From Beroe forskalii (Eukaryota > Ctenophora > Nuda > Beroida > Beroidae), in the NCBI GenBank assembly GCA_011033025.1, contig WFMF01000252.1, forward strand, positions 62,001 through 126,000: a stretch of 64,000 nt of DNA, written 5' to 3'. This document shows positions 1 through 64,000 of this stretch, in pieces. The notes beneath the pieces are model-generated. The model did not search any database. It worked only from the letters and a program-made list of their open reading frames with translations, and was not told the origin of the DNA. Position numbers and translations under genes: made by a program. Every line of letters begins with the position of its first letter. The stretch's first letter is position 1.

Positions 1-381
1 TTCAGCAGCAGGTTCATCTGCGGAGATAGAGTACTTTTAGTTTGATTTTAATGTGCGCACTGGTCGGTAGGCCAGCTTTTATTAACAGGTAGAATGTGTT
101 TCAAGTTCCAATAAATCCCATGTATACGACGCGTTTCTCTACAAAAATAGAACTTGACACACTTTTTGATGAAAGAATATCATAATTGTTGACGCAAACA
201 CCCATCAGTAATAATTCATGATGATCAACTGATGATCAAATTTAGATTTATGAAGGAGCAATTTACAATCACGTGGAGTAGACTTTCACTGTCAGCAAGT
301 TCATTTTCATTACGTTTCCTATTCAGTCTGCAGCACTTTCCAGCTGATAGCAACGAAATCTATCTCATTTTGAAATTTGAC
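1..381. other. Noncoding flank upstream of the first coiled-coil paralogue
   Basis: No supportable gene is seen here. The last 25 bases before the ATG at 382 (a TTTTGAAAT stretch followed shortly by ATGGG) resemble the bases just before the ATG of the intact paralogue at 2735. This suggests the 5' untranslated region was copied along with the coding part. Confidence 0.4.
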
Positions 382-664
382 ATGGGATGCACACAAAGTC
401 AAAAGTGAAGAAACACATCATACAAGCACTGGCAGAATTGTCAATAAGGTCAACAGCATGGCAGAAAAGCTCCAGAAGGACAACTCGGACCTAAGGGTCG
501 AGGCGTGGACCCTGAGGGACGAGAATTTCCTTCTCAAAAAGGAGAACGCACGACTCCGGAAGGCAGCTAGGGAGGCCTTCCTGCGAGAGGGGGTAGAAGA
601 AGTTCTGAAAAGAACACAGAGCTGGAAATATCAGATAAGCCAAACGATAGGGAATAGCAGTTGA
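382..664 (+). pseudogene. Coiled-coil MGCTQSQ paralogue 1 (frame broken after the N-terminus)
   Basis: The ATG at 382 opens MGCTQSQK and then meets UGA. One base further on, in the +1 frame, the reading continues without interruption to the stop at 664. It gives a charged heptad-rich segment (KDNSDLRVEAW, KENARLRKA) clearly homologous to exon 2 of the intact gene at 4213-4448. The MGCTQSQ start, with Gly2 and Cys3, is the classic arrangement for N-myristoylation plus palmitoylation; membrane anchoring is inferred. The 1.4-kb intron that separates these parts in the intact gene is absent. It could be a retrocopy with a frameshift, or part of a gene with unrecognised splicing. The protein would be about 94 residues. 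Its function is unknown. Confidence 0.5.
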
Positions 665-692
665 AAGGCTAGAGAAAGAAATTCTCTAAACC

Positions 693-1170
693 ATGGGTTG
701 CACACAGAGTCAAGAATGAGGTGGAGACACTTCTCTCCAAATTAAAGAGAGAAAATTCCGATTTACGAGTGGAGGCTTGGCACCTCCGCTGTGAGAACCA
801 GAGCCTCTGCGAAGAGAACACGAGGCTGAAGAAGGCAGCAAAGGTAACGCTGTTGAAGGAGAGAGTAGAAGAAGTTATCGAGGACAACATAAAGTTGGTC
901 CAGGCGATAGATGCCATGTTTATCCAGCAGAATGGAGAAAGAGCGATTGGAGAGGGGGTAGTAGGTGAAAGAACAGAAGAATGGGTAGGAAAAGAAGGAA
1001 AAGAGCCGAGATACGAACACCCGGCACAGGAAAAACCTCAGGAATCCAGTGGTCGTACGAGCAAATTACTACGGTACGACAGCGGCAGTCCTACGCAAGT
1101 CCTGCAACAGTACTCCGGTGGAACACCAAATAACAAAAATTATCTTGTCCAAGATAAAAATCCATCATGA
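693..1170 (+). CDS. Coiled-coil MGCTQSQ paralogue 2
   Basis: The ATG at 693 gives MGCTQSQE followed by UGA. The +1 frame continues (EVETLLSKLK, then ENSDLRVEAWHLRCENQS) to the stop at 1168-1170. Residues up to about 70 match the coiled-coil exon of the intact gene. The C-terminal part (QQNGERA, EEWVGKEGKE, GGTPNNKNYLVQD) is shared with 17034-17300 rather than with the intact gene, so these two copies carry a different C-terminal exon. The two copies differ by in-frame length changes (12 bases in the GKEGKE region), which argues that this part has been under coding constraint. Exon and intron boundaries seem to be lost (an acceptor-like TTTATCCAGCAG lies in the open frame), as in a processed copy. 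Function unknown; lipid-anchored coiled-coil scaffold is an inference. Confidence 0.5.
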
Positions 1171-1424
1171 TGATTGCATCAAATTGACATTTCACTCACT
1201 TCACACGCTGCATAACGATGGAATGGGTTCACCAGACTGCCTCAAATATTGCCTCATCTCCTTCAAAGCACACCGTCAGGGACAAGTCAACCGCCAGACC
1301 TCAGTGATAAGATACACTATACCAGGAACAGAAAGAGAATTATAGATTGGACACCAAATTGGGTGGCTCTCAGATGGATCAGCGGAAGATGGATTAAATG
1401 GATTTGTAATGTAAATAATGTGAA

Positions 1425-1600
1425 ACTTAAAGAAGAAAGCAGAAAAAAATCCAAGGAAAAATATTTTGAACCGGGAATCCTTGTTTTATTTGTTCAGTTG
1501 CTGGGGGATGTCGAAGAGAATTTGAAAATGAATTATTCTACAGAGAATCTTAATGGGGACAATTACAAAATAAGGCAACCTCTACTGCATCAGACAAGTT
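1425..1600. repeat. Copy 1 of a convergent-gene tail repeat
   Basis: This stretch (GAAACTTAAAGAAGAAAGC through GGGAATCCTTGTTTTATTTG to the CTCTACTGCAT region) recurs at about 5595-5850 and 17515-17765. In each case it follows a coiled-coil family member. In the other two copies it is immediately followed by the 3' end of a minus-strand MAM/LDLa block. TTTATT inside it is AATAAA on the minus strand, so it probably represents the shared 3' untranslated tail of two convergent genes, duplicated together with them. Confidence 0.6.
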
Positions 1601-2734
1601 AACCATCAGGAGAAATACACGAAACAGGAAGAGGAAAAGTGATCATGAGCTAGAAAGGAATAATCATCAGAAAGTCGATGTGAATTTGAAAAATTCGTGT
1701 TTTTAATTACAAAATCTGTTCATTGTTTTTAAGGTCTAAAGTCTTTCTTGATTATATCGTAGCTTATAGTATTTGTTATTGACCCTCTGTTTCTAATCAA
1801 CTTATCTGATCCTATTTATTGACTATGAAAATATTCTTTAAATTCTATAGAAGTACTGTAATAAATGGTAAAACGGCTATTATTTTGTTCTGGGAATACT
1901 TGGGAAACTTAATAAAGTAATATACAATGTAAGCCATTATAAGGTATTGTTCTGTGCAATTTCACTATTGGTTCGAGGGAAGGTACGGAATTGTTTCCGC
2001 ATTCAGATTTAGAAGTTTTCTCATAATAATTAATTGGGAAGTGTCTGATGAAGTATTGTCAAAAATAGAGGGTCCAAGCTATTTAGAAAATAAAGCCCCA
2101 CAGAATAAGTATCTAATGGATAATCCTTTCGCTGCAAAGAAAAAGTTCATAAATTTATATTCGACAGGGCTTTATACTGGATAGTAAAAAAGTAAATAAT
2201 TTGGACGTTATTAATTGAGATAAGTTGATTTTTCGTAAAACTAAAGGAGATGATTATTTTAGATGATTATTGTCATTATATATTTGATTTGATTTGATTT
2301 GAAGACCTTATTCAACAAAATACCCATTGCTTTCAGAAATTCCAATGTTCAATGTTCATAAAATTATGAAATTTTCTTTGCAAAATCACTGGGTTCATGA
2401 AATGAGCACCAAAGCATAGGATGAAGAATGAAGATCGACTATTCGCTTATTGCTAATTCACTCCCTGAGCGATCGATCCTCAAGCAAAATTAAACGTCCA
2501 GAATTTGTTATTGAAACATTCTTTACATGCAATGTGGCAAGCGCTTGTAATCTTCGATCAAGCGCGCGCGTCGCGCACGTGCAATATTGGATCACCATGG
2601 CGACATACTCTAGGTGAATTTGCGCGCGTATACGACATCTGGCTTTAGTTGGTATCTTAATCAATTTTCATTTGCAGCTATTCAAAAAGTTTCAATCAAT
2701 TTCATAAACTCATTTACAATTTTGAAATATTGTA
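1601..2734. promoter_or_regulatory. Intergenic region; candidate promoter of the intact coiled-coil gene at 2555-2640
   Basis: No gene is seen between 1601 and 2734. The stretch is AT-rich except for a compact CpG cluster at about 2555-2640. That cluster holds alternating GCGCGC, a CACGTG E-box and an ATTGG (reverse CCAAT) within 100-180 bases of the ATG at 2735. This is a plausible proximal promoter for the downstream plus-strand gene, but nothing in the sequence proves it. Confidence 0.35.
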
Positions 2735-5090
2735 ATGGGTTGTACTCAAAGCCAGACGACATCAGGCCCAGCTACCCAACGTAAGTACTGAAGTATTCAT
2801 GACATTGCAGGTCAATTAATCTAAACTTTTGTTTTAGTGGAGCAGCATTTGCGTTAAAACAGGATTAAACAGGATTAAACATAAATAGTCCACAAGGGCA
2901 CTAACACCCCTGTCTGGACAATAGTACAATATCAATCGTTCTGATCAAATTCATATGTATAGTACATTTAAAAAAAATCATATCTCGAAATCCGAAAATC
3001 CAAAACGTGTGTCGTGTAAACTGGATAAAAAAAAGTATAAAGAAGGTCCCAACTTACCAGCGTAAACTTGCACCAAATCGAACAAGCGTACAAAATCTCT
3101 AACGAATGGAAGAGTTCACAAAATGTGCCTAAATTTGAAATATAGAGTAAAGTTCATCTCCCGCCCATCTTACTTACTGAAATACGTTTTTTTTAAAAAA
3201 AGAAAAGCTTGTGGCAGCCAAGACTAAAAAACTGAGTTTAAGTTTCAGTTCCAGTGGATGAAATGATTTTCACAAGTTTAAATTTCCATTACCCAATCAA
3301 GAAAAATTTACACCAAAAATATTTACACAAAGATATTATTTACACAAACTTATAGGTAGAAATCTCCATAATAATACATCTGATCACATCACTTTGACAT
3401 CTGTGAGAGCAAGGTTTTTTCAACTCTGACGCAGTCCATCACTTCTTTCCTTTTTATTTGATCCTTTCCTTGGACTTCTTCTCAGGGAACCTCTTGTTGA
3501 AGACCTTCCTGAGGAATCTTCCTAGTTCTGCAGTGTGTTTGAATGCAGCTGCCACGTCGCTGAACAGCTGTGATTTGAGGTCTTCACTAAGACTACTCCG
3601 GAGGCAGTGGAATGCAGGACATGTCCGGAGGATGTGCAGTTCATCCTCGATAATTGGGTCAAAGTATGGAAGCTCACTGAGGAGTTCTGCGGTGTTAATG
3701 TCTGTACATGATGGGCAAAGGATAAAATATACTCTAGGGTAGTAGGCCAGTAGGGTCCTGACATAACGGTCGACTGAAAAATATCGTGGTATCATAATTG
3801 ACAATTTTAAAAGAATCATTCCTTGTGTTCATCGGGAAATATGAACAGGAGTGATGGTAAATTCATTTGTATCGTTCATTTTACGGAGACAGAGATTATC
3901 ATTTCTACGAATTTAATATTATCAATTGAGTGTTGATACTACAAATAGGAACTGGTTGAATCAAGCCGAAACAAGCGGAACGAAGCGAAACCGCCCCGAA
4001 CCACCCCAAAACCTCCCCAAATCAAGCCGAAACATCTGAAAATCTGATACAAGCCGAAACAAACGAAACAAGCGAATCAATCCGAATCAACCCAAATAAT
4101 CCCACGCTCAAACCCTAAACCGGGTTGATTCGCTTGTTTCGGGTTGTTTCGCTTGTTTCGGGTTAATTTGGTCCTGCATGTAGTATCGATGGATAATTGA
4201 GTATCTTATCAGGGGAGGGCATAAAAAAAGGGATCGTGAAGAAGGTGGAGACCCTTCTCTCCAAGTTGAAGAAGGAAAATTCTGACTTACGCGTGGAGGC
4301 TTGGCACCTCCGCTGTGAGAACCAGAGCCTCCGTGAAGAGAACACGAGGCTGAAGAAGGCAGCAAAGGAGACCTTCGTGAAGGAGAGAGTTGAGGAAGTT
4401 GTAGAGGACAACATTAAGTTGGTCCAGGCAATAGATGCCATGTCAAAGGTAATTTTTGGTATCATAATCAAACAGAATGATAATGAAAAAGTTTTTGGTG
4501 GATGAAACTTCTACGAGTTATTTTGATTATTAATTCTAAATGAATCCAGGAAATGTCTGAAGTACAAAAAAGATTAAAGGAGACACAGTTGGAAGTGAAG
4601 ATACTTCAGAACCAAAAAGCACAGCTCACCAAAGAATCACAAAAAGCGGTTGCACGGAAGCCCTTAGTGATGAGCAATAGAACACTTCGGTCTGAGCTGG
4701 ATCTGGCAAGGAAGAAGATCAAAACTTTAGAGGTATTTGAAATTTTGGCACAAATTGCACACAATGCCTTACTTAATAATTCATTTTCCCAAAAGAATTT
4801 TGATCAAATATGGGCATAAACAAAACCCGCCCTGCACCCGTTATTCACAAATAATCTGCGTTATAACATAGCCCATGACTTGGAAGATTCTGCAGGAAAA
4901 GGCCCCGAACAGCAATGAACGTGTTGTAGTCCGAGAAAAAGTTCGACCATTGAGCTGCGAGGCACGGCGCTCAGTGTCCACTGCATATTATGACCCGGAC
5001 AAGCCCTCTCCAAACACACCGCCAAACAGCAACTCGTTATTCAACCGGAGCTATGAGCGAGGAGAATATGGAGTATGTGGCTATCGCTGA
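2735..5090 (+). CDS. Coiled-coil protein with an MGCTQSQ lipid-anchor N-terminus, four exons, intact
   Basis: Exons are 2735-2780, 4213-4448, 4550-4732 and 4896-5090. All have GT donors and AG acceptors, and phases match (1, 0, 0), giving 219 codons and a stop. Exon 1 encodes MGCTQSQ, with Gly2/Cys3 suited to myristoylation and palmitoylation. Exons 2 and 3 are almost entirely charged heptads (VETLLSKLKKENSD, EVQKRLKETQLEVK), predicting a long parallel coiled coil. Exon 4 is a Ser/Pro/Asn-rich tail (PSPNTPPNSNSLFN). A membrane-tethered coiled-coil adaptor is my inference; I do not recognise the family. Intron 1 (2781-4212) carries a retrotransposon scrap and a fold-back repeat. It is the only full-length member of a local family of at least four copies. 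Confidence 0.75.
3454..3819 (-). mobile_element. 3' fragment of a non-LTR retrotransposon reverse transcriptase (C-terminal zinc-knuckle region)
   Basis: A 121-codon minus-strand frame shows the pattern typical of the far C-terminus of non-LTR reverse transcriptases. It has CPSC, then an ED-x-x-H-x-L-x-x-CPAF motif about 25 residues later, then a basic end (RFLRKVFNKRF, KKSKER). No polymerase domain is present, as expected for a 5'-truncated insertion. It lies antisense in intron 1 of the coiled-coil gene. Family assignment is by motif only. Confidence 0.5.
3955..4165. repeat. Simple fold-back repeat of GAAACAAGCG-type units
   Basis: The left part is a run of short degenerate units (AAGCCGAAACAAGCGGAACG and relatives). 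From about 4118 the reverse complement appears (TTGATTCGCTTGTTTCGGG and GTTGTTTCGCTTGTTTCGGG). The arms around 4055-4095 and 4118-4165 can form a hairpin. It ends about 50 bases before the acceptor of exon 2 of the coiled-coil gene. Confidence 0.6.
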
Positions 5091-5594
5091 TCCCTACTGA
5101 ACCCTCCAAAATGTATGTATGTAAATATCAATGACGTGATAAGTCGATGGTAATCAGCCTGTATGAATTTAGAAACATAGGAAAACCTCAAAAGCTTTGC
5201 AATTGCAACTTAGATTGTTCCTTAAGATATGACTATTCTTGAATCTTCGAAGGATCCCCTATTACCTATACCATCAGGTTGAAACAGCTAACGTCAAGAA
5301 AGAACAATCTCCGAGCACGAAAGATGGGGATAAGAATGACCGTAAAAAGAGGAAGAGTGGTGACAGTGATACGGCAGACTGGTGGCAGTGATAGGCTGAC
5401 TGGTGGCTGTGATACAGCAGATTGGTGCGATTGATACGGCAGATTCGTGTCAGTGTAAAAAGCAAGAGGAAGTGAAAGCGTGAATCCACTACATTCGCTA
5501 CAAGTGGAAATAACAATCTAGCATTCCTACTTCCCTTAGTATCGTGGAAAATCATTTGAGAATATTTCTAGTTATTGTAATGTATTTGTTATTA
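5091..5594. other. 3' flank of the coiled-coil gene, no gene seen
   Basis: This holds the presumed 3' untranslated region of the plus-strand gene. A short degenerate tandem repeat lies at about 5363-5455 (GTGATACGGCAGACTGGTGG-type units). I see no exon on either strand with usable splice sites. Confidence 0.4.
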
Positions 5595-5850
5595 TGTATA
5601 TTTTGTAAAACATAAAGAAAAAGCAGAAAAAATTGAAAAATACAGAAAATACAAAAAAAATACAAAACCCTTTTGACTACTTTGACCCGGGAACCTATGT
5701 TTTATTTGTTGGGGCAGCTGGCTGATGTCAATTTGAATTTGAACTTGAATTTGAAAATTGAAAAAATATCATTCTACAGAGAAACTAAATAAATGGGAAC
5801 AAAATAAAGTAATCTCTACTGCACCAAGCTGGTTTTATACACAATCAAGC
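5595..5850. repeat. Copy 2 of the convergent-gene tail repeat, start of duplication unit A
   Basis: This is homologous to 1425-1600 and 17515-17765, including the TTTTGACCCGGGAA and GTTTTATTTGTT blocks. On the minus strand the latter contains AATAAA, suitably placed as a polyadenylation signal for the MAM block whose last recognised exon ends at 5955. It marks the proximal boundary of the large duplicated segment. Confidence 0.6.
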
Positions 5851-5954
5851 AAGATGAGCGGGCTAAAATTTACGGGTATAAATAAGAGAGATACCTATAC
5901 GGGATAAAACTTGAGATTAGCAGTATCTGACTTAACCAAACATCATGTACTCAC

Positions 5955-8900
5955 GGTGAGGGAGCCCTGGTAGTTCTGATACTTGAAGGTCATCTTGCAG
6001 GCTGCGTTGGTGTAGTGCAGCATTGGAGACTCCAGGATGGCATTTCCACTGGTGTAGTAGTAGTACCCAGTAGACCGCACCTGATCAAGAAGGTAGGATT
6101 AAGAAGGGTGGATCAAGGAGGGTGGATCAGTGAGGGTGGATCAAGAAGGGTGGATCAAGAAGGGTGGATCAAGGAGGGTGGATCAGTGAGGGTGGATCAA
6201 TACATCGGGGGTGGCTGGTGGAAATTCCCACGGTCTGTGGATTGAAAAATCCATCCACCGTGGATGGATTGTTGGATCTATACACCGAGGGCGTCTGGTG
6301 GATCTTCCCACGGTCTGTGGATTGAAAAATCCATCCACGGTGCGTGGATTGATCGTGTGATTTAGAGCTAAATATCATTGTTGTAACATTGTTATCGTGT
6401 CAGTGTGTACCTGCATGAAGTCTTCATCTTCTCTGTTCCACTTAAGGTTCTCCAGAGACACGTCAGTCCAACCACACATACCGTATGTGCCAAAGTCACA
6501 TTGTGCTGGGAGGGGTGTTGAGTGTTGGAGGCAGATGTTGTACTAAATCATTTCACAAACTCTAAACTTTAAACAAGAAAATTGGTTTACTTCATCAACA
6601 ACTTGTCCAGTGTCTGAATCCATTAATAAGTTTTAAATGAGAAACAAACCAACAGACGTTACACAAAACGCCCCCAACCCCAGTAATCGCCTACCCACTA
6701 CTCACCACAATGGTTCTCATCCGTCCCGGCTGGACAGTCGTTGTAGAAGTTACAGTTGAGGAAGGCAGGGATACACTTGGGATCCCTACAGCTGTGTTGC
6801 TGGTCAGTGCACAGAGGCTTCACCTGACATGCTTCACCCCAGTAAAGGTCGTCAATAGCCACATCGCCCTTGTAACCTGCCTTAGCTTTACCTGAGATCT
6901 CAACCTGGCCAGGGAGGGAGTATAAGGGCTGAGAATATAGCAAGGGAAATGTAAAAAGCGGGTATAGGGGGAAAATAGTAGATCCTATAAACTTGAATCA
7001 TCAATTTATCTTAGGTTGAAAGAGGAGTAGAGTATGCCTTTGGCAACATAGAGGTGATCATGGGACCACGACCCTGAAAGAAGACCTCAGTAAATACCAG
7101 AGCTTCTACTCTTGGTAAGCAAAGGAATCTAAGTTATCTAACCCTGAACAGACTGCGTTGTCCAATCTTCACTGTTGCTTGATCCCATAGGCTCACTGTT
7201 GCATTGTCGCCATTAACTGACCAGAGCGTCTTGCTGTTCTTCTTGCCGACAGTCCTGATGGCAACGGACAGCCCGCCGACATTTTGTCCTGGAATGGAGG
7301 AGGCTTAACAGTTAAAAGAGGGAATAGCTAGTTTAATGATAAAGGGGGCTGATTCATAGGAGGAAAGTTATAATGATACCCTAGAAACATGGCGTCTCTA
7401 AGAGCATTTCTACATTGTAAATTTCTAAATGAGTGTTTTGAATTTATTTTATAGAACACGAGTCACAACTATTCACCGTTTAAGTGGTAGTAGAAGGTGA
7501 GCATACAGTCCTTTGATTGAGTTGTCACCCAAGGACTCTCCAGCGTTGCTGTTTGGTACTTCTTGTTGTTCTGTGAATCCAGGTACATGTAGTGTCCTGC
7601 ATGGGATCAAGGGTTAGCAAAATACTTGCTGCAGTCGAAAAAACGGTCATAAATACGAGAAAAAATTGCAGGTTGATGAACAAAATATCATTCCTTGAAC
7701 CGTGGTTAAATCTCGGAACCTGCAAGTCCTTTAACTCACCGAGGTCAGATTCAGTGCTGTGGTCGGTGTCAGGTCTTGACACAAACGCTGACCCAGCGCC
7801 CTGCATGAGCCTCCAATCCAGCTTGTCAGTGTTATACTCCTGTCCGTAGTCACAGTTTCCAAACTCAAAGTCGCAATCCAGGGCCCCGTGGAGCCCGGAT
7901 CCCGCGCAGTTGAGGAACTCTATGTCGTCAATAGCGATGTCTCCATCGTAGCTGACACCCACGTATCCCACGAAGTGAACTCGGAACTGCTGTCGCGCTC
8001 CGATGGTTACTTCTGCCTGTCTCCACGTGTCGTTTTGGTCTCCTGCAAGAGAGGTAGGGGTCATACGAGCGGGATCACTGCGGAAAACCGGCGGCAGTCC
8101 GCCGGCCGCCGCGCGGCGGTGCGGCGGCAGCCCTCCGACAGGACCCGCGGCAGACCCACGGTAAGACTAGAGGCATCCCCCGACAGAAACTCGTATAGTC
8201 CCCGGCAGCCGTAGAACTGCCGGGGTGCTGCTTGGGAACTGCCGGGAGATGGCCGGGGGAGTCCTGGCTATCCCAGACAGAGCCATAACAGTCCTCCGAT
8301 AGTCCGTGGAGTACCGGAGTACGGCCAGGCTGAAGCCTTCGGACAGCCGAGGAATCCCACGGCTAAACCAGCGTCAGTATCCAGGCGGCCTAGCGACAGT
8401 CCCCCAGCAGTTCTACGAAACTGCTGGGAGACAGGAAGAAAGACCGCCAGGGTACTCCGGGAGACGACCACAAGGAACGGCCGGGGGACGGCAACCAGAC
8501 CGCCGAGTGACGGCCGGGGGACCCCGCCGCTCGGCCACAGTAGATGGGCGCTCGTATGACACTGTAGGACTGGTTAGGACACCTTATATGCCATGTTACC
8601 CAGAACTAAGTTCTGGCACAGCCAGTGTGCTCCTAGTCCTACCTTGCATGGACCAGATGGCGTCATATCCACTCCTCCACAACATGTCTGAATCGTGGGT
8701 GATTCCCAGTTCCAACTTGTCCACACTGGCTCCGTACATGTGGTACCAGAACCTCATGGTGCAGCTTGGGCTGGAGCCGTGGAAGTAGGGGCTGTTCAGG
8801 ATGGCTTTGGTGCCGGGTTGGGTGTAAGAGGCTTCCATGTACAAGTAGCCGCCCGTGCTGTTCCCGTAGGTGTGATCGATTGTAGGACCAGTGCCAGTGG

Positions 8901-11862
8901 AGTACGTTGAGCCAGAGTGTCGGGTCCAGTCGAAGTCATCTTTGAAGTCGTAGGCCTCGTTAGTCCATCTGGAAATGAGATTATCTTTAGTGAATGCAGT
9001 AAATCACTCTCGTTCCACTGTTACAAAATCACAGAAGAAACAACCCAAGCTGAATATTCTCTTAAAAAGCAGGTGCAAAAAGTAGGTGCAAATGACAGCT
9101 AACAGTAGTAAAGGTATTTCAAAAACAATCTGCAAAAAATCGCATACCCGCAGATGTTATTCTGGAAGTCGCAGTCGCCACAGTTAGCCTCATCGGAGGA
9201 GTCAGTGCAGTCTTGTCTGAAATCACAGACTCTCTTCCTGTTGATACACTGAGGAACTCCACAACTCCAGTCTGCTTCATCATTGTCACACAGCAACTCA
9301 ACTGAGGGGGATGGAGGGGTTATCTTTCGTTAAATGCAGGGATGAGGGTGTGCTAACCCTTCTCAAAATCAAGAACTTATCCCACGCCAGAATGATCACG
9401 ATAACAAGAATGAAAAGGGATTCCATCTATCGATTTCGTCGTTATCAAGTTTTCACAGATAGCACCATTTAGAGTGAATAATTCCAACAGCCGCTGTTAT
9501 GGGTTTACCTGGGCATGTAAGGAAGGATATGTCATCGATTGCAATAGATCCGTAGTCGGTGGCTCCTGAGCTGGTGGAAGCAGTGAAGAGCGGTCTGAAG
9601 AGACCCCTCTCCCCAAGCTGCAACTCCGCCTCCTGCCAGGCTCCTCCTTGGGATCCACTGATAGTCACGTGATACTCGGGGGTGTCCGAGGTGGCGTCCA
9701 GCGTACCAGCTCTGTGAGGGAGAAGTTAGCTAACAAAAGGTTTCTTGGAGGCTTGGAGGAATGAAATCGTCAAAAGCAACAGCGAAGTTCGAGCCAGTGG
9801 TCAAGAAACTCATGCGTTTGAGTTTCGCAAATCACTCCACAATGAATTGAGAATGGCAACTCACTGCAGATCTCCGATGTTCCAGCCGTTGATGTAGTAG
9901 TAGAATCTCATAGAGCAGTGCTTGCTGAGGGTCTTCATCCAGGGAAGGTAGAGGGTGGTGGGGTGGGGTTGGTGGTAGAAGTTAGCTGGTAGTGGAGTGT
10001 GCATCACCTCGTAGAAATGCCCTGAAAAATGGTGGTGGTCGTGAAATGGAGAAAAGCATAGTCTAAGACTTTAAGTAATAATTTTCAACAACTTCTGTCT
10101 TCTGAACTGTTTCCAGACTTTACTTAATAATCTTAATTCCCCCTCTCTCCCTAACCTGAAGTGTTCTGGTAGGTGTGGTCAGCCTGAGGCTTGTTACTCC
10201 ACCAGTCCCATTGCCCTTGTCCGATTACCCAGTAGGTATCATCCTCATGCTCGTATTGTGTCAGGTGAGAGAACACCTGTCCCATGTCCTCGAAGGTTAT
10301 GTCAGCTGGACCGTTATACTCTCCTTCCGAACCTGGTGAGGGATTGTGAAGGTGATTATTGGGGATGTGATGGTGATTGTTAAGGAAAGATGGTCGGCAT
10401 AGCCAAAAGGCATTCCTATTTAGAAATATTTTTGTACATTTACTTCTGGAACGCATCACACAGGAAGTAAATTGACTTCTGTAATGCCTATGTTGATTTC
10501 TGAGGATCATTTTAGAATCTGGAAAGCATTCAGTGTTCCCTTACCAATAGCACAGTTGACAAAGTTGATGTCATCAATAGCAATATCTCCCTTGTAGCCA
10601 GCTAACATGATGGCCTCTATTGCAATGAAGAAGTCTCCCTGGAGACCCACGTTTGCAACTGCCTTCTGCCACTTGTTTCCTTGATTACCGGTCTTCTTGA
10701 ATATCTGATAGGAAAGCAGGCGTAAGAAATTGGATGTTACTCATTGACATAAAATGGGCAAGAATTTAGAAAACAACGGCAATAAAGTCAACGCAAGGAA
10801 GATGATTCACGAGCAAGAATTATAATAAAGTGCACCAAAAAGTATCCTCAAGACAGGTAAAACACAAAGTTGTTTCACAAAATATGCAACACCATGAAGA
10901 ACCCTCCCCACCACCAACCTGAGTCTGGTTATTGAGCAGAACTCTGAGAGTCCCAATGTCAGTTCCCTTCATGTGGTACCAGAACTCCATCTGGCACTGG
11001 GGTCCCGAGCTGGGGAACTCCGGGGAGATGAACCTGGCCCTGTCTCCCTTGCCCTGGGTGGACGCCTCCACGTAGATGTAGTGTCCGGTGGCGTCCTGTT
11101 TGGTGTGGTCCGAGGCAGGTCCGGTGTAGGAGGATGAGGTGGAGCCGGCGTGCCGGACCCACTCGAAGTGTCCAGTGGGGTCCTCCCGCCAACCACATAT
11201 GTTCTTCTCGAAGTCACATGTGCCGCAGAGCGCCTAATTTAGAGGAGCAATCAATCTTAAAATTTAGATACAGAGATGCTGTAATGAAAAAGCAGTGTCT
11301 CCAACAAGAAATTAAATTTTTAAAGATAATTCAGGTACATCTTGAGATCAAAAACTTTAAGATCCATTCCCATTCCGTCATGCGATCATTACCTCGTCGG
11401 ACTTGTCCTTGCAGTCGTCGTAGAAGTTACATTTGTACTTTAGGGGCACACACTCAGGGGTGTTACAGGTGAACTGGTCAGCAGAGCAGTAGGGTGTCAC
11501 TGAGAAAGAAGGAAGGGTGAGTAAGGAATTTAGATTGATTCATTTTGAGGCAATTCAACTTAAGAACAGCTTCAAAGAGGTTCATTTGTAGACAGTTTAA
11601 GTCGAAGGCAAGTGTTTAATCTTCCAGGCAACTTCAGTTCAATGTAACAGTAGAAATAAGACAGAAATATTCCCAACACCCCCGAATACCATCATGCACA
11701 CAAGAGCCCACGTACCATCACCACACTTCTCAAAGTGGATGTCGTCAATAGCCACATCACCGTCGTAACCGTCTCCCCTGACGCCCTCAAAGAGAACTCT
11801 GAACTTGGGGGTTATGCCCGCTAGAGACACTGTCTGAGCTTTCCACACGTCCGTTGTCGTTC
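5955..11862 (-). CDS. MAM/LDLa domain block, duplicate copy A (15 exons, 5' end missing)
   Basis: Exons from 5' to 3' are 11716-11862, 11393-11499, 10919-11233, 10545-10704, 10156-10332, 9865-10021, 9509-9711, 9148-9301, 8643-8968, 7740-8042, 7477-7596, 7143-7288, 6706-6904, 6411-6505 and 5955-6080. In order they encode the last third of a MAM (VAIDDIHFEKC), an LDLa, two MAMs, an LDLa, two MAMs, an LDLa, and a MAM lacking its last third. MAM signatures are CDFE-type starts, WYHMKG or YYHLNG centres and GDIAIDDI-x-F ends. LDLa repeats carry six cysteines and the acidic SDE calcium site. There is no signal-peptide exon, so this copy is probably an orphaned 3' part of a MALRD1-like gene. The last exon ends with a GTGAGT donor, but no further exon is recognisable; read-through stops three codons later. 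Confidence 0.7.
6095..6352. repeat. Intronic minisatellite and 85-bp tandem duplication
   Basis: At 6095-6205 a 14-16 bp unit built on GGTGGATCA repeats about eight times. It is followed by two diverged copies of a segment containing CCCACGGTCTGTGGATTG and the palindromic TGGATTGAAAAATCCATCCA. The homologous intron in copy B (17974-18154) has only two or three short units and one copy of the larger segment, so the expansion is specific to copy A. Confidence 0.65.
8060..8560. mobile_element. GC-rich 501-bp element with terminal inverted repeats (copy A)
   Basis: The element begins GTCATACGAGCG and ends with its exact reverse complement CGCTCGTATGAC. The similarity extends imperfectly inward (ACTGCGG against CTACTGTGG). 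The interior is very GC-rich compared with the AT-rich introns around it and is full of short CTGCCGGG and CGGCCGGGGG motifs. It holds no convincing protein. It occupies an intron of the MAM block, and the same element sits at the same place in copy B, so it inserted before the duplication. A non-autonomous DNA transposon (MITE-like) is the likeliest explanation; no clear target duplication is visible. Confidence 0.6.
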
Positions 11863-12276
11863 CTGGGAACAGATTATTTGAGTAAACATAATGCTAACAC
11901 ATCCATGTTAACGTAATAAGTTCAAACAATTGAATACATAAATTCGTAAGTACAAACAATTAACAATTTAAAATTAACACGGCTACCTGGATCCTTTTCA
12001 AATTTCTGGGTTCACCAATTGAGAAGCATTTTGAACAAATTGAACTTCTTAATAATAAATACAGCATGTACAGCACTGTGATATTGATAAAATATGAAAG
12101 CGATAATAAAGACTATCAATCAAAAAGGATAAAAGTTTTCTTTGAACCATTTCATTTGAGTCTCTAACATCAGAACATAAGGAGCGTTTATTTTAAGTTG
12201 GTGTGTTCAACAGCTAATATGTTTCCTTCTGCAAGAAACAAAAATGCCCTTATCTAAACATTCTCTCTAATTTCTA
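11863..12276. other. Spacer between the GPCR relic and MAM block A
   Basis: AT-rich and noncoding, closely matching 25398-25781 in copy B. On the minus strand it holds the presumed 3' untranslated region of the GPCR and the acceptor of the first MAM exon. No additional exon is seen. Confidence 0.5.
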
Positions 12277-14313
12277 TTAATGGAGTCTATCGACGATCCC
12301 CCTCCAGAATTCCCACATCTTGAATAACAGTGACTTGTAAACATCGCTGTAGAAGACTGGGTTCAGCAGGCTGTTCAGCGGTAGAACCACCAGAGCAAAC
12401 ACCTCGAACAGGAGTGGAGCAGCAGGCTTCTTGAGCACATACTCCATCAAAATGATAGTGAGGATGAAGGCTATCCAGCATGCTAGTTGGGACCCTATCA
12501 TCAGAGCTACTTTGAGGGTGATGGAGGACTTAGTGCCGTGGGGCATCATGCCCCTGATTCACTTCTGGTTCATGCACTGCAACTTGCTGCTGGGATCTCT
12601 TACTCTCCATTAGGATACTCAGATAAGTGAAACACACGATGCTCAGCACGAGCAAGATGCAGCAACAATAGCATATCTTGTAGACGGAGGGAGCCCTGAG
12701 ATTTAAAGATGTTGTGGATGCAGAGACCTGTGTTTCCATAGTAGCTGATCTCTTCAACGTCAAATATCTCACTTTTTCGTAGTTATGGTTTTCACATCTT
12801 CTATGATCTTGTAGACGTGTGGATTTTTCAGAATCAGATGGCCCTAAAAGTCCTTCATAAACCATGGACAACCTAGACTTATTGATGGGGTTCTTGGTGA
12901 AGAATGGATTCGCATCCAAGTTTTTGAAAAAGACTTCTGTTCTGAAGATTTCCTGTAAAACAGGAATAGGAAGCAAAGGGAGTAAGGAATGAGACCAATT
13001 GAAGAGATTCGTCAGAGCTATGACGAGGAGAATAGACCTTTTTCTGAAGTGAATGGTAACCGCCCCTGCAGGCCCCTAAACCTTGTGATACTCATTAAGG
13101 CTATGGTGAGCAAGGACCCGTGAGCAGATGAAGAGAAGACCACTCTGAACGCTGAACATGCCCAACTTGACCTCCAGGCACGTTCCAACAAACACTTGCC
13201 TTTAAGTCGTATGACAATGCCTGCAATGACTATTGTAAGTAAAGACCCATTAGAGATCATGAGCAAATACGTTGAGGAGGAAGCATCTTCGATTTTCTTA
13301 ATGTTGTGTGCCTCCATGACACAACACTTCCTGATTTGGAAGCTATTCATGAAGATGATCAGGAAAGAAGTCCAGTTAGGGACACCAAAAACTTTGAATG
13401 GATAAGGAAGTCAGGAGAAGATAAGTCTCCAAAGGGACAAGTTCCGCACTCATCAGCACCATTAGTACAATCCTTGACATGGTCGCACCTGTCCAGCCCC
13501 ACCCAATCTGTAGTCCGTTAGCTGCAGTAAAAACCTCCTGATCTCCCTTCGTCAGCCCCAGAAACACAGTCCAGGTGGCCAACAGACCTCACTACATGGG
13601 GGTCCAAAATAGCCCCTCCCTGCCTCACAGACGAAGGTGCCTGGAACATCGTGCCTGTCCTGACTGTCACAGAACTTTATCCACCTCCAGCGACGAAGCC
13701 TCCACATGCGAGCAGTTTGCTTGCAGTTTCCAGGTCGTTACGTGAATGTCAAGGAGAACCCAGCTCCGATAAATGAAGAAGATTTTCAGAATGCTAGAAA
13801 TTTTTAAATGGCCCCAAATTTAAAGGGCTGCCAGTTTTTTTAAAGCTTTAAAAAAATTCCCAGGGCCTTTTTTGGGGGTTATTTGGGCTTTTTCGACAGT
13901 AGAGCGCCAAAAAAGCCCTGCAACCCGTGGTTCGAGGGAAAACCCCCCCCGGGAAAAAAAACAGTGTCCCCAAAAAAGTGGGGAAAACCCCCTGTCAAAC
14001 CCTGTCCGGGAATCCACTTTGCTAGAAACACGTCATCCCCCCCTCCAGGAATTTCGCCCATGCATCCGAACTTGAACCAGTCCATGGGCATCCATCATAA
14101 ACCACACGCAAGAACCACTTGGGGGCACTGAGCTGCCCGAACGTCAATGCCGGGGTTCAGGGGAAAGCCAAACACGAAACCCCGGTTTATCGCTGTCAAA
14201 CTTTCCCCAAAACAGGTGGCCTAAGCAAGGTTCCTGATACGTCTTTTTCGAAAACAAAATGAAGTTTTCTAGAGATGAATGAAAAACATGATTAAATCAA
14301 AGAATCCAATCAA
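12277..14313 (-). pseudogene. Broken copy of the LDLa GPCR (copy A)
   Basis: Homologous throughout to the intact GPCR at 25782-28037. The C-terminal transmembrane segments including NSLLNPVFY are readable at 12277-12549. From there the frame shifts repeatedly: a 2-base loss near 12530 (GGGGCGCC in copy B is shortened), extra bases in runs of T and C near 12774, 12823 and 13062, and several small deletions at 13180-13400. At 13797-14020 the sequence no longer matches copy B (27362-27714), which removes part of the ectodomain, and the start codon is lost near 14311. Many changes are homopolymer-length differences, and the damage increases towards the assembly gap at 15719. True decay and poor consensus sequence are therefore both possible. 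Confidence 0.75.
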
Positions 14314-16990
14314 ATTTTTTAATTTTTAAGATAAAGGATGATGTTTTACAAAAGTTCAATAGGGAAATTGAGCTTAGGAAGCAGAAAAGAGCATAACTAG
14401 AGTATGTGGGTTTTTTGGGGAAACAATATTGGGGAAAAAGGGCCAAACATCGGACAAAATAATTTTTTGTTTTAATCATTTTTTGTCCGGGTTCATTGGG
14501 AGAATTCCAGCTTTCTGATTGGGAAAATCGCCACCACGGTCAGGGTTTAAAATTTCATTTTTAAAAAAATAAATTGGGTTTTTTAGTGAAAAATTAATCC
14601 AAATCGAATAAAAGGACGGGAAAATAAAATAATAGTTTAATTTTTAAAAAATCAATCACATCGTTTCTTTTTACAATAAAATAATGGCATCGAAATTTTA
14701 AAATATTTTTGGGGAAAGTTGCTCTATTCAAAACACCAGTCGAATTGGGTAAGAACTTGAGGCTAAGATAGTGAGAAAAAAAATGCAATTCGTAAGATAG
14801 TTTTTAAGACAAGAAATAAAAGAAGTAGGATTTTCAAAAAGGACGAATTTGTTTGGGCCCCAGCATCTATCCTTCCTTTTATCCAAATCACGCTGGCAGA
14901 ACCCCAAACTGTGGTTTTTAGGTTAAAAATGTCTTTGTTCCCTAGGTCAGAAATTTTTGGGGGTTTTTTGCGCGGCACAGAGTTTTTCAGTGACAACTTT
15001 AACAAACCCCTTAAAGTGATTATTTCTCAATGGTTTTCCCATTGTCAGGGGGGATTGGGGTTTTGTCAGAATTTTAAGTCATTTTTTTTCGAATTTATAT
15101 GAATGAGAAAATGTGACACCAATCACCATTTGAAAAATTGTTTGATTTACCATCATTGAGGCCCGAGAACGAAAATCAAAGGTTTGAAGAAAAACCCAAA
15201 TATTTCCCGACGAGCGAAAAAATATGCCCCGACTTGAAGCCAACAGAATGTTTTCCCCACGTACGCGAGGGGACAAGTTTTTGCCAACAAGAAAGAAATC
15301 TGACCTAGAAAACAGAAGATTTTTTGAAAAGATATTTTCTTCTACTACAATTATCCCAAATTTTATTGATATTTGATAGATGTTGGGGTGCTCGGAACTT
15401 TTTCATTTTTTGACCCATTCACCCGAAAGGATGGGTATAAAACAACCGGTATGTAATGAGAATATTGATTTATTCTTATTTTCCACAGCGAAAATAATGC
15501 TGTGCAAGCATTGAGGAAAACATTCTGAATTGGCTTCAAAACCGGGGCATACCTTTTCGCTACGTCAGAAATCGTTAGTTATCCCCAAGCAACTTTAGAT
15601 TTTTCTCGGGCCTCAATGATAAGTGAAATCAAACAATGCTTTCAAATGGTGATTGTCACACTTTTCATCATTAACGATGATAAATTCGACAAAATTGACT
15701 TAGAAATATCTGACGAAANNNNNNNNNNNNNNNNNNNNNNNNNNNNNNNNNNNNNNNNNNNNNNNNNNNNNNNNNNNNNNNNNNNNNNNNNNNNNNNNNN
15801 NNNNNNNNNNNNNNNNNNGGTTATAAACCAAAAAGGGGCCCCAGGGTTTTCCCTTTTAAACGATGACTTAAAAAAAAAACCCGGGTTTAAATTTTGCAAT
15901 TCAACCTGAAGGTAAAAAATTTGCTCCAGTTGTATTTTAAGGTTTTTTCCCAAAAGATCAAAATTGCTAAAAAAGGGGCGGGTTTATTTTTTGTTAGGGA
16001 AACAAAATTTTTTTACCTAAAAATTTTTAAAAGGGGGGAAAAGAAATATAGAGCCCGCGCAGGCCATTTAAAATTTTTACTTAAAATTTTTAAAATTTAA
16101 AGGGAAGGAAGCCGAGCCAAAGTTCCCTTCGCAGGGAGCCTTAAATATAAACAAAATTTTAAAAAAAAACCCTGTTAACCCCAAATTCCCTTTGGTAATA
16201 AAAATGCTTGTTTAAAAAAAAAAAGCATAATCACCCTTTTTTGAAATTTTAAACAGATATTAGGGGAAAAAACCAATATAACGGGGGAGCTAACTTTTTT
16301 GCCCCCAGATTTTAAAGAAACAAATAAACTGGTGTTTTTTTAAAAATTTAAAAAAGTGGTTTTGGTCATAACCCTTTTGGGTAAAAAAAGAATTTAAAAA
16401 TTTAATTTAAACAAAACCCTGAAAACTTTGCTAAAAAACCCGGAAGAATTTTTTTTTACAAAAAAAAAGGTTGATTTTTAATGTTGTAACTAAAAAAAAT
16501 GCCCAGAACCATTTAAATATATACCCCTTTGGGGTAAAATCTTGAGACATATGAAAAGTCTTTTTTGGATGGGGTGTGTCTGTGCCCCGTTGATTATAGT
16601 TTTTTTGACCCAAACTCCCCAAAAATTGTTTTAGAGACTGGGCTCAGTTTCCCTTCCCTCATCTAAATTTTTTAAAATGCTCAACTGCGTGTTTAAAAAT
16701 TTTTAAATTAAACCTCTCTCGCAGGCTTATATTTCTGTGTTTCTTCGCCTAAAAAATCCCATGCCATTCTTTCCCGGGACCACATTTTGAGCCCTGGGGA
16801 GCCATTAAACTCTTGGTCTCTTCATCTCAAATCCATATCACTGGCAATTTATGTGGGGGCATGGGCAGTCCGAATTCTATGCGTGATTTGGAATGTTATG
16901 AATATAATCGTAATTGTAGAAGTAGTGTATTGACTACTGTTTTTGAGTCTCATTTGATAGACTCAAAGAAAATTAGTAGTTGCTAATTTA
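13800..16990. other. Homopolymer-rich, poor-looking sequence around an assembly gap
   Basis: From about 13800 runs of A, T, G and C become abnormally long and frequent. Up to about 14926 the sequence can still be followed against 27360-28706 of copy B, with many run-length differences. Beyond that it has no counterpart in the window. I see no supportable gene. Long open frames across 15616-15953 exist only because they run through the N block. Confidence 0.7.
15719..15818. other. Assembly gap of exactly 100 N
   Basis: A run of 100 N, the conventional size for a scaffold gap of unknown length. It lies between duplication unit A and the coiled-coil remnant of unit B, so the true distance between the units, and anything in it, is unknown. 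Confidence 0.98.
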
Positions 16991-17033
16991 CTAACGAACT
17001 AATGATTTTGGAGTATTATATCACTCATCATAA

Positions 17034-17300
17034 TTGTTTATCCAGCAGAATGGAGAAAGAGCGGTTGAAGAGCGGGTACTTGGTGAAAAAGCGGAAGAAT
17101 GGGTTGGAAAAGAAGGCAAAGAAGGAAAAGAGCAGCCGAGATACGAACTCCCGGCACTGGGAAAGCCTCTGGAATACACTGGTCGTACGAGGAAATTACT
17201 GCGGTACGAGAGCGGCAGTCCCACGCAAGCCCTGCATCAGTACCCCGGTGGAACACCGAACAACAAAAATTATCTTGTCCAAGATAGAAATCCTTCATGA
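17034..17300 (+). CDS. C-terminal exon of a coiled-coil paralogue (copy B)
   Basis: The frame (QQNGERAVEERVLGE, EEWVGKEGKE, GGTPNNKNYLVQD) matches the C-terminus of paralogue 2 at about 920-1170 and ends at the stop 17298-17300. It is preceded by a pyrimidine-rich TTTATCCAGCAG, which looks like a working acceptor at 17048/17049. This is therefore probably the last exon of a spliced gene whose earlier exons fall in the poor-quality stretch or the gap. It is followed by the same tail repeat as the other family members. Function unknown. Confidence 0.5.
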   Translation: MFIQQNGERAVEERVLGEKAEEWVGKEGKEGKEQPRYELPALGKPLEYTGRTRKLLRYESGSPTQALHQYPGGTPNNKNYLVQDRNPS

Positions 17301-17514
17301 TGGCAGCGGCCGTGTTTAACTGGAAGTTTTTCGAGGTTTCTCCCCTTCCCTTCCATCGGTCAATACGAATAATTCGGGACAGTGAGCCGAAGGATTAACC
17401 CAGCAAATGAGCAAATCTGGGAGGATGGATACATTGATACAAACCAAAGACCAGAGCTGACCAGAGTGACCCGAAACCTAGCATTAATCATTTGAATATT
17501 CAATGTATTTCTAA

Positions 17515-17765
17515 TGAAACTTAAAGAAGAAAGCAGAAAAACAAAATCAAAAAAAGTAAAAAAGAGTAAAATACAAAAATACAAAAAAGATACATAACCC
17601 CTTTTGAATATTTTGACCCGGGAATCCTTGTTTTATTTGTTCAGTTGCTGGTTGATGTCGACGAGAATTCGAATTTCAAGAAAATTAATTATTCTATGGA
17701 GAAACTTAATGGGGACAAAATAAGGTTATCTCTACAGCATCGGGATTAACCAAGATAAGCAGGCT
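17515..17765. repeat. Copy 3 of the convergent-gene tail repeat, start of duplication unit B
   Basis: Homologous to 5595-5850 and 1425-1600. It contains TTTTGACCCGGGAATCC and GTTTTATTTGTT (AATAAA on the minus strand). It sits between the coiled-coil remnant and MAM block B exactly as copy 2 sits in unit A, and marks the proximal end of unit B. Confidence 0.6.
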
Positions 17766-20700
17766 AAAACTTGCGGGTATTAACTAGTGAGATATGGGAT
17801 AAAAAGAAATTTGCAGGATGAGAAAAACTTATTATTCCTGTACTCATGGTGAGGGAGCCCTGGTAGTTCTGGTACTTGAAGGTCATCTGGCAGGCTGCGT
17901 TAGTGTAGTGCAGCATGGGCGACTCCAGGATGGCATTTCCACTGGTGTAGTAGTAGTACCCAGTAGATCGCACCTGATCGAGAAGGGTGGATGAAGAAGG
18001 GTGTATCAGTGAGGTTGGATCTATACACCGAGGGCGGCTGGTGGAAATTCCCACGGTCTGTGGATTGAAAAATCCATCCACGGTGCGTGGATTGATCGTG
18101 CGATTTAGAGCTAAATATAATTGTTGTAACATTGTAATCAGTGTCGGTGTGTACCTGCATAAAGTCTTCATCTTCTCTGTTCCACTTCAGGTTTTCCAGA
18201 GACACGTCAGTCCATCCACACATGCCGTACGTGCCAAAGTCACATTGAGCTGGGAGGGTTATCGAGTTTTAAAGGGAGATGTTGTACTGAATCATTTTAC
18301 CAACTCTAAACTTTAAACAAGAAAATTGGTTGATTTAATTAACAACTTGTCCAGTTTCTGAATCCATTAAATAAGTTTTGAATGAGAAACAAACTAACGG
18401 ACGTTACACAAAACGCCCATATCCCCACTAACCACACCTTCTTCCACCACTGAATGCTGAATACCCACGTCCCACACCCCTCTTATCGCCTCCCACCACT
18501 CACCACAATGGTTCTCATCCGTCCCAGCCGGACAATCGTCGTAGAAGTTACAGTTGAGGAAGGCAGGGATACACTTGGGATCCCTACAGCTGTGTTGCTG
18601 GTCAGTGCACAGGGGCTTCACCTGACATGCTTCACCCCAGTAGAGGTCGTCAATAGCCACATCGCCCTTGTAACCTGCCTTAGCTTTGCCAGAGATCTCA
18701 ACCTGGCCGGGGAAGGGAGTATGAGGGCTGAGATTGAATGGGGAAATGAAACTTAGGAGTAGTAGATCCTATAAGCTTAAATCATCGGTTCATTCAAGCT
18801 TCAGAGAGGAGTAGAATATTACTTCAACGACATAGAAGTTATCATGGGACCACGACTCTTAAAGAAGACTTCAGGTTATACTAGAGCTTCTACTCAATTG
18901 AAGGCTCGTGATGAGCAAAGGAATCTAAGTTATCTAACCCTGAACAGACTGCGTTGTCCAATCTTCACTGTTGCTTGATCCCATAGGCTCACTGTTGCAT
19001 TGTCGCCATTAACTGACCAGAGCGTCTTGCTGTTCTTCTTGCCGACAGTCCTGATTGCAACAGACAGCCCGCCAACATTTTGTCCTGGAATGGAGGAGGC
19101 TTAACAGTTTAAACACAGTCTTCTAACGAAGGAATAGTTGGTTTTATAATACAGGGGGCTGATTCATTGGATTGTTTTCATCCTGTTGGAGGAAAGTTTT
19201 AATGATACCCTAGAAACATGGCGTCTCTAAAAAGCATTTCTACGTTGTAAATTTCTAAATGTTTTAAATTTCTTTTATAGAACACGAGTCACAACTACTC
19301 ACCGTTTAAGTGGTAGTAGAAGGTGAGCATACAGTCCTTTGACTGGGTTGTTACCCAAGGACTCTCAAGCGTTGCTGTTTGGTACTTCTTGTTGTTCTGT
19401 GAATCCAGGTACATGTAGTGTCCTGCATGGGATCAAGGGTTAGCAAAATACTTGCTGCAGTCGAAAAAACGGTCATAAATACGAGAAAAAATTGCAGGTT
19501 GATGGACAAAATATCATTCCTTGAACCGTGGTTAAATCTCGGAACCTGCAAGTCCTTTAACTCACCGAGGTCAGATTCAGTGCTGTGGTCGGTGTCTGGT
19601 CTTGACACAAAGGCAGACCCAGCGCCCTGCATCAGCCTCCAATCCAGCTTGTCAGTGTTGTACTCCTGGCCGTAGTCGCAGTTCCCAAACTCAAAGTCAC
19701 AATCCAGAGCTCCGTGGAGGCCGGATCCCGCGCAGTTCAGGAACTCTATGTCGTCGATGGCGATGTCTCCATCGTAGCTGACACCCACGTAACCCACGAA
19801 GTGTACTCGGAACTGCTGTCGTGCTCCGATGGTGACTTCTGCTTGTCTCCACGTGTCGTTCTGGTCTCCTGCAAGAGAGGTAGGGGTCATACGAGCGGGA
19901 TCACGGTGGAAAACCGGCGGCAGTCCCGCGGCCGCCCCGCGGCGGTGCGGCGGCAGCCCCCCAACAGGACCCGCGGAAGACCCACGGTAAGACTAGAGGC
20001 ATCCCCGACAGGACCCCGTACAGTCCCCGGCAGCCGTAGAACTGCCGGGGTGCTGCCGCGGAACTGCCGGGAGATGGCCGGGGGAGTCCCGGCAATCCCA
20101 GACAGAGCCATAACCGTCCTCCGATAGTCCGTGGAGTACCGGAGTACGGCCAGGCTGGAGCCTTCGGACGGCCGGGGAGTCCCACGGCTGAACCAGCGTC
20201 AGTATCCCGGCAGTCTAGCGACAGCCCCCCAGCAGTTCTACGAAACTGCTGGGGGACAGGCAGAAAGACCGCCAGGGTACTCCGGGAGACGACCACAAGG
20301 AACGGCCGGCGGACGGCAGCCAGACCGCCGAGTGACGGCCGAGGGAGCACCGCCGCTCGGCCACAGTAGATATGCGCTCGTATAACACTGTAGGACTGGT
20401 TAGGACACCTTATATGCTATGTTACCCAGAACTAAGTTCTGGCACAGCCAGTGTGCTCCTAGTCCTACCTTGCATGGACCAGATGGCGTCATATCCGCTC
20501 CTCCACAACATGTCGGAATCGTGGGTGATTCCCAGCTCTAACTTGTCCACACTGGCTCCGTACATGTGGTACCAGAACCTCATGGTGCAGCTTGGGCTGG
20601 AGCCGTGGAAGTAGGGGCTGTTCAGGATGGCTTTGGTGCCGGGCTGTGTGTACGAGGCTTCCATGTACAGGTAGCCGCCCGTGCTGTTCCCGTAGGTGTG

Positions 20701-23700
20701 ATCGATTGTAGGACCAGTGCCAGTGGAGTACGTTGAGCCAGAGTGTCGGGTCCAGTCGAAGTCATCTTTGAAGTCGTAGGCCTCGTTAGTCCATCTGAAA
20801 TGAGATTATGTTAAGTGAATGACTTAAATCACTCTCGTTCCACTGTTACAAAATCACAGAAGAAACAAACCAAGCTGAATATTCCCTTAAAAAGCAGGTG
20901 CAAAAAGTAGGTGCTAATGACAGCTGATAGTAATAAAATTATCTGAAAAAGTATCTGCAAAACATCGCATACCCGCAGATGTTATTCTGGAAGTCGCAGT
21001 CGCCACAGTTAGCCTCATCGGAGGAGTCAGTGCAGTCTTGTCTGAAATCACAGACTCTCTTCCTGTTGATACACTGAGGAACTCCACAACTCCAGTCTGC
21101 TTCATCATTGTCACACAGCAACTCAACTGAGGGGGATGATGGAGGGTTATCTTTCGTTTAAGGCAGGGAGGTTTGCTAACACTTCTCAAAATCAAGAACA
21201 TCAAGAACTTATCCCGATAACAAGGATGAAAAGGAATGCCATCAATCGATTTCTTCGTTTTCAAGGTTTCACAGATAGCAGCATTTGGTGTGAATAACTC
21301 TAACAGCTGCAAAAGCTTTACCTGGGCATGTAAGGAAGGATATGTCATCGATTGCAATAGACCCGTAGTCTGTGGCTCCTGAGCTGGTGGAAGCAGTGAA
21401 GAGCGGTCTGAAGAGACCCCTCTCTCCAAGCTGCAACTCTGCCTCCTGCCAGGCTCCTCCCTGGGAACCACTGATAGTCACGTGATACTCGGGGGTGTCC
21501 GAGGTGGCGTCCAGCGTACCAGCTCTGCGAGGGAAAAGTTAGCTAGTAAATGGTTGGTTTGGGTGTTTGGAGGAATGAAATCGTGAAAAAATCAAAGAAA
21601 TTCAAGACAATGGTCTAGAAATGTTTGAGTTTCGCAAATAACTTTATCAAGAGCATGAATTGAGAATGGTCACTCACTGCAGATCTCCGATGTTCCAGCC
21701 ATTGATGTAGTAGTAGAATCTCATAGAGCAGTGCTTGCTGAGGGTCTTCATCCAGGGGAGGTAAAGAGTGGTGGGGTGGGGTTGGTGGTAGAAGTTAGCT
21801 GGTAGTGGAGTGTGCATCACCTCGTAGAAATGTCCTGAAAAATGATGGTGGTCGTGAAATGGAGAAAAGCATATAGTCTAAGACTTAAAGTAACAATTTT
21901 CAACAACTTCTGTCTTCTGAACTGTTTTTAGACTTTACTTCATTAGCCCCTCTCTCCCTAACCTGAAGTGTTCTGGTAGGTGTGGTCAGCCTGAGGCTTG
22001 TTACTCCACCAGTCCCACTGGCCCTGTCCGATCACCCAGTAGGTGTCATCCTCATGCTCGTATTGGGTCAGGTGGGAGAACACCTGTCTCATGTCCTCGA
22101 AGGTTATGTCAGCTGGTCCGTTATACTCCCCTTCCGAACCTGGCGGGGGGTTAGAAGGTGATTATTGGGGATGTGATGGTCGAAATAGCCAATTGACAAG
22201 TCTATTTAGAAATATTTTTGTACATTTACTTCTGGAACGCAACACACAGGATGTAAACTGACTTCTGTAATGCCTATGTTGACTTCTGAGGATCACTCTA
22301 CAATCTGGAAAGCATTCAGGGCTCCCGAACCAATAGCACAGTTGACAAAGTTGATGTCATCAATGGCAATGTCTCCCTTGTAACCAGCCAACATGATGGC
22401 CTCTATGGCAATGAAGAAGTCTCCCTGAAGCCCAACGTTTGCAACTGCCTTCTGCCACTTGTTTCCTTGATTACCGGTCTTCTTGAATATCTGATGGGAA
22501 AGGAGGCGTAAGAAATTGGATGTTACTCATTGAAATAAAATGGGCAAGAAGTTAGAAAACAACGGCAATAAAGCCAATGCAAGAAATATGAGTCATGAGC
22601 AAGAATTAAGAGCGCAAAAGACATCCTCAAGATAGGAAGAACACAAAGTTGTTATACAAAACATGTAACACCATGAAGAACCCTCCCCACAACCAACCTG
22701 AGTCTGGTTATTGAGCAGAACTCTGAGAGTCCCAATGTCAGTTCCCTTCATGTGATACCAGAACTCCATCTGGCACTGAGGTCCCGAGCTGGGGAACTCC
22801 GGGGAGATGAACCGGGCCCTGTCTCCCTTGCCCTGGGTGGACGCCTCCACGTAGATGTAGTGTCCGGTGGCGTCCTGTTTGGTGTGGTCCGAGGCAGGTC
22901 CGGTGTAGGAGGAGGAGGTGGAGCCGGCGTGCCGGACCCACTCGAAGTGTCCAGTGGGGTCCTCCCGCCAACCACATATGTTCTTCTCGAAGTCACATGT
23001 GCCGCAGAGCGCCTGTGTAGTGGAGCAATCAGTCAGAGATCTTAGAGGAGCAATCAGTCAGAGATCTTTGAGGAGCAATCAGTCAGAGATCTTAGAGGAG
23101 CAATCAGTCAGGGATCTTAGTCAGAGATCTTAGAGCAATCAGTCAGAGATCTTAGAGGAGCAATCAGTCAGAGATCTTAGAGGAGCAATCAGTCAGAGAT
23201 CTTAGAGGAGCAATCAGTCAGGGATCTTAGAGGAGCAATCAGTCAGAGATCTTAGAGGAGCAATCAGTCAGGGATCTTAGAGGAGCAATCAGGATCAGAG
23301 TCAGTCAGAGATCTTAGGGGAGCAACCAGTCAGAGATCTTAGAGGAGCAATCAGTCAGAGATCTTAGAGGAGCAATCAGTCAGGGATCTTAGAGGAGCAA
23401 TCAGTCAGGGATCTTAGAGGAGCAATCAGTCAGAGATCTTAGAGGAGCAATCAGTCAGAGATCTTAAAGGAGCAATCAGTCAGAGATCTTAGTGGAGCAA
23501 TCAGTCAGGGATCTTAGAGGAGCAATCAGTCAGAGATCTTAGAGGAGCAATCAGTCAGGGATCTTAGAGGAGCAATCAGTCAGGGATCTTAGAGGAGCAA
23601 TCAGTCAGAGATCTTAGAGGAGCAATCAGTCAAAGATCTTAGAGGAGCAATCAGTCAGAGATCTTAGAGGAGCAATCAGTCAGGGATCTTAGAGGAGCAA

Positions 23701-25397
23701 TCAGTCAGGGATCTTAGAGGAGCAATCAGTCAGGGATCTTAGAAAAGCAATCAGTCAGGGATCTTAGAGGAGCAATCAGTCAGAGATCTTAGAGGGATCT
23801 TAGAGGAGCAATCAGTCAGAGATCTTAGTGGAGCAATCAGTCACGGATCTTAGAGGAGCAATCAGTCAGGGATCTTAGAGGAGCAATCAGTCAGGGATTT
23901 TAGAGGAGCAATCAGTCAGAGATCTTAGAGGAGCAATCAGTCAGGGATCTTAGAGGAGCAATCAGTCAGAGATCTTAGAGAGGAGCAATCAGGGATCTTA
24001 GTCAGGATCTTAGAGAGCAATCAGTCAGAGATCTTAGAGGAGCAATCAGTCAGGGATCTTAGAGGAGCAATCAGTCAGAGATCTTAGGGGAGCAACCAGT
24101 CAGAGATCTTAGAGGAGCAATCAGTCAGAGATCTTAGAGGAGCAATCAGTCAGGGATCTTAGAGGAGCAATCAGTCAGAGATCTTAGAGGAGCAATCAGT
24201 CAGAGATCTTAGAGGAGCAATCAGTCAGGGATCTTAGAGGAGCAATCAGTCAGAGATCTTAGAGGAGCAATCAGTCAGGGATCTTAGAGGAGCAATCAGT
24301 CAGAGATCTTAGAGGAGCAATCAGTCAGGGATCTTAGAGGAGCAATCAGTCAGAAATCTTAGAGGAGCAATCAGTCAGAGATCTTAGAGGAGCAATCAGT
24401 CAGGGATCTTAGAGGAGCAATCAGTCAGAGATCTTAGACTCTTAGAGGAGCAATCAGTCAGGGATCTTAGAGGAGCAATCAGTCAGGGATCTTAGAGGAG
24501 CAATCAGTCAGAGATCTTAGAGGAGCAATCAGTCAGGGATCTTAGAGGAGCAATCAGTCAGGGATCTTAGAGGAGCAATCATTCAGGGATCTTAGAGAGC
24601 AATCAGTCAGAGATCTTAGAGGAGCAATCAGTCAGGGATCTTAGAGGAGCAATCAGTCAGAGATCTTAGAGGAGCAATCAGTCAGGGATCTTAGAGGAGC
24701 AATCAGTCAGGGATCTTAGAGGAGCAATCAGTCAGGGATCTTAGAGGAGCAATCAGTCAGGGATCTTAGAGGAGCAATCAGTCAGGGATCTTAAAATTTA
24801 GATACAGTAATGAAAAAGCTGTGTCTCCAATAAGAATTACATTTTAAGAGCTCATAAAGCTTTAAAGATTAAAGGTGCATCTAAAGATCAAAAACTCTAA
24901 GATCTATTCCAATTTCGATGAGGTTAGGTACCTCGTCGGACTTGTCCTTGCAGTCGTCGTAGAAGTTACACTTGTACTTGAGAGGTACACACTCGGGAGT
25001 GTTACAGGTGAACTGATCAGCGGAGCAGTAGGGTGTCACTGGGAGAGATGGAAGGGTGAGGAGGGAATTTAGATGGATTCATTTTGAGGCAATTCAACTT
25101 AAGAACAGCTTCAAAGAGGTTCATTTGTAGACAGTTTAAGTCGAAGGCAAGTGTTTAATCTTCCAGTCAACTTCAGTTTAACAGTAGAAATAAGACAGAA
25201 ATATTCCCAAGCACCCCAGAATACCATAACAACCACAAGAGCCCACGTACCATCACCACACTTCTCAAAGTGGATGTCGTCAATAGCCACATCACCGTCG
25301 TAACCGTCTCCCCTGACGCCCTCAAAGAGAACTCTGAACTTGGGGGTTATACCCGCCAATGATACTGTCTGGGCTTTCCACACGTCCGTAGTCGTTC
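17764..25397 (-). CDS. MAM/LDLa domain block, copy B (probable 3' part of the giant MALRD1-like gene)
   Basis: Exons from 5' to 3' are 25251-25397, 24932-25038, 22698-23012, 22331-22490, 21963-22139, 21678-21834, 21322-21524, 20973-21126, 20469-20794, 19566-19868, 19303-19422, 18939-19084, 18504-18702, 18155-18249 and 17848-17973. Every exon has the same length as its copy A partner, and the domain order is the same. Its first exon starts in phase 1 with the last third of a MAM, which fits the open MAM ending at 30761, so this is the natural continuation of the giant gene. The last exon has lost its donor (ATGAGT replaces GTGAGT); read-through ends at 17764, close to a minus-strand AATAAA near 17630. 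The donor of 22331-22490 is weakened to GTTCGG. The intron 23013-24931 is swollen by a satellite. Confidence 0.7.
19886..20386. mobile_element. GC-rich 501-bp element with terminal inverted repeats (copy B)
   Basis: Same position and same length as 8060-8560. It opens GTCATACGAGCG and closes CGCTCGTATAAC, so one terminal base has changed. Open frames of about 150 codons inside it arise from the GC-rich repetitive composition and are not conserved as proteins between the two copies. Confidence 0.6.
23021..24791. repeat. 25-bp satellite array, about 70 units
   Basis: The unit is GAGCAATCAGTCAG, then A or G, then GATCTTAGAG. It alternates irregularly between an A form (which creates an AGATCT site) and a G form. 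Occasional truncated units are seen (about 23121-23132, 23790, 23988-24015, 24437). It fills the intron between two exons of MAM block B. The homologous copy A intron (11234-11392) holds a single sequence of this type (TTAGAGGAGCAATCAATCTT), so the array was amplified after the duplication. Confidence 0.95.
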
Positions 25398-25781
25398 CTG
25401 GCAACAGATTATTGGAGTAAACATAATGTTAACACATCCATGTTAACTTTATTAGTTAACAATTTAAATTTAACATGGCTACCTGGATCCTTTTCAAATT
25501 TCTGGGTTCACCAATTGAGAAGCATTTTGAACAAATTGAACTTCTTAATAAATGGAGCATGTACAGCATTGTGATATTGATAATACAAAATATGAAAGCG
25601 ATAATAAAGACTATCAATCAAAAAGGATAAAAGCTTTCCTTGAACCATAGCATTTGAGTCTCTAACACCAGAACATAAAACGTGTTTATAAAACGTGGTG
25701 TGTTCATTGTTCACCAGCTAATAGGTTTCTTTCTGCAAGAAACAAAAAATGTCCTTATCTAAACATTCTCTCTTATTTATA
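25398..25781. other. Spacer between the intact GPCR and MAM block B
   Basis: AT-rich and noncoding, parallel to 11863-12276. It contains the acceptor (CCAG) of exon 25251-25397 at its low end and presumably the 3' untranslated region of the GPCR at its high end. No other exon is seen. Confidence 0.5.
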
Positions 25782-28037
25782 CTAGTGAAGTCTATTGACG
25801 ATTGCCCTCCAGAATCCCCAAAACTTGAATAACAGTGACTTGTAAACATCGCTGTAGAAGACTGGGTTCAGCAGGCTGTTCAGCGGTAGAACCACCAGAG
25901 CAAACACCTCGAATAGGAGTGGAGCAGCAGGCTTCTTGAGCACATACTCCATCAAAATGATAGTGAGGATGAAGGCTATCCAGCATGCTAGTTGGGACCC
26001 TATCATCAGAGCTACTTTGAGGGTGATGGAGGACTTGGGGCGCCGTGGGGCATCATGCCCCTGATTCACTTCTGGTTCATGCACTGCAACTTGCTGCTGG
26101 GATCTCTTACTCTCCATTAGGATACTCAGATAAGTGAAACACACGATGCTCAGCACGAGCAAGATGCAGCAACAATAGCATATCTTGTAGACGGAGTAGG
26201 AGCCCTGAGATTTAAAGATGTTGTGGATGCAGAGACCTGTGTTTCCATAGTAGCTGATCTCTTCAACGTCAAATATCTCACTTTTCGTAGTTATGGTTTT
26301 CACATCTTCTATGATCTTGTAGACGTGTGGATTTTCAGAATCAGATGGCCCTAAAAGTCCTTCATAAACCATGGACAACCTAGACTTATTGATGGGGTTC
26401 TTGGTGAAGAATGGATTCGCATCCAAGTTTTTGAAAAAGACTTCTGTTCTGAAGATTTCCTGTAAAACAGGAATAGGAAGCAAAGGGAGTAAGGAATGAG
26501 ACCAATTGAAGAGATTCGTCAGAGCTATGACGAGGAGAATAGACCTTTTTCTGAAGTGAATGGTAACCGCCCTGCAGGCCCTAAACCTTGTGATACTCAT
26601 TAAGGCTATGGTGAGCAAGGACCCGTGAGCAGATGAAGAGAAGACCACTCCGAACGCTGAACATGCCCAACTTGACCTCCAGGCACGTTCCAACAAACAA
26701 TACTTGCCTTTAAGTCGTATGACAATGCCTGCAATGACTATTGCAAGTAAGTAAAGACCCATTAGGAGATCATGAGCAAATACGTTGAGGAGGAAGCATC
26801 TTTCGATTTTCTTAATGTTCGTAGTGCCCTCCATGACACAACACTTCCTGATTTGGAAGCTATTCATGAAGATGATCAGCAGGGAAAGAAGTCCAGTTAG
26901 GGACACCAAAAACTTGGAATGGATAAGGAAGTCAGGAGAAGATAAGTCTCCAAAGGGACAAGTTCCGCACTCATCAGCACCATTAGTACAATCCTTGACA
27001 TGGTCGCACACCTTGTCCAGCCCCACCCAATCTGTAGTCTCGTTAGGGCTGCAGTAAAACCTCCCTGGACACCCCTTCTCGTCAGCCCCAGAAACACAGT
27101 CCAGGTGGCCATCACAGACCTCACTCACATGGGGGTCCGTGTAAATAGCCCTCTCCCGCTCCTCACAGACGAAGGCAGCTGCCTGGAACATCGTGCCTGT
27201 CCTGACTCTGTCACAGAACTTTATCCACCCTCCAGCGACGAAGCCCTCCACATGCGAGCAGTTTGTCTTGCAGTAGTTCCTATAGAAGTCGTTACGTGCA
27301 ATGTCAAGGGAGAACCCGTCAGCTCCGATAGCATCGAAGAAGCATCTGTTCAGAATGCTAGAGTCAGCATTTAATGTCAAATCAGAGTCTGCAGCACAGT
27401 TGTAAAGGCTGTTGAATTCCTCGCTAGCCTTGTAGTTATAATTCGTCTTATACGAACAGTAGACGTCCTTAGTCATGCAGATCTTGGTGTTCTTGGAGTG
27501 TATTTCCGGGAAGACTATTGTGTCCGGACAGTAGCACTCGTCTGACCCATCCAAACAGTCCTGCACCCCATCACAGACTCGGTTCAGAGTGACGCACCCA
27601 GACCCATCCGCACAGAAAAACACGTCGATCCCTGAGCACCCACACTCATCAGTGAGGCACACAGAGTCACCATCGCACATCAAACCCTGGTCCTGGAGAT
27701 CACAATACCACTTGCTAGAAACATCGTCATACCCACCCTCCAGGAATTTCTGGACTATGTCATCCCGTAACTTGAACCAGTCCATGTAGGTGCCATCCAT
27801 CATAAACCTACACGCAAGAGGGCCACTTGGAGCACTAGAGCTGCTCCGAACGTCAATGCCGATGGTTACCAGGGAATGCTCAAAACACGAAAACCCCGGT
27901 TTATCGCTGTCAAACTTTCCCAAATCAGGTGGCCTAAGCAAGGTTCCTGATACGTCTTTGTCGATTAAATCAAAAATGAAGTTTTCTGACGAGATGAATG
28001 CAAAAATCATGATTGAAATCAAGAGAATCCTAATCAT
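25782..28037 (-). CDS. LDLa-containing rhodopsin-family GPCR, intronless, 751 residues
   Basis: A single open frame with a signal peptide (residues 1-17, ILLISIMIFAFISS) and a cysteine-rich ectodomain to about residue 370. LDLa-like repeats lie near 132-170 (FFCADGSGC, VCDGVQDCLDGSDEC), 308-323 (CDGHLDC) and 329-357 (VCDHVKDC, GADEC). Seven hydrophobic segments follow, at about 372-392, 414-441, 455-483, 499-521, 616-642, 671-698 and 704-728. TM7 carries NSLLNPVFY, the NPxxY motif. At the end of TM3 the usual DRY reads TRF. The second extracellular loop is long, about 90 residues. The TM7 motif and LDLa ectodomain recall relaxin-receptor and GRL101-type receptors, but no leucine-rich repeats are present. 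It lies in the large intron inferred between exon 30761-30928 and exon 25251-25397 of the giant gene, on the same strand. The ligand is unknown. Confidence 0.88.
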   Translation of the reverse strand: MIRILLISIMIFAFISSENFIFDLIDKDVSGTLLRPPDLGKFDSDKPGFSCFEHSLVTIGIDVRSSSSAPSGPLACRFMMDGTYMDWFKLRDDIVQKFLEGGYDDVSSKWYCDLQDQGLMCDGDSVCLTDECGCSGIDVFFCADGSGCVTLNRVCDGVQDCLDGSDECYCPDTIVFPEIHSKNTKICMTKDVYCSYKTNYNYKASEEFNSLYNCAADSDLTLNADSSILNRCFFDAIGADGFSLDIARNDFYRNYCKTNCSHVEGFVAGGWIKFCDRVRTGTMFQAAAFVCEERERAIYTDPHVSEVCDGHLDCVSGADEKGCPGRFYCSPNETTDWVGLDKVCDHVKDCTNGADECGTCPFGDLSSPDFLIHSKFLVSLTGLLSLLIIFMNSFQIRKCCVMEGTTNIKKIERCFLLNVFAHDLLMGLYLLAIVIAGIVIRLKGKYCLLERAWRSSWACSAFGVVFSSSAHGSLLTIALMSITRFRACRAVTIHFRKRSILLVIALTNLFNWSHSLLPLLPIPVLQEIFRTEVFFKNLDANPFFTKNPINKSRLSMVYEGLLGPSDSENPHVYKIIEDVKTITTKSEIFDVEEISYYGNTGLCIHNIFKSQGSYSVYKICYCCCILLVLSIVCFTYLSILMESKRSQQQVAVHEPEVNQGHDAPRRPKSSITLKVALMIGSQLACWIAFILTIILMEYVLKKPAAPLLFEVFALVVLPLNSLLNPVFYSDVYKSLLFKFWGFWRAIVNRLH

Positions 28038-28707
28038 ATTTATTAGTTTATTACTAATGATAGAAGGGGATGATGTTCACACAAAGTTCAATGAGGAACT
28101 TGTAGCTTAGTAGAAGCAGCGAAATATGAGCATAATCTATGAGTATGTGGTGCTATTTGGAGAAACAATATGGCGCGTTAAAAGGCTCAAACATCGGACA
28201 AAATACCTTTTTGTTTCGTAATCATTTAGTGCTCGCGATTCATTGGGGGAGAATTCCAGTCTTTCTGATTGGAACATCGCCACCACGCTACGTCAGCGTT
28301 AAATTGCATTTTCAAAAAACTAAATTGGTTTTCTAGTGAAAGATTAATGCTCAAATCGAATAAAAGGACGGTAAAATAGAGAATAATAGTTAATTTAAAA
28401 AGATCAATCACATCGCTGCTTTGCACAATAGGAGATAATGGCTATCAGAAGATTTTAAAATAATTTTGGGAACGTGCTCTATTCAAACACACCAGTCGAA
28501 TTGGATAAGAACTTGAGGCTAAGATAGTGAGAAAAAGAATGCAATTCGTGTAAGATAGTTTCCTTAAGACAAGAAATAAAGTTAGAAGTAGGCATTTTCA
28601 AAGAAGGACGAATTTGTTAAGTGCAACAGCATCTTATCCTCTTCTCCCTCTATGGTATTCAAGTCACGCTTGCAGAACCTCTGTACTATAGTTTGTAGGT
28701 TAAAATA
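28038..28707. promoter_or_regulatory. 5' flank of the intact GPCR gene
   Basis: About 670 bases of AT-rich noncoding sequence separate the GPCR start codon from the 50-bp satellite. It matches 14314-14926 in unit A, and the homology stops exactly where the satellite begins. Any GPCR promoter should lie here; I see no convincing core promoter motif. Confidence 0.35.
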
Positions 28708-30760
28708 CACTAACCGTTAGTTAGATGGAGTAGCTGTGTCTTAGTTCTACCCTATACACTAACCGTTAGTGAGATGGAGTAGCTGTGTCTTCGTTCTACC
28801 CTATACACTAACCGTTAGTAAGATGGAGTAGTTGTGTCTTAGTTCTACCCTATACACTAACCGTTAGTAAGATGGAGTAGTTGTGTCTTAGTTCTACCCT
28901 ATACACTAACCGTTAGTGAGATGTAGTAAATGTGTCTTAGTTCTACCCTATACACTAACCGTTAGTAAGATGGAGTAGTTGTGTCTTAGTTCTACCCTAT
29001 ACACTAACCGTTAGTAAGATGGAGTAGTTGTGTCTTAGTTCTACCCTATACACTAACCGTTAGTGAGATGGAGTAGTTGTGTCTTAGTTCTACCCTCCAC
29101 ACTAACCGTTAGTGAGATGGAGTAGTTGTGTCTTAGTTCTACCCTCTACACTAACCGTTAGTGAGATGGAGTAGTTGTGTCTTCGTTCTACCCTATACAC
29201 TAACCGTTAGTAAGATGGAGTAGTTGTGTCTTAGTTCTACCCTATACACTAACCGTTAAGATGGAGTATTGTGTCTTAGTTCTACCCTATACACTAACCG
29301 TTAGTGGAAGATGGAGTAGTGAGATTGTGTCTTAGTTCTACCCTATACACTAACCGTTAGTGAGATGGAGTAGTTGTGTCTTAGTTCTACCCTATACACT
29401 AACCGTTAGTGAGATGGAGTAGTTGTGTCTTAGTTCTACCCTATACACTAACCGTTAGTAAGATGGAGTAGTTGTGTCTTAGTTCTGTCTCTACACTAAC
29501 CGTTAGTGAGATGGAGTAGTTGTGTCTTAGTTCTACCCTACCAACCCCGTTATGAGATGGAGTAGTTGTGTCTTAGTTCCGGGGCACCGTTAGTAAGATG
29601 GAGTAGTTGTGTCTTCGTTCTACCCTATACACTAACCGTTAGTGAGATGGAGTAGTTGTGTCTTAGTTCTACCCTATACACTAACCGTTAGTGAGATGGA
29701 GTAGTTGTGTCTTAGTTCTACCCTCTACACTAACCGTTAGTGAGATGGAGTAGTTGTGTCTTAGTTCTACCCTATACACTAACCGTTAGTGAGATGGAGA
29801 AGAACGTCTTAGTTCTACCCTATACACTAACCGTTAGTGAGATGGGAAAAGATGGAGAGTAGTTGTGTCTTAGTTCTACCCTATACACTAACCGTTAGTG
29901 AGATGGAGTGAAGTAACCTTAGTTCTACCCTATACACTAACCGTTAGTGAGATGGAGTAGTTGTGTCTTAGTTCTACCCTATACACCAACCGTTAGTGAG
30001 ATGGAGTAGTTGTGTCTTAGTTCTACCCTATACACTAACCGTTAGTGAGATGGAGTAGTTGTGTCTTAGTTCTACCCTATACACTAACCGTTAGTGAGAT
30101 GGAGTAGTTGTGTCTTAGTTCTACCCTATACACTAACCGTTAGTGAGATGGAGTAGTTGTGTCTTAGTTCTACCCTATATACACTAACCGTTAGTGAGAT
30201 GGAGTGTCTAGTAGTTGTGTCTTAGTTCTACCCTATACACTAACCGTTAGTGAGATGGAGTAGTTGTGTCTTAGTTCTACCCTATACACTAACCGTTAGT
30301 GAGATGGAGTAGTTGTGCCTTAGTTCTATCCTATACACTAACCGTTAGTGAGATGGAGTAGTTGTGTCTTAGTTCTATCCTCTACACTAACCGTTAGTAA
30401 GATGGAGTAGTTGTGTCTTCGTTCTACCCTATACACTAACCGTTAGTGAGATGGAGTAGTTGTGTCTTAGTTCTACCCTATACACTAACCGTTAGTGAGA
30501 TGGAGTAGTTGTGTCTTAGTTCTACCCTATACACTAACCGTTAGTGAGATGGAGTAGTTGTGTCTTAGTTCTACCCTATACACTAACCGTTAGTAAGATG
30601 GAGGTTGTGTCTTAGTTCTACCCACTAACCGTTAGTTAGATGGAGTAGTTGTGTCTTAATTCTACCCTCCACACTAACCGTTAGTGAGATGGAGTAGTTG
30701 TGTCTTAGTTCTACCCTATACACTAACCGTTAGTGAGATGGAGTAGTTGTGTCTTCGTTC
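28708..30760. repeat. 50-bp satellite array, about 41 units, with a palindromic core
   Basis: Each unit contains CTAACCGTTAG, then TGAGATGGAGTAG, then TTGTGTCTTAGTTCTACCC, then TATACA. The first block is nearly palindromic and reads TAACCG one way and TAACGG the other, both fitting the Myb consensus YAACNG. Units vary at a few fixed positions (TGAG or TAAG; CTTAG or CTTCG). A few units are damaged (about 29260-29320, 29545-29590, 29800-29850). There are no unique spacers. The array abuts the last bases of a MAM exon at its high end and the GPCR 5' flank at its low end. Confidence 0.95.
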
Positions 30761-31433
30761 CATCTTCCTGCACGCTGTAGACATTGAGCTCCCCTATTCC
30801 CTGGCCTGTCATGTGAGTGTAGAACCGCATAGTACAATCGGCTCCCGTCACAGTGAACCAGGTGCTGAGGAGACCTGCCTTGTCTCCCTTGACACGAGGT
30901 GCAGACGTCTCGATGTACATGTAGTAACCTGCCGGGGGAGGCAGGGTTAGAATAAAACGAAAATTTGAACATGTGACATCGTAGATTGTGATATTGTAGA
31001 TTGTACAATGTACATGTAACAGACTGAACAGGTAAAGTCTGAAGCAATCGATTTCGGGATGCAATTCCTGATGGTAGTTCATAGCAAAAAGATAAGCGAT
31101 GAAAGATCCGAAGTCATCACACAAATACAATGTCATGGACCAAACAAGCTTCTTGGAACATGTTTAAATTTGAAACGTTTAAATGATACGAGAAGTTTTT
31201 AAATCAGAAGCTGTCAAATAGCATTTGCTTAGCGTCTTCTGCCAGTTTACAGAATCAAACCCCCTCTCTCTTACCCTTGCTGGTTCCAGTGGTGTGGTCC
31301 ACGCTGGGTCCCGTGTTGAAGGTGGCAGTGGGGCCCGAGTGCCGGGTCCAGGTGAAGCTGGTGTTGTCAGTGGAGTCCAGGTAGCCGCACTTACTCAGCT
31401 CAAAGTCACAGGACGCAGGGTCGTCCCCGATAT
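30761..31433 (-). CDS. Exons of MAM domain 15 (N-terminal and central parts)
   Basis: Exon 31275-31433 gives the MAM start ([15 protein letters not shown] to [10 protein letters not shown]). Exon 30761-30928 gives the centre ([36 protein letters not shown]). The last base before the satellite, at 30761, is where a phase-1 donor is expected. The GT is absent because satellite sequence begins immediately. The C-terminal third of this MAM is supplied in phase by exon 25251-25397. Confidence 0.65.
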
Positions 31434-34400
31434 CTGGGGAGAAAGAGTGTGGAGTTCAGGCATATTGCAGGGGGTTATTAAAGAAGAAAGAGCTTTTTAA
31501 AGAGCTCTTTAAAGAGCTTCTTAAAGAGATTTTTAAAGAGCTTTTTAACCAACTTTGAGTGGTTTGCAACAGGTGGCTAAAAAAAAGGGCTTTCAAAGGA
31601 AACCTATACTATTTCTACCTATTCTGTTTGATTTGAATTAAATCGAAAGTTTCATCAAAATCTGTGGAACTGGACTAATGGTACTCACCAACTTTACAGT
31701 CGATGAAATTGAGATCATCGATGGCAATGTCTCCCTGGAAGTTGTTGCCAACGGTACCGATGAAACTGAGCCAGAACTGTTCTTGCAGACCAATTTGTAG
31801 CTGGGAAGGAGTAGGATTTGTATTATTTGAACGAGCTTAGAATTCAATAATGTTTAATAGATACATTCAAACAAAGATTTTCAATTGCAAAATCACTATT
31901 TAAGTTAAGGTGGCAGGATGGCTTGATCAGAGAACTTGGAGTGTTGGACGGTACTCAATCACTAATCACTTTGTACTTAGGGTGGATTTCTGCCAGGTGT
32001 CAGGGGTAGGCTTATCAAGGGTTACCAGGTTAGTAACCGTGGTCTGGTTGTAGGTGGATGTCATGTTCACCATTAGCTGCCCAATAGCTGTACCTGAGAG
32101 ATGGGGGAGAACAGTGAATGGGCTGAATTGATAGCCAACAGAATCATAACCAAACCCAGAAAATAATGCAAACAAAATGATTTCAAATTTAGAACTGTCT
32201 CGAGATTCAACCCAAATTTTGCAATGGCCTCTTACCTCTCATGTGATACCAGAACTCGAAGGAGCATTGTCTGGAAGACTTCCTGAACACTGGTGTGTTG
32301 AGTACAGCCTGAGCACCCAGAGCTTGTCCGGATACTTCAATGTACATGTAGTGACCTGGAGTAAGAGGTTATAAAATTGAGAGTATTAGATCTGATGCTG
32401 CTGGATTTCACGACGTTTAGTACCTATAAAATCATACAGCTTTGTGTGATTTTATCCTCTCTTTAAGCTCTAAAGTACCAACTAAAAAGCAACAAGTTAT
32501 TCCTCATTCTCTTATCGCATCATATCTTGCACCAACCTGTAGAGTTGCCGTAAGTGTGGTCAGTTCCTGGTCCTGTGTTGACTGAAGGTGTTTGTCCTCG
32601 GTAGCGAGTCCAATCAAATCCGTCGTCCTTAGCGTTCCATAGTCCACAGAGACTGCCCTCGAAGGAGCAGGAACCGCAGTAGTTCTCATCTGACGCATCG
32701 CTACAATCGATCATGAAGTCGCATTTCTGAGGGAGGGGATTGGTTGGTTCAGAGACTCTTATAATAGAAAGAGCCGAAGTAGTACTCTCGGGATATTCTG
32801 CAACATTCACAACATGAATCATGAATATCCCGTGGACATCACATAGATAAGAGCATAAGATCACGTCAATCTATGTCTATGTTAAAGTAAAAAGAGGCAT
32901 GTCATTGTCCCCTCCTCTCCTTACCTGCTCTGAGTGGACACACTGCGGGTATTTGTCACAGCCGAACTCATCCTCAGTACACAGAGTCGTGACACTCGGA
33001 CACTCGTTGAAGGCAATGTCGTCAATGGCAACGTCTCCCTGGAAACTGTCTCCCCGGGTACCAGTGAAGTGGAACTTGCCAGGGGAGTAGATATCCCAGA
33101 TGGTGGCTGTAGCGAAGGACCACGTGTTGTCCTGGAAACGGAAATGAGTTGTTGATTGTCTAGAATTTCTGTTATCCGATGGTCAAAAAGTATCATGAGG
33201 TATAACGAAAATATCAATTGGAACGACCCATCCGAAGGATTCCCCATGTTGTCTAACATTCAACTCACCACGCTGCTGTCCCTAGTCCAGATGAGTTTAT
33301 CCCCATTAGACCAGTAACCAGTACTCGTCTCCGTGACATCCAGCTTCCCGATGTGATCTCCCTTCATGTGGTACCAGAACGTCGAGATTGCAGTTGTAAT
33401 CGAACCAGTCCGTGGTAACCAGCCAGGGGGAGGAGAAGATAGCCGTATCCCCCGGTAGTCGGGGCACTGAAGCCTCGATGTACATGTAGAAGCCGAGGTT
33501 GTTGTTGAGAGTGTGGTCTGCAGCGGGTCCTGTGGACACGCTGGCTGTCGTTCCGTTCTGCCTCGTCCACTCGAAGTGGTCGTCTTCAGGACTGTTGTGG
33601 TACCCGCAGAGACCGTCCTCAAACGAGCACTCACCGGGGTTCGTGTAGTTGTACACTGGGGAGAGATGAGGATTAATGTAGTTGTACACTGGCGGTAGAT
33701 GGGGTTAGAGGCATGCCCAGAGCGCCATATCACATAATATTATCGTCAGGACAAAGCAATTAACGCTCAAGTGGATGGCTAATCTGTGGAATACTAATAA
33801 GTTGATGAGGATTATGAAATCAAAGCCTTATCAGATAAGTTTGTAATATCTTCCAAAGCTACAGTTTCATCTAACTCACCGACAACGCAGTCCACGAATT
33901 TGATATCATCGATAGCAATGTCTGAGAGGTGGTTAGCCCCCACGGATGCACTGAACTTGATCTGGAACTGCTTCTGTTCCCCGATAGCAACTTCTCCCTG
34001 TACCCAGTCAGCTCCCTGGAAAGAAGTGGCTAAATGTGTGGATACCCTCGGATGCTGCTATTTCAAAATATGTGCCCCTCCCAAGATGGACATAATGATG
34101 GACAATTATAAATAACAAAACTACGACACATGAACGTCATCGACTCCCGACAGACTGGCAGGACTGTGCTGTCAGATGACCTGCTGAATTAACAGAACTT
34201 GCTCCCATCAACCGGGCTTCGTCCCATCCCGCTCTAAGAAGACGAAATTACTCCTTATGTACTTTTTAAATGTGTTGCTTACCTGATCACCAGATCTGTG
34301 CCACTTGAGGTCCTCCTTCTTGAGGGATGGGTCGTTGGCGTTTGACACGAAGTAGACATCTAGGCTGCCCATGTTGGCACCGTTCATGTTGTACCAGAAC

Positions 34401-37400
34401 TGCATCTTGCAGGTATGGGAAGAGTGGATGTACACGTTGCTGTACAGGTTGGCAATGTCACCCTGCACTCGGGGCAGGGAGGACTCGATGTAGAAGTAGT
34501 GACCTGGGGAAGGGGGTTGGTTAGGAAATTTGAAAAACACATGATCAGGCAAATAGGGTGATAAGTTGTTTAAGTTTGACTTCATTCATTTGTCAAATCT
34601 ATTCAGAAATTTTGAGTGGAGCTTGAATAAATCGTACTAAGGAAAAACTTACCAGTGCTATTGCCTCGAGTATGGTCGGATGTTGGTCCAGTGAATGAAC
34701 TGGGAGTTTGACCTCGGAATCTTGTCCAATCAAAGTTGTCCTTGGGATCTTGTATCCAGCCACAGATTGATGCCTTATAGAAGAAGCAGTTTAGCTAGGA
34801 ATTTCAAAGAGTGGCTGAGAAAAATTTAAATTCCCCTCCCGCCAACTACGGCCCAATATAACAGATTAACCATTCTATAAATGTCAAAACTTTTAAAATT
34901 TTACTGATTTTACAAAGCTCACCTCGAAGTCGCACTCCCCGCAGATCTGTTCGTCTGATCCGTCCTCGCAGTCGTCCCTGAAGTCGCACACATGGGTATA
35001 GTAGGTGCACTGCGGTACAGCACACGAGAACTGGTCCGTCCTACACAGCTGCTCAACTGAGGGAGGAAGGATTTAGGATTCATTACAATGAACTGGAATA
35101 TGAAAGACGACATTGCTTAAAAGTCGTTACTTCGAATTAGGTCTAAAGGCAGTGGTAAACCCTTTGATCAATACCAGTGGGCGCTCAATAGGTTGTGAAA
35201 TTTTTCTTTTATCTACAAAAACCACTCCACTCCGCAGTTCAAGAAGACCATATCATCGATAGCGATGTCTCCCTGATAGCCCAGCCCTATCTCCCCAATG
35301 AACTGGAACTGAACGATGGGTGAGGCTCCCAGGTCCACGTTGGCCTGGACCCAGACATCCCCCTGGGATCCTGATAGCTTCCACATGGACTCTGTTGTCA
35401 GCACGTCACTCACGTAGGTTCGTCGGGTGAGCTACGAAGAGAGAGGTTACAGATTTGAAGCAAATTGTAGGGGTAATGGGTGAGCACTTGAGCAGGAGAA
35501 TAAGTCACACCTCTACGACAATTTATAGGATGGCCGGAGGAATTAAGCACTACAGTTTTCTTCAAATAAAAAACTGTAATAAAGTAGGTAGCAGAGCAGT
35601 TAAAATACATTCCAACATTATTTCGCAATAAAAGCAAAAAAAGTTGTTCACGATCCCTTACCTCGAGACTGCCGACGTGGTCTCCGACCATGTGGTACCA
35701 GAAGCTCATGTATTACACTTGTCCGTTTGCAGGATGGCGATCCACCCTGTTTGCAGGATGGATTCTATCTGTAGTACCCTGCAGGAAGATAGTGGGGTTT
35801 GGACAGGGTTAAGGGGTGTAGAATGTAGATATTGAGAAAACAATGAACAAAAACCTGGGGAGTCAGGAAGTGAGGGGTGAAGATCTTGAGAAAACACAAG
35901 TATTTAGTCATATCATGGCAGAATGTACCAAAATTGATAAAGACAGGGCCGAAATTTGACCATGTTTTAAACAATTTTGGGATATTCTGCGAGCCTGATT
36001 TCACCCTAATTCAAGAATATACTCTGACCAACTGAAACTTACCATCTTCAGTGCCGAGGGTGTGGTCAGTGCTGGGTCCTGTGTTGACTGAGGCTGTGTG
36101 TCCTTTCTGCCTGATCCAGTTGAAGTCATCATCTCTCTGTACGTCTCGCAGGTTACACAGACCATCTTCAAAGTCGCAGCTTCCAGGGGGGGTCTGAGGT
36201 TGAAGAGACGGAATTAAAATTTCATCCCAAAATAATTTTGGTGACAAAGAAGAGGGAACTACAAGATTTGCTCACGAAGAGACTCTGAGAGTCACCAGCT
36301 CTAGGAATCACCTAATTTAATACAAGATGAAATCACAGAATATGGCTTACTGTTGATGGTGAGCTTTGCCCCCTTGGATGTTGCCGATCCCGATGGGTTG
36401 GAAGCAACACACTTGTAGACACCAGCGTCCTTCTTTTCAGCAAACAGCACAGTGAGAGTGTAGTCCACATCCACCAAGTAGCTGAGAGGAGGTGGTAGTT
36501 GTTATGGTTCAAGAATAATTTTCTATCATACTTTTCATATCTAAGTATCTAACGAGAAATTAAACTTTTGGAATAAAGGAAAAAGCTACTTGAGTATATC
36601 ACTCAAACACCATTGTAAGATTTTCGACAGTTTCAATATCAGATAGCAGTGTTTGGTTTTGGTATCAAGTCCACACTCCAAACACTCCAAGTAGCCGCCC
36701 TGGTTAGGCACAATATCCACATCATCGTGTGTCCACTTGATGGAGGGCGTGGGAGAACCACTGGCTTTGCAGGAGAAGGTCACATTAGCTCCCACCAACA
36801 CGGTCTGTGGCATCGGCTTCACCTTGATCTTCGGCTTTTGTGGGGGTCCTGCGTATATTGGAATGTGTTTAAGTATGAACATCAAAGTTATGCGTCTCAG
36901 CAGTCAGCGCGTATAACAGCTGTGGATGGAGAAGAATTCGACGATTTACATTTAACAACTTATATTCGAGAGCGGCTAAAGATGAGGGCCCACTGACCAT
37001 GATCACAGCTGATGTAGGAGATGTCATCCACAGCCAGGAACCCTAGAACAGGGCCTCCAGATTCTCCTCTGAGGAGCAACTGGAAGTCCACTCGTGCTCC
37101 GATCTTAACCGTGGCTTTAGTCCACTTTTTACCCTGATGGGGAGATAAATACAGTGAAACTCCAATATTATGAGAATGTGGACATGTATGGCTGTTGTAT
37201 TGAGCTCCAAAAATAGATAACATCACATTCACAGTTCAAAAGACAAATGGACGCTTAAGCAAATGGACCTGTATAGCTTAAGAGATAAAAGATATAAATG
37301 ATATAAATGATACGAGAGAATTGAATTTTTATAGCTTATTTCTGAAAATGACAGAAGATCTGAAGAGTGTACTACCAGTTTGTCCGTTTCCCACGACACT

Positions 37401-40400
37401 CCACAGCATCTCATCTCCCAGATCATGCAGAGCATGCACTGAGATGTTGCCCACTGCGTTAGTGCCCCAGATAGCGTAGTAAAGCTGCATCTTACACCCG
37501 TTATCCGACGAGGGGAAGTGGGGAGAGATCAGGGCTACTGAGTCTGTTCTCTTGTACTTGATGGTCGGCATCTGGATGTAGTAACCACCTGTGGATTGGA
37601 GGTTGAGAGGGGATGGTGAGACCATTAGCTGACGAGTAATAAATTTTGGGGTTTCGTTAGCCCGTTGAGTCCATGATGAACTAACTCAACAAAATCTCAG
37701 TTTGATCGCATCTAACCATCTTTGCTGGGGTTGGTGTGTTCTTTGAATCCGTCCTGTCCCTGGGTCCTCTCCCAAACCCCTTGTGTAGTGTCATTGACTA
37801 CAGGAGTCCAACCGTTCATATCGGTATCAAACGAACCAGCACCTGATGAAAGCAAACTGTAATTAACTGCAGAATTGGGCTGAAAATGAAATAGTTGACT
37901 TGGGAGAAGTAATTTGTACTGCTTTCATGACAGCGTTGTCCATATAAAAGAGAACCTAGACCGAGGTCAACAGGAAGATAATCCCAAGAAGGAGCAGCAC
38001 ACAGAATAGTACATACCACACATAGCCTCATCCTCGCCGTATCCGCATTGCTTGGTAAAGTCACAGACTTGGGAGGCACTGAGACAGGAGCCGGTGGGGC
38101 AGGTGAACTGGTTCTTGAGACAGTAGGGTGTCACAGAACACCCACTCAGAATGAGATCATCTACAGCAATCACAGAGTTGAAGCCCTTACTGGACTCCAC
38201 CTGGATCTGGAACATCAGGGTACTTCGCACTCCGATCTCTTTAGCCAGAGCTATTCCCTTCCAGCCGTTGCCTTGAGGTGTTCTGAAATGGCAAATATGG
38301 TAAGGACACGATCCAAATTCTTTCAAAATGTAATCAAATTCATTGTTATTTTGCAACAACAACTTCATCTGATTCCAAAACATTAATAGAAGACAACAAG
38401 CTGGCCCTAGCACTTACTTTGACCAGATCGTCTTCCACTTGGGTGCAGCAGATGCCATGTCTCTGACTCTCACACTGATAGGTCCTGCAGTACCGTTGAG
38501 ATGGTAGTAGAACTGCATCTTGCAAGTGGCAGAGCCCTTGTCGTACTTCACTCGGTAGAGTGGCGAGGTGATGGTGGCGGTCATGTCAGCCGATGGGGTG
38601 GCTGTCTGCAGCGCCAGTATGTAACCTGTCGGGGAAGGCGGTTTGATGGGAAAATGTTTCAGAAGTCATCATATTTTCAACTCATCAAAACTTTTCATAA
38701 TGATATTTCTTCTGTACCAACTGCCAATGGAATGATAGTGATCACTTTCAAAATATGATCCATTTCAAGTCTACCTTTTCCGTCAGTGGTGTGATCACTG
38801 AGCCCGGAGTCCTTGGTCCTGGTGAAGTAGAAGGAGGGGTTATAACTGAGAGTCAGCCCGCAGAGGTTCTCCTCAAAGTCACACGACCCCACGGCAATAG
38901 TGAGGGTAGCGGAGGCTGTGTCCTCACTGAAACCATTGCTGATCTTAACCGTGTACGTCCCAGTGTCTTCCGCAGCAGTTCCAGTGATACTCAGGGTACC
39001 TGAAGAGGAGGAATCGGAGTGGCGAGAAATGTAACGTAATAATATGATGGGTTTAAGAGATAGATTATGAAGAAAGGTAGCCTCAATGCGAGGACTTCTT
39101 ATGGTAAAACAGGGCTTTTATTAATGCCTAAATTACAAAATATCTCCTCACCATCCATATCGACACTGTATCTATCAGTGGAGATAGGTTGACCATCCTT
39201 AGTCCAAGTAACGTAGGCCAGAGGTGCTCCATCGTACTGAATGGTGAACTTGACGTTGGTGTCAACCCCAACAGTCTGAGAAGCAGGGGTGATGGACTTG
39301 ATGGTAAGGTTAGCACTCGGTCCAACTGCGCAGTTGGAGAACTTGATGTCGTCCAGAGCAATGTCTCCCTGACTTCCTAGACCTTTGGTGGCTGTCCATT
39401 CCACATGGAAGTTCCTCATGTGACCCACTGCCACAGAGTCAAACATCCAGTCAGTTCCTTGTTCTCCTTCTTTGTTCCAGAGCGAGGTGGCTTCTGAGAT
39501 AGGCGTGAGAAGGTTAGAGATGAAGACTGAAGAGTGGAGAGACTCAATGTACGAAAACTTCGAGATAAAATCAACCATCTTTATCAGCTTATGCAATCAA
39601 CTCAAGAAACACTTTTTAAAACCTAAGGTGAACAGGAAAGTTGATTTTCATTTATGATGTACAGGACTTACTTCCGTTTTCATCAATGATGGACAAGTCG
39701 AGTGATCCGATGTTTTGCCCCTTCATGTGGTAGTAGAAGTTGATCTTGCAGTTAGCATTACTCTCCATGAAGACAGGACTGGTTAGGAAACCTTGCTCTC
39801 CTTGTCTCACTCCCAGATGGGCTTCAAACAGCATGTAGTAACCGGTAAAGTTTCATGTGTACAAAGCATGCAGCAACCAGCTGGAAGTGTGTTGTAAAAC
39901 TTAAAATGCTTCAAAATTTTCCTTCGCAATCATTTATTTAGGTTATGGACCATTAACATCAACATATTTCCGGATCTCATCGCAATGATTCCCAATTCCA
40001 ACTTACCGGTGGGTTTGCTGGTGGTGTGGTCCACTGCTGGCCCGGTGCCGTTAGTGAAGGTGGAGCCCCGGAACCGAGCCCAGAGTCTGTAGTCCTCCGG
40101 GGAGGTCCAGCCGCAGTAGTGCTTCTCAAAGTCACAGTCTCCACAGCTGTTCTCGTCCGAGTTGTCTCCGCAGTCGTCGAAGAAGTTACACACCTTATAC
40201 GGCGTGATACACCTGGAAAAGAGAAGGTTCGGTCAATTTGGGAGCAATGTTTGTACCTCACCATGCTGAAATTTTGTAAAAAAAGATAGGAAAATGTACC
40301 AAGAAAGTTCAGAATATCTGTTTATCTACGTGGATGGGTGATACACTTGGGCACTGAGAGGCACATGAAGTCCTTGTCATTGCAGAGCGGTGTGATGTGG

Positions 40401-43400
40401 CAGGTCTTGACGGCAATGTCATCCACTGCGATGTCCCCGTTGAAGCTTGCTCCTCTGGTTCCCACGAACATGAACCGGGCCGCATCTTGCTCGTTGATGG
40501 TGTAGTTGCTCTGCAACCACTGGTCGCCCTGGTCCTTGCTCTTGCTCACGATAGTCGTGTTGCCTGCCGGGGGGAGAAGACCGGTAAGTGTTGCAGGGTT
40601 GCACCATCTTTAGAGAAACATGAAACGGCTTATTTTGGGCTAACTGCTATTATTATAGATGATCGTGGACACTCAGTGAATGCTCAATGACACCGAATGG
40701 GAGCAGATAATCAACATTCAACAACTTAGGAACGCCAATGTTGGGGTGGGGCTTCTCTCTTGCCAGAGGCAGTTTTCATGACGACCTCGAGTGTTCCCAC
40801 ATCAGCTCCGTACATGTGATACCAGAAACTGAGGGAGCAGTTGAATCCAGCGTAGTGTCCTGGGAGAGGAGCAGGTTTAGGAGGCGAACACATAATGATA
40901 CGAGCAATGGGCCAATTGCAGAGGACTAATCCTTGAAGAAACCCCTTGACTCCAGTAAAATAATGTTTTTGTCAAAATGGCGAGGAAATAATTTAAGGTT
41001 TACTTCTATCATAGGAGCAGCTTTTACCTGACGATGGGTTCTCTGTCTTGATCCAAGGACTGGTCAGGATGGCCTTATCATCAGGGATCCTGGGGAAGGA
41101 AGTCTCGATGTAGACGAAGTGTCCGAAGGTCTCGTTGTAGGTGTGGTCGAACCCGGGCCCAGTCTCCCAGCTGGGGGTGGTGCCCTGGATCCTGGTCCAG
41201 TCGAAGTTGTCCTCCTTCTGCTGGTTTAGGTAGTTGCACATGTCGTTCTCGAAGGAGCAGTCCGCAGGTCCGTAGAAGTTGCCGGGGCTGCAGTCGAGGA
41301 GCTGGATGTCGTCCACGGCAATGTCTCCGAAGTAAGTTCCCACTGAAGCAGAGAAGACTACTTGGAAGTCGTTGTGGGATCCCAGCGTCACGGCAGTCTC
41401 AAACCAGGCATCTCCACTGTTACCCGTGTGAGACCAGTAGGTTTTGGAGGCTTGGGTCGTGGTCGAGTACACTGACACCTGAATGGGGAGGAGGGGACTG
41501 TGAGATCAAAATCTTTAGGAAGACTGAGGCTTCTATGATGACAACTGAAGATCTGAACAAAGACGCACCCTTCAAAAATGCAGTGTACACAGGAAAAAAA
41601 AATCAATATAAAACTATAAGGATGACTAAACCACAAACCTCCAAGTCTCCAATCCCACTGCCGTACATGTGGTAAGCGAAGGTAAGCCTGCACTTGGGTG
41701 CGGAACCCTTGAAGACAGGGGTCCTCAGCTCCGCTTTGTCTCCCTTGACTTGTGGGTAGGAGGTTTCGATATAAACGTAGTGACCAGAGTCAGACAGGGT
41801 GGTGTGATCAGTGGTAGGTCCTGTGTTGCTGGTCCCTGTCCTTCCAGACTGTCGTGTCCAATCAAAATCATCGTACTCTGACTGCATGAGGCCGCACAGT
41901 CCCATCTCAAAGTCACACGATCCTGAGGAGGAAGGAAAGTGTTTTTATTGGCATTCCTTCCTATGAAAGAACAATAATTCATCAAGCAATGATAAAAATC
42001 CAAAACCATGAACGCAGCAAGTTAAAAAACGACATAAAAATATTATATTTCTCTATTCAAAACACACGTACCACAGTTAGCCTCATCAGAGCCATCCCTA
42101 CACTGGGGAATGAAGTCACAGAGCTCACTCTTGTGGATACACTGCAAGCCCCCACAAGTGAAGGCATCGTCAGCACAGAGTGGGGCCAGGGTGCATCCCG
42201 TGAAGGAGATGTCGTCCAGAGCTATGTCTCCCTGGTAGTTGTCACCTCGGACTCCTGCAGGGTGAGAGGGATTTGATGAAGTGAAAGAGGCTTGTCATGA
42301 ATAAAGATGGTGTTCAAGTAGGGTGTGTACAATAGGTCAGGAAAGAATGGTGCTCTCAATATAGAAATAGTTTCAGAATTTCATCTGAAAAATTTAGTTG
42401 AATAATTTACCTTCGAACATTATTTGGAATCTATCCATTTTGGGCAAATCATAGGTGGCTTGCAGCCAACTGTTTCCTTGGTTCTTACTCTGCGACCAAA
42501 TCTGAAACAGAGAGATTTAATGAAAACATACAGTGAAACGCTTATCAGATTCAATTTTTTTATTGATGTTAATTATCAAATTTGACGAAAACGTTACTCT
42601 TCAGAATTTTCTAACAAGCCTGTATCTATGACAAACGGTAATCTTCCAGAATTTTCTCGCAAGTTTGTACAATGACAACGTACCACGGATGATCCTGAGG
42701 TGGTGACGAGATGGAGGTTGAGGTCAGCTATCCCACTGCCGTACATGTGGTACCAGAAGGTCAGCTTACACTGTCCGTCTACTGGAGCAAAGTGAAATGA
42801 AATACAGGACTTACCGACAGGGCACACTTCGGTAAGGTTTCTCTTGAAGCAGTGAATACCGGACGGTGTGAGGGTGTCGTCATAGCAACAGTCAGCTTTG
42901 AGACACGTGCTTTGTGAAACACCGCTGTTTCCAGGGAAACAATCGATCCTACTCGAGTCATCCCCTGTGAATATACGTATTATTGGTCGGTTGTAATTCA
43001 AGTCTGTAACTCAAGTGGTAACACCTACCGGTCATTGGGAAAATGGCACCTATCATGTCACAGGTTGGCATAACAATCATGAGTCAATGCGGCACCTCAA
43101 CATCACACTTCACCCTATTAGCTATTATTAAACTCAACAACCAGTCACCTTGGCAATCACAACCACAATAACCCTGACAACCTCAATTACCTTGACAACC
43201 ACTCACCTTGACAACACTCACCTTGACAACCGTCGCTCAGCTCGCAGCCACAAAGTCTCCTGGATCCCGAGTAACTACCAGAGCAGGGAACTGAGTCCGG
43301 GACGTTAACGTATCCCAGACACTGTCCGTAGTACTGATCCCGAGGATCATCCCGGTATGCTGGCTCGTCACTGAGATACACAGGGTTAGGGTCACAAAAG

Positions 43401-46400
43401 TGGGATATCATCAATAGGCGATAGATAATGACATTTTTCTTTAAAATATGAATAAGGAAAATTTTTTAGTGGAAATTAAAAGCAAAAATTAATTGAAATT
43501 TTCTTAAATTGAAAAGTTCGAAAACTCTTTTTTTGTTTTTGTGGCCCTGTTGTTTTCATCGTTTCCCAAGATCTAATTTCGGGTAGTTTTTGGGTTTCAC
43601 CCCAGTACACATCATCTGGTTAGCCTGACACACCTCGTCACAGGTCTGTCCTCTCTCCCCCACGAAGTAGAGGTTACTTGTTTCAGCTGAGCATCTATGA
43701 GAAGAAGAGGAGGGTCATTTGTTGGGAAGGAGAAGGGGTCATTTGGTGTGGAAATAGTTTATTTGAATATCATGAGTGAATTTCAGAAAACGCCAACATA
43801 TTGCAAGAAGAAAACTTCCCCTTGGATATACTTGAATCGATAACAAATCTGATGAATCTGATCATGGAATGTACCTATGGATGTTATGAATTTAACATAG
43901 AATGATTGAAGGAATGTACCTATGGAAGTGTATGTCGTCGAGTGCTATGTCTCCCTGAGTGTTACTGCCCAGGGTTCCTTTGAACGTTACGACCGCCTGG
44001 TGTCGCTCCCCAACAAAGAAACCTGCGTATCGCCACCCGTCACCACTTGCTCCTGTCTGAGACCACGCCTCGAGTTGACCCGAGGTGTCAGTCACGTAAA
44101 CCTGGGGAGGGAAGGTGTCAATCTCAGGTTAGAATAAGCTTATTGGCAAATGCTGGCATATGGCTTCTTGACACACTGCCTGATGACCCTGGGGGAGTGG
44201 AGGGACTTGTTCCCATCCGTTGGGCTTCGGCCCATCCCCCTTTATTCTCTAAGAAAAAGAGATAGCTATCAAGTACCTTTTACAAAGTAAAAACGTTGCA
44301 GTTATAACTCTGAACTTGATCCCAAGTTTCCCAACCCACCTGCAGTTTTCCAGATCCGGTTCCCTTCATATTGTACCAGAAGGTAATGGTACAGAGGGGC
44401 CCCGTGTTCTCAATGGTTTGGGAGACCAGAGTGCCGATCCTACCTCGGTACCCGGCGCTGGCGTTTAGTAACATGTAGTTACCCAGTGCGTTACCTGCAC
44501 GGTTAATAGAGTGAGTGCTTCATTGTAACTTCAAACATGTAAGAAATCATTGGTGAATGAAACAATTCAGTTAATTCTAGCTATAATTTCACTGGACAAC
44601 GGGAGGATGAAACCCCTTTTTAAAAATTTTTAATTAATCCCCTGGTCCACTCTGATATATTGCCCCCTTTCCAGTGGGACGAAGGCGGTCCCCCGGGGGG
44701 GGGATCCCTTTTCCCCCTTTTAAGGAGCTGGGTTGGTCCAGAAAAGGAACTCAAATTAAAGATCTCTGAAATTGCTCATTATCATATTTTGGGAAAAAAT
44801 TTTTTTGTTGGGAAAACTTTTTATTTAAACCCCCATCAGGCACTTCAAGAGGCTGCAGACGGTTCTCGAACGTTTAAAATTATTGGTTATACCTTTCCCG
44901 AACACGTAGACATCTTGGCCTCCTTGCCGTTGACACACCAGTTATATAGATTTTAGGTCAAAACCCCTTTCGGGGGTGCAGTCCCCCTCTTGTAGTGCAA
45001 ATGCCTGGGGGTTTTTTGATGACAAACGTCCTAATCTATATTCCTTTATTTAGGGCCCCTTTTTAAACATTTTTTTTTTATCCAACCCTCTGGACAAAAT
45101 CGAATCATATTTGAAACTGTTTTTAACACAAAAAATTTTTTATATTGTTACCAGATCAAGGATTTGTGCTCTAAAATGGCACGTAGACCCATTTATACTT
45201 AATAAATTGCATCAGACCCAAATACCGGTTTTTGATGATTTAGTTGATATACTTCAAGAGAATTTGACACTTTATAAAGGCGTCAAAAAGTTTTCTTTGC
45301 TCAAAACGGCCTTTCGGAGTAGCACTGTCCAACCGTCTTGTAGTGGCCAAATGCCTGGAGTCGTTTTGTTGATGACAAGCGTTTATAACACTACCTTATT
45401 GAAAGCCTTTATTTAGCCGGCCCTTTTTTAACCGGAAAATTTTTATGACCTGGATTCAAAATCGAAGTGCATATTTGAACCGTTTAACCCAGAGATTCTT
45501 TTTGGACAAAATTTTTATATTGGTTACCAGATCAAGGATTTTTTTTTATTCCCTCTGCCACTAAATCACCCATATTTGAACTTAATTTAAATTGCCCTCA
45601 AAAGACCCAAATTTACCGGTCAAATTTTGTGCTTTAAATGGCCACTTCAGACCCATTTATACTTAATTCAAGAGAAATAAGACACTTTATGCCAAGTCAA
45701 AAAGTTTTCTTTGTCGTTTTTGTCCTTAGATTTTGGATTTAGAACACACATTTTATTGAATTGAAAAGTGTAACATTGCTTGCTGAGATAAATTGTAAAT
45801 AGATTTCATAAGAGGAAAATCATTATAAATTATATATTATAAATAATCAATAACTTCAAACAAATGATCCTTTGACTGAAGGCAGACTTCTTTTCAGGAT
45901 ACTCTTCTTCTTATCCTCAGGGGAGGTTGGGAGTGATCTTGGTCGTCGCATCTTCCTCAGGAAAGTCTTTCCTCTGGTCAGGTTCCTCCTCAGCCTCTTC
46001 CCCAAAGTAGTGTTCCTTCCCTCTGTGGAAGGTCCTCTGCTGGTCCTGGTGGCTTGTAGGTCCGAAGCAGCTGATCTGCCTGTCACTGTCCTTGGAGGAG
46101 GGGAGATGGGGCAGGGGGTGATGGCAGGGGGTGAAGTAGGTATCCCTGACACTGCTGTGTTGACAAAGATGGTAGGTGTAAGGGTTCCAGCGGTGTACTG
46201 TGTGGACAGGAATCCGGGGGCACTACCGGAGGTCTCGTAGTCAGTGAAGTTGAAGACCGGTAGCTGCATCTCTCTGATGGGTGGCATGACCACATCATTG
46301 GAGAACACCACCGAGTGAGAAGATCTAGTCCGAGGAACTGAGGGGACTGCCACAGGGATGACAAGAGTAGACTCTCCCATGGTTAGGTCCTCATCTGCTA

Positions 46401-49400
46401 TCCCAGTGGAGGTGTACTTGGGAAAGAAGACATCGTGACCAGAGGCTGTCATGTCGTCGGAGAGGAGCCGGGTTCTAGGTATCAGCATGGCAGGAACAGG
46501 TGTGATGTCGGGTTGTCTGGGGGAGATAGGAGGAGGGGTGGGCAGGTTCTTGCTTCTGGTGGAGGGTGGGTTGGAGGAGCCACAGGAGCATGGAGTGTTT
46601 GCTAAGTCATCACCAGGAGTGAAGAGGGCAGGAGGTGCTGGGCTTCTGAAGCTCTGTTCTTGTAGAGTACAGGAGCAGGGGGCTGGTGACACCTTGTTGT
46701 GTCGCAGGAAGGGGAATCCACAGAGAATAAACTTTGCTGTCATGCTGTGTAGAGCGTACTATTGATACTGTTACTGATTGTAGAGTAGATATGAAGTTGA
46801 ATGTCGGTGTTGAGTGGAAGGGGTTTAAATACTGTGAGACTGGTAGTGGTGTCAGGGGTATCGTGTCTCAGTCCTTGTTAACAAGGTGGGAGGACAGGGG
46901 TCGAATAGCGGTAGTGGTGTCAGCAACAGGAGACAACACACCCATGCGAACCATCAGCTACTCCAATCACATGGATCACGTGATACAGGAATGAGATCGG
47001 AATGTAACATACAACAATTTATAGTTATTTCGCAGTGGTTGATCAACCAATCAACCAATTGAGTAATTGAGATGTCAGACCAATCAAAGATGCATCAACA
47101 AGGGAATTTAAAACATGCTGTCAACACTCAACACGTTATTCCCATGGGATTTTAACTAAATTGATAATTTAAAACTGCCACTGTTAAATTAATTACAACT
47201 ATGATGAATGTGACAGGATGTGAGGACACCCTTACAAGGTGCTCAATGATCATTGGCCACAATCTGAGTTACAAATGAAAATTTAAAACACGTTAAACTG
47301 ACCGTGTATTTGTATAGTTTAGTCCGTTGAGCACACATGATAGTAGCGTTGCTGTAAGTCCTGTAGTCTCCCAGTCTAGAGGGGAAGGCTCGGGCTGAGG
47401 GCACCTCCGTGTAGCAACCGATGTTAACAGCGTGGTTTTCTGGAAGAGGGGTTAGGATGAAATGGGTGGGCCACCCTGTTGTTGTAAATCTCTGGATTGT
47501 CGAAAAAACAAAATAGTTCAATAAATCCCAAGACACAAAGACGCGAGATACAACCTTGAACCCAAAACCCCCAGCTAACGTCATTAACGACCCCTTGTCA
47601 CACTAACCACAGTCGTTTTCGTCGCTTCCGTCCCAGCAATCGTCCGTCAGATCGCACACTAGATCCTGATCAATGCACCGCTTGTTAGCACAGGTGAACT
47701 CCTTGGCGTTGCAGACCGCTAACTCCTCGTCACCACAGTTACGGAATGACACGTCATCCACTGCCAGGTCACTCAGGAAGGAGCCACCAATCACACCTGG
47801 GGAAGGGGAGATGGTGAGGGGAGGGGAGGGGACGAGGGTAAAATGGTGGGAGAGATAATGTAGGGATATCGCTAACAAGAAGCGGAAAAGATATTGATTG
47901 TCGGGGCAATATTTTCATTAAAAGTGAGAAAGTGGGGAGGCAATACGACAGTTTTTTTGTGTGAGAAATTCCAGGTAACAAAAAGCCAGTATTGACCTGT
48001 ATGTTGAGAAGTACTGCCCCATTTACCTCCTGCCTACGAACCTTCGATCTCGATGGAGAAGGACTTCTGAGCTCCGATGTAAGCCCCGCTCTCATACCAC
48101 ACATCTGCCCCGTGGTCGAATGACTTCTTGATCAGCAAGTTCCTGGCTCCGTTCTGTACCATGAATACTTTATGAACCTGGGAGGAGGAGACGGTAATAA
48201 ATAGAAAAATTTTAATTTTTCCATTTGCCCCCCAGCTTTTAAATTTTTGAAAAATTCCCCAAAATGAAATTCTTTAAAACACGAAAAAAAATAAAAACCG
48301 GTTCCCCGCCTAAGTGCCAAAGGGAGGGGGGCCCCATTTACTTTTGGACTTACCAACCTTTAAAGGATTTTGGGGGAAATTGCCCGTTTTTTTGTTCCCC
48401 CGGAAGAAAAGAACCCTTTTTAAAACCCCGGGGGGGAAAGCTTGGGGCACCAACCCTAAAAAAAGAGTGCTTGTGGCAGTAAGGGGGTGGGGTAATTAAA
48501 TTAACGGTAACTGTTTGTTCTTTTTTAATTTATTCCAAAACCCTTGAATTTTTTTTTAAAACCAAAGATTCGACAAAGGCTTTCTAAAACCCGAGGGAAA
48601 GAGCAAAAAAAATAACTCCCCAGTAGCTTTTCCAAAAATAGGGCGAAAGTCCGGGGCGTTGGGAAAAATTTGCTAACGAAAGTTACCTAAAACTCACTCC
48701 CTTCTCGGGGGCTCGTATAATGTTAGGATCGCCGTCAAATGTCACACGGACCCTTCCGGTCCTCGGAGACTAGTTTCAGGCCTGATACCCCTCGCTCAGC
48801 AGTACACTTCGCCGTCTAGATGCTCGCCCTCCGACAGAGCTGAGATCCTCAGGCTCCCGCTACCTTCGGCCCTCGCACTGTTAGGTCCGCGTTAATGCTC
48901 ACCCTCGGACCCTTCGGGTCCTGAGGCTCACGCTCAGGCCTTCGGCCTCGCAGAAATTATAAATTCCAAAAAGCTCGCCCTCAGGCCCTGCAAATACACG
49001 GGCTCCTGAAACCGATAGGGCTTGCCAGCCCCCTGATATAAAGGAATCGCGTGTTGAATTTAAAAGAATTGCACCTTGAAGTTGTCGTCATCAGGAAGAG
49101 GTCCGTTGTTGACAGTCCACATCACGCTAGGAGCCGGGTAACCCGGTAGTACCGCAAGTCATAGTGAAGCTGTACCCGCCCGGAATAACACCGCCCGAGG
49201 GAGGTGCCACAATCTTAGCGGCAGTTATAGGGGGAGCCTTGAAACAAACAGAATTAAAACAGTCAATACATCAAATAATAAATCATTATGAATAACGATC
49301 GCAAATAAAAAGTAAGCGTTCAGAGAAAGCGGCACAGAACAAAAAAGCTCAAACGCACATACCTTGATGTCGTCGAACATGTAAACAGAGTAGGCGTTGT

Positions 49401-52400
49401 AGCTGCCCTTGTTGCCGTTGCAGTTGTTAGCACTGCCGTCCTTGGCATAGGTGTTGAGGGCGTCCGGACCAGTGAGACACTGGCTGCCTTTGAAGACACC
49501 AAACACCTGGGAGGGAATAAGAATTGAGTGAGGTGGGGTGGGATTTCAAATGATGTGGTATTTAGTGAAATCGTCGAGACCACTGCACTGTTGGAGTGAA
49601 TATAAGTGTAGTAGAATTGTGTCTCGAAAAGGACAATGACAATTCAGAAGTCTTACCACAGTAGATATTCAAAGAAACAAACTAACCGTTGCGCCCTTCT
49701 GGAGAGCTACTTTCTCGCAGAGCGTACTAATACCGCTGGGGGTCCACGAGTACTTCTTCATTACAGTGGGGAGACCCGGGTCTGTCTTGTTGTAGGAGTA
49801 GCAGCCGATCAGCTTGGGGGACTTGTAGCTCTTGATCGAACACCCGTAGAACTGGGTTGAGTGTAAAATGCTTCACTTAAGTTGACCTAATTTAGCCTTT
49901 TTCTTTAGGTCCCCCATTGGCCTTAAAATGATACAATTTCAGATTCCTGAGATGACAAAGAAGACTGATTGCAAATCCTCAAAAATTTTGGCAACTTCTA
50001 TCTTTCTATGCAACGGGCAACCTTAAACAATTCGACTGATTCGAAAGCAATGTACTTCAATTCAATCACCCGCTAAACGTATACTCACATCAAGGGCTCC
50101 TATCTTGCCCAAGCCATCGATGTTGTACCAGAACTTCATTCGACAGGTGGGCCCAGTCACAGCGAACTTTGGTGTTTGGATGATGGCAGTGTTGGGTGCC
50201 GGGAATCCCTCCGTCTTCACATACATGTAGTGTCCTGAGGGGGAGACAAAGGTGGAGAAATGCGTGGGGAGAAAAAGTTCTGATTTGTGGCATTTTAGTC
50301 GAAGATTTGCAAGCCCAAAGGTCGGAAATTTAGAGAGTCCACTTATCAAATTTCTTGCATTAACTCATCCAGCATTTTTTGGATTCTGGGTCTTAAAGCA
50401 TTGTTGCAACGAAAGTCTTACCACATGATCCTAAAGTTGGTTGGGTTTCCATTTGGGACTTGACTGTTCCGAACTTGTTGTCAACAATGGAACCCCACTG
50501 GAATACCAGGTCTGCGCTCGGGATGGGAGCCTTGCAATCACTAGCGAACTTGAAGATGTCTGACGCAGTTAGGACTTTGCTCCACATGTAAACACCGAAC
50601 AGTTTTCCAGTGTAGGCCTGGTGTGATGCGAAACCACCACCAAGACTATCTTGTTCCTGAAAACAAGGGGTTATGATAAATGTAAACCTCAAAACACGTG
50701 GTGCTAATAGAGAATGGTTGGTCTTATAACATACCATAATGGGCCACCATTATAACGATAACTTGCATGCTTCAGTATTACTTTTCAAAATTGACAAAAT
50801 GCAACGAGTCATAGCAACTAAACTCTCGAAGTAATTTTACAAATCTGTTACAAACCTGTCCCAGAACAACAGTGCCCCCAGCATCAAACGAATACCCCTT
50901 CCTAATTCCGGGGAAGGTCTTAACCCAGGCTCCGTCCACGTATGCCATCAAGTTTCCTGTGGCACTTTCCCAGGTCAGACAGGTGTGATGCCAGCCTCCG
51001 TCGTTCAGCTTGATCTGGAGGGAAGAAGAGCCGTTAGAATGAAGAGTTCATTGCGTAGCAGGAGTGAATGACAACGTTTGTTGACGCATCCGTTACTGTT
51101 TTATGGCGAACTTAAGGCAAAGAAAATCGGACAGAAATTGCTAAACACAGATGAGTTTAGGATGGCAAGCATCTATTGGTAGAATTTAGCAATGAACTCA
51201 CTCCGGTGGATCTCCAGTAGCCCTTGACGACCACTTGGAGGTTGAAGAGCTGCCCAATGAGAAGTTCATTTGTCCTGCTGGAGGAGGTGGCCAGACTGAA
51301 GAAGTAGCCACGGCTGTACCTGTTGAAATAGAAATGGATTTTAATAGTCACTATTTATTCCTGATTTTGTGATGTCATCATAGATAATATTGAAAACTTA
51401 AATTTCCATTGATTCTTTTAAGCATGTCTGATCTCAGAACTGAAGACTAAGACAGTACCCCATTCTAGAAAGGCTGCTTCGAGTAAAAGCTCCTCAAATT
51501 CTCAAATTGCCTGTCTAGAATTGGTCTAAAGCAGTACCTGTCACTACTGGCAGCCCAGGCACACACCGTGACATCAGTCAGTTTAGGTAGTCCTGTCTTA
51601 AGGAGCGCGTAGTTGGAGACAGCGGCAGGGTAGGGGAAGTTCAGGACTTTCACATCAGGTCCTGTGAAAGGGTGAGAGTTCTAATGTGGAGTAGTGAATA
51701 TTCTAACAACAGATGAATAACAAAGTGATCAATAAACAAAGGAATGTGAGAAAGTTTGATAATGATTTATGCGAAAAGAAGCTACTCAACTCCAGCTTTT
51801 ACCCTTTTATTCCTCACACGAATATTATATTACCGGTGACGCTGTGGTCAGCAGGCATGGTGCTGTAGAACGTTTCATCTCCCAGAGAGTTCTTCTTCCA
51901 GTCGAAGTTATCATCCAGTGAGTTGGTGAAACCACACTGCCCGCTTTCAAACGAACAGGACCCTGGGGTGGGGCAATAGTAGGAATGTTTCGCTAACATG
52001 GGGTCCCCAAACATTCAAAACAGTCACCCTATAATGGGATGAATGTTTTCAATGTTCCCTTAGAAACAAAACTACCTTCCTACCTTCCTCCAGCGCCTCC
52101 ACACGAAAGTGTCTTCAAGAGAAGATTCAGTGCATTCAGATGGGTCCTAGTATAGAACTCTCCGTGTCATGGAGAGCTGCCGCCGCCTCTAGCGAAAGTG
52201 GGAGGCGTGTGCTCAGTGGATTTCCCACCACAAATGGGAAGATTCGAAGCAACCACACACGTTTTTCCTACACTTCTCGTCCTCTTCCTGATAAAGAAGA
52301 TTCTAAGCAACAACTTACCACAGACGTCCTCGTCCTCTCCTCCCGTGCAGTCCTTCTCAAAGTCGCAGACCTTGTCCAGAGACACGCAGGTGGGGTCCAG

Positions 52401-55400
52401 ACAGCTGAACTCCTTGTCAGAACCTTAATCTCAGAACACAGGGTGGGGTCCAGATACGGGGTTAATCTCAGAACACAGGGGTGTAACTGTCAGGACACAG
52501 GGGTTAATCTGAAATCTCAGAACACAGCGGCTGTACACGGGGTTAATCTCAGAACACAGCGGCGTCACTGTGGGATACACGGGGTTAATCTCAGAACACA
52601 GCGGCGTAACTGTGGGATACACGGGGTTAATCTGAAATCTCAGAACACAGCGGCGTAACTGTGGGATACACGGGGTTAATCTCAGAACACAGCGGCGTCA
52701 CTGTGGGATACACGGGGTTAATCTCAGAACACAGCGGCGTAACTGTGGGATACACGGGGTTAATCTCAGAACACAGCGGCGTCACTGTGGGATACACGGG
52801 GTTAATCTCAGAACACAGCGGTGTCACTGCGGGATACACGGGGTTAATAACATGGTTACGAGAGGCAGGAGATCTTGTTAAAAACATTCAAAAGCAATAA
52901 TTAGCACTGCTAATCATTGGGAAATAGCCAATTTCTGCTAATACCAGAATTCGTTATCAGCCCTGTTATCATACAAATTTTCTGGACTTACCTCCACAGT
53001 TGATGAGTTGGATGTCGTCCAGAGCAATATCTGAGGTGGTACCGTCCATCTTGGCTTCAAAGACCAGCTGAGAGGCTGACCCCCTTCCTATGGTTACCTC
53101 GGCAGTCTGCCACTTCTTGTCTCCTGTCGACTGAGAGCTGTTCCATACCTGCCAAGCGATGGAATTCATTAAAAGTTATGTTTTGCTAGGTCAAACATGG
53201 GGTTTCACTCCAATATATCCATTCAGAGAAATATCAGTGACACAGTCAGAGATACATACTATAGAAAAGTCTAGAATACCCTAGTCGTGCCCATGACTCA
53301 CCGCCGTTGATCCGAGAGAGTTGGAGTTGTTGAGCCAGAGCGTGCCCGGGTTGTCTCCGTAGAGGTAGTAAGCAAACCGCACAGTGCAGTCCGTGGTCAG
53401 CGTCATCCAAGGCGAGGAGATGGTGGCTGAGGCTCCGGAGGCCTTCCCAGCCGCTTCAGCGTACATGTAGCCGCCTGAGGAGAGGGTAAATGTGAGGGTA
53501 ACTGTGAGGGATTGGGAGGGGTTGTCGGAGTTACTGTGTAGGGATTGGGAGGAATATGATGGGTCAATGGTCAGTGTAATTAGTGTAATACGTAGTAGCA
53601 TGAGATGGTTGCTTTGGTTGAACTGGGGCCGGATTGGAAGAGGAGGGCCATGACCTTTGGGGCTCACAAGTTTCGTTAAGTCTAATGGATTCATCGTATC
53701 AATAACTCATTTGCTGGCCATCATCCAAGAGAAAAGAAATCTTGAAATGGTCCAGTAAGTACTAAGTACCTTGGTTAGTTTCTGTGGTGTGATCGATCAG
53801 AGGTCCGTTGTTCTCAAAGGCATCAGCTCCCTTCTGCTTCACGAAGTTGAAATCGGAGGACTTTGAGTGGATGTAGCCACACGTGCTGTCCTCGAAGTTG
53901 CAGTTGCCGATAACCGCTGAAGAGGGAAAGCATAGTCAATCAATTTAGCAATTAGTAGATAAAGAGAAAATAAAAAGGTGTATTGTTTAAATCCAGAAAC
54001 CTCCCAAAACCAGCACAACATAAAGTATGGACACCCCAAGTCAAAGATCTAACACTGAACTATTTATACTCACGGCATCCCTGTTCATCGCTGCTGTCAG
54101 GACAGTCCTGGACTCCATTGCAGACCTTGGTAGCAGACACACACATCGTGCTGGTCTTACACTCGAACTCTTTGGAGGTGCAGGCTGCCGGGGCCGTGTC
54201 GTGGCAGTGGATCATGCCAACGTCGTCTATTGCTATCCGGGAGGTTGGCGAGGTGCCAACAGTGGCCGAGATGTCCAGGGTGTAGGAGGTCTTCTGTCCG
54301 ATAAACACGTAGCCCTTACTCCACCCATGTCCCTGGTCACCTGCAGGAGAGAGGTGAGATGAGAGATCATGGGTGAGACGAAATATTCACATGGGATTCA
54401 AATATTTCCAAAGAAATGAGATTCAAAACTTTACACTATCTGTTGTAATCTTCTATCTATGTCTCAAAGAATGGTAAAAGCAATAAATCACTCCGCAAAA
54501 CGCCACAATAACCCCTCAAACAACACCTACCGACTTTGCTCCACACGACAGCCCCATCACCCAGGACACTGAGGGTTCCTATTCCCGTTCCGTACATGCT
54601 GTACCAGAAACTCATAGTACACCGGGGTGAGGTGTCAGTCATGGTGATGTACATGATAGCTGCGTACCCGGATCTCTGGCTAACGTTGGGCAGGTACGCG
54701 TACTTTCCTGGGGGAGAGAGAGAAGCTAGTATTTCACTATTTTGGGTCAAATGATTATGTAGATTTACGGAATTCCTCCACCTCCATTTTATGTTGCCTG
54801 CTACGCAGCAGCTGGTATGGTTGCCGTATATCAGCCATACCTAATATCGAGTCTCTACTGAAGAACTAACCACAATCAGGGATGTCACAGAGCTCGTATT
54901 TGAGGGAAGGGTTGGTGGTGTAACACCAAGGCCCGGCCTTGTTGTCAGGGTTTCGACAGAAGCTGTGGTCTCCCAGCCCGTAGCTTGTAGTCCGGCTGTA
55001 CCTGGAGGTGAGGGAAAGAGATTAGGGAGGTGAGGGAAAGAGATCAGGGACATGGGGAATGAGATTAGGGAGATGAGGCAATGAGATCAGGGATTGAAAT
55101 GGAAGCAGGAAGGGTTGGAAAATGAATAGAGCGATGTCAGAGAAATTTAAAAGGACTAATTCTGAAGTATTTGAGCATGTTTGTCATGCTGTTGTCCTAC
55201 TGTACCTTTGCCAGTGAGGTTTGAGAGAAGACCATCTCTGACATACCTCCCCACTTTTAGTGACACTGGTTGTACCTCTGTATGTGGTTCCTGTGGTCGA
55301 GGAAAAAGTGTAAAGTGTTAATATTGAAATTCATTCCTTCGAAGGAATCTAAATGGAAATTTTACTGAATAGAAAAACATGAAATGATCCGGGATCATTT

Positions 55401-58400
55401 CATGTTTTTCTATTCAGTAAAATTTCCATTTAGATTCCTTTCCTGTTTTTAGTTTAGTTTCAGTGATAAAGGGATCATTGATCCCTTTATCACTGAAACT
55501 AAACTAAAAACAGGAAAGCTTCGAAGTTTGAACGATCTGTCTATCACTGACACAACTTGCTCTCTCTACCCACCACTTGCAGTAGTCTTGCAGTCCTTAT
55601 CCGGGATCAGATCGCCCCCACTGGTGTGTTCGTAGGGTGGCCCTGTCTTGTAGGAGCTGTAAACATCCTTGGAATCGAAGTAGAAGTTCAGTCGGTCAGC
55701 CGTCGACTGAGTCCAGTCACAGATGTTTCCGTCGTCAAAGTTACATGCTCCCACTGTCAAGATGGAAGGGGTGTTAGAGTGTTAAAGTTATAAGATGATA
55801 CGAATATCGGAATGGCATTCTAACTGGCAAAAGAAATTGCCACCTCATATTCCCGACTCACACCCGAATATCCAACCACCTTTGGTTTTGAGTCTCTTCA
55901 GTCTCTCCGCCCCACACCACACTTACCGCAGTTGGTGGAGTTCTCATCAGTCCCATCGTAGCAATCCAAGTTCCCATCACAGACCAGGGTGTGGTCAATA
56001 CACTGCCCAGATCCGCATTGGAAGGAGGAGGACGGGCACGGGGCTGATACTGGAGATAGGAGGGAGTTAGTGGGGGCAATCATTCACATTGCAGATGCCA
56101 CAAAAACTTATTATGATATTGATTATTGAAAAAGTGGCAACTGATCGGTCCACTGTCGATAGGGAATCGTTGAGGCATATACTTGAGAAAACGTCTTCAT
56201 CAAAACGTTACCAAACAAATTCACAGCTTGTAATGTACATATTCTACCTTGGCACATGTATGAGACGATCAGTTTCTTGTTCCCTGTGCAGGGGTCTCCG
56301 AAGGGGTTGTTTCCGGCAGTCAGGGAACAGCTGTTCTTGTGACTACACTTCTTACGGACCTGGGAGGGAGGGAAACGGAGTCAATCAATTGCCAGATAAC
56401 TAAAACATCTGAATTCCAAAACTATCGAAAAACGCGTATAAGAAAAAGAACCAAAGACCTGCAAAAGCAGTGTAATACGAACTTATGGATTGAGGATCTT
56501 CAACAGATCTGCACTTACAATGTCCATGGTCTCTGGAGCATCACAACTGGGTTGTATGCCGTAGGTGGCACTCTCAATCAGAAGGATCATGCCCTGAGGG
56601 CACTGCAGGTTGATGGTGCTGTTGGTGCAGCCGGCAGTGGCCCCGGGGTTCTGACATGCTGTCTGGGAGAGGGTTCCTGAGCAGGCTGCTACAGAGAAGG
56701 ACTTGCTGAGACCTCCGTAACTGCGGGAGAAGAGTGAGTGAGTGGAGAAAAGATGTGAGATAAGTACTGGATAGAACACGAAATCAGTTCAACAGTTCAT
56801 TTTAAATTTTAAAAGTGATACACCTCATATTTTGGTAAATTATCAGGGACGTCGGAGCACTCTTTTCAATATTTCGGGGCTATAAATAAGATTCCTTACT
56901 CGGCGCTGGAGATTCCGTTCTGCTTGCTGCCCCTGAAGCCGGAGGCTCCCCCAGCAATGGTGACGTAAGCACAGCCCCCGTCCAGTGAGGTCACTCCGGC
57001 GTGTACTGCAGCCAGACACACGGAGGAGCGTGCAGCGTACGAACCACTCCCGTACACCGAAGCTGGGGTGGAAGTTGAGTTAGTAGGTAGAATATGAGAA
57101 TACGAATAATATGAAGAATATGAAGATAGCTGGGATCTTAATATGATTGATTTTATCATTGACAATCGACAGATCAAACTTGTTCCACGGACCACCAGTG
57201 GTTGGCTTTTTATGTCGAGGAAAGCACTTGTTATCCAGTGAGATAATTTCTATTCCTGTCATTGGCTGTTTCAGCTGTTGGAATAGAAGTAAAACCATCT
57301 AAATAAAAAATGGCTTGGGTCCAATTACCTGATTTCTTCTTGCAGGCCGGGCAGGTAAGCATGTACGTGTTCCCGATGACATAGAAGGTGTTGTCCACGT
57401 TAGTAGTACACTCGAGTCCCTGCACCTTGGTCTTGACACTGAGTTCGCAGAAGTTGAGGATCCTGGGGTTTCCAGGCAGGTAGACAGTCACAAACCGACC
57501 TGCGGGGTTGGGAATATCAATAAGTGATAAATGCCATTCAGTAGTCCGGAGTAATCGGGAAGTGAGAAATGCTATTCGGGAATATGGGATATTGGGAAGT
57601 GGAGAAATTATAGCAGTTAGAAATGTTCAACTGGACGAAAGATCGGAGATTAGAAAGTTTCCAATCTCCGATCTTCAGTTCCAATGGAAATGAAGTGCTG
57701 TGGCACTTGCCCGATTCAATTTTTGGATTCAACTTTCCATTACCTTTCTTGTTGCAGTCGATATTGAGTGATTTCTGTCCGGTAGCGAAGTTGAACTTCT
57801 TGTTCCCACAAGCAGGGTTAGCAGAAGGGGAACTCTCGTCATCCGTGTCTCCCACATGGATCTCAAATGGGTTTATCCTGGAGCTCCCACTGTCCATCCT
57901 GTGATGGATTAAAAGTACAAAACATGAACAATTCCCGATTGAACCATGAGGAAGGCATCTAATAGCTCAATAGAAGCAAATTAATGAATGTTCACAATCT
58001 GGGTGCGATGGGGTGCGTCTGACGACCAGTCGTTGACCCAATCGTAAGAACAAAACATCGAATAATTCACATATCAATACATCCGATGAAAGCAAATTAA
58101 TGAAAGTGACATTCTATCACCCTGCTAACTTTTACCTGTTGACGAGTGTGATCTTATCGACCTGGGATGTCCTGCCCAAGTCTACCCTAAGCCAAGGATC
58201 TGTCTCCTTGGTGGCACTGTGATAGCAACTACCTCGGTAATAGTTTGTGTTCTCGTTACCGTCCAGAACTCTGTCACAGGTAGCTTTGTTCAGCACTGAC
58301 TTAGAGCTGCACGTAGCCCCCATCGATATGTCTGTAGGGGGAATGTTGTGAGTGACTGAATGGGTGTCGGGTAAGAGTTTGAGTAGTAATGAAATATTTG

Positions 58401-61400
58401 AAGTATAGCATAAAAACGTTGTTCCACACACATATCACCTTTAACTGGAGGCTATGAGCTATAGTGCAAGAGTTGAAAACTTAGGATCGAAGTGCCGATG
58501 TCCCGATGATCACAAACAAAACTTTTGTACTTCATCTGAGATGAATCATATCAAAATAAAAGCTTCTCTGACTAACCCATGTAGGTACAGAGCTCGTCTG
58601 TTCCGTCTGCACAGTCCTTGATCCCGTCACAGCGCTTGTTCTGCTGGATACACTCCCCACTGTCACACGTGAACTCGCCCAGCGCGCAGGGTAGTGGCAC
58701 TGAGAATAGGGGGTTGAAAAAACTTAGAAGTTGCAAGTGAAAAGGAGCAGGGATTGATTTGAGAATCAGTTGGCAGAATTTTCAAAAGTCGCGAAATTGT
58801 GTGGCTGATGACGCCTTATATGAACCCTACAACACCACATTACATATGAATTAGGAAGAATGAATTGATTGAATTCCCAGTAGAACTGTACAATAACTTG
58901 GCTAGACCTAGACCTACCTTTGCAGGAGTACTCGATGTCTAGGACGGCAGTGCCCGGAGTGCAGCCACTGTTGCCCAGGATAGCAGCACTGGTGTACAAC
59001 TGACACCTGTCCTTCCCGTCACAGCTCCCTCCCACCACTGACAACACGTCGATCCCGCAGCTCTTACCCCCGAACGTGGAGGCCTTGGTCTTGATCTGCA
59101 TTCCTGTGAGAGGGTTAAGAGTGAGTTGTAAAACTCTTCAAGCCATCATTAAGAGGGAAGGACTTTAACTACATGATCAGATATTTGCTGAATTATTAGT
59201 CTAAAGTTCTGGTCACAAAAAGCGCACGATACAATGTCCAGCCCGGCGCTCGGAATACTATCATGAACAAGTAAAAAGGCGCAGCAAGTGATAGCAAGTC
59301 TCATTGCATTACCTGGGGGGCAGGTGAGGACTGCGACTGAGGAGCAGGTAGACGTGTGTGTCTCACAGGACTGTCTCTTCACAGTTCCTGGATGTTTTAT
59401 TGTCAAATCGGTTATCAATTATCAATAAAGCGGGATTATTTCACTAGTAACGCCTATCATTTCACCTACTATCCGTTAACCTTCATTGACATCTTGAAAA
59501 AACATAATTTAGTGCTATACAGTCAACACCATTACAGCTTTACCCCCTGCAGACACTATACACTCACCGGAGTTATCGCAGGTACAGAACCGCTGCACGG
59601 ATTGGTAACTAGCCCCACACTTCACCTTGTCCGGAACCTTAACGAACCCCACGCACCGCTTGTAGTTCACATCTCCCTTCTGAGACACGTAGCCGGGCTG
59701 GTCGTCATTAAACCACGTCTTGGAGCCCTTGTTGGTCTGGCAGATGGCAGGGCCCACTTTGTTAATGAGGGCGGTTAGGTCCCGTGTTACGATGTGAGTG
59801 TTACACACCAGACCCTCGTCCTGACACGCCGTGTTGCAGGATCCTCCCTCAACACTCATCAGGTTGAAGGATTCTGGGATGGAGGGAAAGGGGTTAAAAG
59901 TCAAGGATTAGAACTTAGAACTTAGAAGTAGTGAAGAGTTAGAATGGTTAGAGGTAAAGGGTTATAGGTAAAGGTTTATTGGTAAAGGGTTAGAGGCGAA
60001 GGGTTGGAGGTATAGGGTTAGAGGTAAAGGGTTGGAGATACTTTATTTGAGTATGAGATTGAATATACGTGATTTAGATAAATAAATCAAGTTACAAATA
60101 AAAGCTACATTTGCCAACAATTGTTTTTTGCTGAATTGAATTAAAATGCGACAGTAAAAACATCAGTAGGAGTGAAAATTAAATTATCAGCAAAATATTT
60201 CAATAATATTTCAAATTCAATAAGTATTTCAATAAACGCGTAGTACCTGCCGAGTAAACTTCCATTTCACAAACTGTAAGAACAGCAGTCTTTGCAAGTG
60301 TCACAGCCACATAACGACCCCGTATGATCGGGTCGCAGTTTATTGTAGCCTGGAGGACGAACGTAATCAGTATTGGGCTATTAATCTTGAATTAGCTTAT
60401 TTTGAAACATGTGATTGACGAAGTCTGATCTAATCCGACACGCAGGTAATGGATTATGGACAAGACTGGTTTAATTGAATGCTGCTCGTAAACCCCAGTT
60501 GGAATCCTGCCAACTATAACAAAATATTTAAATAATTGCTCTAATTGATCCAATAACACCTAAAATCTCAAAGTTCCCCCAAATCCAAAAGAAGACTACA
60601 TTAAAAACCCTCTCCTATCAGTGTAAGACAGTGCTCAGAATACCTTGTCTCCGTTGGATGGCATGCTGTAGGTTCCCCCACACTGGGCCCCACTGGTCGG
60701 GTCTGTAGTGCTGTTACCAACGTACACCGTGAACTCGCTCAGAGTGGTCGGCGCTGTTACCGTAACCTGGGGCAATGTCATGTTACCGCTACCTCAGAGT
60801 GGTCGGCGCTGTTACCGTTACCTGAAATATGGGGTAATGTTACCGTTACCTGTGGGTGAATGTCATGTCACCGTCCTATGGGGGATCAGTTATGTGGAAG
60901 GATGTTGCCCTGATGCTAGTACAGTGAACATATGAGGCCTTATTACAAAGTACGATTAGGATATCCGCTAATTACTTGCAAAATAAAGTAGGGGCCATTG
61001 CCTCAAAATTAGGAGTTCACTTAGGACTACCCATTCTACCCCAGAAGTTATACATATAGGCTGTCCTCTGCAAACGAAAGAAAATACAACATAGAAAGAT
61101 TACGGTTACATAAAGATCATATTCAAACCCGTGTTTTTCTTTATTTAGGATGCTGCTCTCAACTGACCTGTGAAACCCAAAACTGATCTCCTAAGTCAAT
61201 CCATATCCAGGGTGAGCTCTGACTGTTGGTGGTTGCACACTTAGCAGCGTTGGTGGAGTAGGATCCATCCACTGCCAGGTTACATCCCAGATTCCCACTT
61301 TTAGAACTCTGCTGACAGGCAGCTTTGAAGGCAAGCTCTGAAAGGAGAAGGTATTGATAATCAGGTTCAATCAGGGCAATTTGATAGAGACAATTCAAGG

Positions 61401-61607
61401 ATTTACTGATCAAAGTAGCAGATATGAAGCAGAACTAAGGAAGTTAAAAAGTAGAAACTAAATTTCTTAGACAAAAAACTCAGTGTTTATTGTTTGGCTA
61501 TTTGTAATAACTCCCTGTGGAACTCTCAGTGGTCAGTTGGATATTGTACCAAAAAATTTTAAAAAAGAACTCACCGCTGTTAGCTACTTTGGCACCGTTG
61601 ATTTTAT
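30761..61607 (-). CDS. Giant MALRD1-like extracellular multidomain gene (5' and middle part, about 68 recognisable exons)
   Basis: The gene runs on the minus strand from a promoter-like region at about 61.8 kb. Nearly every exon is bounded by GT and AG and most junctions are phase 1. Domain order from the N-terminus: fucolectin-type F5/8, cysteine-rich module, SUEL lectin, LDLa, fucolectin, LCCL, SUEL lectin, LDLa, MAM with kringle, LDLa, MAM, LDLa, MAM with pentraxin and WSC/Ig, LDLa, WSC-like, MAM, cysteine-rich module, trefoil, and then about eleven MAMs interleaved with LDLa and Ig. The carbohydrate-binding head and adhesive MAM/LDLa stalk suggest a secreted or cell-surface matrix, mucus or immune recognition protein. 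The first coding exon and signal peptide are not identified; the first recognised piece is a 33-base exon at 61575-61607. Several local frameshifts are listed separately. It probably continues into 25397-17764. Confidence 0.75.
31486..31555. repeat. AAAGAGCTTTTT-type short palindromic repeat in an intron
   Basis: Six tandem units of 11-13 bases built on AAAGAGCTTTTTA, each nearly self-complementary because of AAAGAGCTCTTT. Confidence 0.7.
31689..33131 (-). CDS. Exons of MAM domain 14 and a preceding LDLa
   Basis: Exon 32925-33131 has a MAM end ([13 protein letters not shown]) plus the first half of an LDLa ([15 protein letters not shown]). Exon 32537-32726 finishes the LDLa ([16 protein letters not shown]) and starts the next MAM. 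Exon 32236-32355 holds its centre (FEFWYHMRG). Its last third is unusually split over 31977-32093 and 31689-31800 ([13 protein letters not shown]). The LDLa intron falls inside the module, just after the third cysteine. Confidence 0.7.
33269..33655 (-). CDS. MAM domain 13, N-terminal and central exon with a frameshift
   Basis: One long exon encodes the MAM start ([15 protein letters not shown]), the centre ([18 protein letters not shown]) and the end of the centre ([17 protein letters not shown]). Between DWFDYNCN and STFWYHM the frame shifts by one base, near 33384-33390. Both halves are excellent MAM sequence, so either an extra base was called or the allele is broken. The C-terminal third is in exon 32925-33131. 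A short duplication of TAGTTGTACACTGG straddles the acceptor. Confidence 0.65.
33880..35056 (-). CDS. LDLa plus MAM domain 12
   Basis: Exon 34923-35056 holds a complete LDLa ([26 protein letters not shown]) and the first residues of a MAM. Exon 34653-34773 continues it ([18 protein letters not shown]). Exon 34283-34503 is the centre ([33 protein letters not shown]). Exon 33880-34015 is the C-terminal third ([14 protein letters not shown]). Confidence 0.72.
35213..36193 (-). CDS. MAM domain 11 with a decayed central exon
   Basis: Exon 36043-36193 is a normal MAM start ([27 protein letters not shown]), and the exon ending at 35431 is a normal last third ([13 protein letters not shown]). The centre is damaged: 35660-35782 reads [16 protein letters not shown], preceded by a duplicated ILQT segment, and two extra bases (AC) break the frame at about 35709. 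For the C-terminal exon no donor compatible with the phase of the next exon (34923-35056) is evident near 35213-35225. Confidence 0.55.
36351..36848 (-). CDS. C2-type immunoglobulin domain
   Basis: Exon 36686-36848 gives the first half ([17 protein letters not shown], then IKWTHDD) and exon 36351-36481 the second ([16 protein letters not shown]). Together they carry the two disulphide cysteines, the core tryptophan and the D-A-G-x-Y-x-C motif. The join requires a GTGTTT donor just after GGYLE, a phase-2 junction. The domain lies between the end of one MAM (36998-37133) and the start of the next (36043-36193). Confidence 0.75.
36998..38282 (-). CDS. MAM end plus LDLa, then MAM domain 10
   Basis: Exon 38017-38282 encodes a MAM end ([14 protein letters not shown]) and a full LDLa ([16 protein letters not shown] to [10 protein letters not shown]). 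The next MAM is spread over 37717-37842 ([15 protein letters not shown], in which the usual first cysteine is missing), 37376-37588 ([32 protein letters not shown]) and 36998-37133 ([15 protein letters not shown]). Confidence 0.7.
38418..38999 (-). CDS. Second half of an Ig-like domain and start of MAM domain 9
   Basis: Exon 38775-38999 encodes the end of an Ig fold ([19 protein letters not shown]), with valine where the second cysteine should be, then a MAM start ([12 protein letters not shown]). Exon 38418-38625 carries the MAM centre ([33 protein letters not shown]). The C-terminal third lies in 38017-38282. Confidence 0.68.
39152..39842 (-). CDS. MAM domain 8 (centre and end) followed by the first half of an Ig-like domain
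   Basis: Exon 39672-39842 is the MAM centre ([35 protein letters not shown]). Exon 39152-39493 holds the MAM end ([13 protein letters not shown]) and the first Ig half ([27 protein letters not shown]), in which isoleucine replaces the first Ig cysteine. Upstream of the central exon the expected AG acceptor reads CG (39843-39844), so this exon could not be spliced in its usual way if the sequence is right. Confidence 0.62.
40007..40563 (-). CDS. MAM end, LDLa and start of MAM domain 8
   Basis: Exon 40347-40563 encodes a MAM end ([13 protein letters not shown]) and the first half of an LDLa ([14 protein letters not shown]). Exon 40007-40212 completes it ([20 protein letters not shown]) and begins a MAM ([16 protein letters not shown]). 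The phase-2 donor CCAA|GTGTAT and the acceptor exon both begin GTGTATCAC, so the junction can slide. I chose the phase-compatible position. Confidence 0.7.
40734..41922 (-). CDS. MAM domains 6 and 7
   Basis: Exon 41639-41922 gives MAM 6 start and centre ([32 protein letters not shown]). The long exon 41028-41478 gives its end ([13 protein letters not shown]) directly followed by the start of MAM 7 ([12 protein letters not shown]) up to [10 protein letters not shown]. Exon 40734-40859 ([18 protein letters not shown]) completes the centre; its 3' limit is uncertain, with a phase-compatible GTTCCT donor. The intron position inside MAM 7 differs from that in the other MAMs. Confidence 0.68.
42072..42781 (-). 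CDS. MAM domain 5 lacking its N-terminal part, plus LDLa
   Basis: Exons 42684-42781 ([19 protein letters not shown]), 42411-42501 ([18 protein letters not shown]) and 42072-42254 ([13 protein letters not shown]) give the centre and end of a MAM. The last exon also carries a complete LDLa ([24 protein letters not shown]). No CDFE-type MAM start is found upstream; the preceding exon is the trefoil. Either the N-terminal part was lost or the trefoil replaces it. Confidence 0.65.
42815..42964 (-). CDS. P-type (trefoil) domain exon
   Basis: The exon has acceptor CACAG and donor GTAAGT and encodes [20 protein letters not shown], then CCYDD, then IHCFKRN. The spacing of cysteines and the CC pair are diagnostic of a trefoil domain, which occurs in mucin-associated secreted proteins. 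It lies between a cysteine-rich module and the truncated MAM 5. Confidence 0.8.
43222..43694 (-). CDS. Cysteine-rich module 2, resembling the extracellular C-terminal segment of MGAT5-type enzymes
   Basis: Exons 43601-43694 ([20 protein letters not shown]) and 43222-43370 ([34 protein letters not shown]). The pattern GQ-x-CDxVC, later a conserved PAY, then C and a final R-x-C-x-C matches the module at 59568-59873. It recalls the cysteine-rich C-terminal part of N-acetylglucosaminyltransferase V proteins; no catalytic domain is present here. The donor at 43221 is duplicated 15 bases downstream (GTGAGTGTTGTCAAGGTGAG), giving two possible ends. Confidence 0.55.
43920..44494 (-). CDS. MAM domain 4 (centre and end)
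   Basis: Exon 44340-44494 encodes the centre ([34 protein letters not shown]) and exon 43920-44101 the end ([13 protein letters not shown], completed by the next exon). The exon upstream must end in phase 1, but the nearest recognised upstream exon (47303-47439) ends in phase 0. At least one exon is therefore missing between them, probably in the damaged stretch 44580-45720. The sequence GGAATGTACCTATGGA around the 43920 donor is directly repeated 47 bases away in the intron. Confidence 0.65.
44580..45855. other. Damaged or low-quality intronic stretch with an internal duplication
   Basis: Runs of A, T, C and G of abnormal length resemble the sequence around the gap at 15.7 kb. Two diverged copies of one segment are present, at about 45090-45310 and 45450-45720, sharing ACCAGATCAAGGATTT and AAAAAGTTTTCTTTG. 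A third partial match lies at 44980-45060. A minus-strand stretch at about 44895-44945 ([17 protein letters not shown] followed by GTATAA) could be a lost WSC-like exon, but no acceptor is evident. I support no gene here. Confidence 0.5.
45856..46743 (-). CDS. Intronless nested gene: Pro/Ser/Thr-rich protein of 295 residues with a basic C-terminus
   Basis: A single open frame lies in the intron between exons 47303-47439 and 44340-44494 of the giant gene, on the same strand. Its composition is low-complexity Pro/Ser/Thr to about residue 215 ([19 protein letters not shown]). The tail is strongly basic ([20 protein letters not shown]) and ends with [16 protein letters not shown] fits the SILK-type docking motif for protein phosphatase 1; this is a short motif, so the link is suggestive only. 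No signal peptide or membrane segment is seen. Being intronless it may be a retrocopy. I do not recognise the family. Confidence 0.6.
   Translation of the reverse strand: MTAKFILCGFPFLRHNKVSPAPCSCTLQEQSFRSPAPPALFTPGDDLANTPCSCGSSNPPSTRSKNLPTPPPISPRQPDITPVPAMLIPRTRLLSDDMTASGHDVFFPKYTSTGIADEDLTMGESTLVIPVAVPSVPRTRSSHSVVFSNDVVMPPIREMQLPVFNFTDYETSGSAPGFLSTQYTAGTLTPTIFVNTAVSGIPTSPPAITPCPISPPPRTVTGRSAASDLQATRTSRGPSTEGRNTTLGKRLRRNLTRGKTFLRKMRRPRSLPTSPEDKKKSILKRSLPSVKGSFV
46824..46831 (-). promoter_or_regulatory. Candidate TATA box of the nested 295-residue gene
   Basis: TATTTAAA on the minus strand lies about 80 bases upstream of the ATG (46741-46743). That would place a start site near 46795 and give a short 5' leader. 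Position and motif fit; no other evidence. Confidence 0.35.
47303..47439 (-). CDS. WSC-like cysteine-rich exon
   Basis: The exon encodes [16 protein letters not shown], then [20 protein letters not shown] at the start, a cysteine about 30 residues later and an aromatic KYT end are typical of the first half of WSC-type carbohydrate-binding modules. It ends in phase 0 at a GTCAGT donor. The second half is not recognised downstream. Confidence 0.5.
47608..48177 (-). CDS. C-terminal third of the doubly interrupted MAM domain 3, plus LDLa
   Basis: Exon 48042-48177 ([39 protein letters not shown]) and exon 47608-47796 ([16 protein letters not shown]) give the last third of a MAM. A complete LDLa follows ([26 protein letters not shown]). 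The MAM reads continuously from LGKIGALD at the end of exon 50089-50234 into VHKVFM at 48177, both phase 0, so everything between is an insertion. Confidence 0.7.
48178..49074. other. Intronic stretch of poor-looking sequence with short GC-rich inverted motifs
   Basis: From 48195 to 48700 homopolymer runs are abnormally frequent. At 48720-49010 there are many short self-complementary motifs such as CCTTCGGG, CCTTCGGCC and CTCGCCCTC, as seen in some repetitive elements. No exon is supportable. The second half of the Ig domain begun at 49075 would be expected near here and is absent. Confidence 0.5.
49075..49851 (-). CDS. WSC-like module and Ig half-domain inserted in MAM domain 3
   Basis: Exons 49687-49851 ([36 protein letters not shown]) and 49363-49506 ([31 protein letters not shown]) form a WSC-like module. 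Exon 49075-49237 is the first half of an Ig fold ([26 protein letters not shown]). All are phase 0 at both ends. An extra base at about 49135-49142 shifts the frame inside the Ig exon. The module interrupts a MAM between its central and C-terminal exons. Confidence 0.6.
50089..51962 (-). CDS. MAM domain 3 with a nested pentraxin domain
   Basis: Exon 51835-51962 is a MAM start ([27 protein letters not shown]). It should be followed by the GHYMY exon, which is 50089-50234 ([34 protein letters not shown]). Between them lie four exons forming a whole pentraxin: 51538-51661 ([24 protein letters not shown]), 51202-51319, 50856-51014 ([24 protein letters not shown]) and 50422-50656 ([33 protein letters not shown]). 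The cassette is phase 1 at both ends, so it fits a MAM intron without changing the frame. The usual pentraxin hallmark H-x-C-x-S/T-W is present as HTCLTW. Confidence 0.8.
52319..52423 (-). CDS. LDLa exon with a disrupted start
   Basis: It encodes [20 protein letters not shown], then [14 protein letters not shown]. Five of the six LDLa cysteines are present. The missing first one would come from the sequence just upstream, which has been expanded into a minisatellite and carries a 14-base insertion (TGTTCT, insertion, GACAAG) that shifts the frame. The acceptor TTAAG at 52424-52425 keeps the phase with the preceding MAM exon but leaves out that cysteine. Confidence 0.6.
52424..52850. repeat. 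42-bp minisatellite derived from an LDLa exon start, about ten units
   Basis: The unit contains GGTTAATCTCAGAACACAG, then CGGCGTAACTGTGGGATACA. On the minus strand each unit reads [14 protein letters not shown] in one open frame, because 42 is a multiple of three. VTPLC is how LDLa modules begin in this gene (TPYC and TPLC elsewhere), so the unit seems to be made from the 5' end of the adjacent exon plus intron. Two larger units contain a duplicated CTGAAAT. Confidence 0.9.
52992..53916 (-). CDS. MAM domain 2
   Basis: Exons 53770-53916 ([31 protein letters not shown]), 53302-53474 ([35 protein letters not shown]) and 52992-53148 ([16 protein letters not shown]) make one standard three-exon MAM with phase-1 ends. 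The structure of this undisturbed domain is a useful reference for the nested ones on either side. Confidence 0.75.
54074..55753 (-). CDS. MAM domain 1 with a nested kringle, followed by LDLa
   Basis: Exon 55574-55753 is a MAM start ([29 protein letters not shown]) that runs on into the first kringle cysteine ([10 protein letters not shown]). Exons 55206-55290 ([19 protein letters not shown]) and 54871-55001 ([27 protein letters not shown]) complete a kringle with six cysteines. Exon 54531-54707 resumes the MAM ([34 protein letters not shown]). Exon 54074-54340 ends it ([13 protein letters not shown]) and adds an LDLa ([24 protein letters not shown]). The kringle sits exactly where the pentraxin sits in MAM 3. 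Confidence 0.8.
55008..55095. repeat. Purine-rich 20-25 bp tandem repeat in the kringle intron
   Basis: Four or so units of the type GGGAGGTGAGGGAAAGAGAT lie just upstream (minus strand) of exon 54871-55001, giving a pyrimidine-rich minus strand next to the acceptor. Confidence 0.6.
55342..55518. repeat. Two adjacent perfect palindromes
   Basis: Palindrome 1 has 49-base arms, 55342-55390 and 55392-55440, with a single-base centre at 55391. Palindrome 2 has 40-base arms, 55438-55477 and 55479-55518, with a single-base centre at 55478. All arm positions pair without mismatch, and the two palindromes overlap by three bases. The whole is bracketed by CTTCGAAG on the left (55338-55345) and CTTCGAAG on the right (55519-55526). 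It lies in the intron between the first two kringle exons. Confidence 0.95.
55927..56049 (-). CDS. LDLa domain exon
   Basis: A complete LDLa in one phase-1 exon: [14 protein letters not shown], then [14 protein letters not shown], then CG. It lies between the second SUEL lectin and the kringle-bearing MAM. Confidence 0.78.
56248..56720 (-). CDS. SUEL-type (galactose-binding) lectin domain 2
   Basis: Exon 56519-56720 carries the end of the LCCL region and the lectin start ([17 protein letters not shown]). Exon 56248-56359 gives the typical lectin end ([20 protein letters not shown], then KLIVSYMC). N-x-x-FGDPC followed by a basic stretch and SY-x-C is diagnostic for the rhamnose/galactose-binding SUEL fold. 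Sugar binding is inferred from the family. Confidence 0.78.
56900..57499 (-). CDS. LCCL domain (with the end of fucolectin domain 2)
   Basis: Exon 57329-57499 finishes the fucolectin ([20 protein letters not shown]) and opens an LCCL domain ([13 protein letters not shown]). Exon 56900-57062 continues with [20 protein letters not shown], then [10 protein letters not shown], then GSKQNGISS. The AAVHAG and S-K-Q-NGI-S motifs are characteristic of LCCL domains, which occur in secreted matrix and lipopolysaccharide-binding proteins. Confidence 0.75.
57744..58331 (-). CDS. Fucolectin-type F5/8 domain 2
   Basis: Exon 58136-58331 gives the start ([20 protein letters not shown], then [19 protein letters not shown]). 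Exon 57744-57898 gives the middle ([20 protein letters not shown]). The C-terminal strand is in 57329-57499. Fucose-binding F5/8 (FTP) domains share the VDLG and GRYV elements. A lectin role at the cell surface is inferred. Confidence 0.75.
58577..58699 (-). CDS. LDLa domain exon
   Basis: One-exon LDLa: [14 protein letters not shown], then [14 protein letters not shown], then LC. It separates the first SUEL lectin from the second fucolectin domain. Confidence 0.76.
58918..59387 (-). CDS. SUEL-type lectin domain 1
   Basis: Exon 59313-59387 supplies the first cysteine strand ([20 protein letters not shown]). Exon 58918-59103 supplies the rest ([34 protein letters not shown], then DIEYSC). The R-C-Q-L core and I-EYSC end fit the SUEL family, although the FGDPC motif of domain 2 is replaced by GCTPG. 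Confidence 0.65.
59568..59873 (-). CDS. Cysteine-rich module 1, resembling the C-terminal extracellular segment of MGAT5-type enzymes
   Basis: A single phase-1 exon encodes [20 protein letters not shown], then [24 protein letters not shown], and finally [11 protein letters not shown]. It shares its cysteine plan and the GYV-x(n)-C-x-G motif with 43222-43694. A substrate- or partner-binding accessory role is only an inference. Confidence 0.6.
59940..60040. repeat. GGGTTAGAGGTAAA-type tandem repeat
   Basis: About seven imperfect units of 13-15 bases in the intron between cysteine-rich module 1 and fucolectin domain 1. GGGTTA recurs as in telomeric DNA, but the units are longer and degenerate. 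Confidence 0.65.
60247..61607 (-). CDS. Fucolectin-type F5/8 domain 1 and the most 5' recognised exon
   Basis: Exon 61575-61607 is only 33 bases ([10 protein letters not shown]) and joins in phase 1 to exon 61168-61337 ([29 protein letters not shown], then PWIWIDLG). Exons 60644-60766 ([19 protein letters not shown]) and 60247-60349 ([28 protein letters not shown]) complete a fucolectin-like F5/8 domain. This is the first folded domain of the giant protein. The exon with the initiator and signal peptide lies further upstream and I could not fix it. Confidence 0.68.
60767..61167. other. Intron with a partial duplication of an exon start
   Basis: Just 5' (minus strand) of exon 60644-60766, the segment CTCAGAGTGGTCGGCGCTG with its following acceptor is repeated at about 60793-60825, and shorter GTTACCGTTACCTG units follow to about 60852. 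This offers alternative acceptors. No other exon is seen. Confidence 0.55.
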
Positions 61608-61789
61608 CTGAAAAGGAACCTTGTCAGAAAACTACATTCGGTCGAAGGCTTGAAGTTCCATTCAAAATGCACACAAAAATCGCATATTTTTTAAAACAAG
61701 TCATATCAGAGCATCGAATGCACAAAACGAAACAAAACACGATGCTACAAAGAATGGACGCTACACTGCACTGTACACACAGACATGTA

Positions 61790-61885
61790 CAACAAACACG
61801 CGACACCAGATCCACTCAGAATGTACAAAATATAGCCTTGCGCTGATTGGCTCGTGTATTGCGCGCCCTTCGCTCTGATTGGTCG
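61790..61885 (-). promoter_or_regulatory. Promoter of the giant MALRD1-like gene: two CCAAT boxes and a TATA box
   Basis: On the minus strand, CCAATCAG occurs twice (core CCAAT at 61878-61882 and 61846-61850, 32 bases apart). TATATTTT (61827-61834) follows 11 bases after the second box. The predicted start site is near 61800, about 190 bases before the first recognised exon. The stretch also holds GCGCGC motifs, unlike the AT-rich surroundings. The arrangement is a textbook TATA/CCAAT core promoter in the right orientation. Confidence 0.55.
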
Positions 61886-61962
61886 AAAGAAATGAAGTAT
61901 TGTGCAGTGATAGGTTGCGCGCTCTCTCACTGAGAATCAATGAATCAATGCCTTGCGGGACT

Positions 61963-63326
61963 GGAGGTCTTCCACGAAAAGAGCCCGTAAATATTTTACG
62001 TAACTTTCAAAAACCCCATAACTCTTACGAAGATTTTTATTTGTCTTCCACGAAAATACTTCGTAACTTTACGTGCGCGATAATTACCCAAAATGTCTTC
62101 CACCAAACAGAGTTACGAAGAATTTTATGTGTGTTTATTTAGCCGCGTATACAATACTATTTACCATATTTGTAACGGATTATGCCTATATATGGTGTGG
62201 AGTAGGTATGCATGTAATGGATATGTTAGCATAGCCGTGATAGTTGGGTCGGGTCATCGTAATTATATTAGTGTTTTGTTTCCGTTGTGTTTCTAACATT
62301 ATGTTTGATATATCGTGTTCATTAGTTATCCAATGCCTATCCATTATCCAATATCCATGTTAGCACTGTTTCGACTTTCGATGGTGATGGATGGTTTTGC
62401 CTTTTGGCTGATATATGATGTACCTATTTTAATCTACAAACCACAGTACCTACCTACCTACAGAAGTGCTGTGATTTGATCCGATCATATCTCTGTTTTA
62501 CTGTATAATCAAACTATACCTATGCATTTATAGACGGTGTAATTACATGAATGAATGATGCATCATTTAACAGCCGTGATCCATTGATATAATGCAACGA
62601 TCCAATGGAAAAATTTGGTCGTCGGCCTCATACTCTCATAGCTCAAATTTGGATGAAATGTACATTTTCCTGACAAAAACCACTGTGTAACTATGTGGAT
62701 TGTGGACGTACAAAAGGGCAGTTTTTAATTCTAAACGTTGGAGGTCAAACAAATGGAACAGACAATAGAAAATGTCACGATTTTGGGATTCGTGACATGT
62801 TTTCTAAAATAGGTAGTAGTAATAATACTGGTTGTGGTGAATGTGATAATATGAACAATGTAAATAGTTTGATAATATACACCCTCATTTAAAATAATCA
62901 CTTAAAATAATCATGCAGACATACCCTCCGAATCAATAGGAATAGTTAATTCTGTTGTTGGGACTCCCTACATTTGCCGGTTTACGAAGAAAAAATCTTC
63001 GTAAGTATGCTTTTTAATCCCCCTAACTATCCCCGTAACTTATGTGACGATTTCATTTCCGTAATCTTGCGTTACGAAGAAAATCTGAGTTACGAAGATT
63101 TCCCAATGCTATATACACTAATTACCTTCCATATAAGGTAATCATAACATATCACGGCTCTACTTGCGAAGAAAATAGAAAACCCCGTAAATATTTGTGG
63201 GATACAAATTAACGCTACTTATGGTGAGTTTCGTGGAAGCCAAATTCTACTTCCTTCGTAACTTTGCCCGTAACTCAACCGCAAACTACATAAAAATCTT
63301 CGTAACTCCGTTCGTGGAAGAGCTCC
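61963..63326. mobile_element. Non-autonomous element with terminal and subterminal inverted repeats
   Basis: It starts GGAGGTCTTCCACGAA and ends with the near-exact reverse complement TTCGTGGAAGAGCTCC. For about 200 bases inside the left end and 350 inside the right end, TTACGAAGA/TCTTCGTAA motifs occur repeatedly in both orientations. The interior (about 62160-62960) is AT-rich with no convincing protein. The organisation is that of a MITE or other transposase-less DNA element with subterminal binding sites. No clear target duplication is visible. Confidence 0.6.
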
Positions 63327-63539
63327 TGCTGCATTTTGGCGATTTTCCCATCTCTGTCATCTGTGTGGCTGTTTCTAGATTCGTATAAAATTTGAGTTTC
63401 TTTAGCGTGTACGCTGGTAAATATTCTAGAAAGCTACAATAACTGCAAGTATAGTAAGGGTCGTATGTGCTCTGGACTGTAACCCCCTGTGAACTAAATA
63501 GTTAAGTAGGTCTGAGAACGTTTTTCGGTAGTTCATAGT

Positions 63540-64000
63540 CCCCAGATTCACCAAAAAAAAGATCACCGGATTCCGAGTTGGGAAACCCCTTTTTGGACCC
63601 CTTTTCTCCCGAATTGGGGCAAAAACTTCGACTGCCAGTATCTCAGCTTCTGATTGAGATACAGGCCACTTCGTTATACCAAACTATGCAGGATGAGCAC
63701 ATCATAGGCGGCGGAGCATAGTTTCAAAGTTGTAAACCCCTTAGTTTTGGAGTTATGGCCGAAAAACCTCTTTTTAGCCCTACGCATAACCCCAAAATTG
63801 CCCCTTTTTAATAAATAGAATCTGAAGGACCTAGAGAACTCAACGAGGGCACTAATCTATGCAGAATCATCACATTATGGGGGGTAGAACATGGTTTCAA
63901 AGTCCTTACCCCTTTCGTTTCAGAGTTATGGACGAAAAACCCCTTTTTAGTCCTACACGTAGCCCCAAAATTGCCCCTATTTAGTATATAAAATCTGAAG
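63540..64000. repeat. Diverged tandem repeat of about 170-180 bp running off the window
   Basis: Two clear copies run from about 63685 (CTATGCAGGATGAGCACATC) and about 63856 (CTATGCAGAATCATCACAT). They share TTTCAAAG, GAGTTATGG, CGAAAAACC and CCCCAAAATTGCCCC. A partial earlier copy lies at 63570-63620. The array continues beyond the end. No gene seen. Confidence 0.65.

Follow-up and report, generated by a model that had tools for sequence, protein, structure and literature searches.

MALRD-like proteins are built from arrays of MAM and LDLa modules, and in this they resemble the gene region described here from the ctenophore Beroe forskalii. Mouse Diet1 carries nine MAM and nine LDLa copies in the excerpted account of PMC8804323. 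In a homology search, the Trichoplax sp. H2 protein P0030 aligned over 99% of the query region at 26% identity. The MAM relatives listed contain mostly MAM and LDLa modules alone in Pfam, with TIL or VWF-type modules in a few; among those listed (in one search, 120 of the 179 matching proteins), none combines a MAM with a kringle, pentaxin or ricin domain, whereas kringle, pentaxin and ricin-type modules are all present here.

Nested (discontinuous) domains are arrangements in which a guest occupies a host's surface loop and both host halves make one fold. Titles and opening lines of abstracts yielded no report of a MAM as the host domain, and no insert-split MAM turned up in 50 relatives with about 600 MAM matches between them. 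The kringle-in-MAM homology search gave three matches; in the best of them, P0147, the kringle profile matches 14 times and MAM is absent from the matches. In comparison with nested domains in general, one host loop here holds three unrelated guests within one gene region and at one phase-1 intron. The best PDB sequence match of the pentraxin is neuronal pentraxin-1 (6ype, E 1.4e-25), and the nested kringle scores 76.7 bits against the first plasminogen kringle of 4a5t. Unlike the known pentraxins (neuronal pentraxins, SAP and CRP) and the plasminogen/HGF-type kringles, both modules are embedded in a MAM.

Exon anatomy and nesting at MAM1 and MAM3

The window, the whole stretch of DNA that was analysed, comprises 64,000 nucleotides (contig WFMF01000252.1, positions 62,001 to 126,000). 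The exons between 55753 and 50089 have AG acceptors and GT donors on the minus strand, and their translation is free of stops. The features, in the direction of reading, are as follows.

55927–56049, minus strand: LDLa module upstream of MAM1 (Pfam, 46.2 bits)
55574–55753, minus strand: MAM1 first half, kringle linker and first Cys in a single exon
55206–55290, minus strand: kringle exon 2
54871–55001, minus strand: kringle exon 3 (...CDIPDCG), exit phase 1
54531–54707, minus strand: MAM1 second part (GKYAY...)
54074–54340, minus strand: MAM1 end and LDLa
53770–53916, minus strand: MAM2 first part, without an insert downstream
53302–53474, minus strand: MAM2 second part
52992–53148, minus strand: MAM2 end
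52319–52423, minus strand: LDLa in the interval between MAM2 and MAM3 (Pfam, 31.1 bits)
51834–51962, minus strand: MAM3 first half (...ADHSVT), donor phase 1
51538–51661, minus strand: pentraxin exon 1
51202–51319, minus strand: pentraxin exon 2
50856–51014, minus strand: pentraxin exon 3
50422–50656, minus strand: pentraxin exon 4 (EQDSLGGGF...), exit phase 1
50089–50234, minus strand: MAM3 second part (GHYMY...)
49687–49851, minus strand: WSC-like exon 1, phase 0, within MAM3; tentatively a further nested insert
49363–49506, minus strand: WSC-like exon 2, phase 0
49075–49237, minus strand: Ig-like exon, frameshifted (broken or misassembled)
48042–48177, minus strand: MAM3 third part
47608–47796, minus strand: MAM3 end and LDLa

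Profile matches support the nesting on both the host and the guest side. The kringle in MAM1 scores 80.4 bits (PF00051, profile positions 3–79 of 79), and the pentraxin in MAM3 scores 100.7 bits (PF00354, 1–169 of 194). Joining the host halves raises the MAM match (PF00629) from 70.2 bits in the interrupted form to 83.9 bits for MAM1 (1–152 of 158), and from 62.7 to 82.5 bits for MAM3 (1–157 of 158). The Pfam cut-offs are 26.4 bits for MAM, 34.3 for kringle, 25 for pentaxin, 29 for ricin-type trefoil and 27.8 for WSC. The preliminary description had placed a kringle between the halves of MAM1 and a pentraxin between those of MAM3, and Pfam, splice sites and open frames all bear this out. It had also described MAM2 as free of an insert, which holds (MAM2 scores 104.2 bits, 1–156), and the pentraxin cassette as phase 1 at both borders, which the sequence confirms. 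The kringle was said to fall cleanly between the same exons; its exit is indeed a clean phase-1 junction, but at its entry the MAM1 exon continues past HTSGG for 14 residues (letters not shown), to 55574, and encodes the kringle linker and first Cys. At the level of sequence the nesting is real and wider than first noted, and the MAM halves would form one folded domain around the guest.

MAM3 is broken a second time by a 1.9-kb phase-0 gap (50089 to 48177) containing two in-frame WSC-like exons and the frameshifted Ig-like exon. Both remain below Pfam thresholds: the WSC-like exons together score 23.8 bits for PF01822 against the cut-off of 27.8, and the Ig-like exon, with X at the frameshift, scores 20.2 and 20.6 bits. 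Apart from repeats, a genome search for copies of the locus returned the locus itself alone, and the next-best genome match of the pentraxin is 31% identical.

Further hosts at the same junction

The suggestion that one site takes unrelated whole domains gains support from three more hosts elsewhere in the genome: one with two kringles and one with a ricin-type trefoil lectin on C306, and one with a kringle on C847. In the C847 host (~77.5 kb), the exon ending at 77699 encodes an LDLa, the MAM start and the first half of the kringle, and the following exon (77441–77148) encodes the second half of the kringle and the MAM continuation, with no intron separating kringle end from MAM. This kringle scores 91.9 bits (1–79) and the joined MAM 54.3 bits (1–157), the MAM start by itself being a weak match (12.9 bits). 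Its intron lies at another position than the introns of the MAM1 kringle. The kringle-pair host on C306 (18–19 kb) has its MAM start at 19045–18917 and its continuation at 17683–17537; the first kringle (62.0 bits) is shortened mid-domain and the second (67.8 bits) spans 1–79, and the join is assumed because a GT donor is absent at the expected place in the first kringle. In the paralogous ricin-type host (12 kb; MAM start 12489–12367, continuation 11583–11371), which has a frameshift close to the MAM start, the nested beta-trefoil scores 45.7 bits (PF00652, 4–126 of 126); the fold is of a sugar-binding type, and no enzyme part was seen.

Profile searches found 53 MAM chains on C306 and 14 on C847, with LDLa matches among them. 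Of these 67, 35 are split at the junction (MAM3 placed in this class by hand), 22 read as continuous and 10 are unclassed; five of the 35 are hosts, with three unrelated folds as guests. The host survey covered C306 and C847, 3 of 93 MAM matches lying on C200 and C536. Among 32 examined cases, some of them copies from segmental duplication, 29 have a phase-1 intron at the junction and two a phase-0 intron, with one undecided. If inserts were spread evenly over the ~107 detected intra-MAM junctions, finding all five at one junction would have P ~0.004, and at least five of six, with the WSC counted, P ~0.016; both values are rough and use counts entered by hand. Long gaps at the junction were inspected as well. 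Tandem-repeat-like frames were seen by eye in that at C306 23284, five ORFs in those at C847 89673, 75195 and 74141 gave no Pfam match, and those at C306 40873 and C847 101419 were viewed through coding-like segments alone. A tree of 57 MAMs needs four changes for the five hosts (mean of 4.9 when shuffled; 58 of 500 shuffles equally low), with 33 of its 53 inner branches open; it is poorly resolved and may be compatible with a single origin of the hosts.

Nested modules and rival readings

We estimate a probability of about 0.82 that this is part of a giant gene for a MAM/LDLa extracellular protein in which the MAM jellyroll acts as host for whole domains at one loop. Most split MAMs of the array share a phase-1 intron in the loop between the DHT motif and the strand GxYxY, and phase-1-bordered modules (kringle, pentraxin and ricin-type trefoil) would have entered that loop, probably by exon shuffling, in at least three separate events, because three unrelated folds are present there. 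The loop would then tolerate an insert in the folded protein, and transcripts would contain it. In an unlikely alternative, the inserts are cassettes included in some transcripts only, so that plain and domain-bearing MAMs are both made. Skipping the pentraxin exons would keep the reading frame and leave donor and acceptor unchanged, and earlier donors that would give an insert-free MAM occur in the MAM1 exon (CCA|GTGGGG, weaker) and in the ricin-host exon (GGG|GTAAGT, good). Against such a switch, each half of the C847 kringle is encoded in one exon together with part of the MAM, at both ends, so that clean splicing-out at the exon borders found is impossible.

It is far less probable that the MAM protein lacks the kringle and pentraxin, these being genes of their own within its introns or dead remnants. 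The broken Ig exon close by and the frameshift in the ricin-host MAM would suit decay, but the open frames of pentraxin and kringle are intact, guest phases fit the host at both borders, and the kringle start and MAM1 lie in one exon. In addition, the frame of pentraxin exon 1, followed back to the preceding stop, reads NSHPFT without a Met. Least credible of all is that nothing is nested and the modules lie in tandem, a MAM start between the halves having been missed; we found no supporting point for this. The introns from kringle to second MAM1 half (54870–54708) and from pentraxin to second MAM3 half (50421–50235) are 163 and 187 nt, too short to hold two introns and, between them, a MAM start exon of ~130 nt; the profile search found no MAM start in them, and C847 has no intron at all between kringle end and MAM continuation. 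The extra MAM start that the preliminary description had raised as an objection is thus contradicted.

Mosaic extracellular proteins are usually explained as end-to-end strings of modules assembled through phase-1 exon shuffling. In this gene, modules seem to have entered another module's interior on several occasions, at one structurally definable loop. The series of 35 split MAMs, five with guests of three fold classes, offers a natural test of when domain interiors accept guests.

Predicted calcium site and putative ligand binding

The junction is predicted to sit between two calcium ligands of the MAM. These ligands in NRP1 are E651, D685, N691 and D796 in the excerpted text of PMC5104691, and in an alignment to the neuropilin-1 MAM the junction falls inside DHTGDGNF, D685 to F692 by counting. 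It maps by alignment to the loop preceding the first jellyroll strand of the solved MAM. Since the guest lies between two predicted ligands, a calcium ion may serve as a clamp at its base. Against such a clamp, four of the five hosts have N or S at the E651-equivalent position; MAM1 has Glu in place of the DHT Asp, and in C847 that position is unclear. Each guest would form a ligand-binding branch that sticks out sideways from a linear stalk of MAM and LDLa modules, possibly with a role in recognition or adhesion. Because whole domains are encoded inside MAMs, the protein may have branches instead of being a linear string of beads, suggesting a branched receptor in a ctenophore, a lineage that holds a key place in the early evolution of animals. 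As a tentative extension, the MAM calcium loop, with its phase-1 intron, could be a standing port at which a ctenophore lineage repeatedly plugs ligand-binding domains (kringle, pentraxin, trefoil lectin and perhaps others) into a giant stalk, partly swapped by cassette splicing, to give branched recognition receptors with calcium-anchored side arms. The pentraxin keeps the GQEQD stretch, whereas the residue after GGGF is Ala here, Glu in SAP-like 3flp and Asp in neuronal pentraxin-1; its calcium-dependent ligand binding is putative, with EQD kept and one acidic position lost.

Guest domains at one junction of the MAM fold

Twenty-one exons, all flanked by acceptor AG and donor GT dinucleotides, were placed on the minus strand from 56049 to 47608, and with a frameshifted Ig-like exon excluded their translation is stop-free with or without the WSC-like exons. 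Three successive MAM domains of this gene (MAM1–MAM3) are compared here at the junction, the intron place between the DHT/HTSGG-type motif and the GxYxY strand.

Exons at and around the junction in MAM1 and MAM3 (window positions)
55753-55574, minus: MAM1 start and kringle start; does not stop at HTSGG but goes on to [14 protein letters not shown]
55290-55206 and 55001-54871, minus: further kringle exons in MAM1, exit via a phase-1 junction
54707-54531, minus: MAM1 continuation, entered from the kringle at the phase-1 junction
51962-51834, minus: MAM3 start, phase-1 donor at its end
after 51834, minus: pentraxin in MAM3, four exons, the last with a phase-1 donor
from 50234, minus: MAM3 continuation, after the last pentraxin exon

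The preliminary description, made from the sequence alone, had ended the MAM1 exon at HTSGG; exon 55753-55574 instead extends into the start of the kringle. Its other readings of these exons held: the phase-1 donors of the MAM3 start and of the last pentraxin exon place the cassette in phase 1 on both sides, and MAM2, said to lack an insert, has a plain intron of 295 nt at this place. The profile searches it proposed for the spliced product matched both guests in Pfam (kringle, 80.4 bits; pentaxin, 100.7 bits), and the joined halves of each host match as a single MAM domain, scoring 83.9 bits in MAM1 compared with 70.2 with the insert, and 82.5 compared with 62.7 in MAM3.

Inspection of the long gaps in other MAMs of the array, on the window's contig (C306) and a second contig (C847), revealed three additional hosts at the same junction.

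Further hosts (contig positions)
C306 19045-17537: two kringles between the MAM start and its continuation
C306 12489-11371: ricin-type trefoil between the MAM start and its continuation
C847, exon ending 77699: MAM start and first kringle half
C847 77441-77148: second kringle half and MAM continuation

In the kringle pair, the first copy (62.0 bits) is shortened in its middle and the second is complete (67.8 bits), while the C847 kringle has a single intron, within the kringle itself. Guests occupy 5 of the 35 MAMs split at the junction, MAM3 having been assigned to this class by hand; 22 others were read as continuous and 10 were unclassed. Phase at the junction was 1 in 29 of 32 cases, some of them copies made by segmental duplication, with two in phase 0 and one unresolved.

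The next MAM3 intron contains WSC-like exons (within 49851-49363), in frame and in phase 0, that score below the Pfam cut-off and would be a possible sixth insert, at a different junction. Elsewhere in the genome (C160, C202 and C167), kringle and ricin-type lectin matches lie near each other in open frames whose reported lengths are identical.

Position in the fold and comparison with relatives

The calcium ligands in the neuropilin-1 MAM structure are E651, D685, N691 and D796, and loops differ among MAMs (PMC5104691). Alignment of MAM3 with the neuropilin-1 chain sets ADHSVTGHY opposite QDHTGDGNF, and counting back from N691 and F692 equates the DHT Asp with D685, which puts the insertion point between two predicted calcium ligands, directly ahead of the first jellyroll strand. 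Three of the five hosts retain this Asp, whereas MAM1 has Glu and C847 is not clear. D796, by similar counting the first Asp of AVDD, is present in all four hosts for which the C-terminal portion was read, and four of five have N or S at the position of E651.

MALRD-type MAM/LDLa proteins were found from placozoan to vertebrates in three protein searches, which covered proteins of 0.55–1.75 times the query length sharing exact words with the query. In relatives, a simple motif located the insertion loop in 499 of 538 full MAMs examined; the loop has 0–9 residues in 443 of these and never more than 43, and the longer counts are probably overruns of the motif. According to precomputed Pfam assignments, kringle, pentaxin or ricin domains accompany MAM in none of the matches listed (28; 120 of 179; 3). 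Of the 146 proteins in the first two listings, all scanned, 50 contained MAM, and none of their 600 domains is split by an insert of at least 40 residues. At a lowered threshold, the MAM profile search on relatives that had been proposed gave 606 matches, none split by at least 30 residues, and the same profile did reveal the split in all five of our own hosts. No report of domains nested in MAM was found among the titles and abstract openings listed from an open, partial library.

Proposed origin and possible decay

We think that the array encodes an extracellular receptor or matrix protein, in which MAM units would form the stalk and guest modules would have been shuffled, in a few units, into the phase-1 intron of the MAM calcium loop. 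With three unrelated folds as guests, insertion or replacement would have happened no fewer than three times, independent of the outcome of the host tree, which is weak and requires four changes. Later intron loss or shift could have left the kringle start sharing an exon with MAM1 and the C847 guest borders without introns. The two ends lie close together in kringle, pentraxin and trefoil folds, which would suit the choice of guests, because the Ig and LDLa modules located by eye occur between MAMs rather than within them, with the exception of the broken Ig exon in MAM3 (49237-49075). Since these kinds of guests often bind ligands, they may serve as recognition modules that the array holds out sideways.

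Other splicing is compatible with the gene structures: the pentraxin cassette can be skipped in frame, and earlier donors are present in MAM1 and in the ricin host. Parts of the array may also be decaying or misassembled, because the ricin host and the Ig-like exon are frameshifted and the shortened kringle of the C306 pair lacks a GT donor.

The surrounding array and assembly

The assembly is eukaryotic and measures 216 Mb, and the window (C306:62001-126000) carries a large MAM/LDLa array on its minus strand. Ninety of the 93 genome-wide MAM matches fall on C306 and C847, where chaining gives 53 and 14 MAM domains, respectively. C306 5529-8822 and C847 102103-105521 are 89–94% identical; this shared sequence may mean that the two contigs adjoin or are allelic at a single locus, or it may be a duplication. 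Within the window, 6673-11253 and 18471-23031 (C306:68673-73253 and 80471-85031) form a segmental duplication, about 11.8 kb apart and 91% identical, that copies MAM/LDLa units. Upstream of MAM1, at about 57075-56228 and likewise on the minus strand, lie matches to LCCL (58.1 bits) and to a SUEL-type lectin domain (45.3 bits). Cysteine-rich units at 59871-59527 and 43678-43214 (C306:121871-121527 and 105678-105214) look alike by eye, and the pieces sent gave no Pfam match.

The intron after the first MAM1 exon contains two adjoining perfect palindromes (55342-55440 and 55438-55518; arms of 49 and 40 nt, 1 nt spacer, 100% complementary), which could represent a fold-back element or result from misassembly. 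A dispersed repeat of about 106 bp (about 52129-52234) has 28 further genome places listed, and a 42 bp tandem repeat (9.3 copies, 52456-52848) lies in the intron that precedes the LDLa exon at 52423. In the segment 48001-48500, 154 of 500 bases belong to homopolymer runs of at least four, an unusually high share that possibly reflects poor consensus.

The mitochondrial contig (C1134; 13,339 bases) yielded no tRNA genes in a search not designed for mitochondrial tRNAs, its COX1 requires TGA to be read as Trp, and its proteins appear highly divergent by eye. Ctenophore mitochondrial genomes are described as fast evolving and tRNA-less (PMC6991124); the contig is thus ctenophore-like, and a ctenophore is the likely source.
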